In this document: piece after piece, positions 1 through 38,795 of the stretch
Layout of the letters: each line of letters opens with the position of its first letter
Numbering within the stretch: position 1 is the stretch's first letter
Assembly: GCA_026988015.1 (NCBI GenBank)
Contig: JALSMA010000062.1
Coordinates: forward strand, 1 to 38,795
Reading direction: 5' to 3'
Length of the DNA stretch: 38,795 nt
Source of the DNA: Desulfobulbaceae bacterium
GTDB lineage: Bacteria; Desulfobacterota; Desulfobulbia; Desulfobulbales; Desulfocapsaceae
Translations under genes and position numbers: made by a program
Notes under the pieces: model-generated
Told to the model about the DNA's origin: nothing
The model's database searches: none
What the model saw: only the letters and a program-made list of their open reading frames with translations

Positions 1-327
1 AGGCCGATGTAGATACCGCCAGATGTCCATCGGCGTATCTGCCGGATGGCTGAAACTCCTGTCATGATCTCAATGGAGATATAGCAAAGACGGAAAAGTT
101 GTCTGGGCTTTTGATTATTCAGATTCGAAAAAGAAGAAACTGTGACTTAAAAAAAGTGGAACAAAAATAGAATAAATTGTTGTTTTTTTAGCATAAATAA
201 ACAATTTGTTTCAACTAATTACATCATAAACAGCATTGGACTCGAAAACAACGTGCCTTTTCTAATTTTTTGGGCGCAATTTTTTGGAAAACGGTGATAA
301 ACGTAGCCAACTACCCCTAAACGCAAG
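1..327. other. gene-poor left edge
   Basis: No convincing gene is seen here. An open frame from base 2 stops at about base 67 and could be the last 21 codons of a plus-strand gene cut by the window edge, but its residues are not recognisable. The first 40 bases hold an imperfect inverted repeat (GCCGATG at 3-9 against CATCGGC at 28-34). Bases 150-290 are very AT-rich and carry no hairpin or start site that I can support. Confidence 0.4.
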
Positions 328-366
328 AAAGCCGTAAATCGCTTTATACAAGCGACTTACGGCTTT
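328..366 (-). terminator. terminator after tRNA-Leu
   Basis: Two 17-base arms (328-344 and 350-366) are complementary apart from one position and enclose a 5-base loop. On the minus strand the hairpin is followed by a short T-rich stretch (TTTCTTG). It lies 9 bases past the tRNA-Leu 3' end and would close the gap-to-tRNA-Leu transcription unit. The weak T-tract leaves open that the stem instead acts as an RNA-end stabiliser. Confidence 0.7.
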
Positions 367-374
367 GTTGTTAA

Positions 375-460
375 TGGTGCCGAAGGCGAGAATCGAACTC
401 GCACGACCGAAGGCCACTGCCCCCTCAAGACAGCGTGTCTACCAGTTCCACCACTTCGGC
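375..460 (-). tRNA. tRNA-Leu (anticodon GAG)
   Basis: The minus strand folds as an 86-nt class II tRNA. The acceptor stem GCCGAAG pairs with CTTCGGC, the anticodon loop is TTGAGGG with anticodon GAG, there is a long variable arm, the T-loop GTTCGATTC is present, and CCA is encoded at the 3' end. It reads CUC/CUU leucine codons. It starts 18 bases after the secG stop in the same orientation, so it is probably co-transcribed with the glycolytic operon and processed from it. Confidence 0.95.
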
Positions 461-478
461 ACACAATTCTATAACTTT

Positions 479-859
479 TTATTCCTGAGCTTCTGGAGCC
501 TCCGTGGCAGGTGCTGCCTCCTCAGGTGCCACTGTTGGCATCGGAATAACCTGTTCTACAGCAGGATCTGCTTTTTTCTCAACCATGACTGCCTGAGGTA
601 CAGCGTCCATCATCGAGCCAGTACTTGAGGTGGATGAGAAGTATGCCAAGCTCACAGATGTAACCATAAAAACGATTGCAGATACAGTCGTAATCTTATT
701 CATCAGGGGCACAGGACCCTCAGCTCCTAAAAGCGATTGACTGGATCCGCCGCCACCAAAGGCTGCTCCTGCATCAGCACCTTTTCCATGCTGGAGAAGG
801 ACAATGATGACCAGAAAGAGACATACTGATATATGAGCAACTGTTAAGATGGTTGTCAT
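479..859 (-). CDS. secG: preprotein translocase subunit SecG
   Basis: SecG is the small auxiliary subunit of the SecYEG inner-membrane channel and stimulates protein export. The 126-residue product has a first membrane segment at about 5-23. A glycine-rich cytoplasmic loop with the SecG signature (GAAFGGGGSSQSLLG, about 31-45) follows, and a second membrane segment spans about 55-73. After residue 75 comes a low-complexity Ala/Pro/Glu tail, longer than the E. coli form. The gene lies 17 bases after tpiA and just before tRNA-Leu. The tpiA-secG-tRNA-Leu order is common in bacteria, which supports the call. Confidence 0.95.
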   Translation of the reverse strand: MTTILTVAHISVCLFLVIIVLLQHGKGADAGAAFGGGGSSQSLLGAEGPVPLMNKITTVSAIVFMVTSVSLAYFSSTSSTGSMMDAVPQAVMVEKKADPAVEQVIPMPTVAPEEAAPATEAPEAQE

Positions 860-876
860 TTTCTTTTAATAGAGTC

Positions 877-1635
877 TCAGCTAAAATTTATTATTCGACA
901 AAAGGATTCAGCATCCAATGCCGCACCGCCGACAAGCGCTCCGTCTATATCAGGTTGCGCCATAAGATCGTCAACGTTATCAGGCTTAACCGAGCCACCA
1001 TACAATATTCTAACTGAGTCGGCAATAGATTTTTCAAACATTTCTGCTAATAATTTCCTGATAAAGGCGTGAGCTTCCTGAGCCTGCTCCTTAGTGGCTG
1101 TTTTTCCAGTACCAATTGCCCACACCGGCTCATAAGCTACAACAACTTTTTCCATGTTCTCCTGGGACACACCTGCGAGACCCTCTTTCAGCTGCCCCTC
1201 AAGCACCTCAAAGGTTTTATCACCTTCGCGCTCTTCCAGGGTTTCCCCGACACAGAAAATTGCGATCAACCCAAATTTCAAGGCACCATGAACACGCATG
1301 TTAATGATCTCAGCGTCCTCATGAAAGATCTGTCTCCTTTCGGAATGGCCTATGATGGCGGCACTGCCACCCGCTGATGTTACCATGGTGGGCGAAATCT
1401 CTCCAGTGAATGCACCCTGCTTTTCCCAGCAGACGTTTTGGGAAGCGATCAAGACATTACTATCCCGCAGAACATGGGCCACTTCACTGAGTACTGTATA
1501 CGGAGGGGCCAGCAAGACATCGCGATCCTTTGCCGCGGCAGAACATTTACCAATTTCAGCTGCAAGCTGACATGCATCCATCACTGTTGTGTGCATCTTC
1601 CAGTTTCCGGCAAGTAATGGTCTTCGATTATTCAT
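877..1635 (-). CDS. tpiA: triosephosphate isomerase
   Basis: Interconverts dihydroxyacetone phosphate and glyceraldehyde-3-phosphate in glycolysis and gluconeogenesis (cytoplasm). The 252-residue length is typical. Visible catalytic features are Asn11 and Lys13 in AGNWKMH, His97 in GHSERR, and Glu169 in AYEPVWAIGTG followed by the flexible loop-6 residues. The phosphate-binding YGGSVKPDN motif lies near the C-terminus. It is third of the Gap-Pgk-Tpi trio in one minus-strand operon, 39 bases downstream of pgk. Confidence 0.97.
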   Translation of the reverse strand: MNNRRPLLAGNWKMHTTVMDACQLAAEIGKCSAAAKDRDVLLAPPYTVLSEVAHVLRDSNVLIASQNVCWEKQGAFTGEISPTMVTSAGGSAAIIGHSERRQIFHEDAEIINMRVHGALKFGLIAIFCVGETLEEREGDKTFEVLEGQLKEGLAGVSQENMEKVVVAYEPVWAIGTGKTATKEQAQEAHAFIRKLLAEMFEKSIADSVRILYGGSVKPDNVDDLMAQPDIDGALVGGAALDAESFCRIINFS

Positions 1636-1674
1636 TCTGTCTCCATTTCACGCATTTAATTTGTGGAATTCACA

Positions 1675-2853
1675 TCAAGCTGCCAGCACTTCAACTCCTG
1701 GCAAGATTTTTCCTTCCATAAGCGTCAGAAAAGCGCCACCGCCAGTGGACATATAAGAAATATTGGCAGATTCTCCGGATTTCTTCACGGCCGCATTGGA
1801 ATCCCCGCCACCGGTTATCGACAGGGCATGTGATGATGCAACACTCTGACACATGGCCATGGTTCCCCTGGCAAAGGCGTCCATCTCAAAGGCACCCATG
1901 GGGCCATTCCAGACTATGGTGCGTGCATCCGCGAGTGCCTCTTGAAAATAGACAGTACTTGCAGGCCCTATATCAAGCGCCATCCAACCTGCCGGAATAT
2001 CGCGAAACGTCACATTCTTGGTCACAGCATCCGCTGCGAAGGTCTCAGCTGCCACAAAGTCCACCGGAAAATACAGCTTCACCCCTTTCACTTCTGCTTT
2101 TGCCACAAATTCACGGGCAGTTCCCAGAAGATCATCTTCTGTTTTTGAGGCCCCCATATCCACCCCCTGACTCTTCAGGAAGGTATTGGCCATAGCACCG
2201 CCTATGATCATTGAATCAACCTTATCCAGCATGTTTTCAAGGGCACCAAGTTTGGAAGAGACCTTGGCACCACCAACAAGGGCAACCAGCGGGCGTACTG
2301 GAGTATCCATGGCCTTATGGAAAAAATCCATCTCTTTCTGCAGCAGAAAGCCAGCTGCCTTTTCAGAAACATATTTTGGAATCCCCACAACCGAGGCGTG
2401 GGCCCGGTGCGATACGGCAAAGGCATCATTAATATACACATCAGCCATTCGTGCTACTTGCTCTGCAAAGGCTGCATCGTTCTCCGTCTCCTCATTGTGG
2501 AAACGAAGATTTTCAAGCATGACCACCTCTCCCGGATGCATTGCTGCAACCAGAGATTCGCTTTCCAACCCCACGCAATCAGGTGCAAGCTGCACGTCGC
2601 GTTCAAGGATGGCTGCGAGATGACTGGCTGCAGGGGCCAGGCTGAAATCCATCACCCTCTCACCTTTGGGCCGCCCCATATGAGAGCAGAGGATCAGCTT
2701 CGCACCGTTATCCAGAATATAATTAATGGTGGGCAAAGCCATCCGGATACGAATATCATCGGTGATATTCTTTTCTGCATCCATGGGCACATTAAAATCC
2801 ACCCGCACCAGAACCCGCTTGCCACCTAACTCAAGATCACGAATCGTATTCAT
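1675..2853 (-). CDS. pgk: phosphoglycerate kinase
   Basis: Transfers phosphate between 1,3-bisphosphoglycerate and ADP, the first ATP-forming step of lower glycolysis. The 392-residue protein has the N-domain signature RVDFNVP (about 17-23), the ALVGGAKVSSK segment (about 190-200) and the nucleotide-binding GGGDSNAAV motif near 350, with WNGPMGAFE preceding it. All expected motifs are intact. It lies between rimI and tpiA with 38-39 base spacings, so the three are likely on one transcript. Confidence 0.97.
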   Translation of the reverse strand: MNTIRDLELGGKRVLVRVDFNVPMDAEKNITDDIRIRMALPTINYILDNGAKLILCSHMGRPKGERVMDFSLAPAASHLAAILERDVQLAPDCVGLESESLVAAMHPGEVVMLENLRFHNEETENDAAFAEQVARMADVYINDAFAVSHRAHASVVGIPKYVSEKAAGFLLQKEMDFFHKAMDTPVRPLVALVGGAKVSSKLGALENMLDKVDSMIIGGAMANTFLKSQGVDMGASKTEDDLLGTAREFVAKAEVKGVKLYFPVDFVAAETFAADAVTKNVTFRDIPAGWMALDIGPASTVYFQEALADARTIVWNGPMGAFEMDAFARGTMAMCQSVASSHALSITGGGDSNAAVKKSGESANISYMSTGGGAFLTLMEGKILPGVEVLAA

Positions 2854-2891
2854 GCAGTCAATTCCGATAATTAGTTATTTTGATATATCAA

Positions 2892-3329
2892 TCAATCCAG
2901 CCTGCGAGTAAGAACATGGGCATTATCGACTGGGTTTTTATAATAATTCCTACGTATTCCAACTTCCTTAAAGCCAAGCTTTGCATAGAGCGCAAAGGCC
3001 GGAACGTTTTGAGAACGCACTTCCAGAAAGAGCTGCCCTCCCCCTTTGCCGGCAAATATCCGCTGCAACTCTTCCAACAGAGCAAAAGCAACTCCAATCC
3101 TGCGCCGCACTGAATTAACCGTTACTTTCAAAATCTCCACATCTATTCCGCTGCCAAGGCCGCAACACCAACCCAGCAACTCACCATCCTCTCCCTGCGC
3201 CACAAGGCAGATCCCAGCAGGGCGCTGCAGTTCCTCCGCGATCTGTTCCCTGTTCCAGGAAGACAGCACGGAAGATTCCAAGGCCGTAACAGGATCAAGA
3301 TCCTCGGCAACCAGATGGCGGACAACCAT
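2892..3329 (-). CDS. rimI: ribosomal protein S18-alanine N-acetyltransferase (GNAT)
   Basis: A GNAT-fold acetyltransferase of 145 residues, predicted to acetylate the N-terminal alanine of ribosomal protein S18. The acetyl-CoA region is recognisable as VNSVRRRIGVAFALLEEL (about 72-89), followed by the RimI-like pattern FLEVRSQNVPAFALYAKLGFKEVGIRRNYY. The first A-loop glycine pattern (usually Q/R-x-x-G-x-G/A) is slightly altered to RRRIGVA. The start codon lies two bases after the stop of a 42-codon upstream ORF, suggesting translational coupling. A RimI paralogue with another substrate cannot be excluded. Confidence 0.85.
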   Translation of the reverse strand: MVVRHLVAEDLDPVTALESSVLSSWNREQIAEELQRPAGICLVAQGEDGELLGWCCGLGSGIDVEILKVTVNSVRRRIGVAFALLEELQRIFAGKGGGQLFLEVRSQNVPAFALYAKLGFKEVGIRRNYYKNPVDNAHVLTRRLD

Positions 3330-3331
3330 CC

Positions 3332-3460
3332 TTAGGAGCTTGCCAGAGAATGGATGCTTCGTTCAAAATCGAACCATTCCTGTAAAATAAGCGCTGGGAT
3401 ACAATTAATATTCTGAGCAGTATTTTCAAGAAACAATGAATAGTCCAGGCGCAAGAGCAT
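3332..3460 (-). CDS. small ORF (42 aa) between gap and rimI
   Basis: Not a recognised family. The frame starts at an ATG (3460) preceded nine bases upstream by a perfect AGGAGG (3470-3475), which overlaps the gap stop codon. It runs 42 residues and its TAA is followed after two bases by the rimI ATG. The product starts MLLRLDYSLFLENTAQ, has one Cys and several aromatic residues, and has no signal peptide or obvious membrane helix. The strong ribosome site and tight fit between gap and rimI argue for translation. It may be a small protein or a leader peptide coupling rimI translation to gap. Conservation could not be tested here. Confidence 0.6.
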   Translation of the reverse strand: MLLRLDYSLFLENTAQNINCIPALILQEWFDFERSIHSLASS

Positions 3461-3473
3461 TCCGGATAACCTC

Positions 3474-4691
3474 CTAGAGTAACTTCTCAGCAACAGATAC
3501 CGTCAAATCTCCCAGAGTATTAGTATAACTCCCCAGTTCATTATCATACCAGGCGTAGACAACCGCCTGGGTCACAGGAACGTTGAGGATATGCTCGGCA
3601 CCCACATCAAGGGAACAACTTTTCAGCTTCTGCAGATTCACAGAGATGGAGGCGGTACGGGTATGAGTCTCTGTTCCTTCTATCACCGCCGCAGCCTGGG
3701 GAACACCGATTATATCCGAAGAGACATTCTGCTCTTCAGTGTACTCAAGGTAGGGGCTGTTTTCAGCATACTCACGATAAATGGAATTAATCCGACTCCG
3801 CTTCATGGGATTGTCCAGATCATCCTGAAGATTTAAGACAAGAACGATCAGAGAACCTGTGGATGTAGGAATACGCACAGACTCAGCAATAAAACCGATG
3901 GACTTCATCTCAGGTATCACCAGGCCCAGAGCCTTGGCGGCTCCTGTGGTGGTAAGGATGATATTATTCAGGATAGAGCGATTCTTTCGCAGATCAGCAG
4001 CGCCTGATTTTGGCAGAGTATCAAGAACCTTCTGACTCCCGGTTGCAGCGTGGACCGTAACCATGGAAGCACTGAGAAAATTCTCCGCACCCACAGATTC
4101 CATCAAAGGTTTAATCATGTAGGAGAGGCAGGTAGTGGTACAGGAAGCGGCTGAAATCAACGCATGACGTGACGGATCATAATCCTCGTCGTTGATCCCC
4201 ATGACAGCTGTCACCGCATCGTCAGGCATATCAAGCCCCTTGGATTTGATCTTAAAGGGTGCTGAAAGCATGACCTTTTCGGCACCAGCCTGCAAATGGC
4301 CCCGCAATGCACCCCAACCCGCATCCGCATCTGCTGTGGGATCAGTAAAAGCACCTGTGGTGTCAACCACCAGCTTCACATTGTTTTCCTGCCAGGCGAT
4401 ATCTTTAGGATTACGGGCAGTACGGAGAAATTTCACAGGAACACCGTTAATCACCATAGTTCCTGCTTCTTCGTTCAACTCTTCAATAACCCGGCCGCCC
4501 TTATGACCATGAAGATAGGTGCCGAGTCGCCCAAAGGAAGAATCCCGTTCAACGGAGGCAGCAAGATCGTTCAGCCCCTGACCGATCTCACGACCAACGT
4601 TAATCACAATTTCTGAAAAATGTTTTCTAGAAACATGATGCCAGAGGGATAATTTTCCGATCCGTCCCATGCCGTTTAAACCTAATTTCAT
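3474..4691 (-). CDS. gap: glyceraldehyde-3-phosphate dehydrogenase, long form
   Basis: Oxidises glyceraldehyde-3-phosphate to 1,3-bisphosphoglycerate with NAD(P). At 405 residues it is about 70 longer than the usual GapA. The N-terminal Rossmann motif is LNGMGRIGK (5-13). The catalytic cysteine is Cys184 in ASCTTTC, where classical enzymes have ASCTTNC. The partner histidine is His214 in TVHAATGSQK, and the TGAAKALG segment follows. The residues after the second beta strand (INVGREIG) differ from the usual INDL, so cofactor preference is uncertain. It is first in the gap-rimI-pgk-tpiA-secG operon, with a GGAGAA ribosome site nine bases before ATG and a sigma70-like promoter at 4811-4839. Confidence 0.92.
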   Translation of the reverse strand: MKLGLNGMGRIGKLSLWHHVSRKHFSEIVINVGREIGQGLNDLAASVERDSSFGRLGTYLHGHKGGRVIEELNEEAGTMVINGVPVKFLRTARNPKDIAWQENNVKLVVDTTGAFTDPTADADAGWGALRGHLQAGAEKVMLSAPFKIKSKGLDMPDDAVTAVMGINDEDYDPSRHALISAASCTTTCLSYMIKPLMESVGAENFLSASMVTVHAATGSQKVLDTLPKSGAADLRKNRSILNNIILTTTGAAKALGLVIPEMKSIGFIAESVRIPTSTGSLIVLVLNLQDDLDNPMKRSRINSIYREYAENSPYLEYTEEQNVSSDIIGVPQAAAVIEGTETHTRTASISVNLQKLKSCSLDVGAEHILNVPVTQAVVYAWYDNELGSYTNTLGDLTVSVAEKLL

Positions 4692-4810
4692 GACAATGCT
4701 TCTCCGATAAAGGTATTGTATTCAGCCCGGTCAGCGTCAACCAGACAATATCAAACAGTTTTAAACCCTGCAGGAGCCAAGCTTTTCCCTTCCCCTTTGG
4801 GTATCCATTC

Positions 4811-4839
4811 TATATACTGTATATCAAATGATTCTTCAA
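4811..4839 (-). promoter_or_regulatory. predicted sigma70 promoter of the gap operon
   Basis: On the minus strand TTGAAG (4834-4839) and TATATA (4811-4816) are 17 bases apart. Transcription would start near 4804, leaving a leader of about 110 bases before the gap ATG. The -10 overlaps a small palindrome (ATATAC-T-GTATAT, 4812-4824) that could be an operator. The divergent sfsA gene begins at 4882, so the region is shared by two promoters. Confidence 0.5.
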
Positions 4840-4881
4840 AGATTAAACATAATTGATACAAAAATTCACTCCCTTTGATCC

Positions 4882-5604
4882 ATGCACTTTGAAACACCCT
4901 TACAACCTGCCACCCTGATAAAACGCTACAAACGTTTTCTTGCAAACGTAACAACAGAGCAGGGCCTGGAAATCACAGTACACTGCCCGAATTCCGGCTC
5001 CATGCGTGGCTGTTCAACTCCGGGAAGCCCGGTGATGCTCTCCACTTCACCCAACCCAAAACGCAAGTACCCGCAGACCCTTGAGATGGTCAAAGAAGGC
5101 GAGACCTGGATCGGGGTGAACACCATGCTTACCAACAAAATTGTTGCTGAGGCCATCCTCGAAGGGAAAATCAGCGAGTTTCAGAAGATCGACACCCTGA
5201 CCAGAGAAGTAACCACTTCAAAGTCAAGTCGTCTCGATCTGCTCCTGGAACGGGGAGCAGAAAAAATCTATGTGGAGATCAAAAACTGCTCCCTTGTGGA
5301 GGATGGCTGGGCGACCTTTCCCGATGCAGTCACCGCAAGGGGAACCAAACATCTCAAGGAACTGGCAGATCTTGTGGCCAAAGGACACCGGGGAGTAATT
5401 TTTTTCTGTATCCAGAGAACAGATGCAAAACGGTTTCGACCTGCCGCCCACATTGACCCACTCTATGCCCGAACCCTTGCTGAAGTCAGTAAAAAAGGGG
5501 TGGAAATCATGGCCTACCAGACTGAAATCGGGCCCGAATCCATAATCGTCACCACCCCAATCCCCTGTTTCCTTACCCAGGAAGAACCCATACAACAACA
5601 ATGA
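4882..5604 (+). CDS. sfsA: SfsA family DNA/RNA nuclease-like protein
   Basis: SfsA (sugar fermentation stimulation protein A) has an N-terminal OB-like part and a C-terminal nuclease-like domain; its cellular role is poorly defined. The 240-residue product has family hallmarks: RYKRFLANV (13-21), [11 protein letters not shown], the core [11 protein letters not shown] with acidic residues and [10 protein letters not shown] (resembling a D-ExK nuclease centre), and [16 protein letters not shown]. The start has no clear Shine-Dalgarno sequence. The stop overlaps the queC start in an ATGA, so the two genes are translationally coupled. Confidence 0.93.
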
Positions 5605-6296
5605 AACCTGACACCCGACAAAAAGCAGTCATTCTCTTCAGCGGCGGCCTGGATTCGAGCACGGTGCTGGCCATTGCCCAGAAAGAAGGCTACTCCTGCT
5701 ACTGCCTCAGCTTCCAGTACGGTCAGAAACAGACAGTGGAATTGGAAAAAGCCCGGCAGGCAGCAATTGCGAACAAGGTCAGCAGCCACTTGGTTCTCAA
5801 TCTTGACCTAGATAAAATCGGAGGCTCCGCACTCACCGATGACATTGAGGTTCCTAAAAATCGTGAAGAAGATGGCAGCATCCCCATCACCTATGTGCCT
5901 GCAAGAAATATCATTTTCCTGTCCCATGCCATAGCCTGGGCCGAAGTTCTTGGAGCAAAAAATATCTTCATAGGGGTAAATGCCGTGGACTATTCCGGCT
6001 ATCCGGACTGTCGCCCGGAATTTCTCGACGCCTTCAGCAGGATGGCAAATCTGGGAACCAGAGCAGGAGTGGAAGAAGACAAAAAACTCTGTATCCAGGC
6101 GCCACTACTCAGAATGAGCAAGGCGGAGATCATCAGGACAGGCATGAAACTCGGGGTGAATTATGCAAAAACACACAGCTGCTATGATCCAACAGGAAAC
6201 AAGGCCTGTGGCAACTGTGACTCCTGCATCCTCCGCAGCAGGGGATTCCGTGAAGCCGGCATCAGCGACCCCACAGAGTACGCGGACAAAAACTAA
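5601..6296 (+). CDS. queC: 7-cyano-7-deazaguanine synthase
   Basis: Converts 7-carboxy-7-deazaguanine to preQ0 with ATP and ammonia in queuosine biosynthesis. The 231-residue protein has the N-type ATP pyrophosphatase loop [10 protein letters not shown] (about 12-21), the [11 protein letters not shown] and [15 protein letters not shown] motifs, and a C-terminal zinc-binding cysteine set (HSCYDPTG...[10 protein letters not shown]). It overlaps sfsA by four bases. Its end overlaps the convergent pyrC end by four bases and no terminator separates them, so the transcripts may run into each other. Confidence 0.96.
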
Positions 6297-7579
6297 CTCA
6301 ATTCATTGTGGGTAATCCTGCCACCCATAATGGTCAGCACTGCTTTACCCTGGAGTGCCCAATCCAGAAAGGGAGAATTTTTCCCCTTGGACAGGATGGA
6401 TTCTTCAGTGAAAACAAACTTTCTGTCTGGATCAATCACGGTGACATCAGCAACACTTCCCTCTGCAAGATTTCCGCCGGGAACATTCAGGATACGGGCA
6501 GGGGCCAGGGACATTAACTCCACCAGCCGTGCCGCATCTATAAGTCCATCTCTCACTAGGGACAAGGACAGGGACAGGGATGTCTCAAGGCCGATAATTC
6601 CATTGGCAGCCCGATCGAACTCCAGCTCTTTCTCAAGAATCGAGTGCGGTGCGTGATCTGTGGCAATGGCATCAAAAGTACCGTCCTGCAGACCCTTTAT
6701 TATAGCATGCCGGTCTTTTTCAGTACGCAGGGGAGGATTCATCTTGGCATTTGTGTTGTAATCAGCCACTGCCTCTTCAGTGAGGGTGAAATAATGCGGT
6801 GTGGTTTCAGCGGTCAGCCTCACCCCACGCGCCTTGGCTTGACGAATCAACTCTGCGGCAGCAGCTGTGCTCACATGGGCAATATGAGTGTGCTGACCTG
6901 TGAGTTCTGCCAGGGCAATCTCGCGATAAACCATAATAGCCTCAGCTGCAACGGGGATGCCGCGTAGTCCCAGGCGAGTGGAGACCACTCCTTCATTCAT
7001 CGATCCATTGCGGCTGAGCGCGATCTCCTCCGAATGAGACATCACCAGCAATCCGTGGCTACCGGCATATTCCATGGCACGACGCATCAGCTGACTATCC
7101 AGCACCGGAAGGCCATCATCGGTTACCGCAACAGCTCCAGCCTCTTTTAATTCACCATATTCAGCAAGTCCTGTCCCTTTACTACCGACACTGATGGCGC
7201 CAACAGGGTAGACCCTTGCGAAACCTTTCTCCGCGGCAGCTTCGAGTATAAGCCGAGTCACAGAGGCACAGTCATTTACGGGGCGGGTATTGGGCATACA
7301 GGCCACTGCGGTAAACCCACCGGCTGCAGCAGCTCTGGTTCCCGACTCAACGGTTTCTTTGTACTCTTCACCAGGCTCACGCAGGTGGACATGCATGTCA
7401 ATCAATCCAGGAACAATCCATTTCCCCTGCAGATCAAAGCGGGTACAGCCTTCGGGACAATTCTGCTGCGGCGGCACAATGATACCATTCTCCAGCCAGA
7501 TATCCCCGGTACAATCGCGGTCAGCAGCCGGATCAAGGATACGGCCATTCTGAAGAATTATGGTTTTAGCACTTGTCAT
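6293..7579 (-). CDS. pyrC: dihydroorotase (long, type I)
   Basis: Cyclises carbamoyl-aspartate to dihydroorotate, the third step of pyrimidine synthesis. The 428-residue size and motifs match the PyrC/AllB-type amidohydrolases. His63 and His65 sit in [10 protein letters not shown], followed by [23 protein letters not shown] and the catalytic aspartate in ATDHAPH (about 308-313). These support an active enzyme rather than a degenerate partner. It starts one base after the pyrB stop, so the two are co-translated; PyrB and dihydroorotase often associate. Its downstream end touches convergent queC. Confidence 0.94.
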
Positions 7580-7580
7580 T

Positions 7581-8525
7581 TTATTCAGCTCCCTCCTGTC
7601 CCATCACCAGATAAAGCAACGCCATCCGAACCGCGACACCGTTGGTAACCTGCTCTAATATAACTGATCCTGCTCCGTCAGCGACATCCGGATTCATCTC
7701 AACTCCACGATTGATGGGGCCGGGATGCATAATAAGGGCATCGGGCCGGGCATATTTATCCAACAGGGTACGATTGATCCCGTAAAATTGTGAATACTCT
7801 CTCAAGGAAGGAATCAAAGGATCATCCTGGCGCTCCTTCTGAATACGCAATGCCATAACCACATCGGCATCACTCACAGCCTCGGCGACAGAAGCACAGG
7901 CCTGTGCCCCAAGTGACTCGACCATGGCAGGCATAAATGTGGCGGGACCGGCCACCCGTACTTTTGCGCCAAGTTTTGCAAAGGCAAGGATATCGGAATG
8001 AGCAACCCTGCTGTGAGCAATATCACCCACAATGGCAATGTTAAGCCCTTCAATCTTTCCCTTATGCTCGCGCACTGTCATGACATCCAGCAGAGCCTGA
8101 CTGGGATGTTCATGGGTTCCATCACCAGCATTAATGATGGACGCACCAACGTGACGGGTAAGGAGCCCGGGAGCGCCGGAGCTGCCATGACGGATAATAA
8201 TAATATCGGGGCTCATGGCCTGAAGGTTTCTGGCCGTATCAATGAGGGTCTCTCCTTTGGTAGCGGAGCTTGTGGATGCAGCGATATTAAAGGTATCTGC
8301 ACTCATCCGTTTCGCAGCAATTTCAAAGGAAAGCCGGGTTCTGGTGGATGGCTCGAAAAAAAAGTTAATAATAGTCTTCCCCTTGAGCGTGGGAACTTTC
8401 TTAATTGGACGATTGGATATCTCTTTGAAGGAGATGGCTGTATCGAGAATGTGGAAAATATCAGCGGCAGAGAGCTGCTCAATCCCCAGAATATGCTTAT
8501 GCTCAAATCGATAATCTTTGTTCAT
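7581..8525 (-). CDS. pyrB: aspartate carbamoyltransferase catalytic subunit
   Basis: Condenses carbamoyl phosphate and aspartate, the committed step of pyrimidine synthesis. I place the start at the ATG at 8525 ([11 protein letters not shown]), which follows a strong GGAGGAG ribosome site and gives the family-typical 314 residues. The open frame continues 45 codons further upstream into lepB without homology. Motifs are [12 protein letters not shown] for carbamoyl phosphate binding, [16 protein letters not shown] and MHPGPINRG. It lies 19 bases after lepB and one base before pyrC. No pyrI regulatory subunit is nearby. Confidence 0.96.
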
Positions 8526-8544
8526 ATTTCCCTTCTCCTCCTGA

Positions 8545-9189
8545 TCAGCGAACCAGATTACCGATGCGGCTCCAGCGAATGGAAGCAAAGCGATCAATGG
8601 ACACGAGAGGCTCGTTAAGGTCCCAGGACCAATACAACACAAAGGCCTTGCCGAGAACATCTTTCATGTCAACGAACCCCCAAAAACGACTATCCCAGCT
8701 GTTATCCCTGTTGTCTCCCATTACAAACAGGGAATCCACGGGGACTTTTACAGGCCCCATATTATCTCGAGGTCCTGCTGAAGCTGGCAAAATATCAGAG
8801 TCGGTGAAATGGGCATGGGGATTATTGACTGCCTCCCCATTTACATAGAGCTGCTTGTTTTTTATTTCAATGGTGTCACCCGCAACACCAACCACCCTTT
8901 TTATATAGTCAATGGCTCTGTCTTCAGGAAACCGGAACACAATAATTTCGCCACGCTGCGGTGTCTTCCAGGGGATCAGTATCCAACCGGTCTTAGGCAT
9001 CTTCACTCCGTAGATAAACTTGTTCACCAGCAGATGATCCCCAATCTGCAGGGTTGGAAGCATGGAGCCGGAAGGAATTTTAAAGGCCTGAACGATAAAA
9101 CTTCTAATAAAGAGAGCAAGAATAACAGCTATGATGATTGCTTCGGCATACTCACGAACCACTGACTTCCCTGATTTTACACCATCCAC
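8545..9189 (-). CDS. lepB: signal peptidase I
   Basis: Membrane serine protease that removes Sec signal peptides. The 214-residue protein has one N-terminal membrane segment (about 15-35). The catalytic Ser42 is in IPSGSM and the general-base Lys97 is in YIKRVVG; the box E motif [11 protein letters not shown] follows. The start is a GTG with GGAG about ten bases upstream; no better in-frame ATG precedes the membrane segment. It heads a lepB-pyrB-pyrC operon, an unusual but compact pairing of secretion and pyrimidine synthesis. Confidence 0.95.
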
Positions 9190-9598
9190 AATCGAATTCT
9201 CCGCTCAACAGAATTTATCTTTGCCTTGCCACAGCCAGACACCGTCGACAAAAATACTCGAAAGTCACATCTATTTCAAGACACCAGCCTAAATAGTTCA
9301 TACAAAGAAAATAAATTCAGTGGTTTCAGCCAATAGGGCGAAAAATGAAAATACACCATATAATGAGCCACATCCCCTCCAAACAGCTATATGTGGTGCA
9401 AATCTGCCATGAACGCCCTACTTCAAATTCTTAACTACTTGTTTTAGCTGCAAGAAAATATCCATTTTCCGGCCCCAGCTCCTTGACAAACACTTTTTTT
9501 TGTGTCCTTAATATAGTCTAGTCACCAATGCCCGTGGTCACATGAAACATCGAGATTGCGGATATAATTACTTTTATCACCATACAAGACTGATACCC
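9190..9598. other. divergent intergenic region lepB / pilM
   Basis: This 409-base spacer separates the divergent lepB and pilM operons. It is AT-rich in the middle (9290-9360). It holds a TTGACA box at 9483 and a weak CCACAT (9368-9373)/ATGTGG (9391-9396) inverted repeat with an 17-base loop. Part of it (9542-9598) is an in-frame N-terminal extension of pilM that I do not consider coding. I see no other gene. Confidence 0.5.
9483..9514 (+). promoter_or_regulatory. possible promoter of the pil operon
   Basis: A perfect TTGACA (9483-9488) is followed by TTAATA/TAATAT (9508-9514), a 19-20 base spacer that is longer than the 17 optimum. The T-run inside the spacer could compensate by curvature. 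It would start transcription near 9521, upstream of both possible pilM starts. No sigma54-type GG-N10-GC pair is evident. Confidence 0.4.
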
Positions 9599-10657
9599 AT
9601 GAACCTGCCTTTTCTTTCCAATGAAGACCTTGTGGTCGGTATCGACATCGGCTCGCATGCTATTAAAGTCTGCCAGTTGAAGCGAACCGACAAGGCCTAT
9701 GCAGTAGTCAATCTTGGCAGTGCGACTCTGCCGGAAGGGGCAGTGGATGACGGCACCCTGAATGACGCTGAGATTGTAGGCAAAACTATTGCCGAACTAT
9801 TCAAAAACCTCAAGATCAGGAAAAAGAAGGTTGGCTTTTCCATATCCGGCTATTCGGTAATTGTAAAAAAGGTCAACCTGAACGTGATGTCGGATAAAGA
9901 CCTTGAGGAACATATCCTTTCAGAAGCTGAGCAATATATCCCTTTCGACATTGACGATGTCTACCTCGATTTCCAGGATCTCAAAACAAATGACGAAGGC
10001 CTTGACCGGACCGACGTTATGCTGGTGGCCGCAAAAAAAGAGATCGTTGATGATTACCTTGAGATGCTCGAAGAGCTGAATCTCAAACCAGTGATTGTAG
10101 ATGTTGACGGTTTTGCCCTTGAAAACACCTATGAGTACAACTATCCCAAGGATGAAAATGTCGCCCTTGTGGATATTGGCGCCTCAAAGATGAATATCAA
10201 TATCATATCCAATGGAATTTCTGTTGTGGCCCGGGATATCGTGGTCGGAAGCCGGCAGCTCACCGAACAGATACAGATCGCCTTTGACCTGGAGTTTGAA
10301 GAGGCAGAGGCTTTGAAACTCGGCCATACCCCGGCTGAAGAGAAACAGGATGAAATCGCTGACATTTTTTCAACAACCTGTACCCAATGGGTTCTTGAGA
10401 TTAAGAAAGCAATAGACCTGTACCATGCAAATCATCCGGATGCCCCTCTAGGCAGGCTGGTACTCAGCGGCGGTGGTTCTAAGGTTTCCGGTCTCATTGA
10501 CTTTTTGACTAATGAAACCGGGTTACCTGTGGAGCTGTTTAATCCATTCAGCAACATGACCGTTAATTCTAAAAAAATTGACCCGGATTATCTGATCAAT
10601 ATTGGGCCGGAGATGGCAATTGCTACAGGAATCGCCATTCGTCCTTCAGTAATATAG
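9599..10657 (+). CDS. pilM: type IV pilus assembly protein PilM
   Basis: Cytoplasmic actin-like ATPase of the type IV pilus alignment complex; it binds the N-terminal tail of PilN. I prefer the ATG at 9599 (352 residues) because VVGIDIGSHAIKVCQLK then sits near residue 12, as in the family; an earlier in-frame ATG at 9542 adds 19 unrelated residues. Other features are the phosphate-2 motif VALVDIGASKMNINI and the adenosine motif LVLSGGGSKVSGL. Neither start has a clear ribosome site. It is first of seven co-directional pilus genes. Confidence 0.93.
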   Translation: MNLPFLSNEDLVVGIDIGSHAIKVCQLKRTDKAYAVVNLGSATLPEGAVDDGTLNDAEIVGKTIAELFKNLKIRKKKVGFSISGYSVIVKKVNLNVMSDKDLEEHILSEAEQYIPFDIDDVYLDFQDLKTNDEGLDRTDVMLVAAKKEIVDDYLEMLEELNLKPVIVDVDGFALENTYEYNYPKDENVALVDIGASKMNINIISNGISVVARDIVVGSRQLTEQIQIAFDLEFEEAEALKLGHTPAEEKQDEIADIFSTTCTQWVLEIKKAIDLYHANHPDAPLGRLVLSGGGSKVSGLIDFLTNETGLPVELFNPFSNMTVNSKKIDPDYLINIGPEMAIATGIAIRPSVI

Positions 10658-10666
10658 GCTGTAATT

Positions 10667-11251
10667 ATGCTAAGAATTAATCTCCTTCCCATACGCCAGC
10701 TGAAAAAACGTGCCAAGGCACGTAATCAGATTGTGAGTTTCATCACCCTACTCGTTTTTCTGTTCCTTATCCTTGGGACGGTTGGCTTTCTTCAGTCAAT
10801 CAAGATAAAAAGTATTGAGACTTCAATCGCATCCCTGAAAAAAGAAAAGAAGAGATACGATCCCATCATTGCCAAGATGAAGAAAATGGCCAGTGAAAAA
10901 GATGCTCTGAAGACTAAGATCGATATTATTAAGAAGCTCAAGAGGGACTCGGCAATCACCGTTCACATCCTTGATGAAATTGCAAGAAAGGTAGACTCTA
11001 AGCGGATGTGGTTAAAGAGCCTGAAACAAGACGGATCCCGCCTGTCACTGAGTGGTGTGGCCCTGGATAACAGGACCATTGCTCAGTTTATGGACGCATT
11101 AACGGAATCTGCATTTATCAGTACAGTAAACCTCTCCAACGCTTCACTGGCAAAGGTGTCAGGCCGTGATTTAAAAAGCTTCGAACTGGCGTGTACAATT
11201 ATCAGTCCAAAGGCAGCATCTCAGGACAAAGCAACCAAGAACTCACAGTAG
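10667..11251 (+). CDS. pilN: type IV pilus assembly protein PilN
   Basis: Bitopic inner-membrane protein of the pilus alignment complex. The first residues MLRINLLPIR match the conserved INLLP tail that PilM binds. A single membrane helix lies at about 23-45, followed by a Lys-rich coiled coil (about 50-95) and the ferredoxin-like periplasmic domain. The 194-residue length is typical. It lies nine bases after pilM and twelve before pilO. Confidence 0.93.
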   Translation: MLRINLLPIRQLKKRAKARNQIVSFITLLVFLFLILGTVGFLQSIKIKSIETSIASLKKEKKRYDPIIAKMKKMASEKDALKTKIDIIKKLKRDSAITVHILDEIARKVDSKRMWLKSLKQDGSRLSLSGVALDNRTIAQFMDALTESAFISTVNLSNASLAKVSGRDLKSFELACTIISPKAASQDKATKNSQ

Positions 11252-11263
11252 AAACTGCGGTAT

Positions 11264-11902
11264 ATGAAAAAGACTAACGCTTTTGCGACCTTCATAGACG
11301 AAAAATACATCCCGCTTGATAAAAAGATAAAGATTACTTTTGCAGTAATTCTTTTTCTGCTTCCCGTGGTTATCTTTTACTTCGTGCTTTTTCAGCCCCA
11401 GATGCAGAAGAGCAGCAAACTGAAAAAACAGAAGACTGAGATTGTCAAAGAACTCCAGGCTGCCAAGAAGAAGGTAGCCAGCAAGGCAAAACTGGAAGAT
11501 GAACTGGAAGCAATGGCTGTTCTCTTTGAAAAAACTGCGACACTCCTTCCCAAAGAAAAGGAAATTCCAAGCCTGCTCACCAATATCTCTGCACTGGGCA
11601 GAGGATCAGGGCTGGATTTCCTCACCTTCAAACCCATTGCCGAAATTCCGAAAGATTTCTATTCAGAGATTCCAATTGAAATCAAAGTACGGGGTCCCTA
11701 TCATAATATGGGCAGTTTTCTTGATCAAGTCAGTAAGCTCGATCGTATTGTGACAGTGGCAAATATTAACATGGGCGGTCCCAAAAAAGACGGCGGTGAA
11801 ATGCTGCTGGAATCAAGTTTTCGTCTTGTAACGTATCAGTTCACAAATAAAAAACTTGTTGATCCGGATGACAAGAAAAAGAAGAAAAAACGTCGGAATT
11901 AA
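11264..11902 (+). CDS. pilO: type IV pilus assembly protein PilO
   Basis: Bitopic inner-membrane partner of PilN. The 212-residue product has a cytoplasmic start, a membrane helix at about 28-47, a coiled coil rich in Lys/Glu (about 52-85), and the PilO periplasmic core with FEKTATLLPKEKEIPSLLTNISALGRGSGLDFLTFKP. The C-terminus ends in a strongly basic tail (KKKKKKRRN), more extreme than usual. It is placed directly between pilN and pilP. Confidence 0.93.
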   Translation: MKKTNAFATFIDEKYIPLDKKIKITFAVILFLLPVVIFYFVLFQPQMQKSSKLKKQKTEIVKELQAAKKKVASKAKLEDELEAMAVLFEKTATLLPKEKEIPSLLTNISALGRGSGLDFLTFKPIAEIPKDFYSEIPIEIKVRGPYHNMGSFLDQVSKLDRIVTVANINMGGPKKDGGEMLLESSFRLVTYQFTNKKLVDPDDKKKKKKRRN

Positions 11903-11911
11903 CTTTCTATC

Positions 11912-12448
11912 ATGAAAAATTCAAATCTCTCAACAAGGCGACTGCTAGTCAGAACACTGCCGATTCTCCTCCTTGGCATGGCTTGTGCTGTGACAACAGC
12001 TCAAGCTGTCCCCGAACAACAGGTAACGTCCGGTACTGCAACGCAGGAAGTCACAATGTTACCGGCCCAGTCATTAGATACCCTTTTTGAATATCGAATC
12101 GAAAACAGACCTGACCCTTTCGTGCCATTTATAACAGAAAAAGCTACTTCCACCAATATCAATGAAATCATTCCCGTTGCAGAACAGCTCTCTGGTATGC
12201 AGCTGTTTGAGCCAGGGCAGTTGAATCTTGTCGCCATAGTTATGGTTGAAGACAACGATTTCGCCATGGCTGAGGACACGACGGGCAAGGGCTATATTCT
12301 GCACCCGGGGATGAAAATTGGAAAACGCGGTGTAATCACTGCTATCCAGAACAATCAAGTCATAGTAGAAGAAACCGCTTTTACCAGAGCTGGCAAAAAA
12401 TTAACAAACAAAATCGTAATGCTCCTCAAGAAAGAGGGAGAAGAATAA
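11912..12448 (+). CDS. pilP: type IV pilus assembly protein PilP
   Basis: Periplasmic link between the PilN/PilO complex and the secretin. The 178-residue protein has an N-terminal signal sequence ending in TTAQA (about 28-32), apparently a signal peptidase I site. The lipobox of classical PilP lipoproteins is not clearly present, since the Cys at residue 25 is preceded by GMA. The PilP core is recognisable from NRPDPFVPF, GQLNLVAIV and GYILHPGMKIGKRGVITAI. It lies ten bases after pilO and four before the AMIN protein. Confidence 0.88.
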   Translation: MKNSNLSTRRLLVRTLPILLLGMACAVTTAQAVPEQQVTSGTATQEVTMLPAQSLDTLFEYRIENRPDPFVPFITEKATSTNINEIIPVAEQLSGMQLFEPGQLNLVAIVMVEDNDFAMAEDTTGKGYILHPGMKIGKRGVITAIQNNQVIVEETAFTRAGKKLTNKIVMLLKKEGEE

Positions 12449-12451
12449 ACA

Positions 12452-14065
12452 ATGTATAAAAAACTTCCCGCATACTCTTTGGCAATTTTCTGTTCCCTCT
12501 TCCTTCTCATGGCAACAGCTGCTCAGGCTGCAAATCAGCCATCCGGAACTGGAGGCTACAGCATCAAAGACATTCAGGCTGATCTGATGGACAACAGCCT
12601 CCTCATAATGCTAAAAGGCGACAGTGCTCCTGCATACACCATGTACGAGTTATTCTCACCGGCTCGCCTGGTTGTCGACATTGCCGATGCAAGCCTTGCC
12701 GCCACCATTAACGCCGAGGACATTCTTCCTGCGAACGGGTTCGCATCCATCAAAGTCACCACCCTTGCGGAACAGAATCCCCAAATCACCCGTTTTGAAA
12801 TAACCCTTGCAGAAAGTCATTCCTATAAAGTGGACCGTCTTGAAAATGATTTGTCTATCCGGCTCTTTCCTGTAGATCCAGCAGCTTCTCCGGTTCCTGT
12901 TGACAAAACCGAGAAACAGGCTGCTGTTGTCAAACAGGAACCAGCTAAGGCCAAAGCAGCACAGCTTCCTGCACAACCTGATGAGACTCCAAAAGCCCCT
13001 GCAGCTGTTTCCGACCCGACCCTTGACGCCCTGATAGATTCTTCAGAGTCTGCTTTAACGGCCAGCACAGCCCAGACCGGTGACAACGTCACTGCCGCTG
13101 AGGCCATGCAGGATTCTTTCGAGTTTTCCGGTTATAAGGCAACTCGTATCAGTGTTGATTTCTACAAAATTGACCTCCACAACGTATTTAGACTATTTCG
13201 TCAGATCAGTGATATCAATTTGGTGGTAGACGAATCAGTGAGTGGCTCCCTGACCCTTGCATTAAATGATGTTCCATGGGATTTCGCGCTGGACATCATC
13301 CTCAACCTGAAAAACCTCAAGAAGGAAGAACGTCATAACACCCTAGTTATTTATCCTGCCAAGATGGACTTTGCATGGCCTGAACGGGCAGCAGATAACC
13401 TTGCCTTTGAAGCTGATACGGAAGTGATTGAGCAGGAAGCTCTGATCATCCAGCAATCAACTAACCAGTCTGCAGAAATAATGCAGGCGAAAGAGTTACT
13501 GCGTCGCGCCAAAATTGAAGAAGACAACGATGACATTGAAGATGCAGCAGCGCTGTATGAAAAGGCCTTTAAACTGTGGCCTCAAAATGCCAAAATTTCC
13601 AATAGACTTGCCACGATCTACTTGGTGACTCTCCGAATGAATGCAAAATGTCTCCATTTTGCCAAAGAAACCCTCAAGATTGATAAGAACAATCACCAGG
13701 CGGCACTTTATGCAGCCATTGCCTCTGCCAACATGGAGCAGATCCCCCAAGCGATGGAATATTTTGCCCAGAGCATCACCGGTGAGCCACCACTGAAAGA
13801 GGCCCTTATCAGCTACGCTGCTTTCAGTGAGGAAAAAGGCCAGCCTGAGGCGGCCTTGAAATTACTTAACAAGTACTCTGAAAACTACAGTGATACTGTG
13901 GACACCATGGTTGCAAAGGCCAGATTACTCGATACCATAGGCCAAACTGAAAAAGCTACCGAACAGTATAAAGCGCTGTTATACTCAGGCTACCAGATTG
14001 TTCCTGGATTGAAAAAATATATCCGTGGCCGAATTGCCATGAAAAACGACCAAATTGAACAATAA
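12452..14065 (+). CDS. AMIN / secretin-N0 / TPR protein of the pilus operon
   Basis: A 537-residue exported protein with a signal peptide ending near AAQAAN (about 23-28). An AMIN domain (about 37-145) follows, of the type that anchors PilQ to peptidoglycan. Next is an Ala/Pro-rich linker (150-225) and a secretin/TonB short N-terminal (STN, N0) domain from ISVDFYKIDLHNVFRLF to VIYPAKMDF (about 233-305). Tetratricopeptide repeats (about 345-530) complete it. It has no secretin pore domain. It looks like the N-terminal half of PilQ joined to a TPR module, while the pore is in the next gene. By inference it assists assembly or anchoring of the secretin. Confidence 0.8.
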   Translation: MYKKLPAYSLAIFCSLFLLMATAAQAANQPSGTGGYSIKDIQADLMDNSLLIMLKGDSAPAYTMYELFSPARLVVDIADASLAATINAEDILPANGFASIKVTTLAEQNPQITRFEITLAESHSYKVDRLENDLSIRLFPVDPAASPVPVDKTEKQAAVVKQEPAKAKAAQLPAQPDETPKAPAAVSDPTLDALIDSSESALTASTAQTGDNVTAAEAMQDSFEFSGYKATRISVDFYKIDLHNVFRLFRQISDINLVVDESVSGSLTLALNDVPWDFALDIILNLKNLKKEERHNTLVIYPAKMDFAWPERAADNLAFEADTEVIEQEALIIQQSTNQSAEIMQAKELLRRAKIEEDNDDIEDAAALYEKAFKLWPQNAKISNRLATIYLVTLRMNAKCLHFAKETLKIDKNNHQAALYAAIASANMEQIPQAMEYFAQSITGEPPLKEALISYAAFSEEKGQPEAALKLLNKYSENYSDTVDTMVAKARLLDTIGQTEKATEQYKALLYSGYQIVPGLKKYIRGRIAMKNDQIEQ

Positions 14066-14129
14066 CCCACTGACGAACAATATAAAGATGAACAAAAAAC
14101 TATCTTTTCAAATGCCCAAGGGGTTTTCC

Positions 14130-15905
14130 ATGAAGCTTCAAAAACCAGTAGTGCAGTTCAGCTGCCTTCTTACCCTGACTTTTTTTCTTTCATCCTGTGT
14201 ACCTGATAAAACAGAACCTGAGGTTGACATCCCTGAGGCTCCTCCCGCAGCGGTGAAAAAGGTAGAAAAGCAGAACCGATTACCGGTGCAGTATACCAAG
14301 CCTACCTACCTGGTTAACAGTGGTGATCAGGAAAGTCTCTCAGAAGTTGCCCAAGATGTTAGCCTGAAGGTCGGTGCGTCCATCCGCTCCACCCAGGGCC
14401 CCCAGCCCTTATGGGATATTTTGAAACGCCTTGCATCTCTTAAAAAAATGAACGTCTCGTGGGCCAGTGATGTTGATCAAAACGTCCTCGTTGATGTTGA
14501 TATCAGCGCCAATGATGATTTCTATAACTCAATTGACAACCTGCTGCGTCAGGTGGATTACTATCATGAGATGAAAGGTTCCACCATAGTTGTACGCTAT
14601 AAGGAAACCCGACAATTTCATATCGCCATGCCTTTCACCAAGCAACTTTATGAGACAGCAACAGGTGGGAACGTGCTTGGCAGCAGAGACACAGCTAGCA
14701 ACATTGAGGGAACCATTCGCCTTGATTCCAGAGGCAATGAGTTTGATATCTGGCTGAACATTCAGGACAATATGGATGCCATCCTTGACACTTGGTCGAC
14801 CTCGGCCACTCCATCCATGACGGCAGAGCCGGTTGATACCCCTGCCGATGGCGAACCTGCCACTCCTGATACTGCCATGGTCACCCGGCAGGTTTCGGCA
14901 TCCGGCAACAGATACACCATCGATAAACCTGTGGGTCTTATCACTGTTCATGCTCCGCGGCCCCTGCTCGACAAGCTTGAAATTTATTTTGACAACCTCA
15001 AAAATGAACTTTACAAGCAGATATCCATCGAAGCAAAAATCATTGAAGTCCAACTCAGTGATTATTCCTCCATTGGCCTCAACTGGAACATGCTTCTTAA
15101 AAGCCTTTCAGTCGGCGGAAATTATGCCTTTGGACGTACCAAAACTGAAACTAGAGCAGATAATGTTGGTGACCTCAAACAATGGAACAGTACATATAAC
15201 TACAACAGTAACGTCAACGTAGTGGATGACACCACAACTGTCACCCGAGATATTGCAAATTCAGCAGAATCTATTGCGAATTCTGTCTCTAATGTTGGAA
15301 CTGACATTGCCACCATAATTACCGGTGGTGGTAGTGCAGCAATCTCCCTTGCGGCCTTCACCTTTGATACTTTTATTAATGCCGTAAAAGAACAGGGTCA
15401 GACGACCATTCTTGCCAATCCGAAACTCAGTGTCTTAAACGGTCAACCAGCCCTTATCACCGTTGGACGTAATGTAACCTATATCGACTCCATTGAATCT
15501 GATGTCAACAACGATACAGGAACCGTCTCTTACACCGTTGAAACTGAGAGGGTTCTCTCTGGCGTTGGTCTTGCATTAACTGCCAATATCCTAGACGACA
15601 AAGAGATCATCCTTAACCTGGTACCCGTAACCTCCCTCCTTGAAGAACCCATTGAATACAGAGATGTCGGTCAGGGACAGGTAGGACTTCCTGTCATCAA
15701 TGTTCGGGAGATGAGTACCACAGTTAGGGTAAAGGATGGCGAGATGCTGGTTATCGGTGGTCTGATATCAAGTGTTGATGATACCGGCGGTACTTTTATA
15801 CCAGGTACCTCCAATATCCCATTTTTCAGATATCTCTTCGGGTATGAAGAAAAGACAGCCAGAAAACGAGAGCTGATTATCCTTCTCAAACCACGTATTA
15901 TATAA
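14130..15905 (+). CDS. MshL/PilQ-like type IV pilus secretin
   Basis: Outer-membrane secretin channel for the pilus. I choose the ATG at 14130 (591 residues) because AAGGGG lies six bases upstream and the product then begins with a lipoprotein signal ending in the lipobox LSSC at about residue 22. An upstream in-frame ATG at 14055 overlaps the previous gene. An N0-like region lies at about 90-190, then a secretin N-domain, then the C-terminal secretin domain with GQTTILANPKLSVLNGQPA, VGLPVINVREMSTTVRV and GEMLVIGGLISS. The family resembles MshL more than the AMIN-bearing PilQ. Confidence 0.88.
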   Translation: MKLQKPVVQFSCLLTLTFFLSSCVPDKTEPEVDIPEAPPAAVKKVEKQNRLPVQYTKPTYLVNSGDQESLSEVAQDVSLKVGASIRSTQGPQPLWDILKRLASLKKMNVSWASDVDQNVLVDVDISANDDFYNSIDNLLRQVDYYHEMKGSTIVVRYKETRQFHIAMPFTKQLYETATGGNVLGSRDTASNIEGTIRLDSRGNEFDIWLNIQDNMDAILDTWSTSATPSMTAEPVDTPADGEPATPDTAMVTRQVSASGNRYTIDKPVGLITVHAPRPLLDKLEIYFDNLKNELYKQISIEAKIIEVQLSDYSSIGLNWNMLLKSLSVGGNYAFGRTKTETRADNVGDLKQWNSTYNYNSNVNVVDDTTTVTRDIANSAESIANSVSNVGTDIATIITGGGSAAISLAAFTFDTFINAVKEQGQTTILANPKLSVLNGQPALITVGRNVTYIDSIESDVNNDTGTVSYTVETERVLSGVGLALTANILDDKEIILNLVPVTSLLEEPIEYRDVGQGQVGLPVINVREMSTTVRVKDGEMLVIGGLISSVDDTGGTFIPGTSNIPFFRYLFGYEEKTARKRELIILLKPRII

Positions 15906-15959
15906 GCCTTTCAATAAATTTTAATACCACGATTTAACAAGAATTTTCAGGAGAAAATT

Positions 15960-16946
15960 ATGCAGAAGTTCAAATACATCATCTATCTGCTGTCAGCGGT
16001 ACTCATTATGGGTTGCGGCCAGACTGTTGTTGAAACCCTTCATGTACCGGATACTCCAAATCCAAATGCGCCAGGTGAAGGTATGACCGTTGTTATCCTT
16101 CCCTTTGCTGACTACACCTACGCCGATGACCTTGCCGGTGCCTACCGCCGTAATCTTGCCATCACCGAAGCTGTTACTGATCGTTTTGTGGCCAACGGCT
16201 TCAATATGGTTGTCCAGGAAGATGTATTCGGCTACCTTGTTGATGAAGATATTATCAGTGTTATTCCATACGATGAAAGCAGTACCTCAAGTCTTACCGA
16301 TGAATTGAATAATGAATGGTCTGATTTAATGAAGCAGCATTTGAAGGGCTATATTCAGAACCAGAAAATGCACTCCGGAAAAACAGTATCTGAAAGCCCC
16401 GGTACCCATGCCATCACCCCGAAGGCTGTGGCCAAAATTGGCCGGAGATTCAATGCCGACTATATTATTCGGGGACGCATCCTTGAATATAAAACTCGTG
16501 AAGAAAATACCTGGGAGCCTTGGAAAAAAGGACTTCTTCCATTTACCCTCGGCCTGAGCAGCCAGACCCTGAATGGCTTTGCAAGATCTGACACCTACGA
16601 TGAATGGGGACATATGGCCCTTCCCGGAACTCTTGGCGCTGTAATCGGTTACAACTCAAGCATCTCTGGTCTTGAAGGTGCTGGAAGTGCCGTCTTCTGG
16701 GGTGCTGTTGGTGCCGGCCTTGGTCATATGGCTAAGAATGGTGGCCAGGTTGATCAGGCCGTTGTACAGATGCGCATCTGGGTGCAGGAAGCTACCACAG
16801 GAAATGTTGTCTGGACCAACCGCATTGACGTCAAGGTATCCCCCGAATCTGTCTATGCTGACCGTCAGTACGATATGCTTTTTGACAAAGCAATTCACAA
16901 GGGTGTCAACGTCCTCGTTGATAACTTTGTTCAAACCAGCATGTAA
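15960..16946 (+). CDS. lipoprotein at the end of the pil operon
   Basis: Function unknown. The 328-residue product starts with a lipoprotein-like signal whose Cys19 is preceded by LIMG. The mature part begins with MTVVILPFADYTYADDLAGAY, which resembles the first strand and helix of CsgG/LpoB-like lipoproteins. A small-residue-rich stretch at about 220-260 (GTLGAVIGYNSS, GAVGAGLGHMAKNGG) could be a membrane hairpin, and EATTGNVVWTNRIDVKV follows. It is 54 bases after the secretin, with a GGAGAA-type ribosome site, and before the operon terminator. By context it could be a pilotin or stability factor for the secretin. Confidence 0.75.
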   Translation: MQKFKYIIYLLSAVLIMGCGQTVVETLHVPDTPNPNAPGEGMTVVILPFADYTYADDLAGAYRRNLAITEAVTDRFVANGFNMVVQEDVFGYLVDEDIISVIPYDESSTSSLTDELNNEWSDLMKQHLKGYIQNQKMHSGKTVSESPGTHAITPKAVAKIGRRFNADYIIRGRILEYKTREENTWEPWKKGLLPFTLGLSSQTLNGFARSDTYDEWGHMALPGTLGAVIGYNSSISGLEGAGSAVFWGAVGAGLGHMAKNGGQVDQAVVQMRIWVQEATTGNVVWTNRIDVKVSPESVYADRQYDMLFDKAIHKGVNVLVDNFVQTSM

Positions 16947-16983
16947 AAATCTTGTTTGTCCACCTTCCCCTAAAATAAGAAAG

Positions 16984-17024
16984 GGGGTCTGAAAGCAAAA
17001 TGCTTTCAGACCCCTTTTTTTTTT
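16984..17024 (+). terminator. strong intrinsic terminator of the pil operon
   Basis: A perfect 14-bp stem (16984-16997 with 17001-17014; arm GGGGTCTGAAAGCA) with a 3-base AAA loop is followed by ten T residues. It lies 37 bases past the lipoprotein stop. Because secB converges from the other side, it also insulates the two units. Confidence 0.95.
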
Positions 17025-17047
17025 ATTGCTGCAGGGAACTCACTTAT

Positions 17048-17530
17048 TTAATTCTGTTTCTGGGCTGCTTCCTGTTTGGAATTCTGATAAAGAGCCATGA
17101 AGTTAATGGGTTCCATCAGAAAGGGAATAAAACCACCATCAACAGATATTTGACTGACAATCTGTCGGGTGAACGGAAAGAGAAGAGTTGGGCAGTCCAC
17201 TCCAAGTACCATCTCCTGATGCTCTTCTGGAATGTTTTTCATCATAAAAGCAGCTGCATGCTCAATCTCCATAATGAACATGGTCCTGTCATTATTTCCC
17301 TTATCAAGGATCTTTGCTGTTATCTGCAGTGCCACTTCATAATGATCGTCATCAAGCTTTTTATTATTCAGCTTTAAGCTCACCTCAACTTTCGGCTCCT
17401 GATTAGGTGCCTGAAAGACTGCGGGCGCGTTGGGATTTTCAAAAGAAAAATCTTTGATATACATCTTCTGCATACGAAAAATGGGACTGTCATCCCCTGC
17501 TGCTCCGGAATTGCCTTGATCTTCAGCCAT
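17048..17530 (-). CDS. secB: protein-export chaperone SecB
   Basis: Cytoplasmic tetrameric chaperone that keeps preproteins unfolded and delivers them to SecA. The 160-residue protein has the SecB core: FRMQKMYIKDFSFENPNAP (about 18-36), KLNNKKLDDDHYEVALQITA, EIEHAAAF, and the conserved C-terminal FPFTRQIVSQISVDGGFIPFLMEPINF. The extreme C-terminus (QNSKQEAAQKQN) lacks an obvious zinc-binding SecA-interacting sequence. A ribosome site AGAGGT precedes the ATG. It is single-gene in context and convergent with the pil operon. Confidence 0.95.
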   Translation of the reverse strand: MAEDQGNSGAAGDDSPIFRMQKMYIKDFSFENPNAPAVFQAPNQEPKVEVSLKLNNKKLDDDHYEVALQITAKILDKGNNDRTMFIMEIEHAAAFMMKNIPEEHQEMVLGVDCPTLLFPFTRQIVSQISVDGGFIPFLMEPINFMALYQNSKQEAAQKQN

Positions 17531-17809
17531 GTCAATCTACCTCTATGAATTTATATGTATCTATATTGTCCCGAAGCCGATCCATAAAACCAGCCACGGA
17601 TTTGATTACTCACAAAACAGATGCCCTGGTTCGAGAAAAATTCGTGGTAACTATCCCATAACACCCTGAAATACAGAAACATAATCCATGTTCCAGAGTC
17701 CGAATAAAAAACCAAGGGGGCATCACCATCAACCACTCACGCATTCAGGAGACTATTAAACAGCAAAACGTATCGTAACGCAAAGGATTTCCCTGCCCTT
17801 ATCCTATCC

Positions 17810-20641
17810 TCAGCCCTTCAGGATTTCAGCCAGATAATAACCGGTATGTGAACCCACATTTTCAGCAACTTCTTCGGGAGTCCCGGTGGCTACAATGTTG
17901 CCACCATGTTCACCACCTTCTGGCCCTACGTCTATCACCCAATCTGCAGTTTTGACCACATCAAGGTTATGCTCAATAACAACAACTGTATTGCCGTTGT
18001 CAACCAGTCGCCCCAGCACCTTCAAGAGGTGTTTAATATCTGCAGGGTGTAGACCAGTGGTTGGTTCATCGAGTATGTACAGAGTCTGACCGCTAGCTCT
18101 ACCGGACAGCTCTTTAGCCAGCTTTACCCGCTGTGCCTCACCTCCTGACAGGGTCACGGAGGACTGTCCAAGTGTTATATAGGTGAGGCCAACATCATAG
18201 AGAGTCTGCAGCCTGTTTTTGACTGGAGGGATGTTTGTAAAGAACTCCAGCGCCTCTTCAACTGTCATCGAGAGGACATCATGGATTGTCTTACCACGAT
18301 ATCGGATTTCAAGGGTATCACGATTATATCTTTTACCGTGACATGCTTCACAGACCACATAAATATCCGGCAAAAAGTGCATGGCAATCTTGTTGACCCC
18401 TTCCCCTTCACAGGCCTCACAACGTCCGCCTTTGACATTAAAACTGAACTGCCCCAGTTTATAGCCGCGCAACCTGGATTCGGGCAGTCGTGCAAAAAGT
18501 TCCCTTATTGGTGTAAATACCCCAGTATAAGTGGCAGGATTTGAACGTGGCGTTCGGCCAATGGGGCTCTGGTCAATGTCCACAATTTTATCTATCTTGC
18601 TAAGACCGGTCAGTTGCGCCTTCCCAAGCCTTACTTTATCAAGCCTCTTTGCAAGCCCTTCCCGGACCAGAGAGAACAGTGTCTCAATAACCAATGAGCT
18701 CTTCCCAGATCCTGAAACACCAGTTACACAGGTCATAACACCAAGGGGAAAGGCTACATTTACCTGCTTCAGGTTATTTACCTCTCCATTTTTCAAACGA
18801 AGATATTTTCCCCTGCCGGATTTACGTCTTTCGGTTGGTATGGAAATCTCTCTCCTTCCTGAAAGATAGTTTCCGGTGAGAGACTCCTCACATTCAAGGA
18901 GTCCGGTAACATCACCATTGTAGACAACCTCCCCACCATGAACACCGGCACCTGGCCCCATATCCAGAACGTGATCTGCTGTCTTAATGGTGTCTGTATC
19001 ATGTTCAACTACGATGACACTGTTCCCCATATCACGAAGTTCCACCAGGGTATTGATAAGTTTTTGATTATCACGCTGGTGCAGACCGATGCTGGGCTCA
19101 TCAAGAATGTATAACACACCTGCCAGTCTTGACCCAATCTGGGAGGCAAGCCGAATCCTCTGTGCCTCCCCTCCAGAAAGTGTCCCGGACCGCCTCTCAA
19201 GGGAGAGATATCCCAGTCCCACATCTTCCAGGAAGGACAGTCGATCTACAATTTCCTTTAAAATTGGTTCTCCTATCTGCCGCTCCCTGCTGCTGAATGG
19301 AATAAGGGGCAGATTGTCAATCATCTTGTCGATGGAGAGACAGGTCAGTTCATGGATATTCCACGTGCCTGTCCTCACCGCAAGAGCTTCCGGTTTGAGC
19401 CTGGCACCATGGCACACGGGACAGGTCTGTTCGTTCATGTAGCGGCCAAGTTCCTCCCTTACCATGGACGACTGCGTTTCAAGGAAACGACGACTGAGCT
19501 GGGGAATAACACCCTCGAAAGGCTTTTCAGATGTCATCAGGCGCTGCCCTTTCTGAAAGCTGAAGGTAATATCCTCAGTCCCGGAACCAAAGAGAATTAT
19601 CTCACGGATGTCATCAGGGAGTTTGGCAAAGGGCGCGGTCATGGAAAAAGAATAGTGCGCAGCGACTGCCTGCAGCATCTGGCCGGAATAACTCCTGCCG
19701 CCACGCCTGTTCCATGGTGCAATGGCACCTCTCTTGAGGCTGAGGGATGGATCCGGAACAATGAGGGCAGCATCAAAGAACTGTTTTACTCCAAGCCCAC
19801 CACATTCCTCACAAGCCCCCTGTGGATTATTAAAAGAAAAGAGCTGGGTGGAAAGACGGGGTATGGAAATACCGCAACGATGGCAGGCCGCAAATTCACT
19901 GAAGAGCTGGTCCTCACCACTGTCGGGAAAATGAACAAGCAAAAACCCTTCGGTGAGCCGCACCGCGGTTGTGATGGAATCACTGAGACGTCTTGCAGCA
20001 GACTCCTTGATCACAACCCGATCCACCACGACCTCAATGGAATGACGTCTGTTCTTTTCAAGACTCTGTACATCATCTGCATGAACAATATCACCATCAA
20101 CTCGAACCCTCACAAAGCCTTCTTTACGGATACGGGCCAGCAGCTGTTCATGACGCCCCTTCTTGCCGGTAACCATGGGGGCCATGAGTACGATCTTTGT
20201 CCCCTCCTCAAGTGCCGCAAGGGTATTTACCATATCTTCAATGGACTGGGAGCGGATCTCGTCACCACACTCAGGGCAATAAGGGCGTCCACAACGGGCA
20301 AAAAGAAGACGAAGATGGTCGTAAATCTCAGTGACCGTGCCCACGGTTGAACGCGGGTTTTTGGAGGTGGTCTTCTGTTCTATGGAAACCGCCGGGGAAA
20401 GTCCCTCAAGGGCGTCCACCTCGGGTTTATCCATCTGGCCGAGAAACTGACGGGCATAAGTGGAAAGGGACTCTACATATCTCCTCTGCCCTTCAGCATA
20501 GAGAGTATCAAAGGCCAAAGTTGATTTTCCTGATCCGGAGAGGCCGGTAAAAACCACCAGACTGTTACGGGGTATATCAACATCAATGTTTTTCAAATTA
20601 TGCATCCGCGCACCACGGATACTGATGATCGTAGGTTCCAT
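17810..20641 (-). CDS. uvrA: excinuclease ABC subunit A
   Basis: Damage-recognition ATPase of nucleotide excision repair. At 943 residues it is full length. The first Walker A is GLSGSGKST (33-41), and [14 protein letters not shown] follows. Cys-rich zinc motifs are CPECG, CHRCG...CEECGG and CEACEGEG...[10 protein letters not shown]. The first ABC signature is [17 protein letters not shown] and the second [16 protein letters not shown], with the second Walker [10 protein letters not shown] near 640 and Walker B segments ILDEPS and ILDEPT. It lies 17 bases after the CoA-binding protein gene, so the two probably form one transcript. Confidence 0.98.
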
Positions 20642-20658
20642 GAGAATAAAGGCAGGAC

Positions 20659-21072
20659 TCAGGCGTTTAAATTTGCGTGATCAATTTTAATGCAACGATC
20701 CATAACCACTTTCAAGCCAGCTTTTTCAGCAAGAACAGCCGCTTCAGTATTCACAATTCCCTGTTGCATCCACACAGTTCCTGCACCAACAGCTATGGCT
20801 GCCTGAACAACGGGAAGTACATCCTCGCTCCGCCTGAAGATATCAACCACATCAACCGGATGAGGAATCGAGGCCAGATCCGGATAACAGACCTGGCCAA
20901 GAATCTCGCTGACACCAGGGTTAACCGGATATACGGCAAACCCTGCATCCATCAGATATTTTCCAACGATATGGCTGGGCCTGTTCTCTTTGGGAGAGAA
21001 ACCGACGACGGCAACCGAAGTCATTGAATCAATGATCTCAGCATGGGGTACTGCGGGTTGTATGGATATCAT
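20659..21072 (-). CDS. CoA-binding domain protein (YccU-like)
   Basis: A 137-residue Rossmann-fold protein of the CoA-binding (YccU) family, of unknown cellular role. I choose the ATG at 21072, preceded by AGGA, since the frame upstream to 21192 lacks family sequence. Seen motifs: [33 protein letters not shown], where the GxS dinucleotide loop and the K of the canonical motif are kept, then [20 protein letters not shown] and [11 protein letters not shown]. It is transcribed into uvrA. Confidence 0.88.
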
Positions 21073-21482
21073 AATCAGATCCTGAATAATCGATAAACTC
21101 GTAAAAAGGTTAAAAAGCAGGCTGGATTTGTAGATAAGATAGCGTAGACACGGTAAGCCATCATAGCCGAGGCACAGAAATTTGTCCCCCAAAGGGTACT
21201 TCCTCCGGGGCGCACCCCAAGGGCACTTCCTCCGGGGCGCCTGACGAAGGGGATTATGAGTTCTTACCAGTCCATCAATAATTAAGTAACACTATTTCAA
21301 CAGTTTCCCACAAAACTAAAAAAAAAATGATTTACCCGGGATAATGGCTATGGTAAATGTGGTTAATTAAACTTTTCGTCATAGACATATACTATGGAAA
21401 GAAATAGACCCAGACAGTCACTTGGGAAAAATAATCAGCATCCAGCAAAAATCAAGCTCCTTAATCATCACAGGAATATTGA
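21073..21482. other. intergenic region between CoA-binding gene and glyQ
   Basis: This 410-base divergent spacer holds the upstream frame extension of the CoA-binding gene, a short GC-rich tandem repeat (21187-21241) and an A-run near 21320. A TATACT box (21388-21393) could serve as the glyQ -10, but the matching -35 is poor. I see no gene. Confidence 0.5.
21187..21241. repeat. two-copy tandem repeat of about 27 bp
   Basis: Two near-identical units, 21187-21214 and 21215-21241, each run CCCCAAxGGGxACTTCCTCC then GGGGCGC. They differ by one base indel and one substitution. Each begins with CCCC and ends with GGGG, so each can form a small hairpin; on the minus strand each unit contains GGAGGAAG. 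Composition is much richer in GC than the surroundings. It could be a dispersed repeat fragment. Confidence 0.75.
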
Positions 21483-22364
21483 ATGAATTTTCAAGAAATC
21501 ATTTTTGAACTGAACCAGTACTGGGCCGATCAGGGCTGTGTCATCCAACAACCATACGACATGGAGGTGGGTGCCGGAACATTTCACCCTGCGACCCTGC
21601 TGCGTGCCCTTGGTCCAGAACCGTGGCAGGCGGCCTATGTCCAGCCATCCAGACGCCCTACCGATGGCCGATATGGAAATAATCCCAATAGGCTTCAGCA
21701 TTACTATCAGTACCAGGTGGTTCTGAAACCATCCCCCATTGAAGTGCAGGAACTTTACCTTGGCAGCCTGAAACGATTTGGCCTGGATCTCCTTGAGCAT
21801 GACATCCGTTTTGTGGAGGATGACTGGGAGTCACCGACACTTGGTGCCTGGGGACTTGGCTGGGAAGTATGGCTGGATGGTATGGAGATCACCCAGTTTA
21901 CCTATTTCCAGCAGGCAGGTTCCTTAGATCTTGCGCCAACCACCGTCGAAATCACCTACGGACTGGAGCGCATTGCCATGTACCTCCAGAGTGTGGATTC
22001 GGTGTATGATATCGCCTGGAACGACTCAGTGAGTTATGGCGATATCTTTCACCAGGCGGAGGTAGAGTTTTCCACCTTTAACTTTGAAGAAGCAAATGTA
22101 AAGGAGCTGATCAACTTTTTCAACACCTGTGAAGAAGAGGGGCTCAAGCTGGTGGAGAAAAGCTTAATTCTTCCGGCCTATGATTACTGCCTGAAATGCT
22201 CACACACATTTAATCTACTTGATGCACGAAAGGCCATCAGTGTCGCAGAGAGAACGCGCTATATCGGCAGAATCCGAAACATTGCCAGAAAAGTGGCCAG
22301 TGGTTACGTAGCACAGCGAGAAGAAATGGGCCATCCCCTAATCAAAAAAGAGGAGACTGTATAA
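21483..22364 (+). CDS. glyQ: glycyl-tRNA synthetase alpha subunit
   Basis: Catalytic (class II) subunit of the alpha2beta2 bacterial glycyl-tRNA synthetase. The 293-residue protein has the family signature [28 protein letters not shown] near the start, then [45 protein letters not shown] and [14 protein letters not shown] precedes the ATG by seven bases. The beta subunit gene glyS, often next to glyQ, is not in this window; instead a convergent tRNA-Sec gene follows nine bases after the stop. Confidence 0.97.
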
Positions 22365-22372
22365 TAACAAAA

Positions 22373-22470
22373 TGGCGGAAGTGCATGGGAATCGAACCCA
22401 CCTAGCGAGCTATTAACCCGCTACACCGGATTTGAAGTCCGGGAGCGCCACCAGTGCACTATCCACTTCC
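22373..22470 (-). tRNA. selC: tRNA-Sec (anticodon TCA)
   Basis: The minus strand encodes a 98-nt tRNA with CCA. It has an extended acceptor stem beginning GGAAGTGG, anticodon TCA in the loop CTTCAAA, a long variable arm (about 22 nt) and the T-loop GGTTCGATTCC. The unusual length, the UGA-reading anticodon and the long acceptor arm identify selenocysteine tRNA. The organism therefore very likely makes selenoproteins. No SelA, SelB or selenoprotein gene is visible here. Confidence 0.95.
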
Positions 22471-22631
22471 CCATTGTGGAAGCCACTGTAATAATAATTA
22501 CTGTGGAAAACAACTTTTTTTATAATTTGCTTTCTTGGGAGAGAATGTTTAATTTAGTTGGCATTCTCTTGAATCAACGAAAAGATTTACTTATTTTCAC
22601 TCCATCCTTCAGCTAAACACAAAAAAAACAT

Positions 22632-22919
22632 ATGCAGTGTGAAAGACTTATCAAACAGATTAAGGCGTGGTACATCCATGTGAGTAATGAAACCATGGCT
22701 CCAGCCAGAATGGTGTCGTTTATTCAAAAGCATGCCGCAGAATGCGACATATGCCTGGAAGACCCGGATCTGCAAGAAGAAATTGAAAAAATTACAGAAA
22801 TGATCCTCCCTGAATCGAAGATACCGAAAGCCGTACGCATGCAGCAGGAACAGGAAGAACAGGAAAAACGGGCCGCTGAAAACGAAGATAGCTCCGAGGG
22901 AACAGCAGATATCGAATAA
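22632..22919 (+). CDS. small CxxC protein of unknown function
   Basis: I do not recognise a named family. The 95-residue product is acidic and helical: MQCERLIKQIKAWYIHVSNE, an APARMVSFIQKH helix, then HAAECDICLEDPDLQEEIEKI with a CxxC pair (39 and 42), and ILPESKIPKAVR. A Glu/Gln-rich tail (from about 70) is low complexity. There is no signal peptide. The ATG follows an A-rich stretch without a Shine-Dalgarno sequence. A strong hairpin terminator lies 57 bases after the stop, supporting a real transcribed gene. Confidence 0.72.
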   Translation: MQCERLIKQIKAWYIHVSNETMAPARMVSFIQKHAAECDICLEDPDLQEEIEKITEMILPESKIPKAVRMQQEQEEQEKRAAENEDSSEGTADIE

Positions 22920-22975
22920 TTTTTTGCGACAACAAACCATTCGATATCCAACACAGCAGAATGAGTAATAAATAG

Positions 22976-23028
22976 AAAAGCCGTGCACCATGTTGTATGT
23001 TGAAAACAGGGTGCACGGCTTTTTTTTG
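22976..23028. terminator. bidirectional terminator between the CxxC gene and cooS
   Basis: Perfect 14-base arms (22976-22989, 23010-23023; core AGCCGTGCACC) with a 20-base loop are followed on the plus strand by a long T-run. On the minus strand the stem is followed by TTTTC, a weaker tail. It sits between the convergent ends at 22919 and 23054 and can serve both genes. Confidence 0.88.
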
Positions 23029-23053
23029 TTTTAGCAGCGGTCCTTTATTTCAG

Positions 23054-24931
23054 CTACTCCGGAAGCCCAAGCCCCTTCCGTTTCATTTTAATTCGCTCGT
23101 CAATAAGTTCTGCTGCCTTGAAAGGATCTGGCTCTATTGCAAAACAGGCACCAAGCATTTCATCAAGCCCTTCAAGGGCCAGATTTGTCACAACTGGGGA
23201 TCCTGTAATGTTAGGTGGGTGTCCGAGATGGGTGTATATCCCGGATGCGACCGCATAAGTGCCTATAGTAGCCGCTTTTTCCGAGTACCACTCAGGCGAG
23301 GACGCTGCCAGGGGCAAGTCGGAAATACTAACTCCTATTTCGTTGGCGAGCAATGCCGCCAGCTGCAGAATCCTGGCATTATCAACACAGCTTCCCATAT
23401 GCAGAACAGGGGGGATTCCAAGGCTGCCACATATCTCCTTCAGACCGGGTCCTGCCTGCTCAATCGCCTCAGGAACAAGAAGTCCAGCCTTCCCTGCAGC
23501 AGTTGTCACACAGCCTGTGGCAAGAACCAGAATATCTTTTTTGATAAGTTCACGGGCAAGATTAACATTACAGAAGTCATGTTTGTATTTCGGATTATTA
23601 CATCCGACGAGACCCACAGCCCCCCGGATCTTTCCGGCTTTTATAGCATCGACCAGTGGACTGAGCGATCCACCCAGGGCCTCGAGCAACGCCTCATTGG
23701 AAAACCCGGTCATTATATCAACAGGCTCACAGGGAATTTCGACACGATCCTGATTGCGCATGGTATAGCGATCGATTGCCATCCGGACAACCTTCCGCGC
23801 CTGTTCCATACCATTGTGCATTTCAAATTTCACATGATCTGCACCTGTGAATCTGGCCTTATCAGCAGTGGTTACCATTTTGGTATGGTAACAATTTCCG
23901 ACCTGAACAAGGCTTGGCATAATGCATTGGTAATCGACCACAATCAACTCAACTGCTCCGGTAATTATCGCAAGCTCGGTCATCAGATGGTTTCCAGCCA
24001 TGGGAATCCCCTGGCGCATCATTAATTCATTCCCTGTACAACACAAGCCAGCCAGATTTACTCCAGAAGCTCCAGCTTTTCTGGCAAGATCAATAAGCTC
24101 TTCTTCGTTAACAGCTTCCAGAATTTTTTCGGAAACAATGGGGTTATGTCCATGAACCAGAATATTCACCTGGTCCTCTTTCAAAACGCCAAGATTTACC
24201 TGGGCCTTTCGCGGAGAAGGTGTACCAAATAAGATATCTGAAAGTTCTGTAGCAATCATTGATCCTGACCAGCCATCAGCCAGGCACATACGCAACGCAT
24301 GCAACATGGTATTTCCAGCATCATTGTCGCAACCCATATGGGTCCTGTGCATCATTTCTGTGACTTCACGATCCACGCCACGTGGAACAATGCCCAACTT
24401 CTCCCAGTTTTCAAGCTGCTTTACAGGAAGCCGGCTGAGAAAGCCAACTTTTTCACGCCTGCTGCCAAAATCCTCAAAGAACTCATCTGCCAGATCCCTG
24501 GCAACTTCCAGCAGCTCCCGCCCTTCTATAGCAATGCCACGTTCCTCTGCAATACGCAGCAGTTTCTGTTCATCTTTAATCTGGTAATCTTTGGTATGCC
24601 CATGGGCAACGGCGTGAAAGGCCTCTATACAATCACGACCATGATCTGAATGGCCTGCTGCCCCGCCAGCAAGAAAACGTCCAAAGTTTCTGGCCACAAT
24701 AACATCAGCCCCCGCCCCGCAGACACCAAGGGGCGCTTTTTTACTTATCCGACACGGACCCATGGTACAAATACGACAGCAGACACCTGATTCTCCAAAC
24801 TTGCAGTGCGGGGTTTGCTGTTCCAGCCTGTCCCAAACTGTCTCAATCCCATCGCGTTCAGCCTTCTGCAGCATCTTCTGAGCATCATCCCACATACTCA
24901 TTTTTTCAAATCTTTTCGGATCTTCCTTCAT
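23054..24931 (-). CDS. cooS: anaerobic carbon-monoxide dehydrogenase catalytic subunit
   Basis: Nickel-iron-sulfur enzyme that oxidises CO to CO2. The 625-residue protein keeps every ligand I can place by homology to the CODH II family. For the D- and B-clusters these are Cys43, 51, 52, 55, 60 and 71. For the Ni-Fe-S C-cluster they are His262 (VHGHNP), Cys298 (LCCTGNE), Cys336 (VDYQC), Cys444 (LVGCNN), Cys474 (ATGCVTT) and Cys515 (HMGSCVD). AGGAGA precedes the ATG. No cooF (electron carrier), cooC (Ni insertion) or acetyl-CoA synthase genes adjoin, so it looks monofunctional and stand-alone. The CooA-type regulator gene lies just upstream. Confidence 0.97.
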   Translation of the reverse strand: MKEDPKRFEKMSMWDDAQKMLQKAERDGIETVWDRLEQQTPHCKFGESGVCCRICTMGPCRISKKAPLGVCGAGADVIVARNFGRFLAGGAAGHSDHGRDCIEAFHAVAHGHTKDYQIKDEQKLLRIAEERGIAIEGRELLEVARDLADEFFEDFGSRREKVGFLSRLPVKQLENWEKLGIVPRGVDREVTEMMHRTHMGCDNDAGNTMLHALRMCLADGWSGSMIATELSDILFGTPSPRKAQVNLGVLKEDQVNILVHGHNPIVSEKILEAVNEEELIDLARKAGASGVNLAGLCCTGNELMMRQGIPMAGNHLMTELAIITGAVELIVVDYQCIMPSLVQVGNCYHTKMVTTADKARFTGADHVKFEMHNGMEQARKVVRMAIDRYTMRNQDRVEIPCEPVDIMTGFSNEALLEALGGSLSPLVDAIKAGKIRGAVGLVGCNNPKYKHDFCNVNLARELIKKDILVLATGCVTTAAGKAGLLVPEAIEQAGPGLKEICGSLGIPPVLHMGSCVDNARILQLAALLANEIGVSISDLPLAASSPEWYSEKAATIGTYAVASGIYTHLGHPPNITGSPVVTNLALEGLDEMLGACFAIEPDPFKAAELIDERIKMKRKGLGLPE

Positions 24932-24999
24932 ACAATTTCTCCTGTACTGTGGTTGGATAAGTCGTTCCGGATATCATAACCTTACTGTCACATAAAAAC

Positions 25000-25042
25000 A
25001 TTTTACAGGAAAATAACTCTGATTACTGTCAGCTATCTGACA
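25000..25042 (-). promoter_or_regulatory. CooA-type operator and class II promoter of cooS
   Basis: A perfect CRP/CooA-type palindrome TGTCA-N6-TGACA occupies 25027-25042. On the minus strand the hexamer TAAAAT (25000-25005) lies where a -10 box is expected if the palindrome is centred at about -41.5, the class II activator position. Predicted transcription start is near 24993, giving a leader of about 62 bases to the cooS ATG. There is no good -35, as expected for an activator-dependent promoter. The adjacent cooA-like gene makes it the probable regulator. Confidence 0.8.
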
Positions 25043-25092
25043 AACAACCAGTTTTTTAAAAAAAAGATGAACACTGCACACTTGAGTCGAAG

Positions 25093-25755
25093 TCAGACCC
25101 GAGTGTGACCGTAGTTTTTCAACAGATCAACATTTGGAATCAGATAGACATTCCGGGACATTTTCTCCAGTACCCCGTCCTTCAACATGGCGCTCACAAT
25201 AGTGGAAACCGTCTGCCTTGAAGAGCCTATGATGGCCGCAAGCTGGATGTTGGTTAAAGCAATCCTGACAACGGTTCCACTGGGAGTTGGGAGACCGTTA
25301 TTTTCCGTTTCATAAAGAAAGAAATCCGTTAATCGCTGCCTGATGTCTTTGAAGACCAGGCTGTCAATAATGGAAAAGGACTGGCTCAACATCTCACCCA
25401 GGATACGGATAATAGTCGCGGAAAGTGCGGGATGGCTTGTCATGCAGGAATGGAACCTGGCTGTTGGCATTACCAGCAATGTCACCTCTTCAATGCTCTG
25501 AACATGTGCACGGGTATGACTTACGAAGATATCTCCGGATTCCAGAATAGCTAAGGAGAAGTCTTTATCCTCCACTGCAAGATACAGGCGCAATCGCCCC
25601 TTTTTCACAATAAAAACTTGATTCTTCTCATGACCGGGAGAGTATATCAGACTATTCCCAGCATGTCTGTTTTCGGTGAACTCCGCCATGAGGGCGGAAT
25701 TTTCGGGGCGTGTCAGCTCGTTGAGCAGATTGATTGACAGTAACCTAGTCTTCAT
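25093..25755 (-). CDS. cooA: CooA-type heme CO-sensing transcriptional regulator
   Basis: A CRP/FNR-family activator. I place the start at the ATG at 25755 (220 residues, close to known CooA), although a TTG-started frame extends to 25806. The effector domain matches CooA: NQVFIVKKGRLRLYLAVEDK, then GDIFVSHTRAH, where His80 aligns with the proximal heme histidine and Val78 replaces the redox-linked Cys of the Rhodospirillum protein. The long C-helix and the HTH SSRQTVSTIVSAMLKDG follow. It lacks FNR-type cysteines. It is upstream of cooS in the same direction, separated by the predicted operator. Confidence 0.88.
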   Translation of the reverse strand: MKTRLLSINLLNELTRPENSALMAEFTENRHAGNSLIYSPGHEKNQVFIVKKGRLRLYLAVEDKDFSLAILESGDIFVSHTRAHVQSIEEVTLLVMPTARFHSCMTSHPALSATIIRILGEMLSQSFSIIDSLVFKDIRQRLTDFFLYETENNGLPTPSGTVVRIALTNIQLAAIIGSSRQTVSTIVSAMLKDGVLEKMSRNVYLIPNVDLLKNYGHTRV

Positions 25756-25922
25756 TTGGACATATGTTATATATTTGGTGGCGTCGTAAAGACTCTTCCT
25801 CTTCAATACTTTTATCGTACCACATAAAAACCTGCTTCTTAAAGTAAAAAGAACAGACCATACTCAATCAAAAAAAATCTTTGCATCGTTCAGGGAGAAT
25901 AAAATGCAAAACCGGGGAAAAC

Positions 25923-25959
25923 AAAAAAAAAGCCAATCACTTATGAAGTGATTGGCTTT
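25923..25959 (-). terminator. terminator after tRNA-Pro
   Basis: Perfect 14-base arms (25929-25942 and 25946-25959; AAAGCCAATCACTT) with an ATG loop run on the minus strand into a T-run (25923-25931 in plus coordinates). It lies 11 bases past the tRNA-Pro 3' end. Confidence 0.92.
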
Positions 25960-25970
25960 CAGCTGACAAA

Positions 25971-26048
25971 TGGTCGGGGCGGTAGGATTCGAACCTACGG
26001 CCTCCTGCTCCCAAGGCAGGCGCGCTAACCAGGCTGCGCTACGCCCCG
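25971..26048 (-). tRNA. tRNA-Pro (anticodon TGG)
   Basis: The minus strand folds as a 78-nt tRNA. The acceptor CGGGGCG pairs with CGCCCCG, the anticodon arm CTGCCTTGGGAGCAG has anticodon TGG, the T-loop is GGTTCGAATCC, and CCA is encoded. It lies 59 bases after tRNA-Asn in the same direction, with a hairpin between them. Confidence 0.95.
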
Positions 26049-26063
26049 ACTCACAAAGAAAGG

Positions 26064-26099
26064 AAAAAAAGCCCGACCTATAAAGAAAAGATCGGGCTT
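26064..26099 (-). terminator. hairpin terminator between tRNA-Asn and tRNA-Pro
   Basis: AAGCCCGA (26069-26076) and TCGGGCTT (26092-26099) form an 8-bp GC-rich stem with a 15-base loop. On the minus strand a run of seven T follows. It lies nine bases after tRNA-Asn, so tRNA-Pro may depend on read-through or on a promoter I cannot see. Confidence 0.75.
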
Positions 26100-26107
26100 G
26101 GTATTTT

Positions 26108-26183
26108 TGGCTCCTCGAGCAAGACTCGAACTTGCGACAAGGTGGTTAACAGCCACCTGCTCTACCAACTGAGCTATCGAGGA
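26108..26183 (-). tRNA. tRNA-Asn (anticodon GTT)
   Basis: A 76-nt cloverleaf on the minus strand. The acceptor TCCTCGA pairs with TCGAGGA, the D-loop is AGCTCAGTTGGTAGAGC, the anticodon is GTT in GGCTGTTAACC, the T-loop is AGTTCGAGTCT, and CCA is encoded. Confidence 0.96.
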
Positions 26184-26230
26184 TTAAAATCAACAGGCGT
26201 TAACAATAGCAAGCAACCTGTAGGCGCACG

Positions 26231-26259
26231 AATATAAACGACCGGAGTCAAGCTGTCAA
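26231..26259 (-). promoter_or_regulatory. sigma70-type promoter of tRNA-Asn
   Basis: On the minus strand TTGACA (26254-26259) and TATATT (26231-26236) are exactly 17 bases apart. A GC-rich discriminator (CGTGCGCC) follows, typical of stable-RNA promoters under stringent control. The start would be near 26224, about 40 bases before the mature tRNA. Confidence 0.82.
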
Positions 26260-26293
26260 TACCTTTTTCCATTCCTGCAACTGAAAAAGGTAT
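26259..26293. repeat. 11-bp inverted repeat downstream of the DUF4136 gene
   Basis: ATACCTTTTTC (26259-26269) pairs perfectly with GAAAAAGGTAT (26283-26293) across a 13-base loop. It sits between the DUF4136-like stop (26356) and the tRNA-Asn promoter, touching the -35 box. There is no T-tract, so it is a weak terminator candidate or a possible operator. Confidence 0.55.
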
Positions 26294-26355
26294 GGTGTAA
26301 ATCTCCTCATTCACAGGCAAAGTCACAGAGGATTCAATACTCTTTGTTCAAAGAA

Positions 26356-26940
26356 CTACTGCTGAATGAGTGACGGAAAACTGGCCATGATTGCTGCGAT
26401 AGCCTCATTAATACCTTTGGTAACCTTTTCCGGACTGTTGTTGGAGCCAATACGGTCTGTACCACTGCCACGCCAGATCAGTTTACGTTCACTCGGATCA
26501 AGGATATCAACAATCAATGTTCCCACTTCATACTCTCTAGTTGTGGTTGTCCGTACTCCCCTAGTACCATTCCAGTATGGATCTCTGACCAAAGCTCCAT
26601 ACCCATAAGGACTGTAGAAGTGGTCAATGGAATCTACCTGCAGCTTTGTATCAATAGCACCAAACCAGCTCACCACAAAATCAGCCGAAGCTGCATCAAT
26701 TTTTGTATATCCCTTTGCCGCAAGACTGTTTTCCACCGCACGACGTACTCGGTCCACAATAAGGTCATTATTGACCCTGGCATCACTACTCACCGCCTTG
26801 TCATTATCAAGCCAGGCATAAGTCCTCAACTTTGTAAAGTCATAGGTCGGATTAAAGTCAGTACTTACCCTGATTGTCGAACATCCAACGACAAAGAGCA
26901 GCAGAAAAAAAACACACCCAAAAGAAACTCTTTTATTCAT
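26356..26940 (-). CDS. DUF4136-like lipoprotein
   Basis: A 194-residue predicted lipoprotein whose signal peptide ends in a lipobox VVGC (Cys20). The mature part fits the DUF4136 pattern: RVSTDFNPTYDFTKLRTYAWLD at the start, VDRVRRAVENSLAAKGYTKIDAASADFVVSW in the middle, and EVGTLIVDILDPSERKLIWRGSGTDRI near the end. The central loop is rich in Tyr, Gly and Thr. The family has no assigned function; an outer-membrane location is likely. It is 59 bases downstream of the next gene in the same direction. Confidence 0.85.
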   Translation of the reverse strand: MNKRVSFGCVFFLLLFVVGCSTIRVSTDFNPTYDFTKLRTYAWLDNDKAVSSDARVNNDLIVDRVRRAVENSLAAKGYTKIDAASADFVVSWFGAIDTKLQVDSIDHFYSPYGYGALVRDPYWNGTRGVRTTTTREYEVGTLIVDILDPSERKLIWRGSGTDRIGSNNSPEKVTKGINEAIAAIMASFPSLIQQ

Positions 26941-26999
26941 GGCGAATTCCTCTTAAAAAATTTAAAAACCCACTTCACCAGAGACAGACTCTCGGACGA

Positions 27000-27830
27000 T
27001 TACTGGGGTGGAGTGCCAAACATCCCCTTGAGCACTTCCATGGCCTGCTGCATCTGCTGCTGATCCTCAGGAGACATCTGCTGCTCCTGCCCCTGTGGCA
27101 TAGCACCCTGTTTTTTCACGCTTTCTGGATTTTTGAGCATGGCTATGGTCTGTTTTGCCATTTCCCTAGCCACCACGTCTGACTGCGGGTCATACCGAGC
27201 CTCTATTCCCTCTGGAAACTGAAAATACTTGTCTTTAACTCTGCCCTCATCCACAGAAGTCGCTTCCACCTTCATATTCACACCCATCATGTTGCTTTCA
27301 ACCAGCAGGGGGATCCCGGAGCCATGAATACTATACACCACCGTGCCCATCACCTCGGCACGGTCACAATTGTAACCAAGTATCTTTTTGACATTCTGCT
27401 GAACATTCCCGCTAAAACCTTCGGCCATGGAAACACCCATTTTCTCTCCGTTTTCCCGGACTCTTTTTTTCTCTGCCTTTGAGAGTTTATTATACTCCTC
27501 TATCATATACTTTTCCGGGTTTACAATTTTTGTCCCTGTCCTTTCCGTCAGATCAAATTGATATATCCAGTCCGGGGTAGTAATGTCCACAGTCTCATTA
27601 ACCATGGTCATCCCCATCATGGTGGTCTTGGTGGTATGATAGGTGACCACCTCACGTCCGTAATCACGAATATATGTAACCTCACTCCCATTTTCCACGC
27701 CACTTATGGTATAGTGGATGGTTGCGTTCTTAAACGGCAGTTTTTTCTCCCAAGGACTTTTATCACCAGCAGACACGGCGAGTGGCAACAGAACCAGCAG
27801 CAGAACTCCAAACAGAAACCGTTTATTCAT
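27000..27830 (-). CDS. exported protein of unknown function (possibly DUF4412)
   Basis: A 276-residue secreted protein. I choose the ATG at 27830 because GGGAGGG precedes it and a clean signal peptide MNKRFLFGVLLLVLLPLAVSAG follows; the frame upstream to 27884 is not a signal sequence. The mature part has a beta-rich region that repeats Thr/Val strands (YTISGVENGSEVTYIRDYG, TTMMGMTMVNETVDITT), a Lys/Glu helix (EEYNKLSKAEKKRVRENGEKMG) and a Gln/Met-rich tail (about 240-276). The DUF4412 suggestion rests on overall pattern only. No function is assigned. Confidence 0.75.
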   Translation of the reverse strand: MNKRFLFGVLLLVLLPLAVSAGDKSPWEKKLPFKNATIHYTISGVENGSEVTYIRDYGREVVTYHTTKTTMMGMTMVNETVDITTPDWIYQFDLTERTGTKIVNPEKYMIEEYNKLSKAEKKRVRENGEKMGVSMAEGFSGNVQQNVKKILGYNCDRAEVMGTVVYSIHGSGIPLLVESNMMGVNMKVEATSVDEGRVKDKYFQFPEGIEARYDPQSDVVAREMAKQTIAMLKNPESVKKQGAMPQGQEQQMSPEDQQQMQQAMEVLKGMFGTPPQ

Positions 27831-28032
27831 AATACTTCCCTCCCTGAACACGTGACAGATTCGCAACCTATCCCTTAATAACACACTGAAAATACAAGTT
27901 TAAAGTTCACATCCATGTATATTAAAAAAAATCACCCGCCGCCCTTGTAAATGATGGTCTGGTGACATTTCAGATCCAAACTCGCGTTTCCATAATTTAG
28001 CAATGAGTTGAAAATTATACAATCTTTTCCTG

Positions 28033-28791
28033 CTATTCTTTTTTTCTGTGGATGGCAAATGGAGCCCAGCTCTGACAGACCGGCATCACCTCCACACGAT
28101 TAATATTCACATGGGGCGGTCTCTGGCTCAGCCAGTAAACGATCTCTGCAATATCCCGTGGAGTCAACGGCTCAGTACCATCATATACTGCATCCGCCTT
28201 CTCTCTATCCCCATGAAAACGTACCACCGAAAATTCAGATTCGGCCAGTCCCGGCTCAACGTTTGACACTCGTATCCCGGTTCCATGGAGGTCAGCACGG
28301 AGATTATTGGAAAACTGCTCCACAAATGCCTTGGTTGCGCCGTAGGTATTACCACCCGGATAGGGCCATGATCCAGCGATTGATCCAATATTGACTATAT
28401 GACCACGTCCCCGGCTCACCATTGCCGGCAGCAGGGCACGGGTCACATACATCAGCCCCTTGATATTAGTATCCACCATGGTTTCCCAGTCGTCAAGATC
28501 AGCATTCTGCGCCGGTTTCATTCCCAGCGCCAGCCCCGCGTTGTTAAGCAGCAGATCAATCTCATTATGGGTATCAGGCAGACCACTCACCATGGCCTCA
28601 ACCTCGCGGCGATTCCGGACATCACATACCACCGTATGAACGTTCACTTCCCAATGTTGGTCACAAAATTTCCGCAACCGCTCCTCACGCCTTCCGGAAA
28701 GAACTAGGTTCCAGCCATTTTCGGCAAATATCTCTGCACAGGCCCGACCAAACCCGGAGGTGGCGCCAGTTATAAATGCTGTTTTTGTCAT
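28033..28791 (-). CDS. SDR family oxidoreductase, YdfG-like
   Basis: A classical short-chain dehydrogenase of 252 residues, closely resembling E. coli YdfG (NADP-dependent 3-hydroxy acid/serine dehydrogenase). Seen are TGATSGFG for the cofactor (8-15), the Arg pair SGRREERL favouring NADP, NNAG, then GSIAGSW and the catalytic YGATK, and DLHGTGIRVSNVEPG. The C-terminal HVNINRVEVMPVCQSW matches the YdfG subgroup. Its start overlaps the upstream aminotransferase stop in ATGA, so it is the last gene of the efflux-linked operon. Confidence 0.92.
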   Translation of the reverse strand: MTKTAFITGATSGFGRACAEIFAENGWNLVLSGRREERLRKFCDQHWEVNVHTVVCDVRNRREVEAMVSGLPDTHNEIDLLLNNAGLALGMKPAQNADLDDWETMVDTNIKGLMYVTRALLPAMVSRGRGHIVNIGSIAGSWPYPGGNTYGATKAFVEQFSNNLRADLHGTGIRVSNVEPGLAESEFSVVRFHGDREKADAVYDGTEPLTPRDIAEIVYWLSQRPPHVNINRVEVMPVCQSWAPFAIHRKKE

Positions 28792-29954
28792 CTCTTTTGA
28801 GCCTCAATATTGAAACATTCCGCAGCCTTTTTCATATCAGCAGCAGTAAGATAGAAATGGGGTGCCACGCGTATATATCCAGATCGCCCAGTCACCACTA
28901 TACCATGTTTTGCAAGACGTTCCACCAGCTTGTCCCCACTGTTCACCGGCAAAACGGCAAGTATTCCCGAGCGATGTCTTTCGGGAAACAGCAGGGGCGT
29001 ATACAGATCATGGTCCAGATGTTTTAGAAAAACATCCTGCAACTCAAAAACCTCCTCTCTGATACCCTCCATGGTGTAACGTAGAAATATGGAATCAAGT
29101 AGTCCATTGAAAGCTGCTAGATGCTCCCAGGCGAGGGTGGAATATTCAAACTTTCTCCCATCCACATGAGGATTCCAACTATGATCCAGATACTCAAGTC
29201 CCTGCTGCATCGAGGAAGAACCCACCATGGTCACCGCAATTTTATCCCGAAACTCTTCACTGGTGTAAAGAATCCCCGCACCAAAGGGACCCATGAGCCA
29301 CTTCCAGGAGGACACGGCCACAGCAGCCACATTATACTCTTCAGGGTACAGGGGAAGGCAGCCCACACTCTGAGCACCATCTATCACCAGATCAAGATCC
29401 TGATCCCTGCAAAACGATCCCAGTTCCATAAGATCGGCAGCATAGCCACTGGTAAATTGAACATGACTCATGGCAACGATACGGGTTCGTGGAGTGATCT
29501 TTTCGGCAAGCTCAGCCATGGACCATCCCCTCGGTGCCTTTACAGCCGATAAGCTTCCCAGGGGGTCACTGTCGCCAAGCAGAAGCAGCTTCACACCCCT
29601 CCTCTCCTGAAGACGCCAGGGGTAATGATTACTTGGGAATTCATGGACATAACTGACAACCTCGTCACCCGGTTCAAAGGGGTAACCATTGGCAAGGAGA
29701 CACATGCCCTCCGCTGTATTGCGGGTAGCCGAAATATTAGCAGCATCGGTCTGAAACAATTCTGCACATTTCTGATGAAATCGGGGCAGTAGGTTAAAAT
29801 AAGGGGGCAGCGCACTGATTCCCCCTGCCGCCATGGCCTCGAGAAAATCTCTGGCAGCCTCCTTGGCCTGCAATTCCATGGGAGAGATGGCACAGTGGGC
29901 CAGAAAGAGGTTGTTCTGTTTTGAAGGAAAGGCCTCCACGCTCTTATCAAACAT
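28788..29954 (-). CDS. class V aminotransferase-fold PLP enzyme
   Basis: A 388-residue PLP enzyme of the aminotransferase class V/cysteine desulfurase superfamily. The PLP lysine is Lys218 in SSWKWLMGPFGAG, with Asp192 and Gln195 in IDGAQSVG and His164 in MSHVQF; TRNTAEGM forms the phosphate-binding region. No catalytic cysteine loop typical of IscS is evident, so desulfurase activity is doubtful. It may be an aminotransferase, lyase or isopenicillin-epimerase-like enzyme. The substrate is not predictable from sequence. It overlaps the SDR gene and lies 33 bases after the SGNH-like gene. Confidence 0.88.
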   Translation of the reverse strand: MFDKSVEAFPSKQNNLFLAHCAISPMELQAKEAARDFLEAMAAGGISALPPYFNLLPRFHQKCAELFQTDAANISATRNTAEGMCLLANGYPFEPGDEVVSYVHEFPSNHYPWRLQERRGVKLLLLGDSDPLGSLSAVKAPRGWSMAELAEKITPRTRIVAMSHVQFTSGYAADLMELGSFCRDQDLDLVIDGAQSVGCLPLYPEEYNVAAVAVSSWKWLMGPFGAGILYTSEEFRDKIAVTMVGSSSMQQGLEYLDHSWNPHVDGRKFEYSTLAWEHLAAFNGLLDSIFLRYTMEGIREEVFELQDVFLKHLDHDLYTPLLFPERHRSGILAVLPVNSGDKLVERLAKHGIVVTGRSGYIRVAPHFYLTAADMKKAAECFNIEAQKR

Positions 29955-29987
29955 TGCTTTACTCCTCCAAGCACAGATTTTCGTTTA

Positions 29988-30617
29988 TCAGCCATTTTGA
30001 AAACTGTGATACTTGAGAACCAGATCGGCACAGCTGTTATCAACATGGGCAAAATCAAATATAAACTCTGGCAGTCTCCTGCCATCGCCATCCACAAGAT
30101 GCCTGTAAATATCTATAAAAGGAATATCACACTTCTGGCAATGGTCAGCATAAGCAGCATTGAGCATTTCGGTATAGGCAGTGCGCTCGGCATGAGAGGC
30201 TGTGAAGGGATAGTTCAAGCCCTTTTTCCATTTTTCTGCTGCGTCCCCTTTAAAATCTCCGGTGGGAACCACATTAAATACATGAATCCTGTACCCCTGT
30301 TGCCGCAAGCTATGAACATAGGAAATATAATGCCTGGCCGTTGCCTCAATAAGTTTCTTCACTGGGGTGCCACATTGCAGATGCTTGTACTTTACATGCA
30401 GGCGAACATCTACTTCACCAAAACAGAATATCAGCTCTTTTTCACGCAACTTACCTATTATTTTCAGGAGTTTTTGTTCATGCCGAGACAGATTGAAGGC
30501 TGTCCTGCCATCAAACTTATTATACCCGAATAATACCCTGGAATCTGCAATGATATCATGGTTCTCAAAACAGCGCCTGGAGTGGCTGTCGCCCACCGCA
30601 AATATTTTCCTGTCCAT
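29988..30617 (-). CDS. SGNH/GDSL-like hydrolase
   Basis: A 209-residue cytoplasmic-looking protein without signal peptide. Block I is VGDSHS (Ser11), block V is DFAHVD with Asp188 and His191 in the correct spacing for a Ser-His-Asp triad, and a degenerate block III (FGEVD, 66-70) replaces the usual GxND. The helix pattern TEMLNAAYADHCQKCDIPFIDIYR before block V is typical. It may act as an esterase or acetyl-xylan/sugar esterase-like enzyme. It starts 18 bases after the tolC-like stop, so it belongs to the efflux operon. Confidence 0.75.
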   Translation of the reverse strand: MDRKIFAVGDSHSRRCFENHDIIADSRVLFGYNKFDGRTAFNLSRHEQKLLKIIGKLREKELIFCFGEVDVRLHVKYKHLQCGTPVKKLIEATARHYISYVHSLRQQGYRIHVFNVVPTGDFKGDAAEKWKKGLNYPFTASHAERTAYTEMLNAAYADHCQKCDIPFIDIYRHLVDGDGRRLPEFIFDFAHVDNSCADLVLKYHSFQNG

Positions 30618-30635
30618 AGTAGGTAGAATGAAAAA

Positions 30636-32057
30636 TCAGTTTGTCGCGGAAGCCGTGGAATCCCCGTTGAAATAGGGTACAAGAGACTCTCCCGTGGCAG
30701 TTTTGAGACTATGGCGATTAATATAAAGACCGATAAGTGAAAGTGCCAGGCGTGACTGAGTACGAACCAGATCCCGCTGTACCTCGTTAAAACGGGCCAG
30801 CGACTCCTGACCGGCCTTGTATCCCTCCTCCACAAGATCCCGGCTCTGTTCAACAAGTTTCACAGAAGCACGCTGTAGTCTCAACTGTGCTCTGGCCTGT
30901 TCCAGACGTGTTATCGCCTGGCGCACCTCACTGACCACTCTGTTTTTCTGTTGATCAAGAGATCTGGCAACCTCACGCCGAAAGGCTTTGGCCTCGGCAA
31001 TCCTTGCCTGATCCCCACCACCCCTGAAGAGATTGTATGAGAGATTGATAAGGAGGGTGGAACCAAAGTCATCCCCTTCAAATCCCATATCATCGATCCG
31101 GCTGCCATCCACATATCCGTTTAGCGAGAGCTGAGGATAAAATCGCGCTTTGGTTATTCCGACCGTGGATTTTGCCCGCTGCAGACTTATCTCCTGACGA
31201 AGCAGATCCGGGCGGTACAACCTTGCAGCCCGAATCAGTTCATCAGCTGAAAGTTCTACAAACGCTCTCTCTTCCACCATCTCCATGGGGAGCAGTTCCA
31301 GGCCGTCCGGCATAACACCGCTTTCACGACCCAGCAGAACTGCAAGACCAGAAAGTGCTAGGTCATAATCCCGCTCTGCCAGCAGAATGTCTGTGGAAGC
31401 GTTATTCATCTGCACCTGAAAATTGAGAACCGCGGAAAGGGATCCTCCCCCGGCATCCATACTCGCCCGGGCCTCTTTTTCCTGGTTGGCATTAAAGGAG
31501 AAATCCGCCTCCGCGATAGCCTTATTGTACAGGGCAAGCTGCGCTGCATAGTAACTCTCGGCAACAGATTGCAACAACAGGCGCATTCCATCCCTTCTTG
31601 CCTGCTCACTCTCCTGCCGACCATATTCGGCTGTGAGTTTTGAGAACTTCCTCGCAAACCCGTCAAACAGGAGCCAGGAGGCACCAAGATTAAGTTTGTA
31701 TCTCTCACTGTTTCTGTCAATATCAACTCCCCCTGACAGCAGGGACTGGAGAGCAGCATCATTTGCAGACATCCGACTGCTTGCAGCTGTTCCCCCGGCG
31801 TCAATACTTGGCCAGTAAAGAGCACTTACCTGCTCAATCCGCTGCTGTGCCTGTGTCACCCTTTCTGCAGAAGCTGCAAGGGAAGGATTATCCTGCAAAG
31901 CGACCTGCTGCGCGGTTCCAAGGTCAAGCAACCGCACCTCATCAAGGCTTTTCCCACCGGCGACGGTTACGCAAAAAAGACTCGTCACTACCATGAAAAA
32001 GAAGGTTTTTTTCCAGTTCACTGATTTTTCCTCTCCGTTTTTCATTCGATTGTTCAT
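30636..32057 (-). CDS. TolC-family outer-membrane efflux protein
   Basis: Outer-membrane channel of the tripartite efflux pump. The 473-residue protein has an N-terminal signal region (about 15-35) and two outer-membrane factor repeats of long amphipathic helices with the conserved LxxAxxxALxxNPxL pattern (LLDLGTAQQVALQDNPSL) and RPDLLRQEISLQRAKSTVGITKARFYPQLSLNG in the second. It is 25 bases downstream of the RND pump gene, completing MFP-RND-OMF. Confidence 0.93.
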   Translation of the reverse strand: MNNRMKNGEEKSVNWKKTFFFMVVTSLFCVTVAGGKSLDEVRLLDLGTAQQVALQDNPSLAASAERVTQAQQRIEQVSALYWPSIDAGGTAASSRMSANDAALQSLLSGGVDIDRNSERYKLNLGASWLLFDGFARKFSKLTAEYGRQESEQARRDGMRLLLQSVAESYYAAQLALYNKAIAEADFSFNANQEKEARASMDAGGGSLSAVLNFQVQMNNASTDILLAERDYDLALSGLAVLLGRESGVMPDGLELLPMEMVEERAFVELSADELIRAARLYRPDLLRQEISLQRAKSTVGITKARFYPQLSLNGYVDGSRIDDMGFEGDDFGSTLLINLSYNLFRGGGDQARIAEAKAFRREVARSLDQQKNRVVSEVRQAITRLEQARAQLRLQRASVKLVEQSRDLVEEGYKAGQESLARFNEVQRDLVRTQSRLALSLIGLYINRHSLKTATGESLVPYFNGDSTASATN

Positions 32058-32082
32058 TGAAATTTAGACTCAACCTGATCTA

Positions 32083-35000
32083 CTACTCTTTGATCACCCT
32101 CGGCTCCACTGATTCACGACTTGGCCACTGACCACTTATTCCCTTTACCACGACTCTTCTCAAATCGTTAACAATCACCAGGAGACTTGGAATCAACACC
32201 AGGGTCAACCCCGTGGCAAAAGCAACACCCCCCGCAACAGACAGGGCCATTGGAATAAGAAATTTAGCCTGCATATCTGTTTCCACAATAAGAGGAGCCA
32301 GACCACCGATGGTACTGATGGAGGTGAGAAATATGGCCCGGAATCGTCTGGCACCACCCTGGATGATGGCATCAAACAGTTTCATCCCCTGGGCAAGATT
32401 CTCGTTAACCCGCTCTATCAGAACAATGGAGTCATTGATCACAACTCCAGACAGAGCCACCATCCCGAAGATGGACATCATCGAGAGATTATAACCTAGC
32501 AGCAGATGTCCCAAGATGGCGCCGATAATGCCGAACGGGATGGTAAAAACAATAATAAACGGCTGAATATACGACCTGAATATGGTGGCAATAATAACAA
32601 ATATCCCCACCATGGCGATGGGAAAGCCGACCTTCAGGGATGCAAAAGACTCCCGGGTATTTTTCTTTGAACCCTGCATGGCAAGATGCACATCGGGATA
32701 CTTCTGTTTCAACTCCCTGAAGGTACTCTTACCAAGTTCAGAAAAGATCTCCCCGGAATTTGCCTTACGATTATTCACCTCTGCTGTCACTTTGATACGG
32801 CGCAGACCATCCGTTCTTGAGATAGTTGAATACCCGGGAGTAAACGTAATATCAGCCACAGAGAGCAGGGGAACCTCCCTGCCATCAGGAGTACGGATGT
32901 ACACCTTTTTAAAATCTGAAATCCGGCTTCTTTCGTCAGCTGTATAGCGTACCTTGACCCGGATATCATCACTACCACGCTGCAGCCGGAAAGCTTCACG
33001 GCCATAAAAGCCGGCATTGATCTGACTGGCAAGATCTTGGACACTTAGCCCCAAGGTCGTGGCCTCCGGTTTCAGAACAAGCTGCAGCTCGTTCTTTCCC
33101 TGGGTGTAATCGGAACGAATCTGATAAACTCCGTCAAATTCTTTGAGCACCTTCTGAAGGTCATCTGCAGCCCCGAGTAGTTCATTCATATCCTGGCCCT
33201 GCAGCCAGACCTCTATCTCTGCACCCGAGGGCCCGGCCTGCATACCTTCAAACGAAAGGCTTTTCACACCAGGAATACCACCCACCTCCTCCTCCCAGGC
33301 AATGAGCAAGTCATTGGAATGAACCCCTCGTTCCTCCGACGGCAAAAGGATAATCTGAATGGATCCCATATGCGGCCCCTTAGCCCCCATGTCACCGGAT
33401 AGAACCTGTCCCACCAAAATCAACCGCTGCTGTATCAAGGGATCACCGCTTATGGTGGAAGTTTTTGCCGCCACCCGGTCAAAAGCGAGTTCGATTCTTT
33501 GCAGTGCTTTTTTGGTTACATCAGGAGGAGTACCCTCGGGAAATTCTACGGTTGAAGTGACAACAAACCCATCGAGTTTGGGAAACACCTGAAACTTGAC
33601 CAGACCGCCCTTTACCAACCCCACACTGAGCATGAGTACGGAAATGGCAATGGCCAGTGAAACATAACGCCAGTTAAGAACATTGGCAAGAAAAGGCACA
33701 TAACGTTTTTCTATAAATGTCTCAAGACCCATGCTCACAGCAAGGCGACCCCGCTCAATGAGGGCAAAAGGCCCCCACCGCTTTTTGGGTTTATTCAGAT
33801 CCGGCAAATGACTTAAATGGGCCGGTAGCAGTAACAGTGATTCTACCAGAGAGATGATGAGGCAGGCGATTACCACAACTGGTAGGATCGCCACAAATTT
33901 CCCCATGGTTCCACCAACATAGGAAAGCGGAATAAATGCAACGATGGTTGTGCTAACCGCAGCCAGCACCGGCATGGCAACTTCTGATACCCCTTTAACT
34001 GCGGCATCAAGGGGAGATTCCCCTCGTTTACGGTGCACATAAATAGCCTCACCCACCACAATGGCATCGTCAACCACTATCCCCAGCACCATTATCAGCC
34101 CAAAGAGCGATATCATATTTATGGTTGCATCGATGGACCAGAGAATAAACATCGCCCCGGCAATGGAGATAGGAATCCCCAACCCTGCCCAAAATGAGAG
34201 GCGCAGATCAAGGAACAGCCAAAGCATGAAAAACACCAGACAGAGCCCTATCACACCATTACGCGTCAACAGATTAATTCTGGCCCGCAGTGAATCGGTG
34301 GTGTCATAAAAAACCGTAATATGGACCCCCGGCGGCAGAGCCTGTTCTTTTTCTTTCACAAAGGTCTGCACCGCATTGGAAATCTTAATGGCATCTTCAT
34401 CCTCAGTCTTTGCGACCTGAATAAACATGGCAGGTTTGCCGTCGATGCTTGCAAACAAAGGATCTTCGGTAAAGCCATCACGGATATCCGCAATACGGTC
34501 TAGGGTTATGATTTCACCACTGGGACGAGCCAGCACCACAATTTTTGCCAGTTCCTCTCCCGTGTATTTTCGTCCCACCGTCCGAATCCTGATTTCTTCC
34601 CCAATGGTGCGCAGGGTACCACCGGCAAGGTTAATACTGGACTGTCGCACTGCCTGAGCAACCTGTTCAAAACGGAGGCCATAACGGCGTAATTTCTCTT
34701 CTGAAATCTCAATTCCAATCTCATACTCCCGGGTCCCGTAAGCATCTACCTGAGAAATAAGTGGAATTTGTTTTACCTCATCCTTGATCCGTTCTCCCCA
34801 ATGCTTGAGCTGTTTTTCACTGAGATCACCGGATAGAGCCAGGAGCATGACCACCTGTTTTCGCACAATTTCACGGATAATTGGTTTTTCAGCATCTACT
34901 GGCAGGGTGGAGATGGCATTCACATGGGAGCGCACCATGTCCAACACTTCCGAGGTATCAAAGCCATCTTTTACATCAACGATCACCGTGGCAACACCTT

Positions 35001-35259
35001 CCTTGGACTTGGTGGTGTACTGATCTATGCCTTCAATGGATTCCAGGGCCTCTTCAATTTTCTGATTAATCCCCTCTTCCACCTCTTCCGGATCAGCCCC
35101 CGGATAGGGCACCGTTATAACAATCTTATCGACTGAAAATTCGGGAAAACTCTCACGCACCATCATCTTGGTGGCAAGAAAACCGGCAAAGAAGATGAGC
35201 AACAGCAGGATGTTGGCAAAAACCGTATTTCTGGCAAAAGAGGCAAGCAGCTTATTCAT
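32083..35259 (-). CDS. RND-family inner-membrane efflux transporter
   Basis: Proton-driven pump of the resistance-nodulation-division family, about 1058 residues with 12 predicted membrane segments and two large periplasmic loops. The proton-relay Asp pair is at about 398-399 (GIVVDDAIVV). The TM10 position that is Lys in AcrB (Lys940) is Asn in GVVINDSIVL, a pattern seen in other RND subgroups. The start may be the ATG at 35259 or the GTG three bases upstream that overlaps the MFP stop; either way it is translationally coupled. The substrate is not predictable, but multidrug or envelope-lipid export is plausible. Confidence 0.95.
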   Translation of the reverse strand: MNKLLASFARNTVFANILLLLIFFAGFLATKMMVRESFPEFSVDKIVITVPYPGADPEEVEEGINQKIEEALESIEGIDQYTTKSKEGVATVIVDVKDGFDTSEVLDMVRSHVNAISTLPVDAEKPIIREIVRKQVVMLLALSGDLSEKQLKHWGERIKDEVKQIPLISQVDAYGTREYEIGIEISEEKLRRYGLRFEQVAQAVRQSSINLAGGTLRTIGEEIRIRTVGRKYTGEELAKIVVLARPSGEIITLDRIADIRDGFTEDPLFASIDGKPAMFIQVAKTEDEDAIKISNAVQTFVKEKEQALPPGVHITVFYDTTDSLRARINLLTRNGVIGLCLVFFMLWLFLDLRLSFWAGLGIPISIAGAMFILWSIDATINMISLFGLIMVLGIVVDDAIVVGEAIYVHRKRGESPLDAAVKGVSEVAMPVLAAVSTTIVAFIPLSYVGGTMGKFVAILPVVVIACLIISLVESLLLLPAHLSHLPDLNKPKKRWGPFALIERGRLAVSMGLETFIEKRYVPFLANVLNWRYVSLAIAISVLMLSVGLVKGGLVKFQVFPKLDGFVVTSTVEFPEGTPPDVTKKALQRIELAFDRVAAKTSTISGDPLIQQRLILVGQVLSGDMGAKGPHMGSIQIILLPSEERGVHSNDLLIAWEEEVGGIPGVKSLSFEGMQAGPSGAEIEVWLQGQDMNELLGAADDLQKVLKEFDGVYQIRSDYTQGKNELQLVLKPEATTLGLSVQDLASQINAGFYGREAFRLQRGSDDIRVKVRYTADERSRISDFKKVYIRTPDGREVPLLSVADITFTPGYSTISRTDGLRRIKVTAEVNNRKANSGEIFSELGKSTFRELKQKYPDVHLAMQGSKKNTRESFASLKVGFPIAMVGIFVIIATIFRSYIQPFIIVFTIPFGIIGAILGHLLLGYNLSMMSIFGMVALSGVVINDSIVLIERVNENLAQGMKLFDAIIQGGARRFRAIFLTSISTIGGLAPLIVETDMQAKFLIPMALSVAGGVAFATGLTLVLIPSLLVIVNDLRRVVVKGISGQWPSRESVEPRVIKE

Positions 35260-36485
35260 CACTTCTCACCCTCGAGAGTCGTTCCATCCAGAACAACCTC
35301 CACCAGGCTGCGCTCCAGGGGATTAACCAGACGAGTTGTAATCACAAGATAACCCTCTTTGAGGCCGGAACTGATATAAGCCTTGTTCTCCTGAACCCTT
35401 ACCACCACAACAGCGGCCGTCTCCAGACGATCATTGCGAACCACATAAACAGTGTTCTCAAAACTCACCGCCCAGCGGGGTAACTCCACCACCCTCTCCA
35501 TGATTCTTCCCGGGATCAATACCCTGCAAAACATGCCAGAGACCAGTGGCATGGGGTGTTTTCCCTTCACAAACTGGCTCGAGTCTATCTGAAGAACCAC
35601 CTTCACAGTCCGGGTATTCTTGTCATATGAACTGACTCTGTTAACAATGGCTATTGCTCTATTTTCTGCATTCTCTGTCCATGTCACTTCAGCCTGTACT
35701 GGTTTCAGATCAGCAAACCAGGCCTTTGTAACAGCCCCCTCAGTCCTGTTTTCCGCAAACTGCAGCCATTCGAAGGCATCACGACTATCCAGAGGAACCT
35801 CCAGCTCAAGAACGGAATCATCAGCCAGACCGAGAACGATTTTTCCGGGCGCAACATACTGACCCTTCTCTATGTTTTTTTGCGTAATCCGGCAGGTAAA
35901 AGGAGCATAGACCCGGCAGCGTTCCAGCTTGATCTGAGCACGAATCATCGCCTGCTGCACCTGAGCCAGCCTGTCAGCGGTATTGTTTGCTGCCTGTTCA
36001 GCCTTTTCAACTCCAGCCCGGGTACCCACTTTGTTCTTTTCAAATAAGGTTCGGACTCGATTAAGCTCGTTTGTGGTAATCTCCTGATCACGTTCCAGAA
36101 TGGCAAGGCGGTTCTTATTCGACTCATACTCTGTACGATAATCCCTGTCGTCTATTGCAAACAGCAGTTCCCCTTTTTGTATTATGGAACCGGTCTTCAA
36201 ACTGGGATGAATCTCAGCCACTACCCCAGCAACTTCGGCAGCAATTTCCACCATACGAATGGAGCAAAGCTCACCATGAGCCTCTATCTGCACCGGAACA
36301 TCGGCAAAGGAGACCGCTACGGCCTCAACCTTCAGGGGCCTCTCCACCAGTGGAGTCTGAACAGGCGCCTTTTTTCTGCTTTTTAAAAACTTAAATCCAC
36401 CAAAACCAAGCAATAAAATAATAATGCAGGCAACAACCCGAATAATAACGGTGTTGCGCATACTGGTCTTCTTTTGTTCACTCAT
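35259..36485 (-). CDS. RND efflux membrane-fusion protein
   Basis: Periplasmic adaptor (HlyD/AcrA type) of the pump, 408 residues. One N-terminal membrane anchor (about 12-30) is followed by a lipoyl/biotin-like half (GVVAEIHPSLKTGSIIQKGELLFAIDD), a coiled-coil hairpin with Glu/Asn/Arg repeats (about 115-175), a second lipoyl half (ITQKNIEKGQYVAPGKIVLG) and the beta-barrel domains. No lipobox is present, so it is membrane-anchored rather than a lipoprotein. It starts 10 bases after the MarR stop and overlaps the transporter gene. Confidence 0.93.
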   Translation of the reverse strand: MSEQKKTSMRNTVIIRVVACIIILLLGFGGFKFLKSRKKAPVQTPLVERPLKVEAVAVSFADVPVQIEAHGELCSIRMVEIAAEVAGVVAEIHPSLKTGSIIQKGELLFAIDDRDYRTEYESNKNRLAILERDQEITTNELNRVRTLFEKNKVGTRAGVEKAEQAANNTADRLAQVQQAMIRAQIKLERCRVYAPFTCRITQKNIEKGQYVAPGKIVLGLADDSVLELEVPLDSRDAFEWLQFAENRTEGAVTKAWFADLKPVQAEVTWTENAENRAIAIVNRVSSYDKNTRTVKVVLQIDSSQFVKGKHPMPLVSGMFCRVLIPGRIMERVVELPRWAVSFENTVYVVRNDRLETAAVVVVRVQENKAYISSGLKEGYLVITTRLVNPLERSLVEVVLDGTTLEGEK

Positions 36486-36495
36486 GGTTATTCAC

Positions 36496-36960
36496 TCATT
36501 CCTGTTTTGCTAATACCTGTTCCACACGTTCCAGAACTTCACACCACTTTCGGGCCGTCTCTGGCCCCACCTTTTCCACCAGGTCAAGAAAGGCCTCCAA
36601 AACAGCTGCCTCCATTCGCTCAGCTTTTGCAGCTGCCTGTTCTGAAAGACGAACCACCACCTTTCTTCTATCCATGGTGCTTCGTTCACGATACAGCAGC
36701 CCCTTATCTTCAAGCCGATCCACCATACTTGAGGCTGATGGCGGAGAAACATCCAACTGTTTTGCCAGCTGAGAGATGGTGCTTTCACCACTGCTATGCA
36801 GAGTCATCAAAACCTGCACTTGGGCCATGGAAAGTTCCTCACCTTGACATGATGCTCGCCCGTCATGGAGCCCAGACTGGATTGAGAAGATATGATTTTT
36901 CAGTTTGCGTCCGGCACTGGCTATAAAACGAGCCTGCTCAACTGTCCTGTCCTTTAACAT
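36496..36960 (-). CDS. MarR-family transcriptional regulator of the efflux operon
   Basis: A winged-helix repressor of about 154 residues if started at the ATG at 36960; an earlier in-frame ATG (37005) would give 169 residues but would lie only about 8 bases from the predicted transcription start. The DNA-binding core is MAQVQVLMTLHSSGESTISQLAKQLDVSPPSASSMVDRLEDKGLLYRERSTMDRRKVVVRLSEQ, with the DRR wing motif. It is first of the operon and probably represses it together with its own expression; the ligand is unknown. Confidence 0.9.
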   Translation of the reverse strand: MLKDRTVEQARFIASAGRKLKNHIFSIQSGLHDGRASCQGEELSMAQVQVLMTLHSSGESTISQLAKQLDVSPPSASSMVDRLEDKGLLYRERSTMDRRKVVVRLSEQAAAKAERMEAAVLEAFLDLVEKVGPETARKWCEVLERVEQVLAKQE

Positions 36961-37007
36961 AACTACGAACTTCACCTCTTGTTGTTGAAGAATACTCCAC
37001 GACATAC

Positions 37008-37050
37008 TTAGGATGCCTAAATACTAGCCCCACTAAACAATCTCTGTCAA
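37008..37050 (-). promoter_or_regulatory. marR-efflux operon promoter with overlapping operator
   Basis: On the minus strand TTGACA (37045-37050) and TAGTAT (37021-37026) are 18 bases apart. Directly downstream lies TTAGG-CAT-CCTAA (37008-37020), a perfect inverted repeat of the kind MarR proteins bind, covering the expected start point near 37014. A bound dimer would block RNA polymerase, giving autorepression. Confidence 0.78.
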
Positions 37051-37473
37051 GAATTTTATCACCTGCTGTAATCCAGAGCGTTCGTTAATGATTTTCGAGT
37101 TTTTTAACACGCTGATTATACCATGCTATATCAATTAGTTTGAGGTGAAAAATCGCAAATCCGTCACGGACGACGGCGCCTGTTCGAGTAATATCCAGCG
37201 TAACGGCAAAAAAACACATAATAAACCGGCTCACAAACAATAAAATATTGCTATTTGGTTGTTATTAGGATAAACAAATGGGAACAAAGTACCGATATGA
37301 ATAGCAGAAACTAGAATCTGCAGCGTCCGATACTGATGGGTGGTTTTTCCAAACATGCTTGCACACGGATTTTATATCCTCATTTCAGTGTGTTACTGAA
37401 ACAAATCGCTCATCCGTCACAGATTCAGGAGAGAAGCAACATACATTGACCCACTAGAGAAGGAAGGAGACAG
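37051..37473. other. spacer upstream of the small ORF
   Basis: About 420 bases without a supported gene. It contains AT-rich stretches near 37230-37290 and an inverted repeat TTTCAGT (37383-37389)/ACTGAAA (37395-37401) with a 5-base loop, which may be an operator for the downstream small ORF. No -35/-10 pair stands out. Confidence 0.45.
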
Positions 37474-37629
37474 GTGACCAGTCAGGAAGCAATCAGGGTT
37501 CTCATGCTCAGCCCCATATATTTCAAACTCAAACCTGCAAACCGCAGACAGCTGATACAGGAATATTGCAGCCTTTTTGACAAGGTCTGCAGGCAGCAGA
37601 AAGACGACAGAAAATCGATATCACACTGA
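37474..37629 (+). CDS. small ORF (51 aa), GTG start
   Basis: Unlisted small gene candidate. A strong ribosome site (AAGGAAGGAG, ending five bases before GTG) precedes a 51-residue frame. The product contains EAIRVLMLSPIYFKLKPANR, then a helix RRQLIQEYCSLFDKVCRQQ, and ends in a basic tail. Its layout (a hydrophobic SPIYFKL segment and a helix with Glu-Tyr-Cys) resembles short uncharacterised proteins I associate with sulfate reducers, but I cannot name a family. Third-position composition could not be tested. It is convergent with the J-domain gene. Confidence 0.55.
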   Translation: MTSQEAIRVLMLSPIYFKLKPANRRQLIQEYCSLFDKVCRQQKDDRKSISH

Positions 37630-37668
37630 AATAAAGCAGGGACCCCACGGTCAGGCCAGAAAATACTG

Positions 37669-37974
37669 CTATTTTTTCCCCCAGAGCGGATCCTGGCCAA
37701 ATCTGTCCATCCACCAGTCTTCCGGTTCCAGAACCTCACCATCCAAGGGAACCAGAGGAATCTTAAACTGACCATAGTATTTCATAAGAACATCATAGGC
37801 CCTGGTGAGTTTACGCATCAGCTCGCCCTTGGCTCTGTCATCCCCTACAATATCAGGATGATTGGCCTTGCATCTGCTGCGATAACTGCGTTTTATTTCA
37901 CCCAGCGTTGCCCGGTCTCCAAGTCCCAAAAGCTCCTTCGCTTCAAAGATTTCCTCCCAGTCAGATTTTGTCAT
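37669..37974 (-). CDS. small J-domain protein
   Basis: A 101-residue protein made almost entirely of a J domain. Helix II (GEIKRSYRSRCKANHPD) is followed by the invariant HPD motif at 39-41 and helix III (KGELMRKLTRAYDVLMKYYG). It should stimulate a DnaK-type Hsp70 ATPase; no zinc or C-terminal client domain is present. The C-terminal tail (EPEDWWMDRFGQDPLWGKK) is Trp-rich. Its start overlaps the plsY stop in ATGA, so expression is coupled to phospholipid synthesis. Confidence 0.88.
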   Translation of the reverse strand: MTKSDWEEIFEAKELLGLGDRATLGEIKRSYRSRCKANHPDIVGDDRAKGELMRKLTRAYDVLMKYYGQFKIPLVPLDGEVLEPEDWWMDRFGQDPLWGKK

Positions 37975-38582
37975 GCTGTCTTTCCGGTTTTCCAGCTCTT
38001 CTCCTCTCCACGCAGAAGGCGACCGATATTAGAGCTATGTTTGACCCAGATTAACCCGGCAATAACTCCGGTGATAGCAATGGTTGATCCCTCCGCACCA
38101 AAATACCAGATCAGAAGAGGAATCAGTGCGGATACAGCAAGAGATCCTGCTGAGACAAAACCGCTCAGCGCAACAACTACAATAAAGACGAAAAGAGCAA
38201 TAAGGATGGAGAATGGGGAGAAAAAGAGAAAGACCCCCAGCGCCGTAGCTACTCCCTTGCCTCCCTTGAACCCGAGATAGACCGGGAACATATGTCCAAC
38301 AACAGTGGCAAGGCCGCAGAGAGCAATAAAAAAAACACGACCGGGGACATCGGGCAGGAGAACAGAAATCAGATAAACCGGAAAAAATCCCTTTGCAATG
38401 TCACAAAGCAGGGTCAGCGCACCGAGCTTTTTACCGAGTACCCGGTTGACATTAGTTGCCCCAATATTTCCACTTCCCTCCTGACGTACATCTTTACCTA
38501 CTGCTCGACTGAAAAGAAAACCAAAAGGAATAGCTCCAACCAGATAACTCAGGATAAGTGCTACGATATATGTAATGGTCAT
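37971..38582 (-). CDS. plsY: acyl-phosphate:glycerol-3-phosphate acyltransferase PlsY
   Basis: Membrane enzyme that acylates glycerol-3-phosphate from acyl-phosphate, the first step of phospholipid synthesis. The 203-residue protein has about five membrane helices and the three PlsY loops: GSGNIGATNVNR (about 37-48), FKGGKGVATALG (about 104-115) and the C-terminal WVKHSSNIGRLLRGEE. The length is normal. It overlaps the J-domain gene at its 3' end; nothing else is seen upstream to the window edge except a palindrome. Confidence 0.96.
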   Translation of the reverse strand: MTITYIVALILSYLVGAIPFGFLFSRAVGKDVRQEGSGNIGATNVNRVLGKKLGALTLLCDIAKGFFPVYLISVLLPDVPGRVFFIALCGLATVVGHMFPVYLGFKGGKGVATALGVFLFFSPFSILIALFVFIVVVALSGFVSAGSLAVSALIPLLIWYFGAEGSTIAITGVIAGLIWVKHSSNIGRLLRGEEKSWKTGKTA

Positions 38583-38769
38583 GGTTTATTAGCGTTGTAC
38601 TAGGATGAATGTCCGAGAGTGCCCTTTCGCCCAAACTCTTCATTATTTCAGTAAAATAATGCTCGGTATCACTGCTGTCCCAACGTTTTTTATAGTAGAC
38701 AGCGTAACTTGTTAATTTATTAAACTATTGACGACAAAATGCCTGTTTTCGACTTGAAATTAGACTATC

Positions 38770-38792
38770 CTCAAAATTTACCAAATTTTGAG
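38770..38792. promoter_or_regulatory. perfect palindrome near the right edge
   Basis: CTCAAAATTT (38770-38779) pairs perfectly with AAATTTTGAG (38783-38792) across an ACC spacer. It lies about 190 bases upstream of plsY. It could be an operator for plsY or for a gene beyond the window; the context is cut off. Confidence 0.45.
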
Positions 38793-38795
38793 CGA

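Follow-up and report, generated by a model that had tools for sequence, protein, structure and literature searches.

A predicted CooA operator at conserved class II spacing before a CO dehydrogenase gene in a Desulfobulbaceae bacterium

The window, i.e., the whole 38,795-nucleotide stretch of DNA analysed here, harbours on its minus strand, in this order, cooA (25755-25093), a 161-base spacer and cooS (24931-23054). The features of this locus are as follows, with the basis of each assignment in brackets.

25093..25755, minus strand: cooA, CRP/FNR-family CO-sensing activator, 220 aa (solved-structure matches, alignment, domains)
25027..25042, minus strand: predicted CooA operator, TGTCAGATAGCTGACA towards cooS, centre at -41.5 (sequence, conservation)
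25000..25005, minus strand: -10 box TAAAAT (TAnnnT at equal offset in other promoters)
24993..24993, minus strand: predicted cooS transcription start (deduced from spacing)
24939..24943, minus strand: Shine-Dalgarno sequence AGGAG (read in the sequence; cooS ATG at 24931)
23054..24931, minus strand: cooS, Ni-dependent CO dehydrogenase (CODH) catalytic subunit, 625 aa (TIGR01702, solved CODHs)
22980..23019, minus strand: possible terminator of cooS, a G+C-rich stem of 10 pairs with a loop of 20 bases (by eye)

The cooA product harbours HTH_Crp_2 and cNMP_binding domains. Its start, ATG 25755, was picked from the alignment, the longest frame opening at TTG 25806. Among solved structures, its top match is CooA-1 (2fmy, residues 4-216, E 2.7e-52), and further matches include 2hkx and 1ft9 (E 3.7e-35); we take 2fmy and 1ft9 to be the CooA proteins of Carboxydothermus and Rhodospirillum rubrum, respectively. 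The protein spans the sensor and the DNA-binding domains of solved CooA, and the first full-length match not named CooA reaches only E 2.2e-11. The proximal heme-ligand His, presumably His77 in R. rubrum CooA numbering, is aligned between the window protein and solved CooA. This residue (H80) is invariant in the 16 aligned sequences and was found by peptide pattern in 96 of 99 cooA loci, a conservation that is partly pre-selected since the pattern was used in gathering the loci from named genomes. The RQT-S recognition-helix motif of 1ft9 is likewise present in 16/16 aligned sequences and 97/99 loci. These structural matches and the His bear out the description of the neighbouring gene as cooA-like in a preliminary description of this DNA. 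The closest named relatives are found in an unclassified deltaproteobacterial MAG (82% identity) and in Desulfobulbaceae and Desulfocapsa MAGs (68-74%).

The position of R. rubrum Cys75, which we take to be the thiolate ligand in the ferric state, is occupied by Val (V78) in the window, and Cys was detected by pattern in a single one of the 99 cooA loci. Judging from these sequences, Cys75 is not a defining residue of the wider CooA family, most members of which would not require it. The thiolate redox ligand thus seems to be the exception among the 99 sampled loci.

The cooS product is a full-length Ni-CODH (TIGR01702, 726.7 bits for a cut-off of 478). The closest solved CODHs are 6vwy (E 1e-272), to which it aligns over residues 6-623, and 6b6v (E 1.7e-270), both presumably the enzyme of Desulfovibrio (now Nitratidesulfovibrio) vulgaris, and inspection by eye indicated that the Cys and His motifs of the cluster ligands are kept. 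No cooC, cooF or hydrogenase genes were recognised beside cooS in the window. Two CooC-like matches are found elsewhere in the same genome (contigs C13, 39%, and C88, 33%), with no CooA site detected before the CooC-like gene of C13. Over the loci collected (see below), cooC is missing behind cooS in 25 of the 36 that are readable there, duplicates kept and 33 more being unreadable.

Downstream of cooS lie a 95-codon frame on the opposite strand, a selenocysteine tRNA gene and another gene, which we take to encode the glycyl-tRNA synthetase alpha chain. The tRNA gene (22377-22470) resembles by eye a stretch of locus L131 in a related genome (G010), and Rfam at gathering scores yielded three tRNA genes only over the whole window. 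The stem of the possible cooS terminator is followed by TTTTCTATTT on the minus strand, with a T run on the plus strand; our terminator scan misses it, as it permits loops of 3-8 bases only.

The plus-strand letters at 25027-25042 are TGTCAGCTATCTGACA, an exact TGTCA-N6-TGACA palindrome that also fits TGTC-N8-GACA. If the first base of TAAAAT is taken as -12, the predicted transcription start is 24993 and the centre of the palindrome lies at -41.5. At a spacer of 17 bases the hexamer is CAGTAA, which matches TTGACA at 2/6 positions, hence no -35 box, and a sigma-70 scan of 22500-26300 listed no promoter in the cooA-cooS spacer. With this predicted start, the centre near -41.5, the -10 box and the missing -35 box would make this a class II CRP-type promoter. 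The preliminary description had reported both elements, a distance of about 41.5 bases and no -35 box. All of this is confirmed, the distance on the condition that TAAAAT is the -10 box.

The window contains one copy of the exact core for 0.07 expected (100 shuffles, 7 of which held at least one), and the probability of its chance occurrence in the 161-base spacer is approximately 1.4e-4 assuming equal base frequencies. The preliminary description had proposed a search of the rest of the genome, and this revealed 4 exact core copies in 3.15 Mb. There was no genome-wide enrichment of the core with at most one mismatch (123 occurrences versus 140 for a reversed control pattern), nor of the extended form with at most one mismatch (18 versus 32 in the control). 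The core by itself is thus weak evidence, and the argument must therefore rest on conservation, together with position.

To describe conservation, we used 99 cooA loci. A search of 96 genomes, the window's own and those of unnamed relatives, gave 19 of them; the other 80 come from named genomes and are the best 80 of 120 stretches that encode a relative. Some loci are shared by both sets, and 86 are distinct when judged from the final 300 bases of cooA. Three loci end within 700 bases behind cooA, 15 lack cooS, and in 12 cooS is elsewhere or reversed, including L111, in which cooS is upstream with a site and which was included in the 63 promoters collected before dereplication. The dereplicated sets comprise 52 promoters and 48 spacers; L080 was missed by the spacer scan, its site overlapping the end of cooA.

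Fifty-nine gathered loci have cooS directly behind cooA (within 500 bases), 48 after dropping 11 duplicates. Of these 59 pairs, 56 (45/48 non-redundant) have TGTC-N8-GACA no more than 320 bases upstream of cooS. Two of the three exceptions are one-base variants, CGTC...GACA, and the third (L061) has only a degenerate site that overlaps the end of cooA (score 4.9). In an unbiased scan of the 48 spacers with all 256 four-base words and their reverse complements at gaps of 0-16, TGTC with a gap of 8 came first (44/48), followed by its sub-motifs, and the best unrelated motif reached 7.

The spacing is conserved as well. TAnnnT starts at the 22nd base behind the palindrome, which corresponds to a centre at -41.5, in 41 of the 52 non-redundant promoters. 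It is found 3 times and once at the adjacent offsets, and the remaining offsets have a mean of 1.0 and a maximum of 7. These promoters also favour a G at -14, A/T-rich bases 10-15 positions upstream of the palindrome and a G immediately after it; in the logo of the 52 sites, the search pattern fixes the outer eight letters. The bases at positions 5 and 12 of the site follow no clear code with respect to the recognition helix, since the helices overlap between site types. There is no conserved -35 box, with at most 2 of the 52 promoters showing at least 4 matches to TTGACA at spacers of 15-19. A site that overlaps the -35 region could obstruct the polymerase, and CooA might then repress cooS from the palindrome; we regard this as highly improbable, since a good -10 box with no -35 box across conserved promoters fits a promoter that requires an activator, and CooA has been described as a CO-dependent activator that touches RNA polymerase (PMC6557876).

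The palindrome might also be an RNA hairpin or the terminator of cooA rather than an operator, as it immediately follows cooA and could fold into a stem of 6 pairs. Loci with cooS farther downstream of cooA are informative here. In 6 of 10 the site is centred 81-124 bases before the distant cooS, and in the other 4 it lies behind cooA and before another gene, the CODH (43-45% identical to the window enzyme) being encoded 3.6-3.9 kb away. A repeat that tracks a distant cooS and keeps a fixed spacing to the -10 box, with no minus-strand terminator predicted at the palindrome, makes the hairpin or terminator explanation scarcely credible. A conserved hairpin was suspected by eye in the 5' leaders of some Desulfocapsa-type loci, but the leaders show only a weak tendency to fold better than shuffles: the 48 leaders have a mean z of -0.45 (standard error 0.16), with 3 below -2 and +1.9 for the window leader.

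We also compared 38 genomes, including that of the window, in which the stretch upstream of a cooS orthologue (at least 58% identity) can be read. G015, whose contig ends before cooS, was dropped from this table, and G051 was counted once, with two cut copies read. Of the 18 genomes with cooA, 17 have the full 8-letter site, compared with 2 of the 20 that lack an intact cooA (Fisher p 1.9e-7, a value that is too small, since related genomes are not independent). The latter two were scored as having the site and no intact cooA. In G054, cooA is split over frames beside cooS. G011 (81% complete) retains the outer eight letters of the site, which scores low with the matrix (11.0 in the best-scoring orientation), and a weak cooA remnant of 17 residues that resemble the CooA C-terminus (E 0.02 at best). 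A 7-of-8 match was found in 5 of the 18 genomes scored as lacking the site (G007, G063, G023, G048 and G051), about the chance level. Two genomes devoid of cooA, G004 and G017, nest in a well-supported group of cooA carriers in the CooS tree of the genus, the inner order of which is unresolved; this placement suggests that the sensor and the site were lost together. None of the 14 readable stretches upstream of the genus's second CODH type (44-50% identical) contains the full site (L131 and L135, which begin inside cooS, were left out of this comparison). In the window's own genome, the neighbours of the second CODH gene are presumably acetyl-CoA-pathway genes.

These distributions bear on whether another regulator of the CRP/FNR family, of the HcpR, FNR or CRP type, binds the palindrome, cooA being a mere neighbour. 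Related half sites occur within this family, and the related genomes hold other CRP/FNR-like proteins with weaker matches. HcpR sites have the form TTGTGA-N6-TCACAA (PMC545781), whereas the half site here is TGTC rather than TGTGA, and published CooA sites are TGTCGGCnnGCCGACA (PMC545781) and TGTC-N8-GACA (PMC7306483). Furthermore, the site appears and vanishes with cooA, although 17 of 21 genomes searched hold other CRP/FNR-type matches to the CooA profile; most of the 21 are devoid of CooA, and two of the 17 (G042 and G054) hold real cooA genes. We therefore consider another CRP/FNR-type regulator very unlikely.

The sole cooA genome of the 18 with no site before cooS is G042. There, CooA and a palindrome precede a gene for a very large PAS/GAF/HisKA sensor kinase instead (L030:2157-3650; near-copy L058:5481-10208, in which the kinase domains were read). 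An imperfect -10 box, TAAGCA, occupies the class II offset, and CO control of a signalling protein is possible in this genome. Several other loci also have CooA sites at different genes. At L063:5809-7368, L064:5725-7790 and L066:6781-7182, the sites that accompany CooA precede PAS-like or LuxR-type HTH genes, and these loci have no cooS; L063 and L064 harbour an extra site upstream of cooA. In Cerasicoccus and a Spirochaetes MAG (L078:4263-5069 and L093:6673-7450), proteins of 250 and 213 aa, respectively, encoded beside cooA match only the C-terminal part of the Prismane/CODH family, and a CooA palindrome with a correctly spaced -10 box faces their genes; the site of L108 has the same spacing. 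Finally, at L114:4152-4227 and L117:6660-6687, the CooA-like proteins lack RQT-S, and their genes are followed immediately by a deviant site, TGTCAAAGAATGGACA or TGTCAAAGAGTGGACA. The long genes after the site of L114 are, we assume, those for hydrogenase-complex subunits.

In the genome of the window, TGTCRG-N4-CYGACA occurs without mismatch only once, at the window site. A matrix trained without this site scored it and its promoter at 41.0, within a leave-one-out range of 20.2-47.5. Among the 17 other near-matches in the genome, 15 were scored and none exceeded 11.0; 12 of the 15 fall within reading frames, and TAnnnT is missing from the required offset in all of them. Because the extended palindrome is unique in its genome, CooA probably has one target, and its regulon may consist of cooS alone.

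Altogether, the palindrome is very probably the operator of the adjacent CooA, acting as a CO-dependent class II activator of cooS. From the sequence and homology observed, the conservation of the site and of its spacing and the joint occurrence of the site with cooA, we infer binding by CooA, its CO dependence, the start site and activation as the direction of regulation. CO would bind the CooA heme, and the CooA dimer would then bind TGTCAGATAGCTGACA centred at -41.5 and contact RNA polymerase as a class II activator, standing in for the missing -35 contact. Transcription of cooS would start at about 24993, and CooS would oxidise CO, thereby removing the signal. The original proposal of a CooA-type palindrome placed as a class II site before cooS is thus supported: over dozens of loci, the site and its spacing are conserved and the site occurs together with cooA.

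The preliminary description had also proposed a closed CO-sensing circuit. This idea holds for the loop of sensor, enzyme and substrate, and transcriptional feedback on cooA is unsupported. The window contains no second good CooA site, the next-best matrix score being 11.1 (at the distant position 40) versus 25-26 for the palindrome before cooS. As no site lies upstream of cooA in the window, cooA expression is probably not CooA-dependent; some other lineages do carry a site there. Published data vary on this point, cooA being reported as unchanged under CO in Calderihabitans and as raised in C. pertinax and D. vulgaris (PMC7306483).

We tentatively suggest, with slightly more doubt than confidence, that the locus represents a minimal switch of Desulfobulbales-type bacteria. 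CooA without a thiolate ligand would control a single, solo cooS devoid of cooC, cooF and hydrogenase genes, with the acetyl-CoA-pathway CODH outside the regulon. The switch might serve CO scavenging or protection and not hydrogen-forming growth, and cooA and its site would be lost together.

For Desulfocapsa-like bacteria, the analysis predicts with good support how a CO dehydrogenase is turned on. We found no description of a CooA-cooS switch for these bacteria in the open-licence literature, and one may stand in regulon databases. Since the -41.5 spacing is exact across dozens of promoters that have diverged, CooA provides a clean, natural data set on class II activation. Close relatives that differ in whether they carry cooA could serve as matched strains in studies of the sensor's purpose.

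The window CooA resembles that of R. rubrum in its fold, heme-ligand His and RQT-ST helix, with Val in place of Cys75, and the R. rubrum sites presumably have the class II placement predicted in the window. In that organism they precede cooF, of the CODH cluster, and cooM, of the hydrogenase cluster (PMC6557876). The gene order of the window is shared with Calderihabitans maritimus, in which cooA is upstream of cooS6 with the consensus TGTC-N8-GACA before the latter; unlike the window bacterium, C. maritimus is described as a thermophile with seven cooS genes and a second CooA-type site before the cooS2-ech1 cluster (PMC7306483).

Among sulfate reducers, CooA sites (TGTCGGCTAGCCGACA and TGTCaGCcAGCCGACA) were predicted in 2004 before cooSC in two Desulfovibrio species (PMC545781), hence a CooA regulon with a site before cooS, as in the window. 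The Desulfovibrio genes form a cooSC operon with a G/C-rich consensus, whereas positions 5 and 12 of the window site are A/T and cooS is not followed by cooC. Similarly, Nitratidesulfovibrio vulgaris, presumably the source of the closest solved CODHs, has a small CODH operon with a regulator. This operon is described as containing only a transcriptional regulator and CooC besides the CODH, a layout said to occur for many CODHs of clades E and F (PMC13056359), in contrast with the window, in which no cooC lies beside cooS. The acetyl-CoA-pathway CODH is mentioned in the genome paper on D. sulfexigens, the text of which contains neither the word CODH nor the word CooS (PMC3739170). A CooA site before cooS is thus already published for Desulfovibrio and Calderihabitans, and the window locus varies from these in the absence of cooC behind cooS, its footprint being unusually clean.
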